Shown here piece after piece: positions 1 through 44,300 of a stretch of 44,300 bases of DNA (within the stretch, counting starts at the first letter, position 1; the number at the start of each line of letters is the position of its first letter). The DNA is taken from the NCBI GenBank assembly GCA_026705345.1, contig JAPPAV010000022.1, forward strand, positions 1 through 44,300, given 5' to 3'. The notes under the pieces are model-generated. The model was not told where the DNA came from. It searched no databases and was given only the letters and a program-made list of their open reading frames with translations. This stretch comes from Gammaproteobacteria bacterium (GTDB taxonomy: Bacteria; Pseudomonadota; Gammaproteobacteria; Pseudomonadales; Azotimanducaceae). The position numbers and the translations under genes are program-made.

Positions 1-717
1 CCCCGCCAGACCACCTTCGAGTTCCGCCCGTCCGGCCGCGGCGGCGCCCGCCCCGGCGCGGGCCGCCCAAGGGTCCGCGGATCGCGGGTTCCGCACCGGA
101 CCCGGGAGGACGTCCGCCGCGACCAGCCGCTCCTGGTGACCCTGCGCGTGCTCGACGGCGTGCCGGCGCTGCGCCGGGCGCGCTTCGTGCGGGCGTTCCG
201 GGAGTCGCTGCGCCAGGCGGCGGAGCGGACCGGGTTCCGGGTGGTGCACTACTCCATCCAGGACGACCACGCCCACTTCCTCGTCGAGGCGGACGACAGG
301 CTCAGTCTCGCCAACGGCATGAAGAGCCTGGGGGCGCGTTTCGCGCGGTGCGTGAACCGGGTGTACCGGCGCACGGGGCGGGTGCTGGCGACGCGGTTCC
401 ACCACGTCGCGAAGCGGACGCCGACGGAGGTTCGCAACGCCCTGGCGTACGTGCTGCTGAACGCGCGCAAGCACTACCGGGAGCGTCGAGGGCGGAAGCC
501 GCCGGTTGTTCTCGACGGGGCGAGTTCGGGACTGTGGTTCGACGGGTGGAAGGGGCGGTCGCCGCCGCGGTTCGGGAAATACGCGGATGCGTTTCGGCGG
601 TGCGAGGTGGCGGCGGCGCGGACGTGGCTGCTGGAAAAGGGCTGGCGTCGGATCGGGCTGGTGGATCCGTCGGAGGTGCCGGGGACTTGGCGTCGTCGGG
701 GGGCTGCTGCCGCCTGA
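1..717 (+). CDS. REP-associated tyrosine transposase (RAYT), 5' end outside window
   Basis: The frame is open from the first base of the window, so this is the 3' part of a longer gene; the GTG at 136 is internal. RAYTs are single-strand-specific HUH nucleases of the IS200/Y1 superfamily that recognise REP hairpins carrying a GTAG-type tetranucleotide at the 5' foot. Visible here are the leader rich in Arg/Pro/Gly, the HUH metal-binding motif HAH (in DDHAHFLVEA, near 268-297) and the probable nucleophilic Tyr in ALAYVLLNARKHY (near 439-477). The C-terminal tail resembles the family. No terminal inverted repeats are visible, as expected for a domesticated single-copy transposase. Three hairpins in this window have exactly the expected GTAG-palindrome form. 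The family call is sure; activity cannot be judged without the 5' end. Confidence 0.85.
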   Translation, partial: PRQTTFEFRPSGRGGARPGAGRPRVRGSRVPHRTREDVRRDQPLLVTLRVLDGVPALRRARFVRAFRESLRQAAERTGFRVVHYSIQDDHAHFLVEADDRLSLANGMKSLGARFARCVNRVYRRTGRVLATRFHHVAKRTPTEVRNALAYVLLNARKHYRERRGRKPPVVLDGASSGLWFDGWKGRSPPRFGKYADAFRRCEVAAARTWLLEKGWRRIGLVDPSEVPGTWRRRGAAAA

Positions 718-898
718 TCCACTGCCCGGCGGCACGGCGGCTGGCGGAGTTGTCCACGCTTCGTCCAGGGTGCGGTCCCCAGATACAACCGAGGTGCCGT
801 GGGCGAAGGGGGCAACTCCGGTCTTGGGCATCCGTTCGCGCCGATCCCGGTACCCGCCACAACCTGATGACGAAGAATCCGGCCCTAGCCGACTGGCA

Positions 899-2254
899 CT
901 AACCCCTCACCCGCCGGAACCAGATTCCGACCCCCACCGCAGTCCAAGCTCCGACGATCACCCATTCGTAGGGCCACGCCAAGGCGGACGGGCTACCGGG
1001 CAAGTACAGGCAAAGCAACGCGATGCCGAGCGCGATCGCCGTCCAGCCTACCGCACGCGGTGCCCGAATCTTGAACGGCCGGGGCAGTTCCGGCTGACGC
1101 TTTCGCAGGACCAGGAATGCGATGGGTACGAATACGTAGGCGACTACGACTGCGAGGCTGCCGGTATTGATCAGCCAGACGAGAATCGTGCGCCCGAAAA
1201 ACGGCGAGATGCACGACAACACGCCGAGCACGACGATGGCCAGATGCGGAGTTCGATAGCGCGGATGGAGCTTGGCGAAAGCTGCTGGCAGCGCGCCGGA
1301 TTCGGCGAGCGCAAACATGACGCGGCTACCGCCGATGATGAAGGCGTTCCAACTGGTCAGAATGCCGCCGATGCCGCCGATGATGAGCGCGCTCCCTGCC
1401 CATTTGTTGTTCCAAAGCGCAGTGGCCGCGTCTGCAGTCGCCATCTTGGCGTCGCCCAGCGATGCATTGGGAATGGCGCTCGCCACGGCGAACGACACGC
1501 CCGCGTACCAAAGCACCGCGAGTACCAGCGAAAAGGCCAGCAATACACCGATGCGCCTGGCTGGAAGGTCGATCTCTTCCGCGGATTGGGGCAGCACGTC
1601 GAACCCGACCAGCATTGCGGGAACCATGATGACGACGCTCAGGATTCCCACGGCCGGCATTGCCACCAAGGGGCGGGCGGTATCGACAGAACCGTTGGCG
1701 AATGCGCCGACGAATAGCACGACACCGGCTGCGACGATGGCGACGGTGACGACCATCTGTACGCGGCCCGCCGTGCGGATGCCGAGATAGTTGACGATCG
1801 TCATGGCGATGGCGCCGAGTACGCCGACCAGAACGAAACCGATGTCCACGGGCGCACCGACGACGGTCCACAGGGTCCCCAGGCGAATTCCCGGAACCAG
1901 GTATTCCACCGCGGTCGGTAGAGCGACGGATTCGAAGACGCAGACGGTGGCATAGGCCATCAGGAGCGCCCAAGTGCACACGAAAGACCAGTTCGCGCCG
2001 AGTGCAGCATGGGTGTAGACGTGCTCGCCCCCTGCCTTGGGCATGGCAGATGCCAACTCGGCGTAGGTCAGGGCAATGAACCCGATCACCAGGCCACCCC
2101 CGAGGAACGCGACGAGCGTACCGACGCTTCCCGCATTCTCCACCCAGTGGCCGGTCATCAAGACCCAGCTCCAGCCGATCATGGCACCGAACGAGAGCGC
2201 GAGCACCGCGCGCGCCTTGAGCACGCGCGCGAATCGGTCCCCGGAGTCAGCCAC
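899..2254 (-). CDS. APC-superfamily amino acid/polyamine permease
   Basis: A 451-residue, almost entirely hydrophobic inner-membrane protein with about 12 predicted helices. The first helix carries the unwound-helix signature of APC transporters (LSFGAMIGWSW, residues 19-29), and helix 2 is followed by the family-typical TYAELASAMPKAGGEHVYTH. It probably imports or exchanges an amino acid or amine by proton or sodium coupling; the substrate cannot be told from sequence. The start is GTG at 2254, after which the short polar N-terminus leads straight into helix 1. It lies 61 bp downstream of the long-form GAPDH gene on the same strand, so co-transcription is possible. Length is normal for the family. 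Confidence 0.85.
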   Translation of the reverse strand: MADSGDRFARVLKARAVLALSFGAMIGWSWVLMTGHWVENAGSVGTLVAFLGGGLVIGFIALTYAELASAMPKAGGEHVYTHAALGANWSFVCTWALLMAYATVCVFESVALPTAVEYLVPGIRLGTLWTVVGAPVDIGFVLVGVLGAIAMTIVNYLGIRTAGRVQMVVTVAIVAAGVVLFVGAFANGSVDTARPLVAMPAVGILSVVIMVPAMLVGFDVLPQSAEEIDLPARRIGVLLAFSLVLAVLWYAGVSFAVASAIPNASLGDAKMATADAATALWNNKWAGSALIIGGIGGILTSWNAFIIGGSRVMFALAESGALPAAFAKLHPRYRTPHLAIVVLGVLSCISPFFGRTILVWLINTGSLAVVVAYVFVPIAFLVLRKRQPELPRPFKIRAPRAVGWTAIALGIALLCLYLPGSPSALAWPYEWVIVGAWTAVGVGIWFRRVRG

Positions 2255-2315
2255 GGGCTATGGGGCGGCCGAAGGCCCTGAAGTGGTTGCTTGAGGTGGC
2301 GTCAAGGACCGACGA

Positions 2316-3818
2316 TCAACCGGCGGCCACCGAGGTCCGCATCTCCTCGAAGCCGGTTCGCGCGACGTCGTCCGGGATCAGCGGATAGCGAATGCCGGCC
2401 CATTTCTGCGTCACGCGGATCACCTGGCAGGCGTAGCCGAACTCGTTGTCGTAGTAGGCGTAGAGGATGATGCGGTTGCCGGAGACGATGGTTGCGCCAC
2501 CATCGATGCTGCAGGCGTGGCGATTGCCGATGTAGTCGCTGGAGACGCGTTCCTTCGACGATGTGTAATCGATCTGACGCTGAAGCGAAGAGTCCAAGGC
2601 CACGTCGCGAAGATACCCGTTGACCTCTTCCAGCGTGGTGTCGCGATGCAGTGTCAGGATGAGTATCGCGAGCGACACGTTCGGGGTCGGCACCCGGATG
2701 GCATTGCCGGTCAGCTTGCCATCCAACTCCGGAAGCAGCTTGGCAACCGCTTTCGAAGCCCCCGTCTCCGTAATCACCATGTTGAGCGGCGCGGCGCGAC
2801 CCCGACGGTCGCTCTTGTGATAGTTGTCGTGGAGATTCTGGTCCGGCGTGTAGGCGTGGACCGTCTCGATGTGGCCGTGGACAACGCCCCACTTGTCGTT
2901 GACGGCCTTCAATACCGGCACAATTGCGTTGGTGGTGCAGGAGGCGCAGGAAACAACCCGGTCCTGGTCGCCTACCTTGTGCGAATTCACGCCCGAGACG
3001 ATGTTCTTGATGCCGCCCTTGCCGGGGGCGGTCAAGAGGACTCGGGCGATGCCTTTCGACTTCAGATGCTCGACCAGTCCGGCCTCGTCCCGCCACGCAC
3101 CCGAATTGTCGATCAGGATGGCGTTGTCGATTCCGTAGCGAGTGTAGTCGATGGTCGACCGATCCTCTTCGTAGATCATGTGAACGACGTTGCCGTTGAC
3201 GATCAGGCACTGGTTGTCCTCGTCGACGCGGATCGTGCCGTTGAACGCACCGTGCACCGAATCCCGTCGCAAGAGCGCCGCCCGTTTCTGGATGTCGTCG
3301 TCGCGTCCCGGTCGAAGCACCACCGCTCGCAGCACCAACTGGTCGCCGCCGCCGGTTTTCTCGATCAGCAGCCTGGCCAGTAGTCGTCCGATACGACCGA
3401 ATCCGAACAGGACGACATCCTGCGGCTTGGCCAGCGGTTTTACGTGGCGGCCGATGACGTGGGCACTGGCTTCGCGGACGAACTCCAACGGCGAGACGTC
3501 GTCACCCTGCTGCTGCCGCTCCATGAGGCGCACCGCCAGCTTGCCCACATCCGCGTGGGACGGGCCTAGATCGAGCTTCGAAAGCGCCTCCACAATCGGG
3601 TAGCTCTCGAACTCGGACAGTTCGTTCTCGGCCACCTGACGCACGAATCGGTGCGTCTTCATGATGTCGGTCACGCTCCGGTTGTGCAGCGCACGCCCGT
3701 AGCAGTAGACAACGACGTTCTTGCGGTACAGCTGACCGATGAGGGGAATCATCGCTTCGGCCAGCCCCTCGCGCTCTTTCCAGTCCGGGAAGTAGTCTTC
3801 AAGGTTGGGTAGTGCCAC
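2316..3818 (-). CDS. gap: Glyceraldehyde-3-phosphate dehydrogenase, long form with N-terminal extension
   Basis: A 500-residue GAPDH with about 130 extra residues ahead of the catalytic core. The core has the NAD(P)-binding loop GFGRIGR (139-145), the catalytic cysteine in SCASCTTN (C294), the catalytic base in TVHAYTPDQ (H321) and the C-terminal NEFGYACQV segment. This long class is known from Pseudomonas (PA3001, next to mfd) and other gammaproteobacteria, and is distinct from the about 335-residue glycolytic type. It oxidises glyceraldehyde-3-phosphate with phosphate and NAD(P)+, or works in the gluconeogenic direction. The start is GTG at 3818. In this window it is about 17 kb from mfd, so the Pseudomonas adjacency is broken. 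Two further GAPDH-family genes lie at the right end of the window. Confidence 0.93.
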   Translation of the reverse strand: MALPNLEDYFPDWKEREGLAEAMIPLIGQLYRKNVVVYCYGRALHNRSVTDIMKTHRFVRQVAENELSEFESYPIVEALSKLDLGPSHADVGKLAVRLMERQQQGDDVSPLEFVREASAHVIGRHVKPLAKPQDVVLFGFGRIGRLLARLLIEKTGGGDQLVLRAVVLRPGRDDDIQKRAALLRRDSVHGAFNGTIRVDEDNQCLIVNGNVVHMIYEEDRSTIDYTRYGIDNAILIDNSGAWRDEAGLVEHLKSKGIARVLLTAPGKGGIKNIVSGVNSHKVGDQDRVVSCASCTTNAIVPVLKAVNDKWGVVHGHIETVHAYTPDQNLHDNYHKSDRRGRAAPLNMVITETGASKAVAKLLPELDGKLTGNAIRVPTPNVSLAILILTLHRDTTLEEVNGYLRDVALDSSLQRQIDYTSSKERVSSDYIGNRHACSIDGGATIVSGNRIILYAYYDNEFGYACQVIRVTQKWAGIRYPLIPDDVARTGFEEMRTSVAAG

Positions 3819-3909
3819 GGCGGATCCTTCGCGTGGTGGGGTTGGCGGGTATTATCGGCATCGGCGAGCCGATGTAAACGAAAACTTGGCCTCAACGGCC
3901 CGTCGCGTT

Positions 3910-5091
3910 TCAAGTATTGGTCTCGTCCACCGTGGAGGCCGGCTCGACGCGTTGACCCTCGGTTCCGGTTGGCAGTTCGGACAGGCAGATGAACTCGCCG
4001 TCCCGGACGCCCCCACGCAGGAAGATCGTGTCGCCGGTACGCCGCAATACATCCACAGGTCGAAACTCAAGCCGGTTGTCGGGTGTCACCACGCGCACGC
4101 GGTCCCCTTCCATCATCGCCGACCGGGGCACCTCGACAATGCCTTCGAATTCGATGCCGAGGATTTCCGCCTCGACGAACAGACCCACCGTCAATGGAGG
4201 TACGTCGTCGGGTTGATCGTATGGCGCTTTGACCTGCGCGATCAGGTTGACCATACGGGTCTGGGGATCAAGCTCGCCTTCGGCGCGAACGATCTTCCCC
4301 TGCCAAGTCCGATCCCCGCCCGCAAACGGCGCGCGCAGAACCACGGGGGTCGTTGCATCCGCGTCCTCCACCGCCCGCCCTATGGAAAGCGGCAGAAATG
4401 CCAGGTCCTCGTCCCTGACCGGGAGACGCACCTCGGCGAAGTCGATGGAATAAAGAGCGGCCACGGGCTCTCCGCGATTGACGAACTGGCCCGCGTCGAC
4501 GCGCTCGCTCCGAACCCTACCGTCGTAGGGCGCAACTAGGCGGGTTCGTTCCACATCACGTTCGGCCCGCGACACCTGTGCCGTCGCCGCCCGAAGCGAT
4601 GCGTGCGCGACGGCGAGACGGTTCAACGCGTCGTCGTGCTGCGATTGGCTGATGGAATCACTCTCGGTCAACTCCCGTCGCCGTTCGTAGGCCTTCTCGG
4701 CGTTGTCGAGTTCGCTCTGGGCAGACGCGAGATTCGCGCGAGCACGTTCGAGCGCGACATCGTAGTCGAGACGCTCGATCTCCACGAGCACATCGCCCTT
4801 GTTGAAGAATCCGCCCGATACCATCGCCGCGGCAACGGAAACGACACTTCCCGAGACTTCCGCGACCAGGTTGCTCTCGGTCTTGGGAACCACCGCGCCG
4901 TACGCGGCAACCGACATGCGGACGGTCTCGGGCCGGACCTGCAGGGTCTCGACGATGGGAACCCGGTCGACGGCAGGCCGCACCTCCACCTCCGGGCCCG
5001 TCGCGACAATGACGACGGCCAGGCCGATGCCGGTCGACACGACGACGACGGGGCCGAAATACCGCTTCAGCACCGCCAATAGCCGCCGCAT
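3910..5091 (-). CDS. RND-type efflux periplasmic adaptor (membrane fusion protein)
   Basis: A 393-residue membrane fusion protein that bridges an inner-membrane pump and an outer-membrane channel. An N-terminal membrane anchor (residues about 8-30) is followed by the first lipoyl half (VAEVSGSV), a coiled-coil hairpin rich in Ala, Arg and Glu (LERARANLASAQSELDNAEK and on), the second lipoyl half (LVAPYDGRV) and beta-barrel/proximal domains ending near PRSAM. The frame is open 33 codons further up (to 5190), but the ATG at 5091 puts the anchor at the right distance, so that start was chosen. No RND pump or TolC-like gene is adjacent; the next gene on this strand is GAPDH, 91 bp away. A short hairpin at 3859-3874 (CATCGG arms) lies in that gap. 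The partner pump must be elsewhere. Confidence 0.85.
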   Translation of the reverse strand: MRRLLAVLKRYFGPVVVVSTGIGLAVVIVATGPEVEVRPAVDRVPIVETLQVRPETVRMSVAAYGAVVPKTESNLVAEVSGSVVSVAAAMVSGGFFNKGDVLVEIERLDYDVALERARANLASAQSELDNAEKAYERRRELTESDSISQSQHDDALNRLAVAHASLRAATAQVSRAERDVERTRLVAPYDGRVRSERVDAGQFVNRGEPVAALYSIDFAEVRLPVRDEDLAFLPLSIGRAVEDADATTPVVLRAPFAGGDRTWQGKIVRAEGELDPQTRMVNLIAQVKAPYDQPDDVPPLTVGLFVEAEILGIEFEGIVEVPRSAMMEGDRVRVVTPDNRLEFRPVDVLRRTGDTIFLRGGVRDGEFICLSELPTGTEGQRVEPASTVDETNT

Positions 5092-5238
5092 TCCAACCAA
5101 CTGTTGCCGAGGGGTGTCAAGATCACTCCGCGGTACCGGCCATGAGTCCCATCCCCAATGGAGCCATTCCCTTGGCGACCATATCGCCATTGCGAATAAT
5201 GGACAACAGCGGTGCCGAACCTAAGCACCGCCTTCAAC

Positions 5239-5263
5239 GGGACGGGATACACCCGTCCCCTAC
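5239..5263 (-). repeat. REP hairpin with GTAG head
   Basis: On the minus strand a GTAG tetranucleotide (5263-5260) is followed directly by a perfect 8-bp stem, GGGACGGG pairing with CCCGTCCC, around a 5-nt loop (TGTAT). This is the textbook layout of a RAYT-linked REP. It lies 12 bp upstream of the phosphotransferase start, in the divergent gap next to the membrane fusion protein gene. The same stem recurs at 40647-40671. Confidence 0.75.
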
Positions 5264-5275
5264 ACGAGTAGAGGC

Positions 5276-6457
5276 ATGACACCCAAACCGCCAATTCCCC
5301 GGCACGGCAACTCGATCGACCTCGATTGGATACGCCGCGTGCTTGCCGTCCGCGGACATCTCGCGCCGCCTAGCGGCATCCGGGTTGAAGAAGTGGGTGT
5401 GGGCTCGGGTGTGATGGGGCAAGTCATGCGCTGCCACCTCGACTACGCCGAATCGAACGACTCCGCAGCCCCTAGCATCATCGTGAAGTTGGCGAGCGTG
5501 AACGCCAAGAACCGGCGACTGGGCAAACGCCTCGCGTTGTATCGACGCGAGTACGACTTCTACCGTTCCCTCGCCTCCCGGATCCCCGTGTCGACACCGA
5601 GGCTTCTCTACGGCGATTTCGAACCGAAGAGCCACCGGTTCGTCCTCGTCCTCGAGGACATCCGCGGCATGGCGGTCGTCGATCAGATCGCCGGCGCCAA
5701 CCCCGCGCAGGCCAAACAGGCAGTCCGAGCGCTCGCTCGACTGCACGGGGCGTGTTGGAACAGGGTCCACGAGCCTCCCCTCTCGGGGTGCTACGACTCG
5801 AACAATCCCAGGCTGAGTCCCATCGTGCAGGTCGTCTACCTCGCGAACCTGGTCCGCACGCTCAAGCACTTCGGGGACGCCTTCTCGAGCACGACCCGCC
5901 AACTCGCGGAGGCGGTCGGCCTTGGCATCGTCGACCACATGGCCGCCTTGGCAGCTGGTCCGCGAACGTTCACCCATGGCGACTATCGGCTGGACAACCT
6001 GTTCTTTCGTGACGATGGCGAGGACGACGTGACGATCATCGACTGGCAGGTGAGCGGACTGAGCTGCGGGCTCTACGACGTCGGCTACTTCCTCGCTGGC
6101 AATCTGACCACCCCGGTTCGACGCCAGATCGAGCGGGAGGCCGTCGAGGAATACCACGACATCGTCTGTCGCTCGGGCGCAACGGACTTTCCGTTCGATG
6201 AGTGCTGGCGCTTGTACCGGCAAAACACGCTCGCCGCTTTGCTGACCTCGGTCATCGTTTGCGGCGGCCTGGATCTCGACGACGACCGCAGCCGGCGATT
6301 GGCCGAAATTGGACTCAGGCGAAGCCTCGCGGCCATCGAGGATTTGGATGCGGCGGAGTTCATTCCCGCCCCTGGGCGACCTTCCCGAGATCGCCGCCTA
6401 TTCACCAATGCGTGTCGGATTGCCTATCGCGCGTACAAGTCGTACGAAGGCGTGTGA
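5276..6457 (+). CDS. APH/choline-kinase-like phosphotransferase family protein
   Basis: A 393-residue cytoplasmic kinase-like protein of the aminoglycoside phosphotransferase/ecdysteroid-kinase-like group. Motifs in order: an ATP-binding Lys in IIVKLA (K71), the Brenner motif HGDYRLDN (H234, D236, N241) with the catalytic Asp, and the magnesium-binding IIDW (D256). Members phosphorylate small hydroxylated molecules or act on acyl-CoA-linked substrates; nothing here identifies the substrate, and resistance should not be inferred. It starts at ATG 5276, 12 bp after a REP hairpin. The last codons (RIAYRAYKSYEGV) overlap a sequence that is repeated 1.26 kb downstream inside a decayed duplication. 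Confidence 0.82.
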   Translation: MTPKPPIPRHGNSIDLDWIRRVLAVRGHLAPPSGIRVEEVGVGSGVMGQVMRCHLDYAESNDSAAPSIIVKLASVNAKNRRLGKRLALYRREYDFYRSLASRIPVSTPRLLYGDFEPKSHRFVLVLEDIRGMAVVDQIAGANPAQAKQAVRALARLHGACWNRVHEPPLSGCYDSNNPRLSPIVQVVYLANLVRTLKHFGDAFSSTTRQLAEAVGLGIVDHMAALAAGPRTFTHGDYRLDNLFFRDDGEDDVTIIDWQVSGLSCGLYDVGYFLAGNLTTPVRRQIEREAVEEYHDIVCRSGATDFPFDECWRLYRQNTLAALLTSVIVCGGLDLDDDRSRRLAEIGLRRSLAAIEDLDAAEFIPAPGRPSRDRRLFTNACRIAYRAYKSYEGV

Positions 6458-6623
6458 GGACGGCGCTTCCCTGCAGGTGTATTACGGAGGCGCCTTGCCG
6501 CTAAACCTTGCGGTAAATCCTTTTCGGATCCTGCGGGCCCTTGCCGATGACCGCAACCAGGCCTTGATCCACGAGCCTTGCCAGTCGCGTTCGGGTCGCC
6601 CGCGTTGACCGGCCGATGGCATC
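6409..6623. repeat. Direct repeat, copy A (ends of phosphotransferase and AlbA_2 genes)
   Basis: Copy A of a roughly 210-bp direct repeat; copy B is at 7665-7869. Two conserved blocks flank a diverged centre. The first (6409-6454 versus 7665-7710) is the 3' end of the phosphotransferase gene, with about 41 of 46 positions matching. The second (6502-6623 versus 7748-7869) is the 3' end of the minus-strand AlbA_2 gene, with about 109 of 122 matching by eye. The repeat marks an old tandem duplication. Confidence 0.8.
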
Positions 6624-7679
6624 GGCGATCTCGCGGGTTTTGCGGTCGCCATCGCTCAACACGTCGAGGATGGCCTGGTCGATGGCGTCGACGACCGGTG
6701 ACCCCACCGGTTGCATCGACATCGTGACACGTAGACGGTTGCCTATCTCCTCCCAGACGGGTGGCGGCACACCCGCCTCCCGGCACGCGGCGATCATCCG
6801 TTGCGCGCCACTCCCCCAGTGCTCGACCAACGCGAGTTCGTGGAAAACCCGCCCGATCACGCGGTTGCGGAGCTTCGAAACACCGCGGGGAAGGTCCTCG
6901 AGGGTTAGGCCGAACGGCAGTAGCCCCGGGTTCTCGACCTCCAATCGGTCATCGAATACGGCGATCCGTATCGGGGCGCCGCGTTGCGAGTAGTCGGCGT
7001 GCGTGACCGCGTTGACTATCGCTTCACGGACGGCCAACGGCGGTAGCGCACGGCGAGTCCGGTGCCGTACGGGCCCGATTTCGGTGCCCAGCACGGTGTG
7101 GCGACCGACGAATGCGATCGAGGCTGGAATGGCGTCTGCGAGTGGCATCGCAAGGTCGGCCTGGTCCGCGATACGGGCTTTGTCCAAGCCGTCGAAGCGA
7201 CCGGCTTGGATCCAGGCGTCCGGGAAGCGGGCGAGGCGATTCCGACCGTACAGCAAGACACCGCCGACGGTAGCGACCTTGCGGCCCTGGTGCATCGTGC
7301 ACAGACCGAGGATTTCGAGATCGTTCTGATGGAGCTTTCTAAACTCGGCGAAGGACTCGGAAGCAGCTCGGAAGTCCAGCGCTTCCGAGTCGATGTCGGG
7401 AAGCGGGCTTTCGTCGAAGGACTCGCCGCGGACGAACCGCCTCATCTCGCCGATCAACATCGCATCGGCTCGGCGGTTCGTCGAGCCAACCCGGACGTAG
7501 GTCCCGGATTCGATCTGCGAGCCCAGGTAGTGCGGGCGGCTTGCGCTCGGATGCACCCTTACGGCGAGGACATGCGTATCGCGATAGCAAAGCAGTTCGA
7601 TTTCCGGAACGAGACGTGGCGAGATCGAATCGCCGATCAGATTGGCGACTCGCTCCTCGAGTTCTGCGTGTCGAATTGC
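6501..7679 (-). pseudogene. 5'-truncated AlbA_2 (Schlafen-type) ATP-binding putative transcriptional regulator
   Basis: The reading frame encodes the end of an AlbA_2 DNA-binding domain (GDSISPRLVPEIE, then YVRVGSTNRRAD), a RecG-like/HATPase-like central region (REAIVNAVTHADYS, VENPGLLP, GSGAQRMI) and a C-terminal winged helix (STRATRTRLARLVDQG). Full-length relatives carry about 50 more residues at the N-terminus. Here the frame runs without an ATG, GTG or TTG from GTG 7556 back to a stop at 7680-7682, and that stop falls inside the first block of direct repeat B. The gene has therefore lost its 5' end at the duplication junction. A protein from GTG 7556 (351 aa) is possible but would begin inside the DNA-binding domain. 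Such proteins usually act as regulators or defence-linked ATPases. Confidence 0.75.
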
Positions 7680-7869
7680 CTATCGCGCCTACAGGTCGTA
7701 CAAACGCGTCCGAAGTCGGCGATGTCCGTCGATCTCAAGGGAGTTGCTAGACCTTGCGGTATATCCGTTTCGGATCCTGAGGATCCTTGCCGATGACCGC
7801 AACGAGGCCTTGGTCCACGAGCCTCGCCAGTCGCGTCCGGGTCGCCCGCGTTGATCGGTCGATGGCACC
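7665..7869. repeat. Direct repeat, copy B
   Basis: Second copy of the repeat described at 6409-6623. It reproduces the phosphotransferase C-terminus (RIAYRAYRSYK) without its stop codon, and then the C-terminus of the AlbA_2 gene. Similarity stops at about 7868, which sets the outer edge of the duplicated segment. The boundary at 7665 coincides with the loss of the AlbA_2 5' end. Confidence 0.8.
7747..7867 (-). pseudogene. C-terminal remnant of a second AlbA_2-type gene
   Basis: Read on the minus strand, this stretch encodes about 40 residues that match the last 40 residues of the neighbouring AlbA_2 gene (STRATRTRLARLV, then PQDPKRIYRKV) and ends in TAG at 7747. Nothing upstream continues the domain, so it is a dead fragment left by the tandem duplication. 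It is too short and in the wrong frame to appear as an open reading frame. Confidence 0.8.
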
Positions 7870-7919
7870 CGCAACAGCCTTACTTGCTCGCACTGGCCTT
7901 CTCGGGTCACTGTTGCATT

Positions 7920-7958
7920 CGTCACGAGAATGTCACGGAGGTGTGACGGGCATTTCAT
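7920..7958 (+). promoter_or_regulatory. Predicted Pho box array (four PhoB-like half sites)
   Basis: Four hexamers lie in exact 11-bp phase: CGTCAC (7920), TGTCAC (7931), TGTGAC (7942) and TTTCAT (7953). PhoB half sites (consensus close to TGTCAT/C) are bound as direct repeats with 11-bp spacing, so the pattern fits a double Pho box. It lies 93 bp upstream of the lipoprotein start, with a weak -10-like TAGCGT about 10 bp further on. The implied role is induction of the lipoprotein/TonB receptor pair under phosphate limitation. The spacing is seen directly; PhoB binding is inferred. Confidence 0.6.
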
Positions 7959-8050
7959 AAACCCTCGCTAGCGTGCTCTCTCGTCTGAGCGCCGCAATCT
8001 CCCGCAGCCCGGACGTAGTTGTTTTTTGGGCACTTCAAAGGGGATATGGA

Positions 8051-9694
8051 ATGAACCGATTGGCCGTGGCGATCGCTACGCTGGCGCTTCTCTCCGCCTG
8101 TGACGGTGGCGACATCATCATCCAGCCGTCGACGACGGACGCCTCCGTCGACAACAGCAGCAACACGACGCAACCCGTGGCGGAGGAGAACCCGTGCGCG
8201 TCGTACCTCAGCACCGGTGGCCAGACCATCCAGGGCGAGTTGAGCGGCAACAACTGCATCTACGTGCCATCGTTCGTCGACGCCGGCAACAACCTCACGG
8301 TGAACATGACGATTCCCGACCTCGAGAACGACGGTGCGCACATCTTCGAGGGCAGCCTGTTCGTCGGGAAGACCTACGATACGGACGAGGGCCTTGCTGG
8401 TGCAGGCATCACCAAGGGTGGCGATGGGCCGGTTCTGACCGTCGAAGCCGGCGCGACGCTGGCGTTCCGGTCCAGCGGCGACTTCATCATCGTCAACCGC
8501 GGCGCCCAGTTGTTCGCCGTGGGCACCGAGGACAAACCCATCACCTTTACGTCCGTCTCGGACGTCGAAGGCACCGTCGGTCCCGAGGACGTCCAGCAGT
8601 GGGGCGGCATAGTGATCAACGGCTTCGGGGTAACCAACAAGTGCCAATACACGGGCTCGATGTCTGCCGGAAACCTAACCACTAGCGACTGCCACGTGGA
8701 TGCGGAAGGTGCGGCGGGCCTCGACGAGTCGCAATACGGCGGCGACAACAACGAGGACAGTTCCGGACGCTTGGAGTACGTGATCGTCAAGCACACCGGC
8801 GCCGAGGTGGCCAATGGCGACGAACTGAACGGCATCTCCTTCGGCGGCGTCGGCAGCAACACGATCATCAAGAACCTGCAGGTGTACTCCACCTACGACG
8901 ACGGCATCGAGATGTTCGGCGGTGCCGTGAGCTTCGAAAACTACGTCGGCGTCTATGTCCGGGACGACTCCATCGACATCGACGAGGGCTGGTCCGGGTC
9001 CATCACCAACGCCCTGGTCATCCAGTCCGAAACCCTCGGCAACCACTGCATCGAAGCGGACGGGATCGGTTCGTTCTCGTCGCTCACCAGCGAAGCGGTC
9101 GAGGCCACGATCAAACAGGGCATCAACAGCCGACCGACCATCAGCAACCTGACCTGCATCGTTTCGCCCTCCGCCGAACAAGGCAACTTCGATCCGGGGG
9201 CGGGCTGGCGACTGCGCGAGGGCATCTTCGCAACCATCAACGATTCCATGGTGGTGGGCTCTTTCAATTCCGACAGCGACGACTCCAACTATTGTCTGCG
9301 CATCGACAACCGCTCGAAGCAGGCCGCCCAGGACGGCGATCTGTCGCTGAACTCCGTGATCTTCGCCTGCGCCGACAGAACCCGGGGCAATTCGCTGCCG
9401 AACGGCACCCGCGTCGAAGACTGGGCGGCCGCCAACGGCGCCGTGTTCGCCACGATCAACGACTGGGCGGACCCGACCCCCAACGCACACACCGACCTAC
9501 AGCTTCTCCAGGACACCCCGCCGGTGTATTCCATCGAATACGCGACGATGTCCGTGGATGGCGAGGTGCCGAGCGGCTCGCCGCAGAACGGTGTCTACAT
9601 CGGCGCCCTGTCGACGGCGGACATCAACTGGGCGATGGGTTGGACCTACGGCATCTTCGAAGGCAACCGGGGCCAGTCCCTTTGGTTCGAATAG
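8051..9694 (+). CDS. Beta-helix-like lipoprotein, partner of TonB receptor
   Basis: A 547-residue exported lipoprotein. The signal peptide ends in the lipobox LSAC, with the lipidated Cys at 17. The next residue is Asp, which in enterobacteria favours inner-membrane retention, so its final membrane is uncertain. The body is acidic, rich in Asn, Gly and Asp, with repeating short strands (GGIVINGF, LEYVIVKHTGAEV, IIKNLQVYSTYDDGIEMFGG) that suggest a right-handed parallel beta-helix. The ATG at 8051 has GGGGA about 10 nt upstream; the frame is open back to 7973 but only this start gives a clean signal peptide. The receptor gene follows 49 bp later, and the Pho-box-like array precedes it. A surface binding or processing role for a phosphorus-containing ligand is inference only. 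No enzymatic motif was recognised. Confidence 0.75.
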   Translation: MNRLAVAIATLALLSACDGGDIIIQPSTTDASVDNSSNTTQPVAEENPCASYLSTGGQTIQGELSGNNCIYVPSFVDAGNNLTVNMTIPDLENDGAHIFEGSLFVGKTYDTDEGLAGAGITKGGDGPVLTVEAGATLAFRSSGDFIIVNRGAQLFAVGTEDKPITFTSVSDVEGTVGPEDVQQWGGIVINGFGVTNKCQYTGSMSAGNLTTSDCHVDAEGAAGLDESQYGGDNNEDSSGRLEYVIVKHTGAEVANGDELNGISFGGVGSNTIIKNLQVYSTYDDGIEMFGGAVSFENYVGVYVRDDSIDIDEGWSGSITNALVIQSETLGNHCIEADGIGSFSSLTSEAVEATIKQGINSRPTISNLTCIVSPSAEQGNFDPGAGWRLREGIFATINDSMVVGSFNSDSDDSNYCLRIDNRSKQAAQDGDLSLNSVIFACADRTRGNSLPNGTRVEDWAAANGAVFATINDWADPTPNAHTDLQLLQDTPPVYSIEYATMSVDGEVPSGSPQNGVYIGALSTADINWAMGWTYGIFEGNRGQSLWFE

Positions 9695-9743
9695 GAAACC
9701 CGAGGCTACCAGTTGAACACGCACACTAGTAGGACCGAACCCT

Positions 9744-12515
9744 ATGAAACCTCGTGAACCGAGCGCGGGGGCGGCAGTGTGGACGATCGCCGCCGCCATG
9801 TTCGCCGGCATCGCCGGCGCCCAAGATGCGGTCGATACCAACGAAGAAGCGGAAGGCGGTTCGCCAACCGATCGGTCGACCGTTTCCGCCGGGCCAATAG
9901 AGGAGGTCGTCGTCCTCGGGCGACTCATCAACTCCACCCAGCAGTTGATCAACGAGCGCCAGGACGACGAAGTCGTCTCCGACGTCATGGGCTCGGAGAT
10001 GATCAGCCGCCTAGGCGACGCCACCGTCGCCGTCGCGCTGCGCCGGATTCCCGGCCTGTCGCTGGTCAACGAGAAGTTCATCTACGTGCGGGGCCTCGGC
10101 GAGCGCTACTCCAGCACGCTCTTGAACGGCGCCACCATCCCCTCCCCCGACCTGACGCGGAATGTCATCCCCGTAGACATCTTCCCGACTTCCATCGTCA
10201 GTTCGCTGCGTGTGCAGAAGGCGTACTCCGCCGACATGCCCGCCGCGTTCGGGGGCGGCGCCGTCGACATCCGCACCAAGGGCATCCCCAGCGGATTCAC
10301 CTACGCCATCGAGGTGGGCTCCGGCTACAACTTCGAGAACGACGGCGACGCCTACAGCTACCCGGGCGGCGGCAGCGACCGCTGGGGGACCGACAACGGC
10401 TCCCGGGCGTTGTCGCCGCAACTGGAATCCGAGATCGGGCGATTCCTCGGCAACCTGGATGTGCAGGGAATCCTCGACAGACTCCGCAAGGAGGGCAACC
10501 ACGACGCGACGATCGAAGACGCCCGCCGGATCAACCGGGAACTCGCCCTGCACCTCAACCGGAACGTCTCCGTGGCGGAAGAGTCCATCCACCCCGACCT
10601 GGATCTCAAGGCGAGCATCGGCAACAACGTGATGCTCGGCGACGACTGGGAAGTCGGCTTCCTGTTCGGCGCCGGCTACAAGACCACCTGGCGCGAGAAC
10701 GAGCGTTTGAGCCGCAACTTCAACTTCCCCGACGAACGCACCGATACCAAGCTCGAGTCCACCTACACGGTTGACATCACCGGCACCGCCAACTTCGGCT
10801 TGAGCTACCTGGGCGAACACGAAGTAACGACAACGAGCCTGTTCCTGCGCAATACCGACGACGAGACGACCATCCGCGACTTCTTCAACGAGAACCGCGA
10901 GATCTCCGACGAGATCGGCTTCCGCAACTACAGCGTCCTCTTCGAGGAACGCGAACTGATCGTCCACCAGGTCAAGGGGACGCATCGCTTCGGAGACCTC
11001 ACCCGGGAGCTACCGGTGGTGGGCTGGTTCGACCGCAGCTGGATTCCGCTCGACGCGGAAGTCTCCTGGTTCCATTCCGACACGGTGGTGCAGACGGACA
11101 TCCCGAACCAGGTCACGGTGAAAGCCCAGACAGTCACCGCGCCGACGACAGGCGAGGTATTGAGTTCGGTCATCAACGCCGACGCGTCGACCTCCGACTT
11201 CCGGTTCACGCTGCTCGACGACGACGTCCTGAACTACGGCTGGCGGTTCAACATCCCGGTCTCCACCACGAACTGGTTCCTGGAGGCGAGCGGCGGCTAC
11301 GAACACGCCCGGAAGGCGCGTACCTACCGGCAGTCGCAGTTCCGCCTAGGGGCCTTCTCGGTCGCCGATCCCCGGATCCTCGAGGGCAGCATCGGCGAGG
11401 TCTTCTCGGACGCCAGCATCATGGACCCGGCCAACGACTTCGTCTTCGACCGGACCGGCACGAACAACCAGAGCTACCTGGCCGCCACCATGACGGAGGC
11501 CGTGTTCGGCAAGGTCGACGTCACCTGGAAGGAGGTCTGGCGCCTGGCCGCCGGCGCCCGCTGGGAGGACTACAAGCAGGTCGCGCTGGACTGGAACCCG
11601 TACGGATTCACGATCACCGACCCGGTCGTGACCACCGACCCCGAACGCCTCGAGCAGTCCACCTTCGCCCAGGACAACATCTATCCGTCCGTCTCGCTCA
11701 CCTGGATTGCGCCGTTCGGGCAGTGGGAGTGGGCGGAACGCTTCCAGCTTCGGTTCGGCTGGAGCGAAACCGTCGTGCGCCCGGACTTGCGCGAGATCAC
11801 CGACGCCAGCTACATCGATCCCATCACCGACGACCTAGTGGACGGCAATCCCAGCGTCATCCCCTCCGACGTCGCGAATTACGACATCCGCGCCGAGATG
11901 TTCTTCACGAACGGCGACAACCTGACGGTGTCCGCCTTCTACAAGGACATCGTCAATCCCATCGAGTTCTTCGAGTCCGCCGCCAGCGACACCACCGTGG
12001 CACGGGAAATCGTGAACGCCACGTCCGCCCAGGTATCCGGCGTCGAGGTCGAAGCGCTCAAGGAGTTGAGCTTCCTCTCGGGCCTGCTCGGCGACTGGAT
12101 CAACATGTTCTTCGTGCAGGCGAACCTGACCCTGCAGGATTCCGAACTCGTCGCCGGCGAGAAGGCCGACGCACCCACCAACGACGTCCGACCGCTCGTG
12201 GGCGCCTCCGAGTATGTCGCCAACGCCATGCTCGGTTTCGACAGCGACGACGGCCGCCATACCGCGACCGTGGTCTACAACGTCTTCGGCGAGCGCCTCT
12301 ACGTCGCCGGACGGCTAGGCGCCCCGGATGGGTACGAACAGCCCTACCACTCCCTCGACTTCACCTACTCATGGTTCCCAACCGAGGCCATCACGGTGAA
12401 GGCGAAGCTCCGGAACATTCTCGACGGCACCGTGGAGATCGAGCGGGAGGGCGTCGTGGTGTTCAGCGAACAGCCGGGCAGCAGCGCGTCCATCAGCTTC
12501 AAGTGGGCGTACTGA
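9744..12515 (+). CDS. TonB-dependent outer membrane receptor
   Basis: A 923-residue outer-membrane active transporter. In order: a signal peptide (cleavage probably after AGIAGA, residue 26), a TonB-box-like EEVVVLG (53-59), a plug domain with VALRRIPGLSLV and the VRGLGERYSSTLLNGATIPSPD segment, and a long beta-barrel with alternating aromatic residues ending in FKWAY. The plug motif GERYSSTLLNG is typical of a broad environmental TonB receptor group rather than of characterised siderophore receptors. It follows the lipoprotein gene by 49 bp and shares its Pho-box-like control region, so import of a phosphorus compound is a reasonable but untested idea. The substrate cannot be assigned. Confidence 0.88.
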   Translation: MKPREPSAGAAVWTIAAAMFAGIAGAQDAVDTNEEAEGGSPTDRSTVSAGPIEEVVVLGRLINSTQQLINERQDDEVVSDVMGSEMISRLGDATVAVALRRIPGLSLVNEKFIYVRGLGERYSSTLLNGATIPSPDLTRNVIPVDIFPTSIVSSLRVQKAYSADMPAAFGGGAVDIRTKGIPSGFTYAIEVGSGYNFENDGDAYSYPGGGSDRWGTDNGSRALSPQLESEIGRFLGNLDVQGILDRLRKEGNHDATIEDARRINRELALHLNRNVSVAEESIHPDLDLKASIGNNVMLGDDWEVGFLFGAGYKTTWRENERLSRNFNFPDERTDTKLESTYTVDITGTANFGLSYLGEHEVTTTSLFLRNTDDETTIRDFFNENREISDEIGFRNYSVLFEERELIVHQVKGTHRFGDLTRELPVVGWFDRSWIPLDAEVSWFHSDTVVQTDIPNQVTVKAQTVTAPTTGEVLSSVINADASTSDFRFTLLDDDVLNYGWRFNIPVSTTNWFLEASGGYEHARKARTYRQSQFRLGAFSVADPRILEGSIGEVFSDASIMDPANDFVFDRTGTNNQSYLAATMTEAVFGKVDVTWKEVWRLAAGARWEDYKQVALDWNPYGFTITDPVVTTDPERLEQSTFAQDNIYPSVSLTWIAPFGQWEWAERFQLRFGWSETVVRPDLREITDASYIDPITDDLVDGNPSVIPSDVANYDIRAEMFFTNGDNLTVSAFYKDIVNPIEFFESAASDTTVAREIVNATSAQVSGVEVEALKELSFLSGLLGDWINMFFVQANLTLQDSELVAGEKADAPTNDVRPLVGASEYVANAMLGFDSDDGRHTATVVYNVFGERLYVAGRLGAPDGYEQPYHSLDFTYSWFPTEAITVKAKLRNILDGTVEIEREGVVVFSEQPGSSASISFKWAY

Positions 12516-12533
12516 TCGTCCTCGCCTCGCACT

Positions 12534-12553
12534 CGAAGCCGACCCAGGCTTCG
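12534..12553. terminator. Hairpin between convergent genes
   Basis: Arms CGAAGCC and GGCTTCG form a perfect 7-bp stem around a 6-nt loop, in the 69-bp gap between the convergent ends of the TonB receptor and ferredoxin oxidoreductase genes. There is no T-run on either side, so it is at best a weak or factor-assisted bidirectional terminator. Confidence 0.35.
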
Positions 12554-12584
12554 CGCCCGGGAAGCCCTGCGGCAAGCCGATCAC

Positions 12585-13640
12585 TCACCGCAACTGCGCG
12601 TTGACTCCCTCCAACGCCTCGGTGCCCGGACACAGGACCGACTCGTCCAGCGCGTTCAACGGTGCCGACGGCGTGCCGAGCACGTCATGGCAGTCCGCCG
12701 CGTCGGCGTCCATGTACAGCAATCCCGTGACCACCTCGCCGGCCTCCGCCGAGCGTTGCACCTGCGTCAGCGCCTGGATCCGGTCGCGGGGATCGTAGTC
12801 CTCGTCGAGTTTGCGCAGGCGCAGGGTCGATCCGTCGGGCATGGCCACGTCTTCCAGCGCACCGGAGTCGTAGTCGACGGTGATTTCCGCGCCGGGAGCG
12901 ATGAAGTCGGCGCTCACGAGCCGCTCCGAGTGGTCGCGTACATAGTCGTAGCTCTTGGTCGAGCCGTTGTGGTTGTTGAACGCCACACAGGGCGAGATCA
13001 CGTCGATGAACGCGAAACCCTTGTGCATCAGGCCCGCCTGAATGAGTGGAACCAACTGCCGCTTGTCCCCCGAGAAACTGCGGGCCACGAAACTCGCCCC
13101 GATCTGCAACGCCATCGAGACGAGGTCGATGGGCTCATAGAGGTTCGGCACGCCTTTCTTGCTGGTGGATCCCTTGTCGTTGGTCGCCGAGAACTGGCCC
13201 TTGGTAAGCCCGTAGGTGCCGTTGTTGTCGACGACATAGAGCATGTTGATCCGGCGGCGGACGATGTGGGCGAACTGGCCGATGCCGATGGAGGCGCTGT
13301 CGCCGTCGCCGGAGACGCCGATGCAATAGAGTTCGCGGTTGGCGAGATTGGCGCCCGTCGCCACCGACGGCATCCGGCCGTGTACCGAATTGAAGCCGTG
13401 GGAGTGGCTGAGGAAGTAGCTCGGCGTCTTCGACGAGCAGCCGATGCCGGACACCTTGGCGAACTTGTGCGGCGGCAGCGACAGTTCGGCACAGGCCTGG
13501 ACGATGGCCGCGGAGACCGAGTCGTGGCCGCAGCCCGCGCAGAGGGTGGACACCGACCCCTCGTAGTCGCGGCGCGTGAGCCCGAGTTCGTTGACCGGGA
13601 GCAGCGGATGCCGGACGCGGGGTTTGACGACGAAGGTCAT
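12585..13640 (-). CDS. 2-oxoacid:ferredoxin oxidoreductase, beta (thiamine diphosphate) subunit
   Basis: A 351-residue subunit that binds thiamine diphosphate and an Fe-S cluster. CAGCGH (C34, C37) and GIGCSSKTPSYF supply cluster ligands; GDGDSASIG is the thiamine/Mg signature, and FNNHNGSTKSYDYVRDH is the family-typical substrate-side motif. It oxidatively decarboxylates a 2-oxoacid to its acyl-CoA while reducing a low-potential acceptor. The KorB-like HNGSTKSY segment makes 2-oxoglutarate or pyruvate most likely. The start ATG at 13640 overlaps the alpha-subunit stop by 4 nt (ATGA), so the two are translationally coupled. A longer open frame continuing to 14828 is only an out-of-frame reading of the alpha gene. 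Confidence 0.9.
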   Translation of the reverse strand: MTFVVKPRVRHPLLPVNELGLTRRDYEGSVSTLCAGCGHDSVSAAIVQACAELSLPPHKFAKVSGIGCSSKTPSYFLSHSHGFNSVHGRMPSVATGANLANRELYCIGVSGDGDSASIGIGQFAHIVRRRINMLYVVDNNGTYGLTKGQFSATNDKGSTSKKGVPNLYEPIDLVSMALQIGASFVARSFSGDKRQLVPLIQAGLMHKGFAFIDVISPCVAFNNHNGSTKSYDYVRDHSERLVSADFIAPGAEITVDYDSGALEDVAMPDGSTLRLRKLDEDYDPRDRIQALTQVQRSAEAGEVVTGLLYMDADAADCHDVLGTPSAPLNALDESVLCPGTEALEGVNAQLR

Positions 13641-15568
13641 GGTCGGTACTCCCTGTCTTTCCGGGGCGCGGTCCCGCGCCCGCCGCCGCCGACGGCGCGG
13701 AGCCGCGGCACGTTGTATTCGACGAGCCGTTCGCTCACCTGCTCGTAGATGGTGTCCGCCGAAATCGAGAAGCCGCCGTAGTAGAGCACCGAGTCGATCC
13801 GGGCCGGGTCCAGCCCTAGGTCGTTCACGAGCAACGTCTTCATCTGCGCGTCCCGGTTCTGCTCGGCGAGGAAGACGATCTCGTGGCGGTCGATGAACTC
13901 GCGTACCTCGTCGGTGAACGGGAAGCCCCGCAGGCGCATGGTATCGACTTCGACGCCGTCTTCGAGGAGACGGTCCAAGGCTTCCGGAATCGGCAGTGCC
14001 GTGGTGCCGTAGAAGACGATGCCGATCAAGCGCCCCTGCTCCTCGATGACCGGTGCCGGCACGAGGTCGCGGGCGGTTTCCCACTTCTTGAGCAGGCGGT
14101 CCATATTGGCACTGTAGTGTTCCGGCGCTTCCGTGTAGGCGGCGTACTCGTCCCGCGACGTGCCCCTTGTGAAGAACGCACCCTTCTCCGGATGCGTGCC
14201 GGGCAACGTCCGGTAGCCGATGCCGTCGCCGTCCACGTCGAGATAGCGGCCGAAGGTCTCGATCCTCTCCAGGTCGTCCGCGCCGAGCACCTTGCCGCGG
14301 TCGTAGCTGCGCTCGTCGTCCCAGGTGAAGGGATCGGCAAGGTTGTCGTTCATGCCGAGTTCGAGGTCCGACATCACCAGGATCGGGGTCTGCAGCCGGT
14401 CGGCAAGATCGAGCGCCGCGACCGCGAAGTCGAAGCACTCGTTGGGCGTCGACGGGAACAGCAGCGGGTGCCGGGTGTCGCCGTGGGACGCGTACGCCGC
14501 AGACAGCAGGTCGCCCTGCTGGGTGCGGGTCGGCATGCCCGTTGACGGGCCGGTGCGCTGGATGTCCCAAAGCACGGCGGGAATTTCGGCGAAGTAGGCG
14601 AGGCCTAAGAATTCGGTCATCAACGACAGCCCCGGACCGCTGGTCGCCGTGAATGCCCGGGCGCCGTTCCACCCCGCACCGATGACGATGCCCATCGCCG
14701 ACAGTTCGTCTTCGGCCTGGATGATCGCGAAGTTGCGCTCGCCGTTCTCGTCCACGCGCAGCCGGTTGCAGTACTGCTCGAATGCCTCCGCCAGGGATGT
14801 GGAGGGCGTGATCGGATACCACGCACAAACCGTCGCGCCGCCGTAGATCGCGCCGATGGCGGCGGCCGTGTTGCCGTCGACCAGGATCTTGTCGCTCGCG
14901 CCGTTCGAGTAGCGCACCTGGATCGGCAGCGGGCAGACCAGGTAGTCGAGCACGTAGTGGCGACCGATCTCGAGAGCATGGATGTTCGGCGCGATCAGAT
15001 CGTCCTTGCCCTTGAATTGCGCCGACACCATGCCGGTGATGACGTCGAAGTCGATGTTGATCAGCGCCGAGAGGGCACCCACGTAGACGATGTTCTTGAA
15101 CAGCGCGCGGTGTTTGGGATTTGGAAACTCGGGCAGCACGAGCTGCGAGATCGGCACCCCGACCAGGTTGATGTCGCTTCGACGCAGGCGAACGTCGAGC
15201 TCCTTCGAGTTGTCGTAGAGCAGGTAGCCACCCGGCACCACCGACGCCACGTCCTCCGCGAAGGTCTCGGCGTTCATCGCCACCATGAGGTCGATGCCCT
15301 CGCGCCGCCCGGCGTAGCCCTTCTCGGAAACGCGCACTTCGAACCAGGTGGGCAGTCCCTCGATGTTGGACGGGAAGATGTTGCGGGTCGCCACCGGGAT
15401 GCCCATGCGGAACAGCGCCTTGGCGAACATGCCGTTGGCGGAGGCTGAACCCGAGCCGTTGACGTTCGCGAACCGGATCACGAAGTCGTTGTAGGACGTT
15501 CGCCGATCGTTCACGCCGTTGGCCACCGAATCCCCCTCGGGGACGGCGGGAGTTGCCTTGTCGGTCAC
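13637..15568 (-). CDS. 2-oxoacid:ferredoxin oxidoreductase, fused gamma-alpha subunit
   Basis: A 643-residue fusion. The N-terminal gamma domain (about 25-210) has the RFANVNGSGSASANGMFAKAL glycine-rich segment and IFPSNIEGLPTWFEVRVS. It is followed by the alpha pyrimidine-binding domain with YPITPSTSLAEAFEQY and the conserved SGPGLSLMTEFLGLAYFAEIP stretch. The gamma-alpha order is that of the Kor/Vor-type bacterial and archaeal enzymes. With the beta subunit it forms a CoA-dependent 2-oxoacid oxidoreductase. It starts 4 nt after the FAD/Fe-S gene stop and overlaps the beta gene, so the three genes form one operon. The exact substrate is unresolved. Confidence 0.9.
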   Translation of the reverse strand: MTDKATPAVPEGDSVANGVNDRRTSYNDFVIRFANVNGSGSASANGMFAKALFRMGIPVATRNIFPSNIEGLPTWFEVRVSEKGYAGRREGIDLMVAMNAETFAEDVASVVPGGYLLYDNSKELDVRLRRSDINLVGVPISQLVLPEFPNPKHRALFKNIVYVGALSALINIDFDVITGMVSAQFKGKDDLIAPNIHALEIGRHYVLDYLVCPLPIQVRYSNGASDKILVDGNTAAAIGAIYGGATVCAWYPITPSTSLAEAFEQYCNRLRVDENGERNFAIIQAEDELSAMGIVIGAGWNGARAFTATSGPGLSLMTEFLGLAYFAEIPAVLWDIQRTGPSTGMPTRTQQGDLLSAAYASHGDTRHPLLFPSTPNECFDFAVAALDLADRLQTPILVMSDLELGMNDNLADPFTWDDERSYDRGKVLGADDLERIETFGRYLDVDGDGIGYRTLPGTHPEKGAFFTRGTSRDEYAAYTEAPEHYSANMDRLLKKWETARDLVPAPVIEEQGRLIGIVFYGTTALPIPEALDRLLEDGVEVDTMRLRGFPFTDEVREFIDRHEIVFLAEQNRDAQMKTLLVNDLGLDPARIDSVLYYGGFSISADTIYEQVSERLVEYNVPRLRAVGGGGRGTAPRKDREYRP

Positions 15569-15572
15569 CGGG

Positions 15573-17360
15573 TCACCCTGCCGCGTAGGAACCCAGCTGC
15601 GGCGTGTGGATGACGGATTTCTGCATATCCCAAGCGTGCGTGGGACAGCGTTCCGCGCACAACCCGCAGTGCAGGCAGACGTCCTCGTCCTTGGCCATGA
15701 TCCGCCCGGTGGGAAGTTCCTCGGACACGTAGATGTCCTGCTCGTCGTTCTCGGCGGGCGCCGTCAGCGACGTGCGCAACTCGGGCTCGTCGGCGTTGGG
15801 GGTGAACGTGATGCAGTCCATCGGGCAGATGTCGACGCAGGCGTCGCACTCGATGCACAGGCTCTCCGTGAAAACGGTCTGCACGTCGCAGTTGAGACAA
15901 CGCTGCGCTTCCTTGAGTCCCAACCGGGCGTCGAAGCCGAGTTCCACCTCGATCTTGATGTTGTCCAGCGCCTTGCGCTTGTTGGCGTGGGGCACCAGAA
16001 AGCGCTTGGCGTCGTCGTGCTCCGCGTCGTAGCTCCACTGGTGGACGCCCATTTTCTGGCTGATCAGGTTGACGCCTTCCGGCGGGCGGTCCTTCAAGAT
16101 GTCCTTGCCCTGGCACATCAGGTGGATCGAGATCGCCGCCTTGTGGGCGTGCGCGGACGCCCAGATGATGTTCTCGGGACCAAGCGCCGAGTCGCCGCCG
16201 AAGAAGATCTTCGGGTGGCTCGACTGCAGCGTGTCCTCGTCGAGGATCGGGCAGTCCCACTTGTCGAACTCGATGCCGACGTCACGCTCGACCCACGGGC
16301 AGTGGTTCTCCTGGCCGATGGCCATCAGCACGTGGTCGCACTCCATGACGACATCCGGTTCGCCGCTCGGCTCGTAGCGGTAGCGGCCCTTGCCGTCGGG
16401 GATCGGGCGCACGCATTCGAAGACGATGCCGGTGAGCTTGCCGTTGTCGTGCAGGAACTCCTTGGGCGGGCGGTTGTTGATGATCGGGATGCCTTCCGAC
16501 ATCGCGTCTTCCTTCTCCCACTCGGAGGCCTTCATGACGTCGAAAGCGGAGCGGACGACCACGGTGACGCGCTCGGCGCCCAGGCGCTTGGACGTGCGGC
16601 AGCAGTCCATGGCCGTGTTGCCGCCGCCCATCACGATGACCTTGCCGGATATCGACGAGGTGTGGCCGAAGGCGACGCTCGAGAGCCAGTCGATGCCGAT
16701 GGAGATGTGGTCGTCGACTTCCTGACGGCCCGGCAGTTCCAGATCGCGCCCCCGCGGCGCGCCGGTACCGACGAAATAGGCGTCGTAGTCCATGTCGAGC
16801 ATTTCCTTCATGCTCGTGATCTCGTAGCCGAACTGGGCGTTGACGCCCATGTTGAGGATGAGGTCCACCTCCTCCTCCAGGACGTCCGCCGGCAGCCGGA
16901 ACGCGGGAATCTGGCTCCGCATCATGCCGCCGCCCGCCGGGTCCCGGTCGAACATGTCGATCTCGTAGCCGAGCGGCAGCAGATCCCGGGCCACGGCCAG
17001 CGACGCCGGACCGGCACCCATGAGGCAGATGCGTTTGCCGTTCTTCTTCTTCGGCACCCGCGGCAGAAAATCGGCAATGTCGCCCTTGTGGTCCGCGGCG
17101 ACGCGTTTCAGGCGGCAGATCGCGACCGGTTTCTCCTCGGTGCGGACGCGCCGGCACGCGGGTTCGCAGGGACGGTCGCAGGTTCGTCCGAGGATGCCCG
17201 GGAAGACGTTCGAATCCCAGTTCAGCATGTACGCTTCGGTGAAGCGTTCCTCGGCGATGAGGCGGATGTAGTCGGGCACGGGCGTGTGCGCGGGACACGC
17301 CCATTGGCAGTCCACGACCTTGTGGAAATAGTTGGGATCGGCGATGTTCGTCGCTTTCAT
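15573..17360 (-). CDS. FAD-dependent NAD(P) oxidoreductase with Fe-S domains, GltD-like
   Basis: A 595-residue cytoplasmic flavoprotein. An N-terminal Fer4_20-type domain (CQWACPAHTP, CDRPCEPACRR) leads to an FAD-binding GxGxxS segment (LMGAGPASLAVARDL), an NAD(P)-binding Rossmann motif (VMGGGNTAMDCCRTSKRLGA) and the second FAD motif near IFFGGDSALGP. The C-terminus adds two 4Fe-4S motifs: CIECDACVDICPMDC (about 502-516) and CLHCGLCAERCP (about 562-573). This is the architecture of the glutamate synthase small subunit plus a ferredoxin-like tail. In this operon it probably passes electrons between the 2-oxoacid oxidoreductase and NAD(P), replacing a free ferredoxin plus reductase. No glutamate synthase large subunit is nearby. 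ATG at 17360 is well supported by the N-terminal motif. Confidence 0.88.
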   Translation of the reverse strand: MKATNIADPNYFHKVVDCQWACPAHTPVPDYIRLIAEERFTEAYMLNWDSNVFPGILGRTCDRPCEPACRRVRTEEKPVAICRLKRVAADHKGDIADFLPRVPKKKNGKRICLMGAGPASLAVARDLLPLGYEIDMFDRDPAGGGMMRSQIPAFRLPADVLEEEVDLILNMGVNAQFGYEITSMKEMLDMDYDAYFVGTGAPRGRDLELPGRQEVDDHISIGIDWLSSVAFGHTSSISGKVIVMGGGNTAMDCCRTSKRLGAERVTVVVRSAFDVMKASEWEKEDAMSEGIPIINNRPPKEFLHDNGKLTGIVFECVRPIPDGKGRYRYEPSGEPDVVMECDHVLMAIGQENHCPWVERDVGIEFDKWDCPILDEDTLQSSHPKIFFGGDSALGPENIIWASAHAHKAAISIHLMCQGKDILKDRPPEGVNLISQKMGVHQWSYDAEHDDAKRFLVPHANKRKALDNIKIEVELGFDARLGLKEAQRCLNCDVQTVFTESLCIECDACVDICPMDCITFTPNADEPELRTSLTAPAENDEQDIYVSEELPTGRIMAKDEDVCLHCGLCAERCPTHAWDMQKSVIHTPQLGSYAAG

Positions 17361-17477
17361 CGGTGTCGCTGCCGACGCTTACGTCACGCTGCCGCGGTTA
17401 AGGATCCTCTATGCCATCCATGCGCCCACGAGAAAGTCCGGCGAGCGAGTGTGCTCCTCCTCACCGGAACCGTAGGC

Positions 17478-17507
17478 ATTCTAGGGGTTTGGCCCACGAC
17501 GGCGCAA
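17478..17507 (-). promoter_or_regulatory. Possible sigma70-type promoter of the ferredoxin oxidoreductase operon
   Basis: On the minus strand, TAGAAT (17483-17478) resembles a -10 box at five of six positions. TTGCGC (17507-17502) lies 18 bp upstream as a poor -35. It would give a leader of about 110 nt before ATG 17360. This is a weak pattern match only. Confidence 0.3.
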
Positions 17508-17523
17508 CCGGATCGACGCGCTC

Positions 17524-20500
17524 TCACTCCACTCGCCGCCAGCGGACGGCGTCGGCGATCACGACCTGTCCGTTGGTGACATTGGAGACCTCCAGGCGGG
17601 CTGGTCCACCCGGGAGGTCGAACTCGCCAAGCTTGTTCCAGCCCGTTTCGCCATGGGCGGCGTCGAAATCGAGGGTCCACTCCCTCAGGGGCGCTGGGGA
17701 AGTCCCCGGAACAGCGTCGGCGTTATCGAATGCGATCAGTTTCATCCGCATGGAACCTAGCTGCCCATACATCACCAGTTCCCGATCGCCTGCCCACCGC
17801 TCGGGGATGCGCCGCTCCGGCAGGTAGTAGTCCAAGCGCCAGGGGCCGTCATCGAGTTCCGCCGTGAAGAAAACTCGATCGTGCGTGCCACCGGGAAAAG
17901 CCATAGCAACCGTGCGGCGGTACGTGCCCCAGGCGGACCCGACGTCATGCCGAATCCAAGCCCCCGCCTCGCTTGCCCGAACGGGGAGCCCGTGGTCGAG
18001 AGTCTCCGTCCAACCCCGGTAACGGTCGACAAGGCTCCAACGAGCCGCACGCTTGGCCGCACTCTCCCAGGAAAATCCCGCATCGAGATCGTCAACGACG
18101 ATCCCATCGACCGGGGGCGGCGTCCACGTACTGGGCCTTGTTCCAACGAAGCCATCTTCGTCCGGCAACGATCGCGGGGAGGAGCCCACGAGGTCGAGAC
18201 GGATCTCGTGGCGGTTCAAGGACAGGTACGGGTGCAGCCAGAGTTGATCGGGAGGTGTGTCGTAGACCCTGCCGATCTCTATCGACGACTGTCCCGGCAC
18301 TCGTATCGGATCCCCCTCGCCTCTTCCATAGCCGTACTCGGCGAGTTGCAGCCATCCGGCGACCGGCTCGCCGTTGTAGACGTGTACGGCGACGTGATAC
18401 CGCGGTCGACCGGCATCGTCGTCCGAAAGGGGGACGACGGTGGCTGGCGATGCCAGGAAACCCGGCAGGCCGGGTTCGTGCAGAGCCTCGTCGACAACAT
18501 CGGACAGGCCGGCCACAGCCTCATCCGCGACAACCAGGAAATCGTCCATCGCGAACGGCCGGCCTTCGTAGCGGCGCCGCAGTTCGCCCAGCACCTCACC
18601 CGTTTTCTGGACCCCCGCGACCCCGAGCACGACGTCCTCCAACGCATTGCCCTTCAGGGATAGCAGGCTGAACGCGAGGTGCGGGTCATTGCCGCCGTCG
18701 ATTCGGGCAACCGAAGTTCGCGCGGCTTGCCCCCACATGTCGCCGCGCCACCAGGACGTTCTACCCAACATGCTTCCGAAGTGGCCGGTGGCAAGACCTG
18801 CGACCATGTCCCACACCGAGGTGCCAAAAACCGCGTCCGCATCATAAGAATGCGCCGAAAACCAAACGGAGCCTTCGGAACCCCACGGATTCAGCACACG
18901 GTATGCCAGATCACGGGTGACGGCATCGAGTGCTACCGCCCCCGTGTCCACCGGGCTCGTCGACGCAATCAGGTTGCCCGCCAAGCCTTGATACGAATTG
19001 CCGCTGTTCCAGGCGTTGAGGAAGTAGATGTGCAGCACGGAGACGAGATACCCCTGTCGGCGATCGGCTGGAACCTCGCCACCGTAGTGGCCGGTCCGGA
19101 TCGTGGGCAGACCCTCCTCCCGCAGCAACAGGACCCCGGGCGTACGCACCGCGTCCATTCGCCAGCCGCCCCGATAGGTACGCAGCGATGTAGGTACCTC
19201 GACCAGGCTCAGGACGCGTTCTGGGTACGCGAGATCCGCACCTTCAAGCTTCGCAAAGATGTTAGTCAGTTGCTTTGTGATCTCATCACCGGCCTCGGCG
19301 AAGTGCTCGAGATTCGGCATGTGCTTGGGGGTCACCAGCAGTTCGAGTTCGATCCCTAGGACGTTCACCATTCTCCGCTCGAAGTCCGAGGCGAATAGCG
19401 CCGCTTCCTGGATGGGCGAGTCGGTCCGGAGCCGGTGGATCCTCGCCGCATCCTCCCCATGCGGTTGACGACCCGGTCCGGCAACCATCCACCCAGCGGG
19501 AACTTCGACTAGGAGGTCGAGATGGAAGAAATCCGGTGGCCGCCTCGACGGATCCTCCCGATCGACGTTGCTGCCTGACGCCGGCAGCCAGTGCACCGCT
19601 GGCGTCAGCGCGGCGTAGTTGCGGTGGAACACGGATGCCGCCGTTCCCAGGTACTTCAGCAGGTTCGTGCCGGGTCGTCGCCGCCAGTCCACGGCACTGT
19701 CCAAATAGCCGAAGTCCGGGTCGGGAACGCCCTGGGCCTGCATGGACAGGACGAAAGTCGGTCCAACGTCTTTCAGCCGATCGCCCTCGACGGTCAGCAA
19801 ACCCGACTCGTGGACGAAGGGAATCGCCTCCCCACCGTGGCGCAGGTCCGTCAACCGCAAACCGGGATTGAAGCTGAACACCCACGACGGGATTTCCGCA
19901 TCGTTCGCGCGCAAGTGCAGGTCGATGTCGAGGTTGAGCCGGTCTCCCGGATCGATCTTTGCGGTACCCGTAATCCGCTCGATGTCCGGCCACCTAGTCG
20001 TCTCCGTTGTCGCCCCGCGATGGACTGCGAGCCACCCGGCTCGCTTTTCGACCGTCCCAACGCCTCGCAAGGCAACCGCGGAAAGGCCGGCAACTGCGAC
20101 CAGCACGACGACCGTGCCGAGAACCGACAGTCGGAAACGGGAACCACCTGCTGGCCGTGGGTGTAGCGCCGCGGCCAAGAGACAAATGCCGACGCCGCCA
20201 ACCAGCACGACGCTACGCTGCAGAACATGGTCCAAGTCCGCAAACTGCGTGGTGATGTCCGATGCCCAACCGCCGCTATTGGCTACCACCGAAACTGCAG
20301 GCAGCAGATACGCGGGAACCGTCGTCATTGCCCAGAACTGCAACGCCAAGAGCAGCGCGGCCGCGAGGACTACCGCGAGCCGATTGCGAAGCACGGACGA
20401 CAGCAGCAACACCGTCGCAGACCAGACGAAGATCGCCACGAGAACGTCGAGCAAGACGAACGATGCCAGCGACACAGGCTCGATTGGATCGCCCATCCAG

Positions 20501-20925
20501 AAGTCCGCCGCACGGGCTGCGGTGCCCAAGACCTGCAGCAAGGCGACGGTGCCCAGCACAGGCAACGCCACCGCGGCGGCCACTCCGAGCGCCCGGCCGG
20601 CGATCATGGCCAAGTTGGAGACGGGTCGTGTGTCGAGGGCTTCCGCGATGCGTGCCCGCACGTCGCCGTTGCGCAGATCGAACGCCATGAACACCACGCC
20701 AACGAGAAGCAGCCACAGCAGGTAGCCGCCCAGTTCCGCGATCAGAAATCGTGGCCCGAACCGTCCTGCATTGGCACTGCCAAGCACGCCGTGCGCATAG
20801 GCGAAGAAGACGCCGACCGCGATCGTGGTTCCCCCGGCGAGTACACCGAATACCCAGGTCCGAATGGACCGTCGGGCGGATCGCATCTGCGCCGAGGCGA
20901 CAGCGAGCGTCTGGTCGAAACTCAA
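17524..20925 (-). CDS. ABC-2-type permease fused to degenerate M1-aminopeptidase-like region
   Basis: A 1133-residue membrane protein. Residues 1 to about 290 contain some six to eight hydrophobic helices arranged like an ABC-2 permease (start MSFDQTLAVASAQMRSARRS). The rest is a large, presumably extracytoplasmic part. It includes a stretch laid out like the catalytic region of M1 peptidases (VEVPTSLRTYRGGW, PGVLLLREEGLP), but no HExxH zinc motif occurs anywhere in the protein; the expected place reads VSVLHIYFLNAW. The C-terminal 200 residues look beta-rich. Related permease-peptidase fusions usually sit beside an ABC ATPase gene; none is present here. The start codon at 20925 faces mfd divergently across 101 bp. 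The function is unknown; a membrane sensor or export component without peptidase activity is inference. Confidence 0.65.
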   Translation of the reverse strand: MSFDQTLAVASAQMRSARRSIRTWVFGVLAGGTTIAVGVFFAYAHGVLGSANAGRFGPRFLIAELGGYLLWLLLVGVVFMAFDLRNGDVRARIAEALDTRPVSNLAMIAGRALGVAAAVALPVLGTVALLQVLGTAARAADFWMGDPIEPVSLASFVLLDVLVAIFVWSATVLLLSSVLRNRLAVVLAAALLLALQFWAMTTVPAYLLPAVSVVANSGGWASDITTQFADLDHVLQRSVVLVGGVGICLLAAALHPRPAGGSRFRLSVLGTVVVLVAVAGLSAVALRGVGTVEKRAGWLAVHRGATTETTRWPDIERITGTAKIDPGDRLNLDIDLHLRANDAEIPSWVFSFNPGLRLTDLRHGGEAIPFVHESGLLTVEGDRLKDVGPTFVLSMQAQGVPDPDFGYLDSAVDWRRRPGTNLLKYLGTAASVFHRNYAALTPAVHWLPASGSNVDREDPSRRPPDFFHLDLLVEVPAGWMVAGPGRQPHGEDAARIHRLRTDSPIQEAALFASDFERRMVNVLGIELELLVTPKHMPNLEHFAEAGDEITKQLTNIFAKLEGADLAYPERVLSLVEVPTSLRTYRGGWRMDAVRTPGVLLLREEGLPTIRTGHYGGEVPADRRQGYLVSVLHIYFLNAWNSGNSYQGLAGNLIASTSPVDTGAVALDAVTRDLAYRVLNPWGSEGSVWFSAHSYDADAVFGTSVWDMVAGLATGHFGSMLGRTSWWRGDMWGQAARTSVARIDGGNDPHLAFSLLSLKGNALEDVVLGVAGVQKTGEVLGELRRRYEGRPFAMDDFLVVADEAVAGLSDVVDEALHEPGLPGFLASPATVVPLSDDDAGRPRYHVAVHVYNGEPVAGWLQLAEYGYGRGEGDPIRVPGQSSIEIGRVYDTPPDQLWLHPYLSLNRHEIRLDLVGSSPRSLPDEDGFVGTRPSTWTPPPVDGIVVDDLDAGFSWESAAKRAARWSLVDRYRGWTETLDHGLPVRASEAGAWIRHDVGSAWGTYRRTVAMAFPGGTHDRVFFTAELDDGPWRLDYYLPERRIPERWAGDRELVMYGQLGSMRMKLIAFDNADAVPGTSPAPLREWTLDFDAAHGETGWNKLGEFDLPGGPARLEVSNVTNGQVVIADAVRWRRVE

Positions 20926-21026
20926 GGCGATTCCCGGTTTTCGAGTCGGTACTGCCGTGGCGAGGGGATTCTACGCCTGCCTCGCCGGCGCGTCGTTGGC
21001 CGCGCAGTCGGTGATAACATAGCCAC

Positions 21027-24000
21027 ATGCGATCTTCGCCGGCGCCCGAGACCCCGGCGCCACACCTCATCCACAACTGGCAGGGACTCCACGGCAGTGG
21101 TGGTTCCTTGATGGCCGCTCGGCTCGCCGCCGGCACGGAGCACCTCGTCGTCTACGTGGCGACGGACACGGAGGCCGCGTTTCACGCATTGAGCGAAATA
21201 CGCTTCTTCGCGTCGGGCGCGGTGCCCGTTCTGACCTTCCCCGACTGGGAAACCCTCCCCTACGATCACTTTTCGGCTCATCAGGACATCGTGTCCGAAC
21301 GCCTGGAAACGCTCTACGAGTTGCCGGGCACGAAACGTGGCGTCCTGGTCGTGCCGGTCACCACCCTGCTGCAACGCCTCGCTCCGCCGAGTTTCGTGCA
21401 AAGCCAGTCGCTGGTCGTTGCCGTCGGCCAGACCTTCGACATCGCCACCGAGCGGCAACGCCTGGCGGGCGCCGGCTACCGGGCCGTCGACACGGTGTCC
21501 GAGCGGGGCGAGTTCGCAGTCCGGGGTTCATTGGTCGACATCTTCCCGATGGGCGGCACGAACCCAGTTCGCATCGATCTTTTCGACGACGAGATCGACA
21601 GCCTCCGGCTGTTCGATGCCGACTCCCAACGAACCGTCTCCGAGGCCGACGGTGTTCGCATTCTGCCGGCACGGGAAATGCCCATCGACGCGGCCGGCAT
21701 CGCCCGCTTTCGTGCCGCCTGGCACCGCACCTTCGATGCCGACGTCCGTCGCTGTCACGTCTACCAGGACGTCAGTTCGGGTTTGGCGCCCCAAGGGATC
21801 GAGTATTACCTGCCGTTGTTCCACGAAGACACGGCGACGCTCTTCGACTACCTGCCGGACGACACCGTATTCGTGCTGGACGCGGACGTCGACGCCGCCG
21901 CACGGCGTCACCTTGCCGAAGTCACCGCCCGGTACGAGTCCCAGCGCCATGACGTGGAGCGCCCGATTCTTCCCCCCGACGCGCTCTACCTGCGCGCCAG
22001 GGACCTCGACGCGGACATAAAACGCTACGGACGAGCCCGGATCGACCCGAGCGCCGTACGCCGTCGCCACCGCGTGGACTTCGCGGGAAGAGCCTTGCCG
22101 GAACTGGCCGCCAACCACCGTGCCCAGGATCCCGCCGCCCGGCTGCGTAGCTTTGTCGGCAACACCGAGGCTCCGATCCTGCTCACGGCCGAGACGCCAG
22201 GTCGCCGGGTCCACCTCGAGGAGTTTCTCGGCAGAGCGCGAATCGCGACTACCGAAGCCGGCGGATTCGCTTCGTTCGTCGGGAGCGATACGAGGCTAGG
22301 CATCGCCATCGCGCCCATCGAGCGCGGCTTCTGGCTACCCGATCTCGCCGTTGTCACCGAGACGGAGATCTTCGGCCACCGGACGGACAAGGCCGTTGCC
22401 GAGCGGTCCCGTCGGCGCGGAATCGACCCCGACCTCGTCATCAAGAACCTGATCGAACTCAATATCGGATCGCCGGTGGTGCACATCGACCACGGCGTCG
22501 GACGCTACCGGGGCCTCGAGACGCTCACCATCGACGAGCACCCGATGGAGTTCCTCACGCTCGAGTACGCCGAAGAGGCCAAGCTGTACGTTCCCGTTAC
22601 GGCGCTCCATCTCGTGTCGAGGTACGCCGGTGCCGACGAGGAGCACGCCCCCCTACACCGGCTCGGTTCGGACCAGTGGGCGAAGGCCAAGCGCAAGGCG
22701 GCCGAGAGAGCGCGCGACGCCGCTGCGGAATTGCTCGACATCTACGCCCGCCGCGAGGCGTCGATGAGTTTCGCGTTCGGCAAGCCGGACGACGACTACC
22801 GTCGCTTCGTGGAGCAGTTCGAGTTCGAACCGACGCCCGACCAGGATGCCGCCATCGACACGGTGATCGAGGACTTGACCGGTGCCAAGGCCACGGACCG
22901 ACTGATCTGCGGCGACGTCGGCTTCGGCAAGACCGAGGTAGCGATGCGGGCCGCCTACCTGGCGGTCGCCAGCGGCCGCCAGGTCGCGGTACTCGCCCCC
23001 ACGACCCTACTCGCCCAGCAACACTTCGAGACCTTCGGCGACCGCTTCGCCGACTGGCCGGTGGCCATCGAAGTCGTCTCGCGGCTGCGCGCGGACGGCG
23101 AGGTGAGCGCGGTCGCCGACCGGCTGGCCAACGGCAAGGTGGACATCGTGATCGGCACGCATCGGCTGCTCGGCAAGGCGTTCGCCTTCAAGAACCTCGG
23201 TCTCGTCGTCATCGACGAAGAACATCGCTTCGGCGTGCGACAGAAGGAACAGCTGAAGAACCTCCGCGCCGAAGTCGATGTTCTGGCACTGACCGCGACG
23301 CCTATTCCGCGCACCTTGAACCTGTCGCTGTCCGGCATCCGCGACCTGTCCATCATCGCGACCCCGCCGGCTCGCCGCCTGTCCATCAAGACTTTCGTCA
23401 TGCAAAAACGGCGCGCGGTGATCGCCGAGGCCATCGCACGCGAACTCGCCCGGGGCGGCCAGGTTTTCTTTGTGCACAACGAGGTGCGCACCATCGAACG
23501 TGCGGCAGACGAAGTCGCCGAGCTGGCCCCCCAGGCGCGCATCGGCATCGGCCACGGACAAATGGCGAAACGCAAGCTCGGCGACGTCATGGCGGACTTC
23601 TACCATCGCCGCATCAACGTATTGGTTTGCACGACCATCATCGAAAACGGCATCGACATCCCGAACGCCAACACCATGGTCATCGAACGGGCAGACAAGT
23701 TCGGGCTCGCCCAGCTGCACCAGTTGCGCGGACGCGTGGGCCGTTCTCACCGCCAGGCGTACGCCTACCTGATGACACCGCACCCGAAGGCCATGACGGC
23801 CGATGCCGCCAAGCGACTGGATGCCGTGCAGGCTGCCGGTGAACTGGGTATCGGATTCACCCTGGCCACCCACGACCTGGAAATCCGCGGTGCCGGGGAG
23901 CTTCTCGGCGACGAACAGTCCGGTCAGATTGCGAACATCGGCTTTTCGCTCTACATGGAAATGCTCGAACGGGCGGTCGCCGCAATCAAGGCCGGCAAGA

Positions 24001-24533
24001 CACCGAATCTCGACGCGCCGCTCCCCACGAGTCACGACGTCAGCCTACACGTTCCCGCGCTTATTCCCGACGACTACCTGCCCGACGTCCACGCTCGGCT
24101 CATCATGTACAAGCGCATCGCCAATGCGGCGGAGGAGCCGGAACTGGATGAACTCAAGATCGAGATGATCGATCGTTTCGGGATGCTGCCTGACCCGGTC
24201 CGGAACCTGTTCCGCACCACCAAGATCAAGCTCGACGCATCCCGGCTCGGGGTCGATCGGATCGACTTGGGGCCCGCGGGCGGACGAATCGAATTCGCCG
24301 CCGAGACGGTTGTCGACCCGATCACCATCGTGAGACTGGTGCAACGGGAGCCGGAGACGTACCGCTATCGCGACGGTGACGGCCGCGCCGGGAACCGCCT
24401 GCTCGTACGGCGCGCCATGGGGCATCCCGACACCCGGTTTCAATTCGTCGAGGCACTCGTTGAGGAACTCCGCGGCGACGCCGCAGCGGATCGCCGGGAA
24501 CCTCTCGAACTGGCGAGCCGGGCGAGCGGTTAA
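21027..24533 (+). CDS. mfd: Transcription-repair coupling factor
   Basis: A 1168-residue Mfd of normal length. It displaces RNA polymerase stalled at DNA lesions and recruits UvrA for excision repair. Domains in order: the UvrB-like N-terminal part (about 10-340), the RNA-polymerase-interacting CarD-like domain beginning at GSPVVHIDHGVGRYRGLETL (about 480), RecG-like translocase motifs with Walker A GDVGFGKTE (about 629), DEEH box VVIDEEHRFG (about 727) and the LTATPIPRTLNLSLSGIRDLS segment, then the helicase C-lobe (ENGIDIPNANTMVIERADKFGLAQLHQLRGRVGRS) and the autoinhibitory C-terminal domain. The ATG at 21027 follows an extended -10-like TGATAACAT. csiV begins 15 bp after the stop, the same order as in Pseudomonas. 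Confidence 0.98.
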   Translation: MRSSPAPETPAPHLIHNWQGLHGSGGSLMAARLAAGTEHLVVYVATDTEAAFHALSEIRFFASGAVPVLTFPDWETLPYDHFSAHQDIVSERLETLYELPGTKRGVLVVPVTTLLQRLAPPSFVQSQSLVVAVGQTFDIATERQRLAGAGYRAVDTVSERGEFAVRGSLVDIFPMGGTNPVRIDLFDDEIDSLRLFDADSQRTVSEADGVRILPAREMPIDAAGIARFRAAWHRTFDADVRRCHVYQDVSSGLAPQGIEYYLPLFHEDTATLFDYLPDDTVFVLDADVDAAARRHLAEVTARYESQRHDVERPILPPDALYLRARDLDADIKRYGRARIDPSAVRRRHRVDFAGRALPELAANHRAQDPAARLRSFVGNTEAPILLTAETPGRRVHLEEFLGRARIATTEAGGFASFVGSDTRLGIAIAPIERGFWLPDLAVVTETEIFGHRTDKAVAERSRRRGIDPDLVIKNLIELNIGSPVVHIDHGVGRYRGLETLTIDEHPMEFLTLEYAEEAKLYVPVTALHLVSRYAGADEEHAPLHRLGSDQWAKAKRKAAERARDAAAELLDIYARREASMSFAFGKPDDDYRRFVEQFEFEPTPDQDAAIDTVIEDLTGAKATDRLICGDVGFGKTEVAMRAAYLAVASGRQVAVLAPTTLLAQQHFETFGDRFADWPVAIEVVSRLRADGEVSAVADRLANGKVDIVIGTHRLLGKAFAFKNLGLVVIDEEHRFGVRQKEQLKNLRAEVDVLALTATPIPRTLNLSLSGIRDLSIIATPPARRLSIKTFVMQKRRAVIAEAIARELARGGQVFFVHNEVRTIERAADEVAELAPQARIGIGHGQMAKRKLGDVMADFYHRRINVLVCTTIIENGIDIPNANTMVIERADKFGLAQLHQLRGRVGRSHRQAYAYLMTPHPKAMTADAAKRLDAVQAAGELGIGFTLATHDLEIRGAGELLGDEQSGQIANIGFSLYMEMLERAVAAIKAGKTPNLDAPLPTSHDVSLHVPALIPDDYLPDVHARLIMYKRIANAAEEPELDELKIEMIDRFGMLPDPVRNLFRTTKIKLDASRLGVDRIDLGPAGGRIEFAAETVVDPITIVRLVQREPETYRYRDGDGRAGNRLLVRRAMGHPDTRFQFVEALVEELRGDAAADRREPLELASRASG

Positions 24534-24548
24534 GGTGCGCACGCCGGC

Positions 24549-25589
24549 GTGAATCGGCCAACGTTCCTGCTGCTCGTCGCCGCGGCGACATGGGGAACGC
24601 GACTCGGCGCGGTCGAAGCGGAGGATCTCTTCCGCGAGAACTGGTACCGCATCGAACTTATCATCTTCGAACAGAGTCCCGACGTGGCCGCGCAGGAGGG
24701 TTTCAGTGCGGACGGCATCGCCGCCCGCAGGCGTCTTCTCGACACCGTCCGCTACCCGAACCACGCATTCCCGCTGGCCGAACCGCCGGATGCCACACAA
24801 GCGGAGTATGGTTTCGGTCCACCGCCATCCGTAGATGGCGGTTTGCCGATCGTCATTTCGAACCTGCCGCCTCCGGCGTGGTTCACGGGACCCTGCGGGA
24901 CCGAGATCTGGAAGCCGCTGATCCAGCCGTGGATTCACCCGTTCGAGATGCCGCTTGCGTCCCCGCCTGATCCCTGCCTGCCACCGGACCCGTGGCGGAT
25001 AGAGCGCGACGGCATGGAACTGGGCATGTATCAGAGCGTGCCGGGACCGTTGCCAGAGGCGCCGCCGGATGCTGAGTCCGTCGACCTCGAGGACGAGGTT
25101 CAAGAAGCCGCCGATGCCCGACAGGAGGCCATGGACACCTTGGTTCCAGCCTTCGCCGAATACGAGGGCCAACTACTGCGCGGCAGCTACGTGTGGGACC
25201 GGTCGACACCGCTGTTCGCTGCCGAACGCGCAGCCCTTGCCCGACGCTACGAGATCGTCGCCGCAGGAAGCTGGCACCAGCCCCTACCGCGGCGCGAACA
25301 GCCGCAACCCCTCGTGGTTCAGATCGGGACCATGGACGACGCGCGCCGTTTTCCGCTGGAAGGTCTCGTCAGCGTTACGTTGGGCCGATTCGCCCATCTG
25401 CGCATCCTGCTGGAATACCGCCTCGCCGACGGTCGAATCGCCCTCATCTCCGAACAACGGCGAATGCGCAGCGACGAACCCCACTACCTGGATCATCCGG
25501 CAATCGGAATCCTCGCGCGGATAGACCCCGTGCCGCTGCCCGACGACCTAGACCGGCTGCTCGACGAGTTGGAGGAAATCGACCAGTAG
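24549..25589 (+). CDS. csiV: CsiV-family periplasmic protein
   Basis: A 346-residue exported protein of the gammaproteobacterial CsiV family, whose characterised Vibrio member binds peptidoglycan and assists the D-amino-acid/PASTA-independent wall enzyme LpoA pathway. A short signal peptide (FLLLVAAATWG) precedes the family-defining WYRIELIIFEQ near residue 35. The C-terminal half ends in the conserved ARRFPLEGLVSVTLGRFAHLRILLEYRL and ALISEQRRMRSDEPHYLDHPAIGILARI. The start is GTG at 24549, 15 bp after mfd. The last 42 bp overlap the 3' end of the convergent phosphorylase gene. Family assignment is good; the wall role is by analogy only. Confidence 0.85.
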   Translation: MNRPTFLLLVAAATWGTRLGAVEAEDLFRENWYRIELIIFEQSPDVAAQEGFSADGIAARRRLLDTVRYPNHAFPLAEPPDATQAEYGFGPPPSVDGGLPIVISNLPPPAWFTGPCGTEIWKPLIQPWIHPFEMPLASPPDPCLPPDPWRIERDGMELGMYQSVPGPLPEAPPDAESVDLEDEVQEAADARQEAMDTLVPAFAEYEGQLLRGSYVWDRSTPLFAAERAALARRYEIVAAGSWHQPLPRREQPQPLVVQIGTMDDARRFPLEGLVSVTLGRFAHLRILLEYRLADGRIALISEQRRMRSDEPHYLDHPAIGILARIDPVPLPDDLDRLLDELEEIDQ

Positions 25590-26282
25590 ACGCCGCATCG
25601 TAGGCTGCGCGTCGGCCACGACCTTCTGCATGTCCGCCAGTTCAAGCGAGACGAGACCCCGCCCCGCGGCTGGGTTCACCACTAGGCAAACGCCCGCGTA
25701 GGGCAAGCCGAGCTCCCGGGACAGCGCGGCTTCCGGCATCGCGGTCATCCCGACCACGGTGCAACCGTCCCGCTCCATCCGGTCGATCTCCGCGGCGGTT
25801 TCGAAGCGCGGTCCCTGGGTGCAGCCGTAGACTCCGCCGGCGAGGTCAAGGCCGATTCGGCCAGCAGACTTCGCAAGGGTCTGCCGGAGTCGGGCATCGA
25901 AGGGCTCCGAGAAATCCACGTGGAGGAAGTTGCCCGGGCCGGCGAAGGTGTGCTCGCGGCCCCAGGTGTAGTCCACGAGTTGATCGGGGAGCACGAAATC
26001 GCCGTCCCCAAGCGAACGCCCGATGCCCCCGACGGCGAACACGGCAACGATTGCGTCGACGCCCAACTCGTTCATCAGCCACAGGTTGGCGCGATAGTTG
26101 ATCCGATGCGGCAGTACCGTATGCCCTTCGCCATGGCGGTTCAGGAACACCGCGTTGGGCAGACCCGGGAATCGGCGGGGAAGGTCGGATGCGTGGCCGA
26201 ACGGCGTATCCGCCGAATCGGCGGCAAGCGTGGGTTCCTCGCCGAGCGCGGCGAGGCCGGTTCCCCCGATGATTCCGATCAT
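25548..26282 (-). CDS. S-methyl-5'-thioinosine phosphorylase (MTAP/PNP family)
   Basis: A 244-residue purine nucleoside phosphorylase-family enzyme resembling P. aeruginosa PA3004, which cleaves S-methyl-5'-thioinosine to hypoxanthine and methylthioribose-1-phosphate. The phosphate-binding loop IIGGTGLAAL is at the N-terminus. It is followed by RHGEGHTVLPHRINYRANLW, the AVGGIGRSL segment, GREHTFAGPGNF and the base-pocket region CTQGPRFETAAEI, then VGMTAMPEAALSRELGLPYA. The ATG at 26282 overlaps the hpt stop by 4 nt. Because Hpt recycles the product hypoxanthine, the gene order supports the inosine rather than adenosine substrate, but methylthioadenosine cannot be excluded. Its 3' end overlaps csiV by 42 bp. 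An open frame extending to 26945 is only an out-of-frame reading of hpt. Confidence 0.88.
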   Translation of the reverse strand: MIGIIGGTGLAALGEEPTLAADSADTPFGHASDLPRRFPGLPNAVFLNRHGEGHTVLPHRINYRANLWLMNELGVDAIVAVFAVGGIGRSLGDGDFVLPDQLVDYTWGREHTFAGPGNFLHVDFSEPFDARLRQTLAKSAGRIGLDLAGGVYGCTQGPRFETAAEIDRMERDGCTVVGMTAMPEAALSRELGLPYAGVCLVVNPAAGRGLVSLELADMQKVVADAQPTMRRLLVDFLQLVEQPV

Positions 26283-26821
26283 GGTGCCGTGCCGGGCCAG
26301 TCCGGGGGCAGCGCGTAGATGCCGGACAACTGTCGAAATGCGCCATCGCAGTCCATGCCGCGTCCCACCAGGAATTCGTTGGGGCCCTGCAAGGCCGCGT
26401 AGTCGACTTCGGCGACCGCTGCGGTGTCCTTGCGAACGAGAACAGCGCTCAATAGCTCCTCGGGTTCGGCCGCGTTCACCTCCCGCTGCGCCGCCGCCAG
26501 GGTCTCGCCCGCGTCGAGCACGTCGTCCACCAGCAGCACCGTTCGTCCCTTCAGCGAGCGCTCCAACCGGCGCACGAACCGGATATCCCCACCGGTGGTG
26601 TGCTCGTAGCGGGACAGGTGCAGGTAGTCCAGTTCGAGATCGAAGTGAAACCGCCGCAGCAGGTCGGCGGTGAATGGCAGTCCGCCGTTCATGAGGCAGA
26701 CGACCACCGGCCGCGCATCCCAGAGCTTGAGCGCCATCTCCACGGCGATGCGATCCACCGCGACGTCGACGGTCTCGGCATCGAACACGCAGCGCGCATC
26801 CCGGGGGAGCAATTCGCTCAC
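26279..26821 (-). CDS. hpt: Hypoxanthine-guanine phosphoribosyltransferase
   Basis: A 180-residue cytosolic purine salvage enzyme that joins hypoxanthine or guanine to PRPP, giving IMP or GMP. The PRPP-binding motif VLLVDDVLDAGET is at residues 95-107, the pyrophosphate loop region at LMNGGLPF (43-50) and the base-contacting C-terminal segment at PNEFLVGRGMDCDGAFRQLSGIY. It starts at GTG 26821, overlapping the mscS stop by 4 nt (GTGA), and its stop overlaps the phosphorylase start (ATGA). The chain mscS-hpt-phosphorylase is therefore translationally coupled. Confidence 0.92.
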   Translation of the reverse strand: MSELLPRDARCVFDAETVDVAVDRIAVEMALKLWDARPVVVCLMNGGLPFTADLLRRFHFDLELDYLHLSRYEHTTGGDIRFVRRLERSLKGRTVLLVDDVLDAGETLAAAQREVNAAEPEELLSAVLVRKDTAAVAEVDYAALQGPNEFLVGRGMDCDGAFRQLSGIYALPPDWPGTAP

Positions 26822-27927
26822 TGGCCTTGGCTCGTGGGTTGCTCGGGCTCGGGTTGAGGCGCGGCGGCGACATGCACGGTCTGGGTCGGGAACGCCATCT
26901 CGGCGCCGTGGCCCTCGACGATTGCCGCGATACGGAACAGCACATCCTCCTTGATCGTGTGGAACTCCGTCCAGACGGTGGTCTTGGTGAACGTGTAGAT
27001 CATGATGTCGAGGGTGGACGGACCGAAGCTCAACAGGTTCACCATCAAGGTCCGATCCGTGTCGATGGCTTCGTGGTTCACGAGCATGTCGCGGATGTCG
27101 TCGATTACGGCTTTCAGCACACCGATGTCGTCGTAGCGCACGCCGATGATCTCGTAGATCCGGCGGTTGAGCATGCGCTGCGGATTCTCCACCGTCAGCG
27201 TGGCGAACGTGGCGTTGGGAACATAGAGCGGTCGTTGATCGAAGGTGCGGATCCGGGTCTGGCGCCAGCCGATCTCCTCCACGGTTCCCTCGATCTCCTT
27301 GTCGGGAGACCGGATCCAGTCTCCCACGGCGAACGGCCGGTCGAGAAAGATCATCAGCGCGCCGAAGAAGTTGGCGAGCAGGTCCCGGGCCGCGAAGCCC
27401 ACGGCCAGACCGCCGAGACCGCCGAAGGCCAATACGCCGGTGACGGAAAATCCGAGGGAGGCCAACGCCATGAGCAAAGCCGTAATCAGAACGGAAGCGC
27501 GGAGCAGTTTGCCGATCGCCGCGGCCGTGGTCCTGTCGATCGGGTCAGTCCGGTAATCGGGATCGGTGACGTGCCCTTCGACGAAATGGATCAGGCGTAT
27601 CGCGAACCATGCCAAGAGGACGATGGCAATGACGTCGCGCAACGGGTCGACGTAGGCCACCAGATCGGATTGTGCACCGCGCAACGCGTACTCCGCCGCG
27701 AACAAGATGCCCATCGACCAGATTCCCCAACCGATCGGCTTCCGGGCAGCGTCCAGCAGGGCGTCGTCGTAGAGGTTCTTGGTTCGCTCGAGTTGCTTGG
27801 CCAGGCGATCGAACACGAGCTTGGCGACGTAGCGAAGCACCAAGGTGGCGAAGACGATGGCGAACACGACGATCCACTGCACCGACGCATCGGCCCCGAC
27901 ACCAAGCATCTCCATGGCGCGCTCCAT
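26818..27927 (-). CDS. MscS-family mechanosensitive channel
   Basis: A 369-residue inner-membrane channel that opens on membrane tension to release solutes during hypo-osmotic shock. Four or five hydrophobic helices precede the pore helix GGLGGLAVGFAARDLLANFFG, rich in Gly and Ala as in MscS TM3, followed by the MscS beta-domain (PFAVGDWIRSPDKEIEGTVEEIGWRQTRIRTFDQRPLYVPNATF) and the mixed C-terminal vestibule. The frame is open to 28134, but the upstream part crosses the lexA operator region. ATG 27927 was chosen because it gives a normal YnaI/YbdG-like start. It is divergent from lexA. Confidence 0.9.
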   Translation of the reverse strand: MERAMEMLGVGADASVQWIVVFAIVFATLVLRYVAKLVFDRLAKQLERTKNLYDDALLDAARKPIGWGIWSMGILFAAEYALRGAQSDLVAYVDPLRDVIAIVLLAWFAIRLIHFVEGHVTDPDYRTDPIDRTTAAAIGKLLRASVLITALLMALASLGFSVTGVLAFGGLGGLAVGFAARDLLANFFGALMIFLDRPFAVGDWIRSPDKEIEGTVEEIGWRQTRIRTFDQRPLYVPNATFATLTVENPQRMLNRRIYEIIGVRYDDIGVLKAVIDDIRDMLVNHEAIDTDRTLMVNLLSFGPSTLDIMIYTFTKTTVWTEFHTIKEDVLFRIAAIVEGHGAEMAFPTQTVHVAAAPQPEPEQPTSQGQ

Positions 27928-28018
27928 GGCGACTCCATCCAAGTTGACCGGCGCGATGATAGCGGAGCGGATCAAGCACCCGAAGCCTTCAGCACCACCA
28001 AGACGAGCAAATCGGGAC

Positions 28019-28046
28019 TTCACATCCTGCAAAGACTGTATATAAT
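28019..28046 (+). promoter_or_regulatory. lexA promoter
   Basis: TTCACA (28019-28024, five of six to the -35 consensus), a 16-bp spacer, and a perfect TATAAT (28041-28046). The -10 box lies inside the first SOS box, so LexA bound there would block RNA polymerase. Confidence 0.65.
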
Positions 28047-28051
28047 CGCAG
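28036..28051 (+). promoter_or_regulatory. SOS box 1 (LexA operator)
   Basis: CTGTATATAATCGCAG fits the gammaproteobacterial LexA operator CTG-N10-CAG with an AT-rich TATATA core. It overlaps the lexA -10 box, giving autorepression. Confidence 0.9.
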
Positions 28052-28056
28052 ACGTA

Positions 28057-28072
28057 CTGGATGGATGGACAG
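28057..28072 (+). promoter_or_regulatory. SOS box 2 (LexA operator)
   Basis: CTGGATGGATGGACAG keeps the CTG-N10-CAG frame and lies exactly 5 bp after box 1, the same 21-bp period as the two operators in front of E. coli lexA. Its core is GC-richer, so weaker binding is expected. Confidence 0.65.
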
Positions 28073-28078
28073 CCGCCC

Positions 28079-28678
28079 ATGAAACGCTTGACCGCTCGCC
28101 AAGCCGAGGTTCTCGATCTCGTGAGATCCCACATTGCGGATACCGGCTACCCGCCGACCCGCGCGGACATCGCACGGGAACTTGGATTCCGATCCGCCAA
28201 TGCCGCGGAGGAGCACCTCAAGGCGCTGGCACGCAAGGGTGCCTTGGAGATCGTTCCCGGGACCTCGCGGGGAATTAGGCTCCCCAACGACGAGGGTCTA
28301 CCCGTCGTCGGTCGGGTCGCCGCAGGCAGCCCCATCCTGGCACAGGAGCACATCGAAGAGACCTGCACCGTGCCACCTGGCATGTTCCGCCCCGCTGCCG
28401 ATTTCCTGCTGCGCGTGGAGGGCGACAGCATGGTGGACGCGGGCATCCTGGACGGCGACCTGTTGGCCGTACACAAGACCCCGGAAGCCGCCAACGGCGC
28501 CATTGTCGTCGCCCGCATCGACGACGACGTCACCGTGAAACGACTGCGCCGAAAGTCCCGGACCCGGGTCGTCTTGGAGGCCGAGAACGACGCCTACGAC
28601 CCCATCGAGGTGGATCTCCGAAGCCAGGAACTCGTCATCGAAGGCTTGAGCGTCGGCGTGATTCGAAGAGCACTGTAA
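28079..28678 (+). CDS. lexA: SOS response repressor LexA
   Basis: A 199-residue repressor-protease that controls DNA-damage genes and cleaves itself when RecA filaments form. The N-terminal winged helix has [28 protein letters not shown] (23-50). The cleavage bond is A82-G83 in VAAGSP. The catalytic dyad is S117 (GDSM) and K154 (VTVKRL). The ATG at 28079 is chosen over the upstream in-frame ATG at 28061 because MKRLTARQ is the conserved N-terminus and 28061 falls within SOS box 2. It ends 20 bp before the convergent esterase gene. No sulA-like gene follows, unlike in Pseudomonas. Confidence 0.97.
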
Positions 28679-28698
28679 GGGACGGGCCGGCGTTACCG

Positions 28699-29802
28699 TT
28701 ACTTCCCAGCGGAGACGTTGATCGTCAACGGCTCGTCGCGAATCTCCAATACGCCGATGTCGTAGCTGACGGCATCGTCGAGCGTGTAGTCACCGGTGTT
28801 CCAGTGCTGGAACTGCTCGCTGACGTGATGCACCACGACGTGGTGCGCACCGGGAACGACTCCGTGCGACGCCGGGATCGAGAACCTGCCCCCCTCGTTG
28901 CGCGAGGCCCGTGCCCGCGCCAGTGGCGCGTTGTCGTCAAGGGGGCAGAAAGTCACCCAGGCCATGCCCATGGCTTCGCCATCAAGCGTCACGCGGCCCG
29001 TTACCGGTTGGCGTTGCCTCGCCGTCATGAAACCGCACCGCCGTAGCCAATTGACCAGGAGAACGGGCCACTCGCGGAAGTCCGGGTCGCCGGGGGAGAG
29101 TCCCGTGCCATGTTCGCCAAACCCGTAGATGTGAAGTTCCGCCTGCACACCGGCGGCGAGCAGCGCATCGTAGAACAGTGTCGATTGCGATGCGGGCACG
29201 ATGCCGTCCTCGTGGGTGTGGACCAGGAAGGCGGGCGGGGTCGATTCATTGACCCGAACATCCGCAGGCGTGTACTCGTCGGCTTTGCGGCCGCGTAGGA
29301 TTCCGTTCGTCACGGCGTATACGGGCACCAGGAAGTCGGGACGGCTGGCAGCCCGCTCGACGGGGTCAACCGCCTCGGCGTTTCCCTCATCCCACCGGGT
29401 TCCCACGGCAACGGCCAGATGGCCGCCGGCGGAAAAGCCCAGCATGCCGATTCGATTCTCGGCAACTCCGAAGTCCGCTGCACGATGCCGCACCAGGCGA
29501 ACGGCGCGCAGGCCGTCCAGCAGCGACACATCGGAGTGGTACCGCTCGCCGAGGCGGTAGCGCAGAACGAACGCGGCGATCCCGCGACGGTTCAGCCACC
29601 GTGCGACCTGCAGTCCTTCATGGTCCGCCGCCAATTTGCGATACCCGCCACCGGGATTCACGATCACGCCTACTCCCGTCGCCGGAACGGACTCCGGCAG
29701 GTGAATCGTCAACCGCGGACGATCGATGTCGAGGTCGCCAACGGCACCTGGCGCACCGTCCGGCCACAACTCGACCGCAGTTCCGTCCGCCAATTCAGCC
29801 AA
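28699..29802 (-). CDS. Alpha/beta-hydrolase (esterase/acetyl-xylan-esterase-like) with C-terminal beta domain
   Basis: A 367-residue hydrolase. The oxyanion motif NPGGGY (49-54), nucleophile S124 in GFSAGGH, acid D199 in HTHEDGIVP and base H231 in GEHGTG complete the catalytic set of the BD-FAE/Axe-like carbohydrate esterase group. The last 100 residues (from about TGRVTLDGEAMGMAWVTF) form a separate beta-rich extension resembling transthyretin/carboxypeptidase-regulatory-like folds. No signal peptide is seen, so it appears cytoplasmic. The likely start is TTG at 29802, which overlaps the SDR stop by 8 nt. This implies coupling to the symporter-SDR operon, where it may deacylate an imported sugar or related compound. 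Confidence 0.78.
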   Translation of the reverse strand: MAELADGTAVELWPDGAPGAVGDLDIDRPRLTIHLPESVPATGVGVIVNPGGGYRKLAADHEGLQVARWLNRRGIAAFVLRYRLGERYHSDVSLLDGLRAVRLVRHRAADFGVAENRIGMLGFSAGGHLAVAVGTRWDEGNAEAVDPVERAASRPDFLVPVYAVTNGILRGRKADEYTPADVRVNESTPPAFLVHTHEDGIVPASQSTLFYDALLAAGVQAELHIYGFGEHGTGLSPGDPDFREWPVLLVNWLRRCGFMTARQRQPVTGRVTLDGEAMGMAWVTFCPLDDNAPLARARASRNEGGRFSIPASHGVVPGAHHVVVHHVSEQFQHWNTGDYTLDDAVSYDIGVLEIRDEPLTINVSAGK

Positions 29803-30586
29803 TGGTGGTCGCGCCCCCGTCGCAGGGGATGGTCTGGCCGGTGAGATAGGAGCCGGCCCGGGAGGACAGGAAAATCGTCAATCCCGCCGCGTCCTCCATG
29901 CGGCCCCAACGCTTCATCGGAAAGCTCTCGATCATGCGTCGGTCCTGCTCCTCGGTGGCGAAGAGCGGCGCCGTCATCTTCGACTTGAACGGTCCCGGCG
30001 CGATGGCGTTGACGTTGATGTGATCGGCCATGAGATCCCGCGCCATTTGTGTCGATAGCTGGCCGAGGCCCGCTTTTGCCGCGACATAGGAGTAGTTGGC
30101 AAGCCCGCTCGGCTTGACGGCGTTTACGGACGAGATGTTGACGATGGAAGCGCGCTCGTCGTGGCTCGCCGCGGGGCGAATCGCGGGCAGTAGTTTCTGG
30201 GTGAGGAAGAACGGGCTCTTGACGTCCAGGTCGACAACCCGGTCCCAGGCTTTCTCCGTGAACTCATCGATTGGCAGGCTCCAGGTCAAGCCAGCGTTGT
30301 TGACGAGGATGTGGAGTTTGTATTCCCGCTCGCTGAAGGCCGACGCCAGCGCCTCGCAACCGGCGATGTCGCGCAGGTCGCCCGGGATCGCGGTGCACTC
30401 GCCCAGTTCGCCCAACGTCCGTTCGGTTTCCTCGCAGGCGTCGAGTTTTCGCGACGACACGTAGACCCGGGCGCCGGCCCGGACGAGCCCCTCCGCGATC
30501 ATCAATCCGATCCCGCGCGTCCCGCCGGTGACCAAGGCCACCTTGCCGCGAACGCCGAACAGGTGTTCGTAGAATCCTTCGTTCAT
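29795..30586 (-). CDS. Short-chain dehydrogenase/reductase
   Basis: A 263-residue classical SDR. The NAD(P) loop TGGTRGIG (20-27), NNAG (96-99), the catalytic Ser in NISSV (152-153) and YVAAK (Y167, K171) are all intact. It ends in CDGGATTIG, typical of gluconate-5-dehydrogenase or 2-deoxygluconate dehydrogenase-like enzymes. It oxidises or reduces a small hydroxy/keto compound in the cytosol. ATG 30586 follows the symporter stop after a single nucleotide, so the three genes are one operon and the substrate is probably what the symporter imports. The frame is open upstream to 30709, but that part is an out-of-frame reading of the symporter. Confidence 0.88.
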   Translation of the reverse strand: MNEGFYEHLFGVRGKVALVTGGTRGIGLMIAEGLVRAGARVYVSSRKLDACEETERTLGELGECTAIPGDLRDIAGCEALASAFSEREYKLHILVNNAGLTWSLPIDEFTEKAWDRVVDLDVKSPFFLTQKLLPAIRPAASHDERASIVNISSVNAVKPSGLANYSYVAAKAGLGQLSTQMARDLMADHINVNAIAPGPFKSKMTAPLFATEEQDRRMIESFPMKRWGRMEDAAGLTIFLSSRAGSYLTGQTIPCDGGATTIG

Positions 30587-30587
30587 A

Positions 30588-32150
30588 TCAGGCCGCTGGC
30601 GACTCGTCCGCGTGGAACATCTCGTGGAGATGGTCGGCCGGCAGCGGGGCGGTGAGCTTCGAGACGACGAATGTGAGCACCACGCCGAGTCCTTCCCCGA
30701 TCGCCGCACAGGAGAACGGGTTCGGCGCTTCGCCGTGCAACCAGGTGATGGCCGTGTCGAGAATGCCGCCGTCGAACCAATCGGGGCTCAACCACCCGTT
30801 GTGCAGCACCACGAAGGCCAGGAATCCCGATATCAGACCAGCATAGGCCCCTGCCCGGGTGACGCCTTTCCACAGTGCCCCCAAGACCAACGGCCCCGCA
30901 AAGGCCGCCATCATGCCGCCGATGCCAATCCAGACGATCAAGGCGACGTTCATATCGATGAGGATCCATGCCAGCGCCGTGCAGATGATCATCACCACCA
31001 CGGTCGCCCAGCGGCTGATGAGCAGCTCCTGGCGGTCCCGTTCCTCCTCCGTGGCATTCGGCGCCATGTGCTGCGCCAACGTACGCCGGTAGAGGTCGTT
31101 GGCGATGACCTGGGACGACGACACCACGAGACCGTCCGCCGTGGACATGATCGCAGCCAGGATGCCCACGCCGATCAGGGCGGCGAGCCAGGGCGGGAAC
31201 AGTTCGATGAAGAGCATCGGCAAGGCCTGATTCTGGTTGTCCAGAGAGTCGCCGAGCATGGCCCGGGCAAGGAGACCACCGAGTCCCAGCATGCCCAGCG
31301 TGATCCCGAAGGTGAAGGCCAGCTTGATGAACGAGCGCTGCTGTCCGGTGTTCTTCAACGCCCACAGCTTGTTGCCGAGGTGCGGAAGCAGTCCCAAGGG
31401 CAAGTGCGCCACCACGATGCAGGCGATGGACCACCAGGAGTGGTAGAGGGGGGTCGTGGTGTTCAAGAGCCCGACGAGGTTGTCGTCCTGTTCCTCGAGG
31501 TTGTCGAACACGCCGAGCATGCTGCCATCCCCGCCGACACCGAACACGAACAGGACGATCACCACCGCCGCCAGGATGAGCATCATGATTCCCTGCACGC
31601 CGTCGGTCAGGATGTCGGCGTGGGCACCGCCCATGAACACGTAGATGACCAGCACCACGGAGGTGACCAGCAAGGCCCACAAGGGGTCCATGCCCAGCAT
31701 GACTTCGAACATCACCAGTCCGGACACGAGCTGCCCGACGATGTAGAAGAACAGGACCAGCGAAAAGATCGAGACGATGACCCGGATGCCATTGGATTGG
31801 AAGCGGTCGCCCAGGTACTCCGGTATGGAGCGGTTGCCGAAACGGTTCCCCGACGTCGCGATCAGGCGCATGCAGATCAACACGCCGAAATAAACCCCGA
31901 TGGGGTAGAGGAAATTGCCCCAGATGGTCGGCGTCCCGTACACGTAGGCGAGACCGGGACCTCCAAGAAAGGTCGCGCCGGAGGCGGTCGTCGCAGCAAA
32001 TGCGAACGCCAGCCACAACGGTCCGTAGGAAGCCCGGGCGGTGGCGAAGTCGTCGGCGTGCTTGACACGGCGTCCCCCGAGGTAGCCGATGGCCAGCATG
32101 GCCCCGATGTAGAAAACGAGGAACACCCCCGACCAAGTGACCAGCGTCAT
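30588..32150 (-). CDS. Sodium:solute symporter (SSS family)
   Basis: A 520-residue inner-membrane symporter with about 13 helices. The family segments FATARASYGPLWLAFAFAATTASGATFLGGPGLAYVYG (helices 1-2, sodium-site region) and ALIGVGILAAIMSTADGLVVSSSQVIANDLYRR (the conserved SSS signature around helix 8) are clear. The substrate is unknown; pantothenate, proline, sugar and carboxylate carriers all share this fold. The ATG at 32150 begins MTLVTWSGVFLVFY, a normal N-terminus; an upstream frame to 32210 adds a non-conserved polar tail. It heads the operon with the SDR and the esterase. Confidence 0.9.
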   Translation of the reverse strand: MTLVTWSGVFLVFYIGAMLAIGYLGGRRVKHADDFATARASYGPLWLAFAFAATTASGATFLGGPGLAYVYGTPTIWGNFLYPIGVYFGVLICMRLIATSGNRFGNRSIPEYLGDRFQSNGIRVIVSIFSLVLFFYIVGQLVSGLVMFEVMLGMDPLWALLVTSVVLVIYVFMGGAHADILTDGVQGIMMLILAAVVIVLFVFGVGGDGSMLGVFDNLEEQDDNLVGLLNTTTPLYHSWWSIACIVVAHLPLGLLPHLGNKLWALKNTGQQRSFIKLAFTFGITLGMLGLGGLLARAMLGDSLDNQNQALPMLFIELFPPWLAALIGVGILAAIMSTADGLVVSSSQVIANDLYRRTLAQHMAPNATEEERDRQELLISRWATVVVMIICTALAWILIDMNVALIVWIGIGGMMAAFAGPLVLGALWKGVTRAGAYAGLISGFLAFVVLHNGWLSPDWFDGGILDTAITWLHGEAPNPFSCAAIGEGLGVVLTFVVSKLTAPLPADHLHEMFHADESPAA

Positions 32151-32278
32151 ATCAACCTGTTTGTCTCCAACCCCGAAGCGCGAGCTTATCGGGGGATGGG
32201 TGAAAGTCAAAACGCGACATCGAGTCTTGCTCCGTGGGACCTTAGTATGGCGATGCCAATTCCCGGAACGGAGCCGCC

Positions 32279-33352
32279 ATGCATTTCGACCTGATGACCG
32301 GAAGCCTCACCTGGCAGGAGAGCGCGGACCTCGCCCGGGACGTCGAAGCCGCCGGCTTCTCGGGCATGCTGTTCACCGAGACGAGCCAAGTGCCGTGGAT
32401 GATGATCGCCGCCGCGGCCACCGCCGCGCCGAGGCTCGATTTCAGCACGGGCATCGCGGTGGCCTTTCCCCGCAGCCCCATGATCGCGGCGCAGATCGCC
32501 TGGGAACTAGCTCGCAACACCGACGGGCGTTTTCGGCTTGGCCTCGGCAGCCAGGTCCGCGCCCACGTCACGCGCCGCTACGCCTCCGACTTCGACCGGC
32601 CCGCGGTGCGCATGCGGGACTACGTGCAAGCCGTCAAGGCAAGCCTCGCCGCTTTCCGCGGCGACGCCCGACTCGACCACTCGGGTCCTTTCTATTCGTT
32701 GAACCTGCTGCGCCCCGAGTGGATCCCGCCACGCCACGAGCATGGCGACATCAAGGTCGACATCTCCGCTGTCGGGCCCTTGATGTGCAAGGTCGCCGGC
32801 GAAGTCGCCGACGGCCTGCACGTCCATCCCATGCACTCGATGCACTACATCGAGAATAGGCTACGCCCTGCCCTGGCGGAGGGTGCCGCCAAGGCCAACC
32901 GCGACCCCGGCGCCATTGACCTGATCGTCCCGACGTTTGCGATTCCGGGCGACACCCCCGAAGAACGGGCACCGCTCGTCGCGCGCACCCGGACGCAACT
33001 CGCCTTCTACGGCTCGACGCCCAACTACGCGTTCCAGTTCGACGATCTTGGCTTTCCCGGCACCACCGACAGGATCCGGGCGCGGCTACGGGCGGGTGAC
33101 GCGGCCGGCGCAGCGGCGGCGATCACCGACGAGATGTTCGACCACTTCGCCGTCGTGGCACGTTGGGACGACTTGGCCGATGTCTTGATCCGCCGCTACG
33201 AAGGGGTCGCGAACCGCCTTGTCACGTACCTCGCCCGGGATTCGATCCGGCGCGATGCGGCGATGCTCGACAGGTGGGGCGAAGTCGCCCGGGCCATCGT
33301 CACGATCTCAGAACGGCGAGCACGTCCTCCAACTCGGCGATCATCTGCCTGA
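32279..33352 (+). CDS. LLM-class flavin/F420-dependent oxidoreductase
   Basis: A 357-residue luciferase-like monooxygenase-fold protein close to the TIGR03617 group. Characteristic segments are MHFDLMTGSLTWQESADLARDVEAAGF at the start, GIAVAFPRSPMIAAQIAWELAR (about 60-80), GRFRLGLGSQVRAHVTRRY (about 83-101) and VAGEVADGLHVHPMHS (about 174-190). The cofactor may be F420 or FMN; no F420 biosynthesis gene is in the window, and F420 is uncommon in gammaproteobacteria. ATG 32279 has a modest GGAACGGAG upstream. Its last 53 bp overlap the 3' end of the convergent merR-like gene, and the encoded tail ([12 protein letters not shown]) is low complexity, so the functional protein may end shortly before. 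Confidence 0.82.
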   Translation: MHFDLMTGSLTWQESADLARDVEAAGFSGMLFTETSQVPWMMIAAAATAAPRLDFSTGIAVAFPRSPMIAAQIAWELARNTDGRFRLGLGSQVRAHVTRRYASDFDRPAVRMRDYVQAVKASLAAFRGDARLDHSGPFYSLNLLRPEWIPPRHEHGDIKVDISAVGPLMCKVAGEVADGLHVHPMHSMHYIENRLRPALAEGAAKANRDPGAIDLIVPTFAIPGDTPEERAPLVARTRTQLAFYGSTPNYAFQFDDLGFPGTTDRIRARLRAGDAAGAAAAITDEMFDHFAVVARWDDLADVLIRRYEGVANRLVTYLARDSIRRDAAMLDRWGEVARAIVTISERRARPPTRRSSA

Positions 33353-33656
33353 CCACGAGGCGTGCCTGGGTTTGGTCCTGTTTCGCGTCCCCACCGGACA
33401 GCTTCTGCCTGGCACCCCCGATGGTGTAGCCCTGGTCGTATAGCAAGGCTCGGATACGCCTGACGAGCAGGATGTCGTGCTCCTGGTAGTAGCGGCGGTT
33501 GCCACGCCTCTTGACCGGACTCAGGCCGTCGAATTCCTGCTCCCAATAGCGCAGCACGTGGGTCTTCACGTCGCATAGTTCACTGACTTCGCCGATAGCG
33601 AAGTAGCGCTTGGGTGGAATCGGCGGCAGTTGGTCAGTCGGTGTCAGATCCGACAT
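33300..33656 (-). CDS. MerR-family regulator of the ihfA-linked type
   Basis: A 118-residue regulator with the MerR winged helix [47 protein letters not shown] (about 16-62), but almost no C-terminal effector domain. This short MerR protein follows ihfA in many gammaproteobacteria (PA2737 in Pseudomonas); its regulon is unknown. The ATG at 33656 lies 23 nt inside the end of ihfA, in another frame, so translation is probably coupled. No tRNA gene was seen after it. Confidence 0.9.
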
Positions 33657-33939
33657 GCGTCTCGACCCGCGATCGAAGCTTCTGACCAGGATGGAACGTC
33701 ACGACCCGGCGTGCCGAGACGGGGATTTCTTCGCCGGTCCTCGGGTTTCGGCCGGGTCGTTCGCGTTTGTCGCGGAGGTCGAAGTTCCCGAATCCGGAGA
33801 GCTTGACCGGCTCGTTGCGCTCGAGCGCGGTGGCGATCTCTTCGAAGAACGACTCGACGATCTCCTTTGCTTCGCGCTTGTTGAAGCCCAGATCCTCGAA
33901 CAACCGGTCGGCCATCTGCGCCTTGGTCATCGCACCCAA
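33634..33939 (-). CDS. ihfA: Integration host factor alpha subunit
   Basis: A 101-residue DNA-bending protein that works as a heterodimer with IhfB. The hallmark [48 protein letters not shown] (about 46-92) includes the intercalating Pro in the RPGRNP arm. The start is probably TTG 33939 (MGAMTKAQ), because GGAGG lies 8 nt upstream of it but 17 nt from the internal ATG at 33930. Pseudomonas IhfA also begins MGALTKAE. It lies 81 bp after pheT. Confidence 0.95.
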
Positions 33940-34020
33940 CGTCGATCCCTCCGCTGCGGATCAGAGGTTTCCGCGTCCCAACAGCACCCTGTGGCTGGCT
34001 CCGCTGCCCCGTCGCGCCCC

Positions 34021-37457
<3,437 letters not shown>

Positions 37458-37814
37458 TTACGCCAGCGCCGCTTTCGCCTTTTGGGCCAGGACGGCGAAC
37501 GCGTCCTGCTCGTGAACAGCCAGGTCGGCAAGCACGCGCCGGTCCACGTCGATGGATGCCCGCTTCAGGCCCGCGACGAAGCGGCTGTAGGACAGGCCAT
37601 GGCGACGGGCTTCGGCGTTGATGCGCACGATCCACAACGCTCGGAACTGACGCTTGCGCTGGCGGCGGTCACGGTAGGCGTACTGGCCGGCTTTGATGAC
37701 CGCCTGCTTCGCCACCTTGAATGATCGGCTGCGCGCCCCGTAGTAGCCCTTGGCGGCCTTCAGGACCTTCTTTCGCCGCGCTCTGGACGCGACGCTGTTT
37801 CTGGCTCGTGGCAT
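37458..37814 (-). CDS. rplT: 50S ribosomal protein L20
   Basis: A 118-residue, strongly basic protein needed early in 50S assembly. The conserved N-terminus [35 protein letters not shown] and the [21 protein letters not shown] core are intact. In enteric bacteria L20 represses the rpmI-rplT mRNA. It is 48 bp downstream of rpmI. Confidence 0.98.
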
Positions 37815-37862
37815 GTCTCGGTTCTTTCCGTGTTGAACTTGACGGTGGGAAGTCGTGGAGGA

Positions 37863-38063
37863 CTACCGGCCTTTCTTCGGCACCATGCGCTTCACCGCCG
37901 CCACATCGGCGGCCGACACGTCCGTGAAGCCCCTCAGTTGGCGCTTCCGCTTCGGCGCCATCTTGGTGAGGATGTGGCTCTTGTTGCTCCGCTTGTGCTT
38001 GAACCCCTTGGCAGTGCGGCGGAAACGCTTCGCGGCACCCCGGTTGGTTTTCAGTTTCGGCAT
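37863..38063 (-). CDS. rpmI: 50S ribosomal protein L35
   Basis: A 66-residue basic protein with the family pattern [20 protein letters not shown] and [16 protein letters not shown]. Length is normal. It follows infC after 103 bp, an interval that could hold the L20-binding control region known in enteric bacteria, but no pseudoknot was identified. Confidence 0.97.
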
Positions 38064-38166
38064 GAATCGTCCTGGTTGTCCTGCGGCAGATCCCTTAAGG
38101 GACTCGCGGGAGTTGTCTAAAGTTGGTGCCTTGAGATCGGCGGCGCGGCTATCTGCGTTACTGCTA

Positions 38167-38715
38167 CTACTTGCGCCGTTTCTTCGGGGTCAACACCATG
38201 GTCATCTGGCGAGGTCCATCGAACTTCGGTTCCGTTTCGACGCTCGCCAATTCATCGAGATCGACCTCGATCCGCTTCAGCACGTCCAAGCCGATCTCCG
38301 GATGGTCCCGTTCACGGCCCCTGAAGCGCAAGCTGACCTTGGCCTTGTCGCCGTTCTCGAGGAATCGTTCCAGGTTTCGCAATTTGACCTGGTAGTCGCC
38401 TTCCTCGGTTCCCGGCCGAAACTTCATCTCCTTGACGTGGATCTGCTTCTGCCGCTTGCGTTGCGCCGCCTTGGCCTTCTTCTGCTCGAACAGGTGCTTG
38501 CCGTAGTCCATCACCTTGACGACCGGTGGGTCGGCGTTGGGGGCGATCAGCACGAGGTCCAGGCTCTCCCCACGGGCTTCGCTCAACGCGTCTTCGCGGG
38601 GAACGATTCCAACCTGGGATCCGTCGGAACCGATCAAGCGCACACGGAGCGCACGGATGTCCTCGTTCAGGACGGCGCGTTCGCCTGCCTGCGCTTTCGG
38701 ACTCGATCTCTTGAT
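38167..38715 (-). CDS. infC: Translation initiation factor IF-3, non-AUG start (ATC)
   Basis: A 182-residue IF-3. The N-domain has [28 protein letters not shown], the linker is Lys/Arg-rich ([23 protein letters not shown]), and the C-domain ends in [15 protein letters not shown]. The first ATG/GTG-type codons would remove the conserved NEDIR segment. The natural start is ATC at 38715 ([21 protein letters not shown]), 6 nt after a strong AAGGAG. IF-3 discriminates against non-AUG starts, and infC genes classically use AUU or a similar codon for autoregulation. An imperfect hairpin (arms 38728-38735 and 38748-38755, one mismatch) ends just before the Shine-Dalgarno sequence. thrS, which normally precedes infC, is absent. 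Confidence 0.93.
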
Positions 38716-38812
38716 AGGCGTCTCCTTGCCGGTGGATCCTTAAACGACCGCCGGCTCACGTTTTTGCCGTCCGTCTCGCCCGGAAACCGCACGAGACAGT
38801 CACTGAGCGCGG

Positions 38813-38841
38813 ATTCTAATGGTGGCGGGGGGTTCAAACAA
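38813..38841 (-). promoter_or_regulatory. Possible promoter of the infC operon
   Basis: On the minus strand, TAGAAT (38818-38813) is a five-of-six -10 match and TTGTTT (38841-38836) a weak -35, with a 17-bp spacer. Transcription would start about 90 nt before the ATC start of infC. This fits the absence of thrS, which would otherwise supply a promoter. Confidence 0.4.
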
Positions 38842-39004
38842 CAGCGGGTTTCCTACGCGTCGGCGGGCTGGGGACTTACACAATGGCGATTCCGCGGCTC
38901 GCCGATGCCCCACCCCAAGGTCGAACGACCCAGTCACCCCACCCCCGCCATGGCAAGCGTGATAAGTTAAGCCGCTGACCGACGAGGAGACCAGCGGAGA
39001 CACC

Positions 39005-39430
39005 GTGGCCTACAACAAACCGATTCCGCCCCAGGGGCAACACACCAAACCGTTCTGGGAAGGAACCAAAGCCGGCAAGCTGATGCTGCCTCGATGCAGG
39101 GACTGCAACCGCGTTCACTGGTACCCGCGCCAAATCTGCCCTTTCTGCCACTCGACGAACCTGGAGTGGATCGAGGGCAGCGGCAAGGGCCGCCTGCACA
39201 CCTTCGCCGTGCAACACCGCGCATTCGGCGGCTGGGCGGAGGAGGTTCCCTACGTCACCGCGTACGTCGACCTCGACGAAGGGGACCGCATGATGACGGT
39301 CCTGCGCGGCGTCGACCCCACGAAGCCCGAGGAAATCAACATCGGCGCGAGGGTCGAAGTCGAGTTCGAACAAGCCAACGACGACACCTTCATTCCGTTC
39401 TGGCGCGTTGTTCAAGAGTCAGGGGAGTAG
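39005..39430 (+). CDS. DUF35 OB-fold protein with rubredoxin-like zinc ribbon
   Basis: A 141-residue protein of the DUF35 group, which partners thiolase-like or acyl-CoA-processing enzymes. The zinc ribbon has C31-x2-C34 and C45-x2-C48 (PRCRDC, QICPFC). The OB-fold follows from GKGRLHTFAVQHRAFGGWAEEVPYVTAYVDLDEG. The start is GTG at 39005. The thiolase-like gene begins 2 nt after the stop, the usual pairing for steroid and lipid side-chain aldolase or acyl-transfer complexes. Confidence 0.85.
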   Translation: MAYNKPIPPQGQHTKPFWEGTKAGKLMLPRCRDCNRVHWYPRQICPFCHSTNLEWIEGSGKGRLHTFAVQHRAFGGWAEEVPYVTAYVDLDEGDRMMTVLRGVDPTKPEEINIGARVEVEFEQANDDTFIPFWRVVQESGE

Positions 39431-39432
39431 CC

Positions 39433-40650
39433 ATGGGTGCAGCAAATCTGAGCAATGCAGCAGCGATCGTCGGTGCGGCGGAGTCCGACGTCATCGGCTA
39501 TCCGGAAGACTTGACCGGCCACAAGGTGACGTCGCTACAGCACCATATCCAGGCGATCAAAAACGTCACTGTACAGACCGGCATTCCCATCTCGGAAATC
39601 CAGGGGATCTTCTCCGCCGGGTGGTCCGGGGAGTTGGCGGAACACCTCGGCATCAAGCCCCGCTATCTCGACACCACGTCGGTCGGCGGTTGCTCCTTCC
39701 AGATCCATGTCCATCACGCCCTGGCGGCCATCCACGCCGGCATCATCGACATCGCCCTCGTGAGCCATGGCGAGGCGGGCTGGTCCTACCGCGGCGGTGG
39801 CGGCGGTGGTGGCGGTGGCCGCGGCCAAATCAGCCCAGGCGCGGAGATGACCGCCGCATACGGCACGTTCGGGGCGCCGTCCCAATACGCCCACGCCATG
39901 GTGCGGCACTTCCACCAGTTCGGTACCAGCCAGGAGGACTTCGCGCACATTTCCGTTGTCACCCGCGATTGGGCGCAACTGAACCCGCGTGCCGTCATGT
40001 ACGGCAAGACGCAGAGTCCCTTCGGTGGCCCGATTACCGTCCAGGACGTGCTCGACGCCCGCATCATCGCCTGGCCCTTGACGCTCTACCATTGCTGCCT
40101 AGTCTCCGACCACGGCGGCGCGGTCATCGTCGCGCGGCCGGAGGTCGCGCGCGGCCTACGCACCAACCCGGTCTGGGTCAGCGGCGCCGGCGAGTCCATG
40201 GGTCACCAGAACATCCTGGAGATGGAGGACTTCACAGCGACTTCCGCGTCGCGCTCGTCGGCCACCGCCTACAAGATGGCGGGCCTCGGACCGCAGGATA
40301 TGGAGATGGCGATGATCTACGACTCGTTCACGATCACCGCCGGCATCACCGCCGAGATGCTCGGCCTCGCGCCCAGGGGCAAGGGCTACACACTTTGGAA
40401 GGACGGCCACGCCGCGCCGGGCGGCCGCCTCCCGATCAACACCAACGGCGGCGGACTGTCGTTCAACCACTCCGGCATGTACGGCATGCAATTGCTGGTC
40501 GAAGCCTACCGGCAACTCTCCCGGACGGCCGAAGACAGCGTCAACGGCATCGAAGGCAAGCAGACCCAAGCCACGACCTGCGTGGTCAACGGAACGGGCG
40601 GAACTCTGTCGACGACGGGCACCCTCGTGCTCACCTCCGACGACCGGTAG
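39433..40650 (+). CDS. Thiolase-like (SCP-x/lipid-transfer type) acyl-CoA enzyme
   Basis: A 405-residue thiolase-fold protein of the group paired with DUF35 proteins; characterised relatives include retro-aldolases in steroid side-chain degradation. The segment TTSVGGCSFQIHVHHALAAIHAGIIDIALVSHGE places a Cys (C87) where thiolases carry the nucleophile. The C-terminal NTNGGGLSFNHSGMYG and VVNGTGGTLSTTGTLVL segments match the thiolase HxxG and CxG regions in position, with His retained but Gly-Thr-Gly instead of CxG. A run of nine glycines (121-129) is odd and encoded by a slippage-prone GGC/GGT tract. The ATG 39433 follows GGGGA. Its stop codon TAG is part of the GTAG head of a REP hairpin. 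The substrate is unknown. Confidence 0.8.
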   Translation: MGAANLSNAAAIVGAAESDVIGYPEDLTGHKVTSLQHHIQAIKNVTVQTGIPISEIQGIFSAGWSGELAEHLGIKPRYLDTTSVGGCSFQIHVHHALAAIHAGIIDIALVSHGEAGWSYRGGGGGGGGGRGQISPGAEMTAAYGTFGAPSQYAHAMVRHFHQFGTSQEDFAHISVVTRDWAQLNPRAVMYGKTQSPFGGPITVQDVLDARIIAWPLTLYHCCLVSDHGGAVIVARPEVARGLRTNPVWVSGAGESMGHQNILEMEDFTATSASRSSATAYKMAGLGPQDMEMAMIYDSFTITAGITAEMLGLAPRGKGYTLWKDGHAAPGGRLPINTNGGGLSFNHSGMYGMQLLVEAYRQLSRTAEDSVNGIEGKQTQATTCVVNGTGGTLSTTGTLVLTSDDR

Positions 40651-40671
40651 GGGACGGGCTTGTCCCGTCCC
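40647..40671 (+). repeat. REP hairpin with GTAG head, overlapping a stop codon
   Basis: GTAG (40647-40650) is followed by the stem arm GGGACGGG, the 5-nt loop CTTGT and the arm CCCGTCCC. The TAG of the head is the thiolase stop codon. The stem is identical to the REP at 5239-5263, in the other orientation. Confidence 0.78.
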
Positions 40672-40739
40672 GGCGCGCCCTTCCATGGTACAAATCCGCA
40701 ACCCGTTGAATCGCAATATCAAAACCGGTAGGGCGCGAT

Positions 40740-40760
40740 CGAGAATGCGCCGCGTTCTCG
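40740..40760. repeat. Hairpin between the two REPs
   Basis: CGAGAATGC pairs with GCGTTCTCG (one G-T pair) around a 3-nt loop, a 9-bp stem. A GTAG lies 9 bp upstream (40728-40731). It may be a degenerate REP or a bidirectional terminator between the convergent thiolase and GH32 genes; no T-run follows. Confidence 0.45.
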
Positions 40761-40792
40761 TACGGTAGGACCGAGACCTCGCGGGACTCCAC

Positions 40793-40817
40793 GGGCGACC
40801 GCAAGGGTCGCCCCTAC
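40793..40817 (-). repeat. REP hairpin with GTAG head, variant stem
   Basis: On the minus strand GTAG (40817-40814) is followed by the arm GGGCGACC, the loop CTTGC and the arm GGTCGCCC. The layout (4-nt head, 8-bp stem, 5-nt loop) is the same as in the other two REPs but with a different stem sequence. With 40647-40671 it forms an inverted pair about 120 bp apart, like a BIME. Confidence 0.75.
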
Positions 40818-40860
40818 GAACTTTGCCGGAGGCTGTGTCTCTCTGCGTGATGCTGCTAGC

Positions 40861-42405
40861 TCAGTAGATCGACCCCATCTCCCAGACATCGAGCTCGGTA
40901 ATCTCGCTCGCCCGCCCTTGGGAACGGAACGATATCCCCGTGCTGTCGGCCCGGTCCGGATAGACGCGGGCAGCAACGCACTGCTTGCCGTTCACGAACG
41001 CCTCGACGATGCTCTTGTCGACGAATACGCGAAGTTCGAGAGGCTCCTCGGTACCTAAGCGCACCGGGGCCGTCTCGGGCGCTCTTGAGCTGACATCCGA
41101 CGCGCTAGAGGAATAGGACGTATCGAGGGTGACCAAGCTGGCGATGTGGTGACGCCGCAACACGGTGTCCCGATAGCCCCGGTCCCGGTAGAAGGCGATG
41201 CGCGTGACCTCCTCGCGGTTCGGCGATCGCAGCACATTGAGTTCCACCATGGAGGCCGCGCTCGGCGCAATCACGGCCCGGATCTCCAAGGCATCACCGC
41301 TCAAGTCGTCCAAGACCACTTCCCGGTTCGCTGGGAGCGATTGCGGTCTCCCACCGAGTCTCGACTGCCGGCAGGAAGCCACCGCCTCGACCGGTTCCTG
41401 GAGAAGTTCATCGCCGTCGCCCAAGGACAGGCGGCGAGGCAGGCTCATGATCTGGTTCCAGCCCGCCGAGGGTTTGCCCGGGTTCATGTTGAAGATGACC
41501 ACGACGTCGCGTCCGTCGGGCGTGGCCGAAGGCGCATGCACGCCGCACGGCTTCACAGGGCCCATGTTGAACTTCCCCGCACCGGTCACGACAAGCCTCT
41601 GTCGGTTCGTGTCGTAGTCCCCGAGCAGGTATTGACCACCGCTCATATGGCTGAAGAAGAGCAGCACGTGCTTGTCGCCGATTGGCCAGAAATAGGGGCA
41701 TGCGCCATCGTCCCCGACCCGTGTGAAGCGGTCGTCTTCGGTGAACGGGTGCAGGTACTCCCAATGCTGCAGGTCATCGGACCGGAATAGGAAATCCGCC
41801 GCGACGGGCATGCCCCCGGGACCCTCGGGCACTTGGCCCGCGGATAGTGAGTAGTAGTTCTCGCCGTGCTTCCAGATGCACGGGTCGAACACCCGGTACG
41901 GCAGCGGCGGATCGTCGGGCCCCGCCATCGGGATGACGGGGGCGTCGCCGACCTTGGACCAGTTGAGCAACAGCGGATCGCTCGAGACCGCCACCATGTT
42001 GCCCGCCTCCGTGCCGTGGTACATCGCGATCACCCGGTCGTCCTCCACCAGGGTCGCCCCCGAGAAGCAGCACCGCTCCGGGTCGGGATAGATACAGTAC
42101 GGCAGGTCGCGCCAATGGATGAGGTCTTCGCTCACCGCATGGCCCCAGTGCTGGCGGGGATCCTCCGGCGGGTAGGCCTGGTAGAAGAGGTGCCACCTGC
42201 CCTGCCAGCGACACAGCCCGTTGGGGTCGTTCAGCGTCCCTTCCGGGTTGACGTAGTGATAGACGGGGCGGTGGCGGTTTTCGGCCAGGAAAGTACGCGA
42301 CCGGGCGAGCCGCTCCATCATCGGATGGGACGCCAGCACCGCCTCCTGCTCGGCAAGGGTGTCGGGGTACCTGTGCAACGGAACTTTGGATCGGTAGTCG
42401 GTCAT
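40861..42405 (-). CDS. GH32-family glycoside hydrolase-like protein lacking the usual acid/base Glu
   Basis: A 514-residue protein with the GH32 five-bladed propeller (about 45-340) and C-terminal beta-sandwich (about 360-510). The nucleophile motif NDPNG (D60) in NPEGTLNDPNGLCRW is intact, and the stabiliser motif appears as FDP (D174). The acid/base motif, normally ECP, reads ACP here (DDGACPYFWP, A235). Typical members hydrolyse sucrose, levan or inulin. The C-terminal segment ELRVFVDKSIVEAFVNGKQCVAARVYP is the standard sandwich signature. No signal peptide is seen, so it is likely cytosolic. ATG 42405 was chosen over TTG 42417. It is divergent from the cysteine-less GAPDH. Activity is uncertain; another residue may supply the proton. 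Confidence 0.82.
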   Translation of the reverse strand: MTDYRSKVPLHRYPDTLAEQEAVLASHPMMERLARSRTFLAENRHRPVYHYVNPEGTLNDPNGLCRWQGRWHLFYQAYPPEDPRQHWGHAVSEDLIHWRDLPYCIYPDPERCCFSGATLVEDDRVIAMYHGTEAGNMVAVSSDPLLLNWSKVGDAPVIPMAGPDDPPLPYRVFDPCIWKHGENYYSLSAGQVPEGPGGMPVAADFLFRSDDLQHWEYLHPFTEDDRFTRVGDDGACPYFWPIGDKHVLLFFSHMSGGQYLLGDYDTNRQRLVVTGAGKFNMGPVKPCGVHAPSATPDGRDVVVIFNMNPGKPSAGWNQIMSLPRRLSLGDGDELLQEPVEAVASCRQSRLGGRPQSLPANREVVLDDLSGDALEIRAVIAPSAASMVELNVLRSPNREEVTRIAFYRDRGYRDTVLRRHHIASLVTLDTSYSSSASDVSSRAPETAPVRLGTEEPLELRVFVDKSIVEAFVNGKQCVAARVYPDRADSTGISFRSQGRASEITELDVWEMGSIY

Positions 42406-42493
42406 TCGGCTCTCCAACTCGGCAGCGGTGCCAAATCGTTGTCAGCATTCGTGCGATGATTGCCAATGCTACGGGGTTTTGGGCGTCTCAAGT

Positions 42494-43525
42494 TTGAAGG
42501 CACTACGCATCGGCCTGATGGGTTTCGGCCAAGTCGGTCGGCAGATCTACCGGTTGGCCCTGACGGACGACCGCTTCGACACGGTGGCGATCGCGGACAT
42601 CGGACAACCCGACATACTGCATCACCTGCTGACCAAGTCGATGGGTGGGGACGCCGATGTCACTCTGACCGGCAACCATCTGGTTGCGAGCGGGGGAACC
42701 GCGACGCAGAGGACGCGGCTGATGTCGACCGAACGACCCGGTGAGATTCCCTGGGACCTCTTAGACGTGGATGTCGTCATCGACGCCACCGGCCGCTACC
42801 GGTCACGTGCGGCGCTCACGCCCCACCTCGATAACGGCGCAAGACGCGTGGTGACATCCTCGCTGCCCGAGGGGGAACTGGACCGTGTCGTTCTCTACGG
42901 TGTGAACCAGGCGAGCGCCCTGCCCGCCGACCGCATCGTGTCCGCCGGATCCGCATCCACCACTGCCATGGCCCTGGCGCTTCGGGTCGTCACCGCGGCG
43001 GAGCCCATCGCACACGCCACGATGACTTCGGTACACGCCTATACGCGCGACCAGAGCCTCTACGACCATGCCGGGCCGGACTACCGCAGAAGCCGCGCGG
43101 CCGCGGGAAACATCATCCCCAACACCACACCGGCGCCACATTGGGTCGAGCAGGCGCTGCCCGCCGTCAAGGGCAAAGTCAGCGGATTCGCGCTGAACGT
43201 ACCCGTGGCCGTCGGTTCGCTGCTGGATGTCACCCTCGCCTTCGAGGACGCCGGCATGGCGGCCGACGAGATCAACGCATTGTTCACGACCGCCGCCGAA
43301 GCCGAGCCGGAACTCATCGCCGTGACCCGCGATCCGATCGTCTCCTCGGATGTCAGGGGTTTTTCGCAATCCATACTGGTCGACCTACAAGGCACGCTGA
43401 GGGCGGGCGAGAAGCTCATGAAACTGCTGGCTTGGCACGAGATCCTCGGCCATTCGCGCCGCATTCTCGATGTCGCCGCCCACTACGCCGGGCTCGATGC
43501 GGCCCGGACGGCCGGAGCAGGGTGA
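42494..43525 (+). CDS. GAPDH-family paralogue without the catalytic cysteine
   Basis: A 343-residue GAPDH-fold protein. The NAD loop GFGQVGR (10-16), the histidine region SVHAYTRDQSLYDH (H181) and the phosphate-site-like RRSRAAAGNIIPNTTPAP are retained. The active-site segment reads SAGSASTTA where GAPDHs have SNASCTTN, so the catalytic Cys is Ala154. It cannot form the thiohemiacetal used by phosphorylating GAPDHs. The start is uncertain: TTG 42494 gives the shortest sensible N-terminus, while the frame is open to GTG 42428 with a Cys-rich, unconserved extension. Its stop TGA overlaps the start of a canonical GAPDH gene by 1 nt (TGATG), so the two are translationally coupled. A regulatory or hetero-oligomeric partner role is inference. 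Confidence 0.85.
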   Translation: MKALRIGLMGFGQVGRQIYRLALTDDRFDTVAIADIGQPDILHHLLTKSMGGDADVTLTGNHLVASGGTATQRTRLMSTERPGEIPWDLLDVDVVIDATGRYRSRAALTPHLDNGARRVVTSSLPEGELDRVVLYGVNQASALPADRIVSAGSASTTAMALALRVVTAAEPIAHATMTSVHAYTRDQSLYDHAGPDYRRSRAAAGNIIPNTTPAPHWVEQALPAVKGKVSGFALNVPVAVGSLLDVTLAFEDAGMAADEINALFTTAAEAEPELIAVTRDPIVSSDVRGFSQSILVDLQGTLRAGEKLMKLLAWHEILGHSRRILDVAAHYAGLDAARTAGAG

Positions 43526-44300
43526 TGCGAGTCGCAATCAACGGTTTTGGCCGCATCGGCCGCGCGGTATTCCGAATCGCCGAGGCGTCCGACGACATAG
43601 AGGTCGTGGCAATCAACGATCTGTTCGACCACGGCACCCTCGCCTACCTGCTCACCTACGACACCGTCATGGGCCGTTTCGAAGGCGGCGTCGACATCGA
43701 GGACGGTGAACTGGTGACCTCGCAAAGTCGCGTCCGGATGGTCAGCGAACGCGACCCGGCCCGCCTGCCGTGGGCGTCACTCGGTGTCGATGTCGTGGTC
43801 GAATCGACGGGCGTGTTCCGCACCCGGGATCAGATCGCGAAACACCTGCAAGCCGGCGCCGAACGGACATTGCTGACGGTGCCTGCCGGCGATCCCATCG
43901 ACTACACCGTGGTGATCGGCGTCAACGAAGACGGCCTGGGCGACCAGCACCGGTTGATCTCCAACGCGAGTTGCACAACCAACTGCCTTGCACCGGTGGC
44001 CAAGGTGCTGCACGACAACTTCGGCATCCGGGAAGGCATCATCAACACGGTGCATGCCTACACCAACGATCAGAGTCTCGCCGACGTGCCCCACTCCGAC
44101 CTGCGCCGCAGCCGCGCAGCCGCCGAGAACATCATCCCCACATCCACCGGCGCCGCGAAGGCGGTTGGCGAGGTGCTGCCCGATCTGAAAGGCCGGCTGG
44201 ACGGCATCGCCTCCCGCGTCCCCGTGCCCGACGGTTCGGTAGTCGACCTGTTCGTCGAGGTGGAACGGACCACAAGCGTCGACGCCGTGCACGACGCGAT
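43525..44300 (+). CDS. gap: Glyceraldehyde-3-phosphate dehydrogenase, 3' end outside window
   Basis: The first 258 codons of a standard-length GAPDH. The NAD loop is INGFGRIGR (5-13), followed by NDLFD (31-35), the catalytic C150 in ISNASCTTNCLAP, the base H177 in TVHAYTNDQ, and the phosphate-binding SRAAAENIIPTSTGAAKAV. All expected catalytic residues are present. It catalyses the reversible oxidative phosphorylation of glyceraldehyde-3-phosphate; the Asp after the second strand suggests NAD rather than NADP. The ATG at 43525 shares its A with the stop of the cysteine-less paralogue. It is the third GAPDH-family gene in the window and by its motifs the most likely main glycolytic or Entner-Doudoroff enzyme. 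Confidence 0.95.
   Translation, partial: MRVAINGFGRIGRAVFRIAEASDDIEVVAINDLFDHGTLAYLLTYDTVMGRFEGGVDIEDGELVTSQSRVRMVSERDPARLPWASLGVDVVVESTGVFRTRDQIAKHLQAGAERTLLTVPAGDPIDYTVVIGVNEDGLGDQHRLISNASCTTNCLAPVAKVLHDNFGIREGIINTVHAYTNDQSLADVPHSDLRRSRAAAENIIPTSTGAAKAVGEVLPDLKGRLDGIASRVPVPDGSVVDLFVEVERTTSVDAVHDA

Follow-up and report, generated by a model that had tools for sequence, protein, structure and literature searches.

A homolog of glyceraldehyde-3-phosphate dehydrogenase (GAPDH) that has lost the catalytic cysteine is encoded directly in front of a canonical GAPDH gene across several families of gammaproteobacteria. The homolog, which we call A, is under purifying selection, and we consider it likely that it is an old pseudoenzyme subunit, one that assembles with its canonical neighbor, B, into a mixed tetramer in which the S-loop of A tunes the cofactor site of B.

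Results

A GAPDH homolog without the catalytic cysteine precedes a canonical GAPDH gene

The window, by which we mean the whole stretch of 44,300 nucleotides that was analyzed, is an entire contig (G000:C121) of an Azotimanducaceae genome. The two genes lie at its right-hand end (Table 1). Gene A is taken to start at a TTG, upstream of which there is an in-frame GTG at 42428, and it stops at a TGA (43523-43525). Its product matches both Pfam domains of GAPDH above their cutoffs (Gp_dh_N, 57.6 bits; Gp_dh_C, 113.4 bits) and is 38% identical to B over the part of B present in the window. Its score against the type I GAPDH model TIGR01534 is 222.8 bits, under the curated cutoff of 367.2, and four other A proteins likewise score below that cutoff (213.5 to 330.3 bits). 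Models of two other kinds of GAPDH homolog fit no better: A was rejected as an erythrose-4-phosphate dehydrogenase (NF010058, 162.1 bits against a curated cutoff of 539) and as an ArsJ-associated GAPDH (NF033735, 169.2 bits against 450).

Table 1. Positions in the window of the two genes, their key residues, and neighboring or related genes
Feature	Position	Strand	Basis
Gene A, Cys-less GAPDH homolog, 343 aa, TTG start, proposed noncatalytic partner subunit	42494..43525	+	Gp_dh_N and Gp_dh_C domains
GCA codon for Ala154 of A, aligned with catalytic Cys149	42953..42955	+	alignment with B's Cys150
His181 of A, the retained counterpart of active-site His176	43034..43036	+	residue alignment
Asn235 of A, replacing substrate-phosphate Arg231	43196..43198	+	residue alignment
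TGATG, one-base overlap of A stop and B start	43523..43527	+	sequence
Gene B, canonical type I GAPDH, ATG start at 43525, cut by contig end	43525..44300	+	profile matches; 3' end on G000:C44
TGC codon, Cys150 of B, catalytic	43972-43974	+	
Third GAPDH, PRK08289 type	2316-3818	-	
GH32 gene, sucrose-6-phosphate hydrolase-like	40861-42417	-	

A sequence-only reading of this DNA had noted that an alanine takes the place of the catalytic cysteine in A, that the NAD loop and the active-site histidine are kept, and that the gene overlaps a GAPDH gene by a single nucleotide. All of this was confirmed: Ala154 stands opposite Cys150 of B, the GxGxxG loop and His181 are present, and the coordinates of the A stop and the B start share one base. 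The same reading had called the downstream gene intact. B is indeed canonical, with its catalytic cysteine, but the gene is cut by the contig end and its remainder is on C44. The assembly breaks within gene B, and C44 opens with a few residues unlike B before repeating the last 17 B residues of the window.

The genome also holds a third GAPDH, of the PRK08289 type and unlinked to A and B; it has the canonical cysteine and is extended at its N terminus. With this second canonical enzyme present, gene B need not be the cell's only source of GAPDH. Two further GAPDH homologs were met elsewhere. In one genome of the same genus (G015), an ArsJ-associated GAPDH (L053:7072-8073; NF033735, 511 bits) adjoins arsJ and has Tyr at the position of the catalytic cysteine (TAASYTTNC), an arrangement seen in that genome only. 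A GAPDH on an IMG/VR contig classed as viral (L180) is canonical and keeps the SCASCTTN and RVP motifs.

The A-B pair is conserved across families

Among 38 genomes scanned (the window's own included), 15 have a main-type A gene, namely that of the window and 14 others at 48-89% identity. A sixteenth A gene, in G019, is more divergent (37% identity; motif SNASG). Ten A loci were also found on named genome contigs, titled Gammaproteobacteria or Pseudomonadales metagenome-assembled genomes, but these overlap with the genomes already scanned and hence provide no independent count. The main-type A loci of these first two scans all read SAGS(A/G) at the cysteine site and all have a canonical gap gene directly behind them.

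A profile (A1) built from 16 A proteins was used to search a sample of the order, in which 32 of 390 genomes, from eight families, gave a match of at least 422 bits. The next best match listed, at 277 bits, was a canonical GAPDH; the divergent A of G019 itself scores like a canonical GAPDH with this profile (271 bits). Within the family to which the window belongs, an A-type match of at least 432 bits was obtained in 38 of 200 genomes (39 genes). In a class-wide sample of 369 genomes, three carry A in addition to that of the window, all three from one family outside the order. As a control, we read the best 26 further matches of the class search with another profile (A3) beyond the A-type genomes, and all 26 of these GAPDH loci retain both Cys149 and Arg231. 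Finally, a phylum-wide sample of 398 genomes yielded no A besides the window's own at 1e-83, a threshold that would miss divergent members like that of G019.

Gene B adjoins gene A on the same strand in all 32 of the A-type genomes of the order, as judged by coordinates (for one, G135, the genes are known from coordinates alone and their residues do not enter the counts below), which excludes a chance neighborhood of the two genes. Wherever the contig allowed inspection, every A seen had a B beside it; in one further genome of the window's family (G1134), A lies at a contig edge that leaves no room for B. Conversely, a single-contig genome (G1212) holds the pair twice (L172 and L173), the two copies being 97.6% identical in A and 98.5% in B. 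Once repeat loci within a genome, G1134, and three named contigs that duplicate loci already scanned had been dropped, 67 distinct pairs were left. The two genes are co-stranded in every one; in 54 the A stop shares 1 or 4 nucleotides with the B start, the remaining pairs being 0-17 nucleotides apart. From these overlaps we infer that A and B are translationally coupled.

A has lost the nucleophile and a substrate-phosphate arginine

In none of the 67 distinct pairs does A have a cysteine at position 149 (Ala in 52, Pro in 7, Ser in 5, Gly in 3), whereas Cys149 is present in all 67 B proteins; His176 is found in all 67 A proteins. The recurrence of this arrangement in 67 distinct pairs excludes a recent mutation or a sequencing error at the cysteine site, and no A homolog that was read, close relatives of the window included, has Cys there. 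Because A was separated from B in this set by the presence of Asn at position 231, the count for that position was taken from a second set in which rows were chosen by score and not by residue. There, Arg231 is replaced by Asn in 48 of 48 A proteins and is Arg in all 46 B proteins that reach the position. The A rows read in a further scan have Asn there as well. The same set gives Ala in 35, Pro in 7, Ser in 4 and Gly in 2 of the 48 A proteins at the cysteine site, Cys149 in 47 of 47 B proteins, and His176 in all A and B.

The claim of the sequence-only reading that the phosphate-site motif is kept in A thus holds only in part. In PMC9287727, the substrate-phosphate (Ps) site is made up of Arg231, Arg195 and Thr179, while the Pi site includes Ser148 and Thr208. 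Among 66 A proteins (the G019 gene, which has Leu at 195, lies outside these), Ser148 is kept in all 66, Arg195 in 62 and Thr179 in 61, but Arg231 has given way to Asn. Lacking both the nucleophile and one Ps-site arginine, A should be unable to oxidize glyceraldehyde-3-phosphate.

GxGxxG and Asp32 are kept in the score-chosen alignment. At the nicotinamide end, Asn313 is found in just 18 of 66 A proteins (in a stretch beside an alignment gap) and Tyr317 has become His in 63 of 66. Loop 46-52, which we take to sit near another subunit interface, is altered in most A proteins, position 52 being absent in 61 of 66. The tip of the S-loop (187-189) is mostly Tyr/His-Ala-Gly in A as against Val-Pro-His in B: position 188 is Pro in all 64 B proteins that reach it and Ala (62) or Val (4) in the 66 A proteins, and it is Pro in the A of G019. 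The most divergent A genes, those of G019 and family f157, have Gly and Ser, respectively, at the cysteine site and already have Asn at 231, which fits a single origin of A.

A is under purifying selection and shares its history with B

Pairwise dN/dS values were low for both genes (0.07-0.15 for A and 0.06-0.11 for B in the same 11 comparisons), and the A frames are open over the length of the domains. A is therefore under purifying selection, in keeping with the earlier view that it is not simply decaying. It evolves faster than B, with a median pairwise distance of 0.485 as against 0.293.

In phylogenetic trees, the A sequences form one side of a branch with a support of 98, against B and the other GAPDHs. 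The B proteins of the pairs cluster together, with supports of 89 and 86 in two trees, the second of which omits six long or distant rows of the first; some branches are long. The single canonical GAPDHs of the window's family (L167 and L176) fall outside the B clade. The placement of the G019 and f157 A proteins with the main A clade depends on long branches and is supported by their common Arg231-to-Asn replacement. Distances among A proteins and among B proteins correlate (r 0.93, 63 pairs), as is expected of genes that travel together. Such co-divergence fits a complex of the two proteins, but operon linkage alone would produce it too. In addition, a pair from family f1 (L073) nests in both subtrees among pairs from families f40 (presumably Halieaceae), f4, f13 and f44, as if A and B had been transferred as a unit.

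A is predicted to adopt the GAPDH fold

An AlphaFold model of A had a pLDDT of 87.9 and a pTM of 0.89 with an alignment of 24 rows, of which 11 are A, 10 are B, one is the PRK08289-type GAPDH and two come from viral contigs, so that the alignment consists partly of canonical paralogs. (A model from the 11 A rows alone reached a pLDDT of 44.5 and was not used.) The 50 PDB matches listed for the model were all GAPDH or erythrose-4-phosphate dehydrogenase, with TM scores of 0.81-0.88 by query, and A is accordingly predicted to have the GAPDH fold. The S-loop residues of the model (188-204) have a pLDDT below 50.

The S-loop is not singled out by conservation. In an alignment that still included three repeat rows, its mean entropy within A was 0.67, compared with 0.66 for the former catalytic loop, 0.58 for the NAD loop and 1.38 overall; the former catalytic loop and the NAD loop are thus equally conserved. 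Segment 46-56 is far more variable in A than in B (mean entropy 2.96 vs 0.79).

The neighborhood of the pair varies

In one genome (G027), the pair is part of the arrangement zwf-pgl-edd-eda-A-B-ppc, beside a HexR-like gene (249.8 bits, under the HexR curated cutoff of 296). Three other loci read eda-A-B-ppc and lie next to a gene distantly related to that regulator (34-35% identical), and five more have ppc near the pair. Hence ppc is found at 9 of 32 loci, 4 of which have Entner-Doudoroff genes too, a lower bound since the search used one species' proteins as queries and flanks of 8-16 kb (a 26% edd match in L097 was not counted). With these queries, neither Entner-Doudoroff genes nor ppc were found at the other 23 loci, nor at any locus of the window's genus. 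Given that the neighboring genes change around the pair, the constant unit is A-B itself; where a metabolic setting can be recognized, it is formed by the Entner-Doudoroff pathway together with PEP carboxylase.

The idea that the pair in the window belongs to a glycolysis operon found no support. Upstream and divergent from A is a GH32 gene whose sucrose-6-phosphate hydrolase-like product scores below the TIGR01322 cutoff and which has this divergent position in close relatives, too. Downstream, on C44, the reading frames cluster with luciferase-like and MaoC genes of the relatives.

Discussion

The fold, the S-loop and the pocket residues of A are under selection, and wherever the contig allowed inspection A was not seen without B; the simplest reading of these observations is a mixed tetramer, which we regard as the likely state of the two proteins. 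A would be translated in step with active B by way of the overlapping stop and start and would assemble with it, probably as A2B2, with A opposite B across the R axis. In such an assembly the S-loop of A, conserved but altered at its tip, would line the cofactor site of B, and A may thereby tune the activity or the coenzyme preference of B in lower glycolysis and the Entner-Doudoroff pathway. If the altered loop 46-52 lies near another interface, as we assume, the symmetry of the assembly may be different. Also speaking against this reading, the S-loop of A is no more conserved than its former catalytic loop and NAD loop, Entner-Doudoroff genes or ppc turned up at 9 of 32 loci and at none in the window's genus, and the invariance of His176, Ser148 and Asn231 suggests that the pocket of A still does something.

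A bolder form of this proposal, which we offer tentatively and think unlikely to hold in full, is a two-component GAPDH. Half of its subunits would be permanently dead, and their altered S-loops, with Ala for Pro at 188, would complete the cofactor sites of the active subunits. The result would be a built-in half-of-sites enzyme with a changed coenzyme preference or direction suited to Entner-Doudoroff metabolism.

The main rival to a mixed tetramer is that A works as a separate enzyme built on the GAPDH fold, merely co-expressed with B and carrying out a new, cysteine-free reaction, for example as a dehydrogenase that uses His176 and Asn231 on another sugar phosphate. Such a separate activity is suggested by the invariance of His176 and Ser148, by an Arg231-to-Asn change that is fixed and not drifting, by the retention of GxGxxG and Asp32, and by a catalytic loop as conserved as the S-loop. 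Moreover, a cysteine is dispensable in other Rossmann dehydrogenases whose C-terminal fold is related. Nevertheless, we judge an independent enzyme rather improbable: the nicotinamide end is changed in most A proteins (at Tyr317 and, beside the gap, at Asn313), the residue at the cysteine site can be Ala, Pro, Ser or Gly, a variability that would be unusual for a new catalytic center, and no A was seen apart from B where the contig allowed inspection. Nothing positive was found in favor of the non-phosphorylating, hydrolase or epimerase activities that had been suggested for A.

We give little credence to a further alternative, in which A is an allosteric sensor that binds a metabolite in its reshaped pocket, within or beside the B tetramer, and does not act through the S-loop. 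The invariant Ser148, His176 and Asn231, the mostly kept Thr179 and Arg195, and the position of the partner enzyme beside Entner-Doudoroff genes in some genomes are in line with such a role, but it is a variant of the mixed tetramer with a putative ligand only. That A is a decaying duplicate, as its faster evolution might suggest, is contradicted by a dN/dS of about 0.1, by many invariant residues across 16 A rows down to 48% identity, by its occurrence in eight of the order's families and in one family beyond the order, and by reading frames that stay open over the domains in the A genes inspected, the single stops in two A matches (G005 and G208) proving from the open reading frames to be the genes' own ends.

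How does A compare with known systems? It shares with type I phosphorylating GAPDH (TIGR01534; Bacillus stearothermophilus and E. coli GapA) the fold, both Pfam domains, the NAD loop, His176 and the S-loop, and its best solved relatives are GAPDHs. It differs in lacking Cys149, in having Asn for Arg231 and mostly His for Tyr317, and in that the five A proteins scanned all fall under the TIGR01534 cutoff. Substitutions at the altered position are known from engineered Cys149Ala and Cys149Ser mutants of GAPDH (1npt and 1nq5). Those are laboratory point mutants, whereas A also lacks a Ps arginine and is without the cysteine across many families.

Dead partner subunits are a known kind. Pseudoenzymes kept with an active paralog include the trypanosomal AdoMetDC prozyme and plant PDX1.2, for which complex formation and activation are proven. 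They resemble A in that a dead paralog is conserved with an active one, but neither is a GAPDH. The A protein fits the description of such a partner, its catalytic residue having been lost family-wide under purifying selection and its gene being encoded and inherited with that of an active paralog. Among GAPDHs, a parallel is the chloroplast A2B2 enzyme (GapA/GapB), described in PMC3728087 and PMC3824636 as a mixed tetramer of paralogous subunits, one of which has a regulatory part. The likeness lies in the two paralogous subunits, the mixed tetramer of A and B being proposed here from sequence. GapB, however, carries its substrate and cofactor sites, and its own regulation depends on a CP12-like extension of about 30 residues at the C terminus; A has neither the catalytic cysteine nor such an extension (343 residues, as against 332-334 for the B proteins of relatives). 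A search of the open-license literature listed no paper on a cysteine-less bacterial GAPDH or on a dead partner of this enzyme. In the available portion of a Halieaceae genome paper, neither "glyceraldehyde" nor "GAPDH" occurs, and a regulon paper mentions no such gene in its passages on HexR.

Few enzymes have been studied as much as GAPDH, which is as a rule regarded as a tetramer whose subunits are all active. Since A and B both match the same family models best, the pair is easily missed, and a match to a GAPDH model in these genomes does not by itself identify a gene as GAPDH. If our reading is correct, a conserved dead subunit fixed to GAPDH would amount to a natural test of cooperativity and half-of-sites reactivity and would reveal a means of regulating the step that follows cleavage of KDPG. 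In some gammaproteobacteria, GAPDH may thus be a two-part enzyme, some of whose subunits tune the reaction and do not catalyze it.
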